20,490 nt of DNA from positions 1-20,490 of the IMG/VR virus record IMGVR_UViG_3300010885_007151; one strand, 5' to 3'. The notes below the pieces were generated by a model. The model saw nothing but the letters and a program-made list of their open reading frames with translations. It was not told the DNA's origin and did not search any database. The DNA comes from a virus. This document shows, piece after piece, positions 1-20,490 of the stretch. Position 1 is the stretch's first letter. The number at the start of each line of letters is the position of its first letter. The translations under genes were made by a program, and so were the position numbers.

Positions 1-21
1 AACGTTAAAATTCAGCGACAT
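1..21 (-). CDS. Start of a truncated structural gene (partial, runs off window)
   Basis: Only the first seven codons are present, reading MSLNFNV from the ATG at 21-19 toward the left edge. An AAGG stretch lies about ten bases upstream and could serve as a ribosome binding site. It follows the baseplate operon in the same direction, so it is probably another late virion gene. From memory, a large tail or baseplate structural protein of T4-like cyanophages starts with a similar MSLNFN-type sequence, but seven residues cannot prove identity. Confidence is mainly that a coding start lies here, not in the product. Confidence 0.45.
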
Positions 22-23
22 TT

Positions 24-167
24 TTATTTTACCTTAGTTAGCATTTGTTTTCCGTCTACGCTTCTATATTTCCAAGAATAAACAGTTTTGTAATTTAGCA
101 TATTTATCTGACAATAATTCATCAAATCGTTAATTAATTTTGTTTCTTTTGTTTCTGGATTATACAA
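24..167 (-). CDS. Possible tiny protein downstream of gp8, start uncertain
   Basis: An open frame follows gp8 in a different frame and ends with TAA at 26-24, two bases before the next ATG. From a TTG at 167-165 it encodes 47 residues, and from the first ATG at 122-120 it encodes 32 residues. It contains NPETKETKLINDLMNYC and TVYSWKYRSVDGKQ, whose composition looks coding rather than random. No good ribosome binding site precedes either start. The open frame continues upstream into the end of gp8, so translational coupling is possible. I do not recognise a family. It fills the 160 bases that would otherwise be an unusual gap in a tightly packed operon. It could be non-coding. Confidence 0.35.
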   Translation of the reverse strand: MYNPETKETKLINDLMNYCQINMLNYKTVYSWKYRSVDGKQMLTKVK

Positions 168-181
168 AGCCCACGAGTAAG

Positions 182-1549
182 TTAGTACCCGAGCACAAAT
201 TTGAACTGCTCAATACCATCAGAACTTCTTTGAACCGAGGTTCTATTTTGAATGTATGCCAAATAACCTGAGAATGGCACAAAGTCTGGATTACTTACAC
301 CCAACAAAGTTCTAGCAGTCAATGAAGAATTTCCATAAACAGTAGCATCTAGTGTTGGAGTTCCTTTTATATTTATGAGCTTAACCACGTTAGCATCTGC
401 ATCAAAACTTAATACAGTTGCTTTAAAACTTGCATTGAGGAGAGAATCTCCTTGATAAACAATCTCATCGGGAACATATGAACCAAATCCTGAAGCTAAA
501 ATTAAATCTGTGGTTGTTTTGTAAATGCTTCCATTTGCTGGATTTGGTGCTGTACTTAATGAAGTTGGATTAATTAAAATACCAACTTGTCTAAAGTCAA
601 TATCAGTTGGAATATATCCACCTTCACTTCCATTAAATTCGGCAGTTAACATAATGTGTGAACAACCTAATTCTGATACGTTATCAAAGCCGTGGCCACC
701 AATAGGACTTACTGGAACCTTGAAGGATGCGCCTGAACCAATATCGCTAATGACCGATACGTTTGCGAATGTATAATTGGTTCCTGTGTTCACCACGGTA
801 GCTCCGGTAATAACACCATTAGCAGAAATGGCAAGTGTACCCGTGGCACCAATACCATCACCAGTAACTTGCATTGTAATCGTGGTATTTACTTGGTCGT
901 AACCAGAACCTCCATTTACCACATTGATTACGTCAATGTTACCATAACCAGCACCGTTTTCAATAGGATTTGGTATGTTTGAACCAACTGGTACAGGCAT
1001 CCAAACTGTGTCCATAAATGTCTTTTTGGCACCAGTATCGATGGTATACACATACTTCCATTTGTAACCATCAACATCTTGAAAAATATTGTTTGTACCG
1101 TAATTTCCTGGTTTAAAAAATGGTTCTTGTGTTGAAGGTGCACCCTTATTATTCCATAAACACTTGAAAACTTGGTCAAAACGATTTTTTACATAGAATT
1201 CATAAATTAAAAATCCATTTTGGTCGACTTGAAACATATCAATATCATCTTGATAATAATCGTATACTTGACCTGATGTCCAATTAATTCTTTGAATAAC
1301 TGGACTAATATTATTTGTTAATATTTTTTTAGCAACAAAGATATTAGCGTATATAGATTTTATATATTGCTGGTCTTGTGTTGGTTGGGGAGGATCAAAC
1401 TCATCAGGCCAAGGCTCAACTTTAGACAAAAATACATAAGTCGCATTAATTGGTAGACTGTTCGAAGGTAATACCGCAGTCGGTGCAAAGTAAGATTGCT
1501 CTACCTGAGCAACTTTAGAACCGTATGTTAATAGTGATTGATTTGCCAT
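182..1549 (-). CDS. 8: Baseplate wedge protein gp8
   Basis: Structural protein of the T4-type baseplate wedge, where gp8 binds gp10, gp7 and gp6 in the assembled virion. Landmarks match T4 gp8 in order, as recalled: VEPWPDEFDPPQPTQD near residue 44, VIQRINW near 84, VFKCLW near 127, DVDGYKWKYVYTI near 158, FRQVGILINPT near 319, and a C-terminal GYLAYIQNR near 428. At 455 residues it is longer than the 334 of T4 gp8. Extra length includes a beta-rich GGSGY...GDGIGA...GTNYT module at about 205-280 and an IVYQGDS module at about 361-415. Both modules also occur in neighbouring wedge proteins. It starts 12 bases after the fiber gene stop and has no Shine-Dalgarno sequence, only an AT-rich leader. 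The assignment is firm although no database search was made. Confidence 0.87.
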   Translation of the reverse strand: MANQSLLTYGSKVAQVEQSYFAPTAVLPSNSLPINATYVFLSKVEPWPDEFDPPQPTQDQQYIKSIYANIFVAKKILTNNISPVIQRINWTSGQVYDYYQDDIDMFQVDQNGFLIYEFYVKNRFDQVFKCLWNNKGAPSTQEPFFKPGNYGTNNIFQDVDGYKWKYVYTIDTGAKKTFMDTVWMPVPVGSNIPNPIENGAGYGNIDVINVVNGGSGYDQVNTTITMQVTGDGIGATGTLAISANGVITGATVVNTGTNYTFANVSVISDIGSGASFKVPVSPIGGHGFDNVSELGCSHIMLTAEFNGSEGGYIPTDIDFRQVGILINPTSLSTAPNPANGSIYKTTTDLILASGFGSYVPDEIVYQGDSLLNASFKATVLSFDADANVVKLINIKGTPTLDATVYGNSSLTARTLLGVSNPDFVPFSGYLAYIQNRTSVQRSSDGIEQFKFVLGY

Positions 1550-1561
1550 AGTATATATTTA

Positions 1562-3928
1562 TTAAGTGTGGATAACAGAAACTAGAGTATTAGCTAATGT
1601 TCCATCAACACAGAAATACCTTGCACAAACAGTTGATGTGGATGGTATATTATATGTGGTCGAATTAATCGTTGAGTTAATAGCAGAAACACCGGTTGTA
1701 TAGGTTTGATTGGTACCTGCAAGATTTGTGATCCACAATTCAACAATTTTACCAACGGTAAAATTACTCATTGATACAACTAATCCTGTTGACGTTTGTG
1801 CTCTCACCATTGAGTTATTTGCAAAGTCAATGGTAATTGCTGTCTGCGCACTTGGATATACCAATGATGTATGAATGAATCCTTTTACTGGTGCCACAGT
1901 ACCGGTGAATGTTACAGAATCAGCATTGAATGAAGCAATTTCATTAACAACATTTGAACCATTTGGTGTATTCCAAAATCTTATTCTGGAACCACGATTT
2001 GTGTCCGAACGATTTTCAGTAGCAACAAAATCGATTCTTGCATCACCAAATGGTGCATATCCTGTAGTACCATATGAGTTACCAGCAATCCGCAACAGGA
2101 TATCATTGTTCTGTGTCGCTGTTGGCGCAGCTACTGTACCTCTGGCAGTTCTACCAGCAATAATAGGATATGCTGTATTTGATGTACCAAAAGTATCAAT
2201 CAACACTCTGGCTGGTACGTTTGGCTTATTGGTCAGTTGTATCAATGTACCGGCTTGTGTTGTATTTTGTGAACTTCCTGATGCGGTGATTCTAAAGGCA
2301 GCTTCTGTTGCACCAAAATTAGAATTGGCAAGAATCATTGTTCCGTTAACAGTTACATCATTAAGTAATGTTGTTGATGCAATAATTAAATTACCAGAAA
2401 CATATGTGTTTGATGATAATATACTTGTATTACCAATACTTGCGTTAACAGTTCTAACTGCAGTATTTGAACCAATGGGTGTAGTAAATATAGAAACTGA
2501 TGTTCCGTGTGCCACATCAGTAAAGTTCTCTAAAGCGTTAATATCAATACGAGCATCTGAAGCAGCATTGAATACTGTATTACCATAACCAAAAGATGAA
2601 TAACGACCAATAACGTCACCGGATTGACTTGGTGTTGGAGTGTTTGCAACACCTCGAGCGTGACGAGTTAAGTAGTTTGGTACAGCAGCCACACCAAGAG
2701 CATCTATAACAACCCGAGGAGAAACGGTTTCTTTACCTGTTATTTGAACAATATAACCAGGACTTGATGGAAGTAAAATAACACCATTATTCGAAGCAGT
2801 AAATGTTGCTAACGGACTAAAATCACCAAGTGAATTGTATGTGGACCTAACAAATTCAGTAATAATATTACCGGTCGTTGTCAAGTCACCATTTAATGTT
2901 ACTGTTGTGTTTGCTAGAGCAGCATTAGCAATTGTTAAGGCAGTATTAGCCGTTGACCATGCCAAGTTAATACTTGTATTTTGGCCAGCATTAATAACAC
3001 CAGACTGTGTTGTGTAACCAAATAAAGTTACAGAATTAGATTCTAATTGTTGAATTCTATTATTTTGTTCTGCATTAATTACTGTGCTTATATTCTGACG
3101 AGTATTTGTGGTATTTGCTAAATCAAATGCACCTTGTGCTTTACTATCAACAAAAGTAATATTGGTGTTCTGAGTAAGGTCAACCCCTTGAATAATACTA
3201 ATGGCAGTATTTTGATTGTTGTTAATAGATTCGATACTTTGAATTCTAGTATTCTGAGTTAAGTCAACGCCTTGGTTAATAATGGTATTTGCTGTAGCAG
3301 TATTGGCCGTATCAAAAGAGGATTGAACATAGTTTGCAGGTGCTGCAGCCACAGATTGTCTGCTACCATCAGCAAATGTAAGATATGATTGAGTGTTTAG
3401 TGTGATGCCGTTGGCACCAATAGAGGCTACAATATTATTTGCTCTAGTGCCACCAGCAATGAATACGACATTAGCACCAGTAGAAGCTGTACCAATAACT
3501 AAATTTCCTTGATTACTATAATGTGATGGTCCATGTGAGAACACATAACCATCATAAGGCTTCATCGAACTGTATGTTTGGTCGCTAAAGTTTTTTCCAT
3601 TGATACCCATATCAATGTAATTATTGGCGTTATCGGAATCACTAGTAGAAGCCACATAATCAGATGATCCTGTGTTATTAAAGTTTTGTAAATTAACTTG
3701 TAAATAGGTACTGGAGAGGCCAGAAAATTGGCCAATAACATCTTGATACACAACAGGATTAACGCCAACATTTAAAATTTCATTGGAATATAATCCTTGT
3801 GCTAAAGTGTGAGCAGTAAACTTACCTGTGGTTCCTGTCGGAATGTCAACACCCACGAACAATGAGTTTGCGGTGTTAGCATTTAACGATGTTAAAAGTG
3901 GTAGTTGTGAAATTTTTACTGTTGACAT
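1562..3928 (-). CDS. Fiber-like virion protein with tandem repeat domains
   Basis: A 788-residue protein with the composition of a phage fiber, rich in N, T, S, A and V and low in charge. An N-terminal segment (residues 4-52, KISQLP ... NSLFVGVD ... TLAQGLYSNEILNVG) resembles the start of many structural fibers in aquatic T4-like phages, as recalled. Residues 215-300 hold repeated GVDLTQNT and QNNRIQ units likely to form a trimeric coiled coil. Residues about 370-500 and 541-671 are two copies of one domain, sharing RxARG, DARID and TPxGSN at an offset of about 171 residues. The C-terminal 100 residues (FTVGKIVELWITN) form a separate module. It lies between genes 7 and 8, where T4 has no gene. 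A role in receptor binding or as a baseplate decoration is inferred. An AGGG upstream of the ATG may be the ribosome binding site. Confidence 0.7.
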   Translation of the reverse strand: MSTVKISQLPLLTSLNANTANSLFVGVDIPTGTTGKFTAHTLAQGLYSNEILNVGVNPVVYQDVIGQFSGLSSTYLQVNLQNFNNTGSSDYVASTSDSDNANNYIDMGINGKNFSDQTYSSMKPYDGYVFSHGPSHYSNQGNLVIGTASTGANVVFIAGGTRANNIVASIGANGITLNTQSYLTFADGSRQSVAAAPANYVQSSFDTANTATANTIINQGVDLTQNTRIQSIESINNNQNTAISIIQGVDLTQNTNITFVDSKAQGAFDLANTTNTRQNISTVINAEQNNRIQQLESNSVTLFGYTTQSGVINAGQNTSINLAWSTANTALTIANAALANTTVTLNGDLTTTGNIITEFVRSTYNSLGDFSPLATFTASNNGVILLPSSPGYIVQITGKETVSPRVVIDALGVAAVPNYLTRHARGVANTPTPSQSGDVIGRYSSFGYGNTVFNAASDARIDINALENFTDVAHGTSVSIFTTPIGSNTAVRTVNASIGNTSILSSNTYVSGNLIIASTTLLNDVTVNGTMILANSNFGATEAAFRITASGSSQNTTQAGTLIQLTNKPNVPARVLIDTFGTSNTAYPIIAGRTARGTVAAPTATQNNDILLRIAGNSYGTTGYAPFGDARIDFVATENRSDTNRGSRIRFWNTPNGSNVVNEIASFNADSVTFTGTVAPVKGFIHTSLVYPSAQTAITIDFANNSMVRAQTSTGLVVSMSNFTVGKIVELWITNLAGTNQTYTTGVSAINSTINSTTYNIPSTSTVCARYFCVDGTLANTLVSVIHT

Positions 3929-3931
3929 TTG

Positions 3932-6751
3932 TTACCCTAAAAGAATTAATTGGTCATCTTCTGTTGTTATTGTGTTTCCAAACTCATCCGTTATCTCCGG
4001 ATAGTATTGTGTACCTAGTGGTCCAAAAATTAGAACATTGGTTGTTGAGAATGTTCTATTTACTGACATTAATGAGGTTGATGCATTTGCAAAATTTGAA
4101 TTCACATAAACCAAACCAGATGTATAATTGATGTTGGTTACTGTTTTTCCTGTATTATTTGCAATTAGTACAGTATCCCCTATATGTAGAATATCTTTCA
4201 ATGGATAAGCAGTATTTGCGTAATTTCCATTATTTACAATATCGTATGAATTCGTCAAGGACGTTATATTTATGACATTACTTCCAGAATTTGCTTGGAT
4301 ATAAGCAACATTGGCATAAGAGAGCCAGGTGTTGTCTTTAAGTATTGCAGTATTTGCTCCGTCAGCGGTTACAGAGATAACATCGGATGTAATTACAAAT
4401 CCATTAACATCTGTCATTACAAGTTTACTATTTGATGATATAATGTTGGCCAAATTGGCACCCACCAAAGCATTAAATTTAACAATATTATTACTTGTAT
4501 TGTCAAAGTTGGCTTCCATAGTAACATATGAACCTGGATCACCAGTATAGAATCCTAAGGTATGTCCTTGATTGGTTACAGCCTCAGCCGTAAAATTATC
4601 TAAAGCTTCAGAAGGCATAACAAAACGGCCAAGTACCTTAGTACCTGTTGGATGTAATAGATTTAAAAGAATATCTCTATAATTTGAAATTTCTTTTTCT
4701 AGTGTAATCTGATAAGTGTAGTTATTGTAGTCTTGGCTCTGTAGTACATCAAAAGAACTTAACTGACCTCTTGTACCAATATATTGACCCGTACCAGATA
4801 CTAATCCATTAACAAATATGGCATTTGCCTTGGCTGTGCCATCACCATAAGAAATGACTCCTGTAGAATCAAATCTGGTACTGGTATTATAGGTACTATA
4901 ACGATTAGTTAAATCAATAAAAATGTTTTTATTTTTAATTGTTATTTTTTGATTAAAATCGGGAACAGTATTATAATCCAACACCCTCAAACGATACATT
5001 GAAGCTGCCGTGTTGGCCAAGGTATATAAAGCTTCAATCGATTGAACCGTAGCAAAATACGTTGCAGATTCTTGTGATGCACCTTGATAAATTATGTCGC
5101 CTTCTTGTGGTAAATTGGAAATAAACACATTATTAACACACAAGTCTTGAACTTTAAGAGAAATTGATGGAACTTCAACATAGTCGGCACCAGGATCAGT
5201 AACTAGAATTGATGAGATTGAACCAACACGGTCAAAAGTTGCACCAAAAGTTGCACCATCACCTAAAATACCAGGAACAGTTAATACGGCATTTGCAGCA
5301 GCTACATTTGATGATATAACGGATACCGTAGGTACACTAGTCTGCTGATAATTTGTTCCACCCAACGGATAGAATTGGAATGCTGAATTTGGATTATCAT
5401 AGGTATAATCGACAACTATGATTGAACCATTGGCATTAACAGAAATAATGTTTGCATGAGCACCAACACCAGAACCACCCGTTAAAACAATCGTATCATT
5501 TGCACGATAACCTTTGCCAGCATTTTCAATCTGTATTGGTGCTAAAATGCCTAAGTTTCTAATATTACCAATAATGGCGGCATTATCAGTCGGAAATAAA
5601 GAAGATGCATCAATTGTTGGTGCACCATCTAATCCTGTACCACTATTATCCAATAAAATGGCAGATAAGGGAAAGGTCGTGAATGATAAGAAGTTAAAGG
5701 CATTGGCTAAAGAGCAAGTTAAATTAGCCCGAGCATTGGCAACAAAACTATAGTTATTTGCATTTAATTTAATTAAAGATTGATTCTGAATTGTATCACT
5801 AGGAACAAGTGTTACGTTTGCGGTTTTTCTTGGATCAGGATTTACACTTGAAACGTGAGCTGTAGCACCAGCTGAAGCTGGACTAATAGTAATAATTGTA
5901 TTTGGAGAACTTCTATAACCATAACCACCATTAATAACTCTGACGTTTTGTAAAGAACCTTTAGTTGTAGCGTAAACTGTTGCAGCAGCGCCATCACCTG
6001 CGGGTGAATTTAAACCACCAGTAATTCCTACTGGATCTCCTGGTTTATATAATAATCCTCGATTATCCGGATTAACTTCAATTCGATTTACTTGACCAAC
6101 AATTTTAGCTCTAAGTGGTTGACCACCAACTTTAATCTCTTGATTGTTAGAATCTAAAATTCTGATAAACTCACCAGATTGAAAATCTCGTTGAACATTT
6201 GAAATGTGGAGGATAGTTTTTACACCATCAAATGAGGTATTTTCAATTGTTGCTAACGCTTTGGTTGTTTCACCAAACACACTATAATTTTTAATGTTTA
6301 GGAAACTAACATCGCTCGAAGCAATATTTAAACTTTTTGAAATATACCATTCACCGTCAGAAGCTCTTAATACCGCATCTTTTGTTAGAAAGAATTCTAC
6401 TGGAGAATCGTAAAGAACTCTAAACAAAAACTCATATGATGCAGGTGTACCTTTTGATTTGTATAGTTCTTTAGCAATCTTGGTAACTTTAACTTTGTCA
6501 GCAAGAATATCTTTTGGAAAATAAGAAAGAAAGTCGTTATAAAAATAATCAACAAACTCATCTGGAGTCTTATCAATATTTCTATAATTCAATAAGTTTT
6601 TTGTTCTATCTGTTACCTGTTTTTCTTGTTCCAACCATTCATAGTAAGCTTTAAGAAACAATACAAAATTGGCGTATTGAGGATCATCTCGAACAAATTC
6701 GGGTAGCTGTGATGGTACCAGTAGAGATGTTTTTTGATTATTTTCTATCAT
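3932..6751 (-). CDS. 7: Baseplate wedge protein, gp7-like
   Basis: Large wedge protein of 939 residues. Its N-terminus (residues 14-122, with FVLFLKAYYEWLEQ, DEFVDYFYNDFLSYFP and SKGTPASYEFLFRVLYDSPV) matches a segment that lies in the C-terminal third of T4 gp7, recalled there as FYSTKGIEASYKFLFKVLYNEEVE. A second matching block is at 662-710 (SSFDVLQSQDYNNYTYQ then LLHPTG). In T4, gp7 starts wedge assembly with gp10 and binds gp8, gp53 and gp6. Here the large T4 N-terminal region is absent. The protein is filled out instead by GYGYRSSP / GKGYRAND type beta modules (268-535) and a YQGAS module (551-572). The start overlaps the gp6 stop as ATGA, so translation is probably coupled. Many genome annotations may call it only a structural protein. 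Confidence 0.75.
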   Translation of the reverse strand: MIENNQKTSLLVPSQLPEFVRDDPQYANFVLFLKAYYEWLEQEKQVTDRTKNLLNYRNIDKTPDEFVDYFYNDFLSYFPKDILADKVKVTKIAKELYKSKGTPASYEFLFRVLYDSPVEFFLTKDAVLRASDGEWYISKSLNIASSDVSFLNIKNYSVFGETTKALATIENTSFDGVKTILHISNVQRDFQSGEFIRILDSNNQEIKVGGQPLRAKIVGQVNRIEVNPDNRGLLYKPGDPVGITGGLNSPAGDGAAATVYATTKGSLQNVRVINGGYGYRSSPNTIITISPASAGATAHVSSVNPDPRKTANVTLVPSDTIQNQSLIKLNANNYSFVANARANLTCSLANAFNFLSFTTFPLSAILLDNSGTGLDGAPTIDASSLFPTDNAAIIGNIRNLGILAPIQIENAGKGYRANDTIVLTGGSGVGAHANIISVNANGSIIVVDYTYDNPNSAFQFYPLGGTNYQQTSVPTVSVISSNVAAANAVLTVPGILGDGATFGATFDRVGSISSILVTDPGADYVEVPSISLKVQDLCVNNVFISNLPQEGDIIYQGASQESATYFATVQSIEALYTLANTAASMYRLRVLDYNTVPDFNQKITIKNKNIFIDLTNRYSTYNTSTRFDSTGVISYGDGTAKANAIFVNGLVSGTGQYIGTRGQLSSFDVLQSQDYNNYTYQITLEKEISNYRDILLNLLHPTGTKVLGRFVMPSEALDNFTAEAVTNQGHTLGFYTGDPGSYVTMEANFDNTSNNIVKFNALVGANLANIISSNSKLVMTDVNGFVITSDVISVTADGANTAILKDNTWLSYANVAYIQANSGSNVINITSLTNSYDIVNNGNYANTAYPLKDILHIGDTVLIANNTGKTVTNINYTSGLVYVNSNFANASTSLMSVNRTFSTTNVLIFGPLGTQYYPEITDEFGNTITTEDDQLILLG

Positions 6752-8829
6752 GAACTTTTGGCAGTTACATTAACCACAACAGCAGTGTTGTCATATGGAT
6801 CGATTGTTATAATTCTATTGTAATCAGATGAAATAATAGAAGTTGTTGGTTTAACTGAAACGGATAGTTCTCCCAAAGTATTATTAATATTATATGGGTT
6901 AAATGATGCCAGAGTAATAATTCCTTCACGATAGTCTATTGTTCCAGCATTTGCATTTAGAATAATTTTAACATTAGTTGAATCGTTGTAGTATGTTCTT
7001 AATGTGCCGTAACGACCTTTAAGATTAACAACGGCCGCAGCATTTCTTCCTGTTGTATCGCCGCTTCTTGGTGTAATCACAGCAATTGCATTAGTGTAAC
7101 CAGTACCAGCAGAATCAACAACAATGCTAGAAACAGTACCATTAACTACCACGGCGTGAGCTGTTGCACCAGTACCATCACCACGAATGGTGACTGTTGG
7201 AACATCTTGATAATTAAAACCAGGATTTAATACAGAAAGAGATTCTACGCCATCAGTTTGACTTGGAACTTCTTCCAAAAATACACCGCTAATAACCTCG
7301 GATAAATTGGAAGGATTTAAAAATTCCATTGAAGGTAAACTAACAACACCACTTTTATACATATTTCTCTCTAAAGGAGAATTATAATATAACTTATATG
7401 TTGTGCTTGAAGTTAAATTAGGTAGAAACTTCTTTTCCATTCTAAGGTCATATTCACTAGTAATAATGGAAGAGTCATAATTTTGTACCGCATTCAATAA
7501 ATCATATCCATTAAATGTTGAATTAAATGTATTCAATGAATTTGTAGCAAAAGTTCCAATTGCTGATTTAACACCATCTTGAATTTGTGATGCGGTTAAG
7601 TTAGTTTTCTTAGGATCATACAGAACATCAACAACTAATTTTAAATAAGTATAGTCTGGATCAATAACTGTTGGTGACACGGTAACCACACTAATAGGTT
7701 TAATAACTTCATCAACAATTTGTGATTTTTGTGTATCAGTTAATTTATAAGCTCCGGCAGGCTTTAATGAAATGAATACTTGACCATATACTGGAGTACC
7801 ATTTTCTTCACCACCCCAAACATTGACTGCATCAAATGAAATTCCTAAAGTATTTTGTTGTAAAGCAACAATATAGTCATTCTTATTAACGGCACGGTTT
7901 TGTGCTGAGTATGTTTTTGGTGCCTGTAATTTAATAGATTCAATGGATTCTTTGTCACCACCTTGACTAGCAGCCAATACTGAATCAACAGAACTTGCAG
8001 GATACCGGCCAATGTTATCCATTAATACAAAACTGTTTGCACCTTCTGCAGCAAAACCTTCCGTAGACAAATATGTAAGATTAACAATATTTCCGTCCGT
8101 TAAAGTTTTACCTACAATACCATCACCAAAATATATTTCATAAGTTCCATTTAATGATTCTTGTAAAAAATAAACTTTAGAGGTTCCATTTAATGATAAA
8201 ACATTGGTTGCTAAATTGTATACTTCATATATTGAATTTGATGAAGATTGTTGCACCAATACTTTTAATGTCGTGGTATCTATTGTTTCATCTGGAATTT
8301 CAAATGTCAATGATGGATTAGCTGTTGTACTAACCGTATAGTTATAAGAAGATAGTACACCTTGTTTAATTTTAACATTCTCAAATTTGGCCGAATTATT
8401 AGCCACATTTACAGTATAAGAATCAGTATTAATAAAATTGTAGTTTACACCGTTAACATCCGATGAAAGAAACGAAGAATATGCTGATAAAGTTAAAGAT
8501 GCATCAGTTGTAACATTGGTTACAGTAACATTAACTTCAGCTGTTGGTGCAATTGCTGATTTTGGTGTATAGTTTAACAATTTGGCGTGAGATACCACAG
8601 ATGGTCTTTGAACCGCTGAGTCCAAAAACATTTCGTTAGCCACTTGGTTTAGATAATAAGCATTATACTGTGTATTATAAGCCAAAACATCTAAAAGAAC
8701 GGACATACCAGAACCTTCAAAGTTATAATCTTTGAACGTATCCTGACTTCTTAAAAATGTTGTAAAGTTGGTTTTAAGAGTATTAAAATCTAAACTCGTT
8801 AATTGAATATTTGAATTTGCTCCGGCCAT
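6748..8829 (-). CDS. 6: Baseplate wedge protein gp6
   Basis: Central wedge protein of contractile tails, a member of the gp6 / Mu gp47 / P2 gpJ family that forms the inner ring of the baseplate. At 693 residues it is close to T4 gp6 (about 660). The N-terminal segment (residues 10-95: LTSLDFNTLKTNFTTFL, FEGSGMSVLLDVLAYNTQYN, SAVQRPSVVSHAKLLNYTP) is the family signature. The middle carries YEIYFGDGIVG (230-240) and QNRAVNKNDYI (310-320), both typical. A beta-rich insert at about 531-605 (GFNYQDVPTVTIRGDGTGA, then GTGYT) resembles modules in the adjacent gp7 and gp8. The start is set by GAGGT upstream, and the ATG overlaps the gp25 stop as TAATG. Confidence 0.92.
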   Translation of the reverse strand: MAGANSNIQLTSLDFNTLKTNFTTFLRSQDTFKDYNFEGSGMSVLLDVLAYNTQYNAYYLNQVANEMFLDSAVQRPSVVSHAKLLNYTPKSAIAPTAEVNVTVTNVTTDASLTLSAYSSFLSSDVNGVNYNFINTDSYTVNVANNSAKFENVKIKQGVLSSYNYTVSTTANPSLTFEIPDETIDTTTLKVLVQQSSSNSIYEVYNLATNVLSLNGTSKVYFLQESLNGTYEIYFGDGIVGKTLTDGNIVNLTYLSTEGFAAEGANSFVLMDNIGRYPASSVDSVLAASQGGDKESIESIKLQAPKTYSAQNRAVNKNDYIVALQQNTLGISFDAVNVWGGEENGTPVYGQVFISLKPAGAYKLTDTQKSQIVDEVIKPISVVTVSPTVIDPDYTYLKLVVDVLYDPKKTNLTASQIQDGVKSAIGTFATNSLNTFNSTFNGYDLLNAVQNYDSSIITSEYDLRMEKKFLPNLTSSTTYKLYYNSPLERNMYKSGVVSLPSMEFLNPSNLSEVISGVFLEEVPSQTDGVESLSVLNPGFNYQDVPTVTIRGDGTGATAHAVVVNGTVSSIVVDSAGTGYTNAIAVITPRSGDTTGRNAAAVVNLKGRYGTLRTYYNDSTNVKIILNANAGTIDYREGIITLASFNPYNINNTLGELSVSVKPTTSIISSDYNRIITIDPYDNTAVVVNVTAKSS

Positions 8830-9218
8830 TATCTGGACCTCGTTAATATTAGGTTAATTTGTGATGGTATAGTTATATTTCCAATAAGAACAAACAATGA
8901 AACATTAAATGAATTACTATCAGGAGATGCTTGAACGAATAACTGGCTAATGGTTGCTCTTGGCTCATAATTATTAATCATTCTAGCAATTTCATCTTCA
9001 ATTAAACTAGCCGTTAATGGAGAAACCGGTTCAAATAACAGTTTATTTAAGCTACTGCCAACATTAGGTTGAAATAATCTTTCATATAAATTGGTGGACA
9101 ATAAATTACGAACCGACTTAATGACTGCCTGTTCGTCATATTTCATAGAAACGTCACCTGTCGAAGGTAATTTTCGAAAGGTTAAATCCAAATCAGAGTA
9201 AATATGTTTGTTTGCCAT
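8829..9218 (-). CDS. 25: Baseplate wedge protein gp25
   Basis: Small wedge protein of the gp25 / P2 gpW family, 129 residues against about 132 in T4. Gp25 joins the gp6-gp53 core and starts sheath polymerisation. The sequence shows the typical DLDLTFRKLPSTGDV start, AVIKSVRNLLSTNLYERLFQP (split here as AVIKSVRNLL at 31-40 and YERLFQP at 45-51), then the conserved EPR motif at residues 85-87 in NNYEPRATI, which is the family hallmark. Seven bases separate it from the gp5 needle gene. No Shine-Dalgarno is present and the leader is AATAAATAAACA. Order 5-25-6 keeps the hub and inner wedge genes together, unlike T4, where 25 is apart from 5-6-7-8. Confidence 0.93.
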   Translation of the reverse strand: MANKHIYSDLDLTFRKLPSTGDVSMKYDEQAVIKSVRNLLSTNLYERLFQPNVGSSLNKLLFEPVSPLTASLIEDEIARMINNYEPRATISQLFVQASPDSNSFNVSLFVLIGNITIPSQINLILTRSR

Positions 9219-9225
9219 TGTTTAT

Positions 9226-10122
9226 TTATTCAGGTGCCGTGGTGGTTCCGGTGGTGCCTCCACCAGTTTGAACTCCAGTATGAGCGTGACTATTGTAAAT
9301 TGCTCTGTCTGCGGCCATCGACCTAGTGGCATCAGACACAGTAATTGCTCTAGCGATACCGGTACCACCATAAGCAGGTAAGGCGTTCATAGCACCAAAG
9401 TTGGCCAGTTTAGACTGCATATAAACAGTAGATATGATTGTACCAGGAATGCCAGCAGTTAATGGTACTGGCACACCAGCAGAAATTCCTCCAGAAGTTA
9501 CAATGGCACCAGGAAGAACACTCCAAGGTGTAGGTGAACCAGCACTAATATAACCCGGTGTTACAAATCCAAGTTTAGCATAACTCTGCATACCCGCAGT
9601 GATGTTATTGGTAGCAGAAATACTAAGTGTGGATGATATTCCCCCACGAACCGCCAAATCAGCATTAATGTATACATTTTGTGCCGACATTGTAATATCT
9701 TCTTTTGAAGTCAAATCCATATCACCAGAGGATGTTACTTTGGTGGTTCCGTTTACTGTTTGTACCAGATTACCTTTAATAAATTGTGTAGAATTTCCTT
9801 CTACATTCATAACGGAATCACCTTTGATGTTAACTACACAAGCCCCACCAACAGTTATGTTGCATTGGCCTTTGATAGAAACGTTTTTACCGCCAATAAT
9901 AATTTCATATCCATCACCATAAATTTTGTGTACTTCATCTCCATTCGGATGCATCTCCATGAAAGTACCAGACCTGTGTTGAAGTCTTACCCTCTCTTTA
10001 CTAGGAGTATCATCCATCTCAAATGAGTGACCAGATTCGGTTTGTTGTATATTATTATATGGATACTTTGGTGGATTCTTTTCGTCAACAACAACTGGTT
10101 CTGTCCATGCACTATTTGTCAT
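9226..10122 (-). CDS. 5: Central spike protein, gp5 C-terminal needle part
   Basis: Corresponds to the C-terminal part of T4 gp5, the cell-puncturing needle. Residues 20-75 (YPYNNIQQTESGHSFEMDD, TPSKERVRLQHRSGTF) align clearly with the recalled T4 segment ending in ETESGHIQEFDDTPGQERYRL. Residues 81-136 form repeats of eight residues with V/I-x-G spacing (VSIKGQCN, VNIKGDSV, QFIKGNLV), the pattern of the gp5 triple-stranded beta-helix. Near the C-terminus SHAHTG (278-283) offers an HxH pair like the metal-binding tips of VgrG and P2 gpV spikes. Residues 155-275 are glycine and proline rich and specific to this phage. AGGA at a good distance supports the start. No lysozyme domain is present. 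It should trimerise with the OB protein encoded two genes upstream. Confidence 0.87.
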   Translation of the reverse strand: MTNSAWTEPVVVDEKNPPKYPYNNIQQTESGHSFEMDDTPSKERVRLQHRSGTFMEMHPNGDEVHKIYGDGYEIIIGGKNVSIKGQCNITVGGACVVNIKGDSVMNVEGNSTQFIKGNLVQTVNGTTKVTSSGDMDLTSKEDITMSAQNVYINADLAVRGGISSTLSISATNNITAGMQSYAKLGFVTPGYISAGSPTPWSVLPGAIVTSGGISAGVPVPLTAGIPGTIISTVYMQSKLANFGAMNALPAYGGTGIARAITVSDATRSMAADRAIYNSHAHTGVQTGGGTTGTTTAPE

Positions 10123-10130
10123 TATATTTC

Positions 10131-10775
10131 CTATGATAAAGGTGTGGTGTCTGTAACTTGATTTGCAGCATCAGTAAGTTCTTTAACTTCTGCGCTGATT
10201 GGGTCAACTATTGCCGCTACTGCTCCAGTAATTCCGCCACTAGCAATATCTGCAACTTCTTTAATTGTTGAAGTTAAAGAAGCGGTTGCTTCAGTCAAAC
10301 AAGCTTGTAACAACGCTTGCAATTCTGCTGGAGCATTTTGAATTTCTTGTATTAGTTTTTGCATTTCTTGTGCATATTCTTGTAGTGCTTTTATTTGTTC
10401 TTGAATTGGTTCAATTTCTTTTTTAACCAATTTAATTTTAGCTTTTACTGCTGAAATTTGTTGTTTAATATCTTCTACGGCTGGGTTGGCGGCTAATCCA
10501 GCAAAAATTCCTTCTATTGAAGTTCTAAGTTGGCCAACAAATATCATTACTTCTGCTTTGACAACTGCTAATTCTTTATTGACAGGTGCACAAATGTCAC
10601 AATTATGTTCCCTATTTAATGCGGCCGCCTGTTGCAATGTACCTTTAATTACACCTCTAGCCAGTGCTGGCACGGAAGGTTCACCTATTCTTTTGGTGTC
10701 GGTACTAGGTTTTGGTCCGTTGGTCTCTACTCCATTATCCGTAACCTCAGCAAGATTATTATCGTATTCAGCCAT
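10131..10775 (-). CDS. Coiled-coil protein between the two gp5 parts, unknown function
   Basis: I do not recognise a family for this 214-residue protein. Residues about 100-175 are rich in K, E, Q, I and L with heptad spacing (VKAKIKLVKKEIEPIQEQIK, LQEYAQEMQKLIQEIQ), predicting a long coiled coil. The N-terminal 60 residues are polar and end in HNCDICAP, with a CxxC pair at 59-62. A less charged, alanine-rich C-terminus (175-214) follows. No signal peptide is visible. It sits exactly where T4 gp5 has its lysozyme domain, between the OB-fold gene and the needle gene, and touches the OB gene stop with no gap. A part in hub or spike assembly is inferred only from position. AGGAA upstream is a plausible ribosome binding site. 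Confidence 0.75.
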   Translation of the reverse strand: MAEYDNNLAEVTDNGVETNGPKPSTDTKRIGEPSVPALARGVIKGTLQQAAALNREHNCDICAPVNKELAVVKAEVMIFVGQLRTSIEGIFAGLAANPAVEDIKQQISAVKAKIKLVKKEIEPIQEQIKALQEYAQEMQKLIQEIQNAPAELQALLQACLTEATASLTSTIKEVADIASGGITGAVAAIVDPISAEVKELTDAANQVTDTTPLS

Positions 10776-11078
10776 TTATTTTTGCATTCCTGGCATTACA
10801 CCCAGCATAACTGGAGATTGTCCAGATTCTCCATCCATAAAGAAACCAACAACCCAATCACCAACTCTTGGTGCTGAAAATGATTTTGAATTGTTTATTG
10901 GATAAACAGGATGAGCCCAAGGCAAATCTTTTGTTGCTAATTGACTTTTATTGTTTGTGTGCCATCCAAAAATACGGACTTGACAACGGCCAACTGCCAA
11001 AGGATCAACTCGGTTTTCAATTTCACCCACCCACCAAATGAATCCGTCAAGGCCGTTAAAACTATTTCTATTTTCCAT
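10776..11078 (-). CDS. 5: Central spike OB-fold protein, gp5 N-terminal part
   Basis: A 100-residue protein equal to the N-terminal OB-fold domain of T4 gp5 alone. WWVGEIENRVDPLAVGRCQV (15-34) and the following RIFGWH match the recalled T4 FVGVVEDRMDPLKLGRVRVRVVGLH. LPWAHPVYPI (52-61) and RVGDWVVGFFMDGESGQSP (71-89) fit the rest of the domain. In T4 this domain sits in the gp27 trimer and leads into the lysozyme. Here the gene stops after the domain, so the spike must be made of separate chains. The start overlaps the gp27-like stop as TAATG, and no Shine-Dalgarno is visible, so coupling with gp27 is likely. Confidence 0.88.
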   Translation of the reverse strand: MENRNSFNGLDGFIWWVGEIENRVDPLAVGRCQVRIFGWHTNNKSQLATKDLPWAHPVYPINNSKSFSAPRVGDWVVGFFMDGESGQSPVMLGVMPGMQK

Positions 11079-12493
11079 TATATTTGAACACCATCAACAA
11101 AGTTTTTGAGAACTGCACTAGAACTATCAAAAGAAGCAAATGCTTGATTATTACTTTCTTTACAAAGTTCCATCACAGTTATATAGGAGTTGTTTTTAAT
11201 GATATGCCGCACAGCAGTTATCAAATATTTGCCTGAGTAGAGTGGGTCATTAACACGATTGGCAGCATCTTTATCTGTTGAATAATCTGTTGGACTAACT
11301 TGAAAGGTTTGAAAATTTACTACTTTTCCTACAGCAAGCATTGGATCACCGGCAACAGTTAATTTAATTCTCATATAATTTGCCAAAGCTATTTGAGAAA
11401 CTCTGTTTGGTATAAAAGTTTCAACAAAAATATCACTAGCAACAGATGCTGGTTTTGCTGAAATAAATGCATTCTTCTTTTGATTTGAGTTCGAATTTAC
11501 TAGTCTTAATGTACCTGCTTGTAAATTTGCTGGAGGAGCATCATACATTGTTTTATTAATTCTATTTTTATAATTATTAGTTACTGAAGTTTTATTTAAT
11601 ATTTTAGCTTTAGACATATACTTGTCATAATTAAAATCAGTTTCTTTATATGTTCTTGTTAATGGATCAATTGTAATTACACGATTACTAAAAGTTCCAT
11701 TAGTGATAGCTCCAAGAGTATCAAATAAATCCAATACTTCAAAATTATACACATTTGATAATTTTTGATTCAAATCGTCACTCACATTTTTTGGATCATA
11801 TTTAAAAGTTCTATATGATGATTGGCCATATAATTCTTGTAATGATTTAAACCAATAACCATCTGAGTTTTCAAAAAATAACATATCAGCACCTTCACCA
11901 ACGCTTGGTAAAGGTCTAGCATAGTTTGATAACCAACTAATGGTCTCAAATATCTTTTTATTAGGTAAAACAAAATCATATGTTCCGTAAGTATCGGATA
12001 TACTAATAGGTTTTGTTCTACCTGTTCCTACCTTTAAATAGTCTTTTAAAATGCTGGTAATAATTTCAGATATTTTCTTACCTGTAAAGGCCTTTGATAT
12101 TCTATATTGTTCACTTAAAAGAAATTCTTCAGAACAGAAATTTAATGTGTAAACTTCATAATTATTATTGTCGCCAGTAACTTTGTTTGATATTTTATAA
12201 ACTCTAAAATTTCTTGTTAAAGCAAATTCATCTTTGGATGTTTTTTGTAATTTAACTTGAATAAATTCGGTGCCGTTTAAAGCAAAATTTGAAACGATAC
12301 CCAAAGCATCAGACATCAATATTTGACCAGAAATGGTGTTTCCATAGATATCTTCAAATAAATTCAATTCAACCATAAATGGTAAAAGATTAACAACACC
12401 ATCATCCAATGGAGTTATTAAATTTAATAGTGTTATTTGGTAGTCGGTTGGGTACTTTAATAAAGTAGTACCAAGACCTTGGTTTTCAGCCAT
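11078..12493 (-). CDS. 27: Baseplate hub protein, gp27-like
   Basis: A 471-residue candidate for the tail hub ring (gp27 / VgrG N-terminal / P2 gpD fold), which in T4 (391 residues) is a trimer holding gp5 below the tube. Supporting signs are the N-terminal beta segment LPFMVELNLFEDIYGNTISG, a typical opening of hub proteins; SEYRISKAF-like helical segment near SEQYRISKAFTGKKISEIIT; and the C-terminal SGKYLITAVRH (420-430), a hub-domain ending seen in gpD-type proteins. The gene directly precedes the gp5 OB gene with one base of overlap, the expected partner arrangement. Sequence identity to T4 gp27 is too low to read by eye, so the assignment rests on fold-type motifs and position. Spacing to gp53 is three bases with no clear Shine-Dalgarno. 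Confidence 0.75.
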   Translation of the reverse strand: MAENQGLGTTLLKYPTDYQITLLNLITPLDDGVVNLLPFMVELNLFEDIYGNTISGQILMSDALGIVSNFALNGTEFIQVKLQKTSKDEFALTRNFRVYKISNKVTGDNNNYEVYTLNFCSEEFLLSEQYRISKAFTGKKISEIITSILKDYLKVGTGRTKPISISDTYGTYDFVLPNKKIFETISWLSNYARPLPSVGEGADMLFFENSDGYWFKSLQELYGQSSYRTFKYDPKNVSDDLNQKLSNVYNFEVLDLFDTLGAITNGTFSNRVITIDPLTRTYKETDFNYDKYMSKAKILNKTSVTNNYKNRINKTMYDAPPANLQAGTLRLVNSNSNQKKNAFISAKPASVASDIFVETFIPNRVSQIALANYMRIKLTVAGDPMLAVGKVVNFQTFQVSPTDYSTDKDAANRVNDPLYSGKYLITAVRHIIKNNSYITVMELCKESNNQAFASFDSSSAVLKNFVDGVQI

Positions 12494-12496
12494 ATT

Positions 12497-13123
12497 TTAT
12501 AAACCCATCAAAACTTGAAATTGTGTTTCCAAGTCTGAAACATAATTAGAATTAATTAATTTAATATCTCTCTTTGATTCGTTGAGGTCATCTTCATAAT
12601 CGTAAATTGAAATTGCTTTTTTCGATATGGTATATGTAATGTTTGCTCCATAAGAAAAACTTCTTGTACTAGTTTTTTCTATTAATGAAGTGTAAGCATC
12701 CTCATCAATGATAACATTTTTTACCACGGTAGTTTGTGTGGAATCATCATAAGTCGTAATTAACTTTTCATAGTGATGTGTCGTTAATTGTGTATATTCA
12801 ATTACTGGTTGTGTATTAGCAGCTGAGGAATACTTATCACTAAGATAATCACCGAATTGCCTACTAGTCAATGGCCAATTCCATAAAGGATCAAGAGATT
12901 CATTAGCTAATAGAACTAACCAATATCTATAAGAATCACCATAGTATTTGTACGCAACAATTTCAGGAGTGTCACTTTCTTGGACAGTATATTTGTAATA
13001 AATTAACGGATTATCAGATATCTTGTTAATTAATTTGGTACGAACAACAAGATTTTTAAGTTGTTGAACATTTCCAAAAGAATCTTGGTTGCTTATGATG
13101 GGTAAAGAATTAAAATATTTCAT
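12497..13123 (-). CDS. 53: Baseplate wedge protein gp53
   Basis: Wedge protein of 208 residues, near the 196 of T4 gp53. Gp53 clamps neighbouring wedges together around the hub and contains a LysM-like domain. Residues 43-90 show this region: YKYTVQESDTPEIVAYKYYG (43-62, split), then YRYWLVLLANESLDPLWNWP, the strongest signature of the family (tryptophan-rich, followed by LTSRQF). The rest is variable and beta-rich. A GGGAGA eight bases before the ATG at 13123 is a good ribosome binding site, one of the few in this operon. It directly follows the gp48-like gene with two bases between. Order 53-27-5 keeps the T4 neighbourhood of 53 and 5. Confidence 0.9.
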   Translation of the reverse strand: MKYFNSLPIISNQDSFGNVQQLKNLVVRTKLINKISDNPLIYYKYTVQESDTPEIVAYKYYGDSYRYWLVLLANESLDPLWNWPLTSRQFGDYLSDKYSSAANTQPVIEYTQLTTHHYEKLITTYDDSTQTTVVKNVIIDEDAYTSLIEKTSTRSFSYGANITYTISKKAISIYDYEDDLNESKRDIKLINSNYVSDLETQFQVLMGL

Positions 13124-13125
13124 TT

Positions 13126-14370
13126 TTAATCTCCCATTCCGCCGGTGCCGCTAGTTAAATTAGTACCGGCAGCATTTCCAGCGTAAGGATTTAATGCATT
13201 GGCTGCTTGACGAGCACCATAATTAGCTCCAACTTTTGGATTAGCCTTAGCAATATCTGCCTTAGTAATAATTTTGATTTCTTTGAATGTTAACAATAAA
13301 CGAGTTTGTATTGGATACCCATCGTTATATGCTGCCCAACCGTTAGGTGCATAATCAATATTGACATTCTGTAAAACACAATCATTAATGGTCATAATTT
13401 TTGCTTCTGCTCCAGCCTCAATTGTCTTTGTGGGATTAGGAGTTGTTAAAAATCCTAAACCAATATTATTCATTGCTGAAGTAAATACATTTGTTATGGC
13501 ACCTAATAAACCTGTTTTTCCTAAAAATTTAAATTTTATTTGAAAAATTTGTGGCGGTGTTAAATATTGACCAGCTGTACCTGATGCAGCGCCAGCTAAA
13601 CCAGGTGCAGAATAAAAAGCAAAAGAATCACATATATCTTTTACTGTTTGTGCTTCTTGTGTGCTTTTTGGAGTCATAATAAACTCCAATGTAAATTCTC
13701 TTAAAGAAATACCTTTATAAAGTAATTGAACTTGTGGGTTTGTATATTGGCCAAGGGCTTGTTGTAATAGTTGTGTTGATTTTCCATTACCGCCAGATTT
13801 GAGGTTGGCCGCACTGGTTAAGGATGCTACTATATTTTTTGCATACTCCGATTCTAACATTGAATTTACGTTATCACCAATACTTGCAGCAGTAACATCT
13901 CCAGCGTCTTGGAGTGCAGAACCAAGAAAACCTTTTGTTCCCAAAACATCCGTTAAATTAACGTCACTATATGTTGAATTATACGTTACTGCCAAAGTTT
14001 CTGGCATAAACAATGAAATTACAGACAATGGCGCACCCTTTGTGGTCCTTTCATAAGTTTTTGCTTGAATAAGTCCAACGGCACTTGGTAGTTTTTTAAC
14101 GCTAGCCAATACATTAGCCCCCGTTACTGTTCCGTTCACTACTGACGCAGCGCCACCAACAACAGTATTAAAACCTTCTTGAAATCCTGTTGTATAGTCA
14201 AAGATTGAAAATTGTACAGCATGACCCATTACAGGATTGGAAGCCAAATCAGCAGGATAAACCAAATTTTGTGACGATTGATCCTGAAATAGTTTGGATA
14301 GTGGCCCCTGTAATTGAGCTAAGGGAATATTAACCCCACCTATATTTGTTGGAATGACTGACAGACCCAT
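13126..14370 (-). CDS. 48: Baseplate tail-tube cap protein, gp48-like
   Basis: A 414-residue protein that probably forms the platform between hub and tail tube, like T4 gp48 (364 residues). The C-terminal third matches the recalled T4 pattern: LEFIMTPKSTQEAQTVKDI then FAFY, and later NIDYAPNGWAAYNDGYP followed by EIKII, equal to T4 DKTPNGNF ... MREIITLN. The N-terminal half is glycine, alanine and serine rich and variable. The open frame runs up to 14427, but I place the start at 14370 (MGLSVIP): a perfect late-promoter box TATAAATA lies at 14400-14407, inside the longer version, and AAAGAGAA sits about eight bases before this ATG. First gene of the minus-strand baseplate operon. Confidence 0.72.
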   Translation of the reverse strand: MGLSVIPTNIGGVNIPLAQLQGPLSKLFQDQSSQNLVYPADLASNPVMGHAVQFSIFDYTTGFQEGFNTVVGGAASVVNGTVTGANVLASVKKLPSAVGLIQAKTYERTTKGAPLSVISLFMPETLAVTYNSTYSDVNLTDVLGTKGFLGSALQDAGDVTAASIGDNVNSMLESEYAKNIVASLTSAANLKSGGNGKSTQLLQQALGQYTNPQVQLLYKGISLREFTLEFIMTPKSTQEAQTVKDICDSFAFYSAPGLAGAASGTAGQYLTPPQIFQIKFKFLGKTGLLGAITNVFTSAMNNIGLGFLTTPNPTKTIEAGAEAKIMTINDCVLQNVNIDYAPNGWAAYNDGYPIQTRLLLTFKEIKIITKADIAKANPKVGANYGARQAANALNPYAGNAAGTNLTSGTGGMGD

Positions 14371-14393
14371 GGCATTTCTCTTTTTGGATTGAT

Positions 14394-14401
14394 TATACAT
14401 A
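14394..14401 (+). promoter_or_regulatory. Possible late promoter for the plus-strand operon
   Basis: The plus strand reads TATACATA, one mismatch from the late box TATAAATA, and overlaps the minus-strand box by two bases. A start near 14407 would leave about 30 bases before the gp4 ATG at 14437. A promoter is expected here because gp4 is the first gene of the rightward operon, but a one-mismatch eight-base match in AT-rich DNA is weak evidence. Confidence 0.3.
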
Positions 14402-14407
14402 TTTATA
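14400..14407 (-). promoter_or_regulatory. T4-type late promoter for the minus-strand baseplate operon
   Basis: The minus strand reads TATAAATA, identical to the T4 late promoter -10 box recognised by the gp55/gp33 sigma complex. The predicted start would be near 14394, giving a leader of about 24 bases before the ATG at 14370. In scanning for this box, I found no other exact copy upstream of a gene in the window. It lies in the only divergent intergenic region, where a promoter is needed. Function is inferred from the match and position. Confidence 0.65.
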
Positions 14408-14436
14408 TCGAATACCAACAAGAACAATTTAATAAT

Positions 14437-14883
14437 ATGGCTAAAAATTCACCCTATTCCGGAAGATTTGTACCAAGAAACCCAAAGAAGTATATTGGAG
14501 ATGTCAATAATATAATTTACAGAAGTTCCTGGGAATGCAAAGTCATGTCGTGGTTGGATAATAATTCAAATATTTTAAGTTGGGGTAGTGAAGAATTTTG
14601 TATAAAATACATCAGTCCAATTGACAATAAACCTCATAGATATTTTCCCGATTTTATTGTTAAGATGAGAACCAGAGATGGAACACTTAAAACGATGGTA
14701 TTAGAGGTTAAACCTAAAAAACAAACGATCCAACCGGAAATTCGTAAGAGAATCACTAAACAATACCTCAATGAAGTCACTACATGGGGCGTCAACCAAT
14801 CCAAATGGAAAGCAGCAGAAGAATACTGTCTAGACCGTGGATGGGTATTTCAATTAATCACGGAAGACCATCTCGGACTGTAA
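14437..14883 (+). CDS. 4: Head completion protein gp4 (nuclease-like)
   Basis: Matches T4 gp4 (gp50/65), which acts late in head maturation before tail joining. The 148 residues from this ATG equal the T4 length of about 150. YSGRFVPRNPKKYIGDVNNI (7-26), IYRSSWECK, HRYFPDF (67-73), LEVKPKKQT (89-97) and WKAAEEYCLDRGW (124-136) are the family core, recalled in T4 with nearly the same words. The pattern E33, D72 and E90-x-K92 is that of a PD-(D/E)xK endonuclease, related in layout to TnsA, so a DNA end-trimming or nuclease activity is possible. The frame extends back to 14389, but that start overlaps the predicted promoters and the extra 16 residues are not family-like. No clear Shine-Dalgarno. 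Confidence 0.92.
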   Translation: MAKNSPYSGRFVPRNPKKYIGDVNNIIYRSSWECKVMSWLDNNSNILSWGSEEFCIKYISPIDNKPHRYFPDFIVKMRTRDGTLKTMVLEVKPKKQTIQPEIRKRITKQYLNEVTTWGVNQSKWKAAEEYCLDRGWVFQLITEDHLGL

Positions 14884-14895
14884 CTAAATAATCAA

Positions 14896-15489
14896 ATGGC
14901 ATCTAAACTTACAGAACTTACCCAGCAAAAGACAGCAGCAGAACTCCAGACCATGTCTAGGGAGTCTATGAAATGGCTGACGAAAAAGATTGCAAATATT
15001 AACAATCCTGGCGCCATTGCCAATGGTATGAATGCTGAAAAGTTTAGACAAACCAATCAGTTTAGATTAGGTGGCCTATATTGTTTTTTCTATGATCCTA
15101 AGACCAAAGATTCTTTACCATATTACGACACTTTTCCTTTGGTTCTGGCACTTGAACGATATAATGATGGTTTTTTAGGTTTGAATCTACATTATTTGCC
15201 ACTCCGTTACAGACTGGCATTTTTGAGTAAGTTGATGGATTTCGCCTCCTATGACGCTAAGGATGACATACAAAGGTTACGCATCACTTATGATATTTTA
15301 AGCGCCTCCAAGCGCCTTAAAGAGTTCAAACCATGTATTAAAAAGTATTTAACAGGTCACATTCAGTCACACATACTTACCATTCAGCCGGATGAGTGGG
15401 ATGTGGCAGCTTTCTTGCCTATCCAACAGTTCAAAAAGGCTTCGGCAAATAAGGTGTGGCAAGAATCCGTAGAAAGTATAAGGAACTAA
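14896..15489 (+). CDS. Conserved T4-like phage protein, unassigned
   Basis: A 197-residue soluble protein without signal peptide or membrane segment. The N-terminal 50 residues are polar and helical (SRESMKWLTKKIANIN). The core, residues 56-113, reads FRLGGLYCFFYDPKTKD, LPYYDTFPLVLALERY and FLGLNLHYLPLRYR, which looks like a compact beta barrel and gives the impression of a widely conserved family in T4-like phages. I cannot name it with certainty. In T4 the gene beside gene 4 is gene 2 (DNA end protector), so gp2 is one candidate by synteny, but T4 gp2 is longer (274 residues). It lies between gp4 and the tube-type gene, 12 and 1 bases away, so a virion or DNA-end function is likely. Confidence 0.7.
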   Translation: MASKLTELTQQKTAAELQTMSRESMKWLTKKIANINNPGAIANGMNAEKFRQTNQFRLGGLYCFFYDPKTKDSLPYYDTFPLVLALERYNDGFLGLNLHYLPLRYRLAFLSKLMDFASYDAKDDIQRLRITYDILSASKRLKEFKPCIKKYLTGHIQSHILTIQPDEWDVAAFLPIQQFKKASANKVWQESVESIRN

Positions 15490-15490
15490 A

Positions 15491-15730
15491 ATGGCAGGTA
15501 GTATAAACGATTTCAAATCAAGTTTTAAAACAGATGTAGCCAAAGTTGCCAGATTCGATGTTACTATTCCGGTACCCATCATTTTGGCACCATATATTTC
15601 AGATGGAAGAAATTTAACATATCGTTGTGAATCGGCTGCTTTGCCTGGTCGTGTATTTGAAACTGCTGAGAAGAAGATGGGTTCAGCTCCAGTAGAAAAG
15701 TTTCATATCGTACCAATTATAGTGAAGTAA
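15491..15730 (+). CDS. Tail-tube-fold protein (gp54/gp19 type), 5' part before a frameshift
   Basis: The N-terminal 79 codons of a tube-fold protein. SINDFKSSFKTDVAKVARFD (4-23) and LTYRCESAALPGR (42-54) match the tube pattern recalled from T4 gp19 (DFARPNLFQVEI, then FQCKATALPAG). The last recognisable family residues are PVEKF (67-71), after which the frame reads unrelated HIVPIIVK and stops. The true continuation lies in the -1 frame immediately after (see the next entry), and one missing base in TTTC at 15701-15704 accounts for the break. Start supported by AAGGAAC eight bases upstream. The whole protein would be about 198 residues and could be the tube initiator gp54 or a tube protein gp19. 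Position among baseplate genes favours gp54. Confidence 0.75.
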   Translation: MAGSINDFKSSFKTDVAKVARFDVTIPVPIILAPYISDGRNLTYRCESAALPGRVFETAEKKMGSAPVEKFHIVPIIVK

Positions 15731-15732
15731 CA

Positions 15733-16086
15733 ATGACATTTATTGTTTCTGATGATATGAATGAAAAGATTTTCTTTGATTCTTGGATGGAACTAATTAA
15801 TCCGAGTGATAATTATAACTTTCAATACAAAGCAAATTATGCTGTTGATGTATCAATTAATCAGTATGATGCACAAAACAGTTTAACTTACGCAGCAGTA
15901 CTGAGAGAGGCCTTTCCTCTTGCTGTAACTCAATTGGATATGGATTGGTCCTCTGATGCATATCATAAATTATCAGTAGTATTTGCATATAAACAATGGA
16001 ACAATAATACGGTTCAAAATCTTGGCCAAGCTTTTGCTCAACAAGCAATTACTGGTGCCTTGAGTGATGTAACAAGATTAATTTAA
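15733..16086 (+). CDS. Tail-tube-fold protein (gp54/gp19 type), 3' part after the frameshift
   Basis: The remaining 117 codons of the tube-fold protein. Reading this frame upstream of the ATG gives YRTNYSEVT, which continues naturally from PVEKF of the previous entry, so the ATG at 15733 is an internal methionine rather than a real start. The tail tube signature is at the end: AFPLAVTQLDMDWSSDAYHK (near residue 56-75) followed by LSVVFAYKQW, aligning with T4 gp19 LWPTNVGELQLDWDSNNEIQ and FEVTLALDYW. The 24 bases after the stop contain the gp26 ribosome binding site. If the interruption is real, the phage would lack a functional protein here, and an essential tube function makes a sequence error more likely. 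Confidence 0.75.
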   Translation: MTFIVSDDMNEKIFFDSWMELINPSDNYNFQYKANYAVDVSINQYDAQNSLTYAAVLREAFPLAVTQLDMDWSSDAYHKLSVVFAYKQWNNNTVQNLGQAFAQQAITGALSDVTRLI

Positions 16087-16110
16087 GTGATTTGATAAAG
16101 GAGTTATAAA

Positions 16111-16836
16111 ATGGCTTTGCCAAAAATTGATACACCAGTCTATGAACTGGAATTACCGCTTTCTAAGAAGCATATTAAATTTAGACCTTTTTTGGTTAAA
16201 GAACAAAAAAATCTATTAATGGCCATGGAAGCAGACGATAAACAAACGATTGAAAGAAACATTCGTCAAGTATTAACCAACTGCACCATTACAGAAAATT
16301 TAGATATTAATAAGTTACCTGTAATTGATGTTGAATATTACTTTCTAAACTTACGGGCTAGGTCAGTAGGTGAGATAGTTGAAAACACATACATCTGTAA
16401 TAATGAAGTCAATGGTGAATTATGTGGTGGTAAAATGAAAGGTGTTTTGAAACTTTTGGATATTAAAGTTGATATTGATCCAAATATACCTGACACCATT
16501 CAGTTGACCGACAAAATTAGTATTAAATTAAAATATCCAGAATTTTCTTTGGCTGAGAAGTTAAGTTCAAAAGAATCTGCCGTTGATGTTGCTTTTGAGG
16601 TTGTGGTTGAAAGTGTTGAATGGATATTTGATGGTGAACAATACTATTATGCATCAGAAACACCAGAAGGAGAAATGTTACAGTTTATTGAATCTTTGAA
16701 TCAGGATCAATTTAAACAAATCGAACAATTCTTTGATAAACTTCCTACTCTTAATAAAAAGATTGAAATGAAATGTGGTAAGTGTGGTTTCGACCATACG
16801 ATAGAGGTGGAAGGGTTAGAAAGTTTTTTCGGGTAG
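16111..16836 (+). CDS. 26: Baseplate hub assembly protein gp26
   Basis: A 241-residue member of the T4 gp26 baseplate hub family (T4 208 residues). Typical elements are MALPKIDTPVYELELPLSKK with HIKFRPFLVKEQKNLLMA (1-38), LPVIDVEYYFLNLRARSVGE (69-88) and QFKQIEQFFDKLPTLNKKIE (200-219). Two cysteine pairs, C96/C105 and C222/C225 (KCGKCG), could bind zinc. An AAAGGAG with seven-base spacing is the strongest ribosome binding site in the window, suggesting high or early translation within the operon. The last codons, AGT TTT TTC GGG TAG, hold a T-TTT-TTC slippery heptamer at 16824-16830, and the -1 frame continues into the gp51-type ORF. Gp26 in T4 is needed for hub assembly; a chaperone role is proposed here. 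Confidence 0.87.
   Translation: MALPKIDTPVYELELPLSKKHIKFRPFLVKEQKNLLMAMEADDKQTIERNIRQVLTNCTITENLDINKLPVIDVEYYFLNLRARSVGEIVENTYICNNEVNGELCGGKMKGVLKLLDIKVDIDPNIPDTIQLTDKISIKLKYPEFSLAEKLSSKESAVDVAFEVVVESVEWIFDGEQYYYASETPEGEMLQFIESLNQDQFKQIEQFFDKLPTLNKKIEMKCGKCGFDHTIEVEGLESFFG
16824..16830 (+). promoter_or_regulatory. Slippery heptamer T TTT TTC for a putative -1 frameshift
   Basis: In the gp26 frame this reads xxT TTT TTC, the X XXY YYZ form used in -1 programmed frameshifting. After a slip, both tRNAs re-pair fully with TTT TTT, and translation passes the TAG at 16834-16836 into the 64-codon gp51-type frame. That frame has no ATG before 16887, well inside what looks like its conserved part. 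The inference is supported by gene position, not by experiment. Confidence 0.55.
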
Positions 16837-17024
16837 TATTTTGTCATGACAATTTGAGAAATTACTATAAAACTAATTTCTCTTTGATGCAACACCATAA
16901 GTATTCTCTCACAGAACTTGAAAATATGATACCGTGGGAGAGAGATGTTTATGTGGCCATGCTGATTCAGTATATTGAAGAAGAAAATGAGAAGATAAAA
17001 CAACAACAAGCTTCGAAACGGTAG
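16830..17024 (+). CDS. 51: gp51-type hub assembly segment, probably expressed as gp26 -1 frameshift extension
   Basis: A 64-residue frame with strongly conserved-looking content: RVVFCHDNLRNYYKTNFSLM, then QHHKYSLTELENMIPWERD and a charged helix ending EEENEKIKQQQASKR. In T4 genes 26 and 51 are adjacent and both act in hub assembly. The open frame extends back to a GTG at 16782, but that codon has no ribosome binding site and lies inside gp26. The first ATG (16887) would lose the NYYKTNF part. The simplest reading is that residues are joined to gp26 F240 by a -1 slip, giving a product of about 304 residues. The stop touches the next gene's ATG. Identification as gp51 is by order and recalled motifs; T4 gp51 itself is longer. 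Confidence 0.65.
   Translation, partial: RVVFCHDNLRNYYKTNFSLMQHHKYSLTELENMIPWERDVYVAMLIQYIEEENEKIKQQQASKR
16856..16882 (+). repeat. Perfect 9-base inverted repeat downstream of the slippery site
   Basis: GAGAAATTA at 16856-16864 and TAATTTCTC at 16874-16882 can pair fully around a nine-base loop. The hairpin begins 25 bases after the slippery heptamer, farther than the usual 5-9 bases for a stimulatory structure, and it is AT-rich. It may affect ribosomes or mRNA turnover, or be chance. Confidence 0.4.
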
Positions 17025-18602
17025 ATGGACAATAAAACATTTAAAGACTTAATCAAAAAAGGTGAACTCAGTTTAATACTGATGGATGGTGGTGCCGATT
17101 TAACACCATCACAAATGCGTAAAGTTCAATCCACCGCTAAAGATTTGGCCGATGACCGTTTAGAAAAAATGGCATTGGAATTAGCTGCATCTCCTGGTTA
17201 TCAAGAGATGATGATGAACCCCTTGATGTCAGTATTGTTGCCTAAGATTTTCAATACGGTCAATAATGAAAATAAGACGGCAGAACCTGAGAAAAAAGAA
17301 GTACCATCACCAGAATCACCAAAAGCTGAATTGGATCCAGAAAAAGATCCAAATCTTACAACTACTTCATCAAATGATACTTCAGAAATTTCTCCAGGAG
17401 ATTCCATTTCTGAAGCTGCCACTAAACTTTATAATTTTGTAATTGAAAACTATGAATATGATAATAAACAATTCAAAAAAGATAAAGATTATAGAGATTT
17501 ACTCGTTAAGAAAAAAGAAAAGCGAGTAAAACAATTAATTGGTTTATTTAAAGTTGATAAAGTTAAAAAATCCAAAGTTGATGAAGAAATAAAAAAGAAA
17601 GAATCGGAAAGTAAATCTACTGTTGAATCTGGTAAAAAAACTGGCGGTAAAACAACCACAAAAGTTACAGAACCTTCAGCACCAACAACTCCTTCTGCCT
17701 CTAAATTACCAAGTGCTGCTGGTACAATTGTTAAAGGCGTAGTTGGCGTTGGTTTAGCTGCTGTTGGTGCCTCTGCAATTGGTGGTGCTGAATCTGGTGG
17801 TAATTATAATATTACTTACGGTGACCGATTAGATAAAAATAAAAATATTGTTCGTGGATCAAATATGAGTCCCGAACAGAAGTTCGGTAAAGACCTTACA
17901 GAGTTAACTTTGGAAGAAGTTGATATGTTGGGTAAAGAACGAAATCGTGAAAAAATGAATACCAGTGCTATGGGTAAATATCAATTCATGAATAGTACAT
18001 TGTTTGGTTATAAAGACAAAGGCGGAGTCTTCCGTCCTGGATTAGTTCAAAGGTTAAATTTGGATATGAAAACTACCAAATTTAGTCCAGAAATTCAAGA
18101 AAAGTTATATGCAGTATTTCGCCAAGACAATTTAAATACACTACAAAAATTAGGAGTTCCAATTACTCCTGGTTATGAATATATGGCACACTATCTTGGT
18201 GCTGGCGGAGCAAAAGCCATCTATGATAGAAGAAATACAGACATGACTGTTCAAAAGGCTTTAGTTGATGCCGGATTAAAAGATCCAGTTAATGGAAAAG
18301 TTAATGAAGAATTGGCAAGATTAAAGGCTGCTGATTTTGAATCTATATTAGAAAATAGATTAAAAAAACATGGATTAGAACCACACGCAGAAGCAAAACC
18401 GGCACCGGCGGTTCCTGTATCAGAACCAACGAAACCTGAAATTCCAAGTCAAATGAAAAAATCATCGAACTCAAGTAATGTTAATTTGGGAGTAGTCAAT
18501 AATACTACAAGAATAGAGAAACCAGCGACTACATACCAGTTGTCACCACAAAATAAATCCAATCAACCACAATTGATTGAAGAACAATATAACGGTAATT
18601 AA
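17025..18602 (+). CDS. Tail hub or tape-like protein with lysozyme-like domain
   Basis: A 525-residue protein in several parts. Residues 1-80 are helical (TPSQMRKVQSTAKDLADDR). Residues 108-174 hold a DPNLTT...EISPGDSISE module with a helical tail that recurs in the next gene. Residues 144-200 are very lysine rich. Residues 231-253 are a glycine/alanine/valine-rich hydrophobic stretch that could cross a membrane. Residues 252-405 look like a peptidoglycan-cleaving domain of the lysozyme / lytic transglycosylase type: GGAESGGNY with candidate catalytic E256, then SAMGKYQFMNSTL (314-326) and YMAHYLGAGGAKAIYDRR (386-403). The C-terminus is proline rich. The domain may supply the muralytic activity missing from the split gp5. 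The gene starts at the last base of the gp51-type stop codon neighbourhood (no gap). Exact T4 counterpart unknown; gp28 or gp29 roles are possible. Confidence 0.7.
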   Translation: MDNKTFKDLIKKGELSLILMDGGADLTPSQMRKVQSTAKDLADDRLEKMALELAASPGYQEMMMNPLMSVLLPKIFNTVNNENKTAEPEKKEVPSPESPKAELDPEKDPNLTTTSSNDTSEISPGDSISEAATKLYNFVIENYEYDNKQFKKDKDYRDLLVKKKEKRVKQLIGLFKVDKVKKSKVDEEIKKKESESKSTVESGKKTGGKTTTKVTEPSAPTTPSASKLPSAAGTIVKGVVGVGLAAVGASAIGGAESGGNYNITYGDRLDKNKNIVRGSNMSPEQKFGKDLTELTLEEVDMLGKERNREKMNTSAMGKYQFMNSTLFGYKDKGGVFRPGLVQRLNLDMKTTKFSPEIQEKLYAVFRQDNLNTLQKLGVPITPGYEYMAHYLGAGGAKAIYDRRNTDMTVQKALVDAGLKDPVNGKVNEELARLKAADFESILENRLKKHGLEPHAEAKPAPAVPVSEPTKPEIPSQMKKSSNSSNVNLGVVNNTTRIEKPATTYQLSPQNKSNQPQLIEEQYNGN

Positions 18603-18605
18603 AAG

Positions 18606-20180
18606 ATGGAATATAGACAAGCCGATAAAATTAGAAGCAAGAGTGTATTACAACTTATTGCTGAAAAGAAATTTAAAGGGGATCAATCTCTTGGTTCTTC
18701 TATTGTTGGAGCTTTTTCTGATAAAATGAAAGCAAGAGCGGTGGGTATTAAAGAGAAACTTGATCCTCTGAACATGGTTAAGTCATTGGCAGGTACTGGT
18801 GTTGTTGGTAAATCTTTAGTAACTATGATTGGCCGTGCTTCAGGTAGAAGTGAAGAAAACATCCGTAGATTTGGTGGTTATGGTAGCAGAAAAAGAAAAT
18901 TAAAAGAAAGAAGCGATCCTAATTTTACTACTATTGGTTCGGATGAAACCGGTGAAGTTCAGCCTGGAGATTCTGTAGCCAATGTTTTAGCTAAATTAAC
19001 TGGTTTCATGGAAAAGAAACATGAACTCGAAAAGAAAGACCGTGAGATTGATGAAGCTTTCAGACAAGAGCAGATTAATGAAGATGACAGAAGGCACAAA
19101 GAACTTGTAACAGCCATCAGAGAGTTTACTAAAGGTAGAAAAACTTACACAGTAGAAACTAAAGATGAAGGTATGGGATTCTTTGATGGTATTAAAAAAT
19201 GGGTAATGGACACCTTTGGTGATTTATTAATATTAAAAAGTTTAACAGATTTTGTCAAATTGGTGAGTGCACCTTTACTCAAAGGTCTTGCTACATTTTT
19301 AACAGGTGGTGGATTGCCATTCTTAGCTTTACTTGCCGGCATTTACGGTGCAAAAGAATTACTTCAATATATTAATGATAAAACTCCAGACATGAGTGTT
19401 TTATCACCAACAGAAGCAGCAAATGCTTTAAAAAATGGTAGTGAAAAAGATATTGCAGTTCAAGGCGGAAAACAAAAGTTACAAGAAATTGTTAAAAAAG
19501 GTCCAGCGGCCGCAAAAGAAATATTGGACAGAAATGATGAGAAAGAAATATTGGCCGCAGGTGGAAAAGATAAACTTATACAAATTGTAAAAGAAGGTGA
19601 AGTTGCTGTTCCTGCTGAAAGTGAAATGACTGGTATTAAATTGCCTGAAAAGATTCATGCAAGACCCGACACAACCGGAGGCAAAAATGCTGGCCGTGCA
19701 AGAGAGTGGGATAATAAATGGTCTAAAAATTATAATCCGGATGGAACAAAAAAACAATCTGTACCCCAAGAAACAAAATTAAATACTACACCAGTTACTA
19801 CACAAGAAACAAAGACTACAACGCCGACAGCAACACCAGCACCAACAGTACAAGAAACAAAACCAGCACCGACAGCGACAGCTATTCCGGATGTTAAGAA
19901 ATCTGAAAGGTCTGATGGATCATCTCCACAAACAATACCAGCAGAAACAAAAAATGTATATAACAATATTGTTACTGCACCTAAAGTAGAAGTTATGGCA
20001 GAAGTTCCTGCCAAAAATATACCTACGATGATTGATGAAGGTGATGTATCAAATCGGAATAGCTCAGTTATTGCTGTTAATAATAATGTTCAAAACATAG
20101 GTTCAAATAAACAAGATATAGTTAGTACCGCATCAACTTCTGTTCGTGGACCAATAAGACATAGAGTAGTACCGGTTTAA
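18606..20180 (+). CDS. Tail hub or tape-measure-like protein
   Basis: A 524-residue protein, last gene of the rightward operon. Residues 1-100 are basic and helical. Residues 104-173 repeat the module of the preceding protein (SDPNFTTIGSDETGEVQPGD, then a charged coiled-coil segment to RRHKELVTAIREF). Residues 205-255 contain two hydrophobic stretches (VSAPLLKGLATFLTGGGLPF, LALLAGIYGAKELL) likely to span a membrane, as in tape measure proteins. Two 20-residue repeats lie at 280-299 and 312-331. Residues 385-450 form a P/T-rich linker with four (Q/A)ETK units. The asparagine-rich end (482-524) is beta-like and ends in RHRVVPV. Position after gp26/gp51 matches the T4 location of gp29 tape measure and other hub genes, and its length is near the 590 of T4 gp29, but no direct homology is readable. 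Confidence 0.65.
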   Translation: MEYRQADKIRSKSVLQLIAEKKFKGDQSLGSSIVGAFSDKMKARAVGIKEKLDPLNMVKSLAGTGVVGKSLVTMIGRASGRSEENIRRFGGYGSRKRKLKERSDPNFTTIGSDETGEVQPGDSVANVLAKLTGFMEKKHELEKKDREIDEAFRQEQINEDDRRHKELVTAIREFTKGRKTYTVETKDEGMGFFDGIKKWVMDTFGDLLILKSLTDFVKLVSAPLLKGLATFLTGGGLPFLALLAGIYGAKELLQYINDKTPDMSVLSPTEAANALKNGSEKDIAVQGGKQKLQEIVKKGPAAAKEILDRNDEKEILAAGGKDKLIQIVKEGEVAVPAESEMTGIKLPEKIHARPDTTGGKNAGRAREWDNKWSKNYNPDGTKKQSVPQETKLNTTPVTTQETKTTTPTATPAPTVQETKPAPTATAIPDVKKSERSDGSSPQTIPAETKNVYNNIVTAPKVEVMAEVPAKNIPTMIDEGDVSNRNSSVIAVNNNVQNIGSNKQDIVSTASTSVRGPIRHRVVPV

Positions 20181-20185
20181 CCAAT

Positions 20186-20210
20186 AAAAAACCCACCATA
20201 AAGGTGGGTT
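20186..20210 (-). terminator. Intrinsic terminator downstream of gene 32
   Basis: An eight-base perfect stem (AACCCACC at 20190-20197, GGTGGGTT at 20103+100, that is 20203-20210) with a five-base loop ATAAA. Read on the minus strand it ends in GGTGGGTTTTTTA, a classic stem plus U-tract. On the plus strand the stem is followed by CTAAACC with no U-tract, so it should stop leftward transcription from gene 32 far better than rightward transcription from the tape-like gene. Confidence 0.8.
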
Positions 20211-20230
20211 CTAAACCAAGGGGTTAAGGT

Positions 20231-20490
20231 TTAATCTTCTTCAGCCAACTTGCTGAAATAACTCAAATCATCTTCATCAGATGTATCATCTTTAAAAGGT
20301 GAATCTTCTGCCTTTGCTTTAGGTGCATCAAAGGCCTTTGCTTTAACTTGTTCTACGGTTGTGCGTGGTGCTTCACCATTCAAACCGAGTACCTTGTCAA
20401 GGCGTTGTTTCAAAACATCATATGACTTGAATTCTTTATCAGAAATCAATTCTTGTAGTGAAAACTCATTCTTCCAAATCTTCTCCAACT
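20231..20490 (-). CDS. 32: Single-stranded DNA-binding protein gp32, C-terminal part (partial)
   Basis: The last 86 codons of a gene entering from the right edge; the first in-frame TTG is an internal leucine, not a start. The segment LQELISDKEFKSYDVLKQRL resembles the end of the gp32 DNA-binding core, as recalled for T4-like phages. It is followed by a linker and a strongly acidic tail (DDTSDEDDLSYFSKLAEED) of the kind that binds replication and recombination partners in gp32. The zinc-bearing core is outside the window. The gene converges with the structural operon and has its own terminator 20 bases downstream. Sequence content is a DNA metabolism gene beside late genes. Confidence 0.78.
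   Translation of the reverse strand, partial: LEKIWKNEFSLQELISDKEFKSYDVLKQRLDKVLGLNGEAPRTTVEQVKAKAFDAPKAKAEDSPFKDDTSDEDDLSYFSKLAEED

Follow-up and report, generated by a model that had tools for sequence, protein, structure and literature searches.

The 20,490-nucleotide window analysed here, positions 1 to 20,490 of IMG/VR record IMGVR_UViG_3300010885_007151 and derived from a T4-like phage, very probably encodes a short (241 aa) and a long (about 304 aa) tail chaperone by means of a programmed −1 frameshift at the end of a gp26-type gene. This reading is strongly supported: the heptamer is present and conserved, the two frames stand in the expected relation, both parts have T4 homologues in gp26 and gp51, and the predicted fold is chaperone-like. 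Under the proposed mechanism, the majority of ribosomes would end at the TAG codon and release the gp26-type short form, whereas a minority would slip back by one base while two Phe-tRNAs occupy T TTT TTC, re-pair on TTT TTT, bypass the stop and append a gp51-type domain of 64 aa, yielding the long form. Many tailed phages make a short and a long tail chaperone in this manner. If lambda G/GT and P2 E/E' are a guide, the tape measure protein would be coated by the short form, and a few long forms would connect it to tube or baseplate components. The occurrence of slipping, its rate and the roles of both products are what we infer.

The final codons of the gp26-type gene read GAA AGT TTT TTC GGG TAG (E-S-F-F-G-stop), in which T TTT TTC fits the X XXY YYZ register for a tandem −1 slip (Table 1), exactly as a first-pass annotation of this DNA had read it. 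The −1 frame is open from a GTG at 16782 to 17024. The first codon past the predicted slip is CGG at 16830, which would give the junction peptide ...ESFF-RVVFCHDNL..., and the post-slip frame continues CGG GTA GTA TTT TGT and onwards up to a TAG at 17022-17024, so that the predicted long product comprises 240 residues before the slip and 64 after it. The same annotation had described 64 further residues in an open −1 frame with no ATG until 16887, and the sequence bears out both statements. The ATG of the next gene, at 17025, directly abuts the stop codon of the extension.

Table 1 Features of the gp26/gp51-type junction and its surroundings (window coordinates)
Feature	Position	Strand	Evidence
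gp26-type gene, short form (TAC-N), 241 aa	16111..16836	+	PF12322 T4_baseplate, E=1.4e-55; phrog_150 baseplate hub, E=1.2e-61; HK97-chaperone-like predicted N-terminal domain (2OB9, Z 7.3, 84 residues)
Shine-Dalgarno-like GAGGTGGAAGGG, ending 8 bases 5' of the heptamer; possible frameshift stimulator (putative role)	16804..16815	+	Anti-SD energies in relatives
Slippery heptamer T TTT TTC, −1 register	16824..16830	+	Direct reading; in-register TTTTTTC/TTTTTTT in 116/121 distinct related junctions
gp51-type extension, −1 frame, 64 aa plus stop; predicted C-terminal domain of the long form	16830..17024	+	phrog_634, E=1.3e-30, positions 58-119 of 121; −1 frame in related junctions inspected; coding-type codon-position pattern
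Zero-frame stop TAG, 3 bases 3' of the heptamer	16834..16836	+	Direct reading
Next gene, 525 aa, putative tail or hub protein	17025..18602	+	Weak transglycosylase-like match, phrog_4067, E=2.4e-6

Whether relatives keep the heptamer had been named as a check on the idea, and it is kept widely. Loci were pooled from 80 close viral contigs, 25 annotated phage regions and 80 contigs reached through more distant gp26 proteins, all of them selected blind to the slippery site; two divergent gp26 proteins used as single-protein queries returned no matches. The 182 usable loci reduced to 121 distinct 120-base junctions, which, because of shared ancestry, are not independent trials. An in-register T TTT TTC or T TTT TTT was present in 116 of them, against 6 occurrences of the same in-register heptamer in 27,141 codons elsewhere in these gp26 genes, and its recurrence at the junctions is far beyond chance. 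Identity among the gp26 proteins of the set falls as low as about 25-35%. The first T of the heptamer is invariant and is carried by seven different codons (AGT, AAT, GAT, GCT, TCT, ACT or CAT), in genes where T-ending codons make up only about 30-70% of those for Ser, Asn, Asp, Ala and Thr. Among the 116 heptamer-bearing junctions, 107 have their stop separated from the heptamer by 0 or 3 bases.

The −1 frame is conserved together with the heptamer. In the related junctions inspected, which come from cyanophages and from Vibrio, Sinorhizobium, Caulobacter, Desulfovibrio, Acidovorax, Aeromonas, Rhizobium and Methylophilales phages, the extension lies in the −1 frame, and among 45 close relatives its codon-position entropy (0.33 at the first, 0.17 at the second and 0.83 at the third position) is that expected when a coding frame is under selection. 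These data also bear on a rival explanation, in which the two genes are truly one frame interrupted by a sequencing error, or the extension is a remnant of a decayed gp51. A neighbouring tail-tube gene in the window does show an apparent one-base difference, but the identical frame relation recurs in independent isolates and metagenome contigs, and the extension is conserved with a coding-type codon-position pattern; error or decay is therefore vanishingly improbable and was rejected on the strength of the conserved junctions.

Start codons bear on a separately translated gp51, produced without fusion by translational coupling through a stop/start overlap or an internal start. Databases do list gp51 as a gene of its own, and when the −1 frame was scanned between its preceding stop and a point 33 nt beyond the heptamer, an ATG was found in 23 of the 116 junctions, some as a TAATG overlap, so that re-initiation is possible at these 23, where the ATG lies near the start of the extension. 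By contrast, 59 of the 116 contain no ATG, GTG or TTG ahead of the conserved part, the frequent absence of a downstream start that the first-pass annotation had proposed to look for, and a further 34 offer only GTG or TTG. Annotated starts such as those in Syn33 and S-8S29 remove conserved residues, conservation of the heptamer would be without reason, and the gp26-like part and the extension are fused in T4 gp51 (see below). We consider a separate gp51 as the general explanation very unlikely. At four junctions (L085, L087, L165 and L086) a T-run heptamer coexists with an ATG that overlaps the gp26 stop, and a separate short gp51 product is therefore possible there besides the fusion. The extension is open and conserved in the −1 frame yet unannotated in Aeromonas phage AS-szw (L101 3197-3363), S-WAM1 (L003 3014-3203) and S-MbCM7 (L004 3028-3202), names and loci being paired in the order listed.

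The signal itself, six to eight consecutive T, is compatible with transcriptional slippage, in which RNA polymerase would add a base on the T run and the edited mRNA would be read normally. Most runs, however, are just six T followed by C, and a T6 run is short for efficient RNA polymerase slippage; moreover, the run stands in the exact two-tRNA slip register at 116 junctions. To this explanation we give slightly less credence still than to a separately started gp51, and ribosomal frameshifting remains the preferred reading.

Both parts of the predicted product belong to recognizable families. The gp26-type protein scores 188.8 bits against Pfam PF12322, above the curated cut-off of 24.5, and matches the baseplate hub family phrog_150. 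For the extension, which the first-pass annotation had called conserved-looking, the match is to phrog_634 'baseplate hub assembly catalyst' (gp51), in an alignment that begins only at profile position 58. A second match of the extension lies at the end of phrog_150 (positions 235-276 of 282, 8e-6), and some members of that family therefore carry the extension joined to gp26. An AlphaFold2 model of gp26 built with 41 relatives (pLDDT 86) found its best matches among solved structures in 3FGX (Z 8.0), 2OB9, which is the tail assembly chaperone of HK97 (Z 7.3), and YqbN, 3KLU (Z 7.2); 3FGX and 3KLU are members of a tail-assembly-chaperone family. The fourth match was 5IR0, a protein of a phage-satellite-like element (Z 4.8). 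These four matches all fall over gp26 residues 1-95; entries from rank 5 downward reach Z 3.8 or less, so that values of 7-8, moderate when taken alone, lie well above all unrelated entries. Where the model's top matches among predicted viral proteins carried a name, they were gp26 proteins. A Foldseek search with the model found no significant PDB match, and the gp26 profile, run against the sequences of solved structures, hit nothing. Judged by its best matches, the N-terminal domain of gp26 appears to have a tail assembly chaperone-like fold, an outcome in favour of the earlier reading, which had proposed a comparison of predicted folds.

The comparison with T4 both corrects and supports the idea. 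The first-pass annotation had noted that 26 and 51 are adjacent in T4 and had suggested on that basis that the idea could extend to a broad group. The two genes are indeed neighbours, but they lie on opposite strands and are divergent (gene 26, minus strand, 115802-116428; gene 51, plus strand, 116479-117228), so that frameshifting cannot join them, and a gene-pair frameshift in T4 itself was rejected. T4 gp51 (249 aa) is encoded by one ordinary open reading frame and aligns with the predicted fused product over nearly its entire length, extension included (hhalign E=1.1e-12, 235 columns; columns 15-287 of 309), whereas T4 gp26 aligned only with the part before the slip (columns 14-245, E=2e-22). 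The profile of the extension matches T4 gp51 at residues 200-243 (E=2e-5), and T4 gp51 matches phrog_150 along nearly its full length as well as phrog_634. T4 gp51 is thus homologous to the fused product and T4 gp26 to the short form, and T4 encodes the short and long forms as two genes, expressed from separate mRNAs and with no frameshift, whereas in the contig the genes overlap in the −1 frame. A single-polypeptide long form in T4 lends independent support to the fusion predicted in the contig, and gp26 and gp51 as the T4-like short and long chaperone pair, the core of the original proposal, are supported by this comparison together with the heptamer, the −1 frame, the scarcity of start codons and the predicted fold. 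Having 26 and 51 as separate, independently started genes characterizes the T4 group and not the whole family, and the contig does not show this arrangement. In T4, gene 26 is annotated with a product from an internal in-frame start, 26' (L001 3803-4090).

Elements around the heptamer that might stimulate slipping were also considered. In relatives, the best anti-SD energy 5' of the heptamer averages −5.84 kcal/mol, compared with −1.95 in other gp26 windows. Synonymous recoding still gives a mean best energy of −4.96, and most of this Shine-Dalgarno-like signal is therefore a by-product of a conserved Glu-Gly. Compared with shuffled sequence, the 70 bases 3' of the heptamer show slightly more structure (mean z −1.4). 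RNAalifold predicted no consensus structure there across 41 close relatives, and structure comparison among close relatives revealed no conserved hairpin or pseudoknot downstream of the junction. A 9-bp hairpin in the window (columns 33-41/51-59), which begins 25 bases past the heptamer, was rejected as a stimulator: it is 89% paired, with just one pair changed on both sides. In other lineages, different downstream hairpins are predicted.

The five distinct junctions without the heptamer (5 of 121) belong to Ackermannviridae and two Vibrio phages, and in all of these the extension is still in the −1 frame. Some have a TAATG. The Ackermannviridae junction reads GAR ATT TTC ATY TAA; in Taipeivirus UPM 2146 and relatives, the sole start-like codon ahead of a GTG at +32 is ATT. 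These Ackermannviridae loci (L098 and L188-L202) combine the −1 extension with neither a T6 heptamer nor an early ATG, and their ATT overlaps the stop (TAATT) at the place where sister groups have TAATG. A tentative and rather doubtful generalization would be that T6C, with at most an upstream SD-like element and no conserved downstream structure, yields the long chaperone in the majority of T4-like phages that do not belong to the T4 group, whereas Ackermannviridae keep the −1 layout with a different junction; since some of their genera have no start codon except ATT, an atypical slip or a restart at ATT might operate there.

The earlier suggestion that the next two genes encode tape-like or hub proteins was not confirmed: the first product has the weak transglycosylase-like match given in Table 1, and the second (18606-20180, 524 aa) contains hydrophobic stretches and gave no notable match. 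Profile searches found no clear tape-measure match for either protein. One of the two may be the tape measure protein; in Caulobacter phage Cr30, the annotated tape measure gene lies two places 3' of the extension. Upstream, at 15491-16086, a tail-tube-like gene is broken into two ORFs, of 79 and 117 aa, that do not share a frame, whereas the near-identical contig L005 has this gene as a single ORF of about 202 aa; a one-base alignment gap near position 15703 points to a sequencing error or a recent mutation in this gene.

The contig and most of the loci compared are uncultivated relatives. In the contractile-tail phage P2, gpE and gpE' (FETUD operon) arise by a −1 frameshift at a T-run heptamer, a likeness of mechanism for which no sequence relation is claimed. 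The slippery sequence of lambda gpG/gpGT differs from T TTT TTC. For the T4-like phages, Vladimirov, Gautam and Davidson reportedly named genes 26 and 51 in 2022 and described frameshifting in several groups. Lambda makes a short and a long chaperone by −1 frameshifting close to where its first gene ends (PMC5009743), again a likeness of mechanism; the same 2016 recoding review treats T4 as an exception to G/GT frameshifting, and a 2010 T4 review counts gp26 and gp51 among the hub assembly chaperones (PMC3004832). The Vandenendeviridae/Andersonviridae locus described for phage Adele also has a conserved −1 frame extension, with a GTTTTT motif ending the first gene (PMC12846349), but concerns other virus families and another motif. 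As quoted in two later papers, the study in Virology 2022, 566:9-15 is the source for T4-like tail assembly chaperone genes (PMC10885494, PMC12846349). In their remarks on these genes, the PRFect paper mentions separate short and long genes in some T4-like phages instead of frameshifting (PMC10885494), and the Adele paper treats poly-T frameshift signals as known in T4-like TAC-N genes (PMC12846349). The role proposed for the gp26/gp51 chaperone genes credited to Vladimirov et al. (2022) is the same as that of the pair in the contig and, because those genes had by these accounts already been identified, the idea of frameshifting is not new. The finding in the contig is sound and has good support, but it is of a known kind and mostly confirms published work.

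Its consequence is chiefly one of annotation. The gp51 of cyanophages and their relatives is usually listed separately, sometimes with a start that removes conserved residues, or is not listed at all; the fix would be to annotate gp51 of cyanophages and related phages as the frameshifted end of gp26. T4 gp51, long termed a hub assembly catalyst, resembles gp26 plus an extra domain because it is the long chaperone form with a gene of its own.
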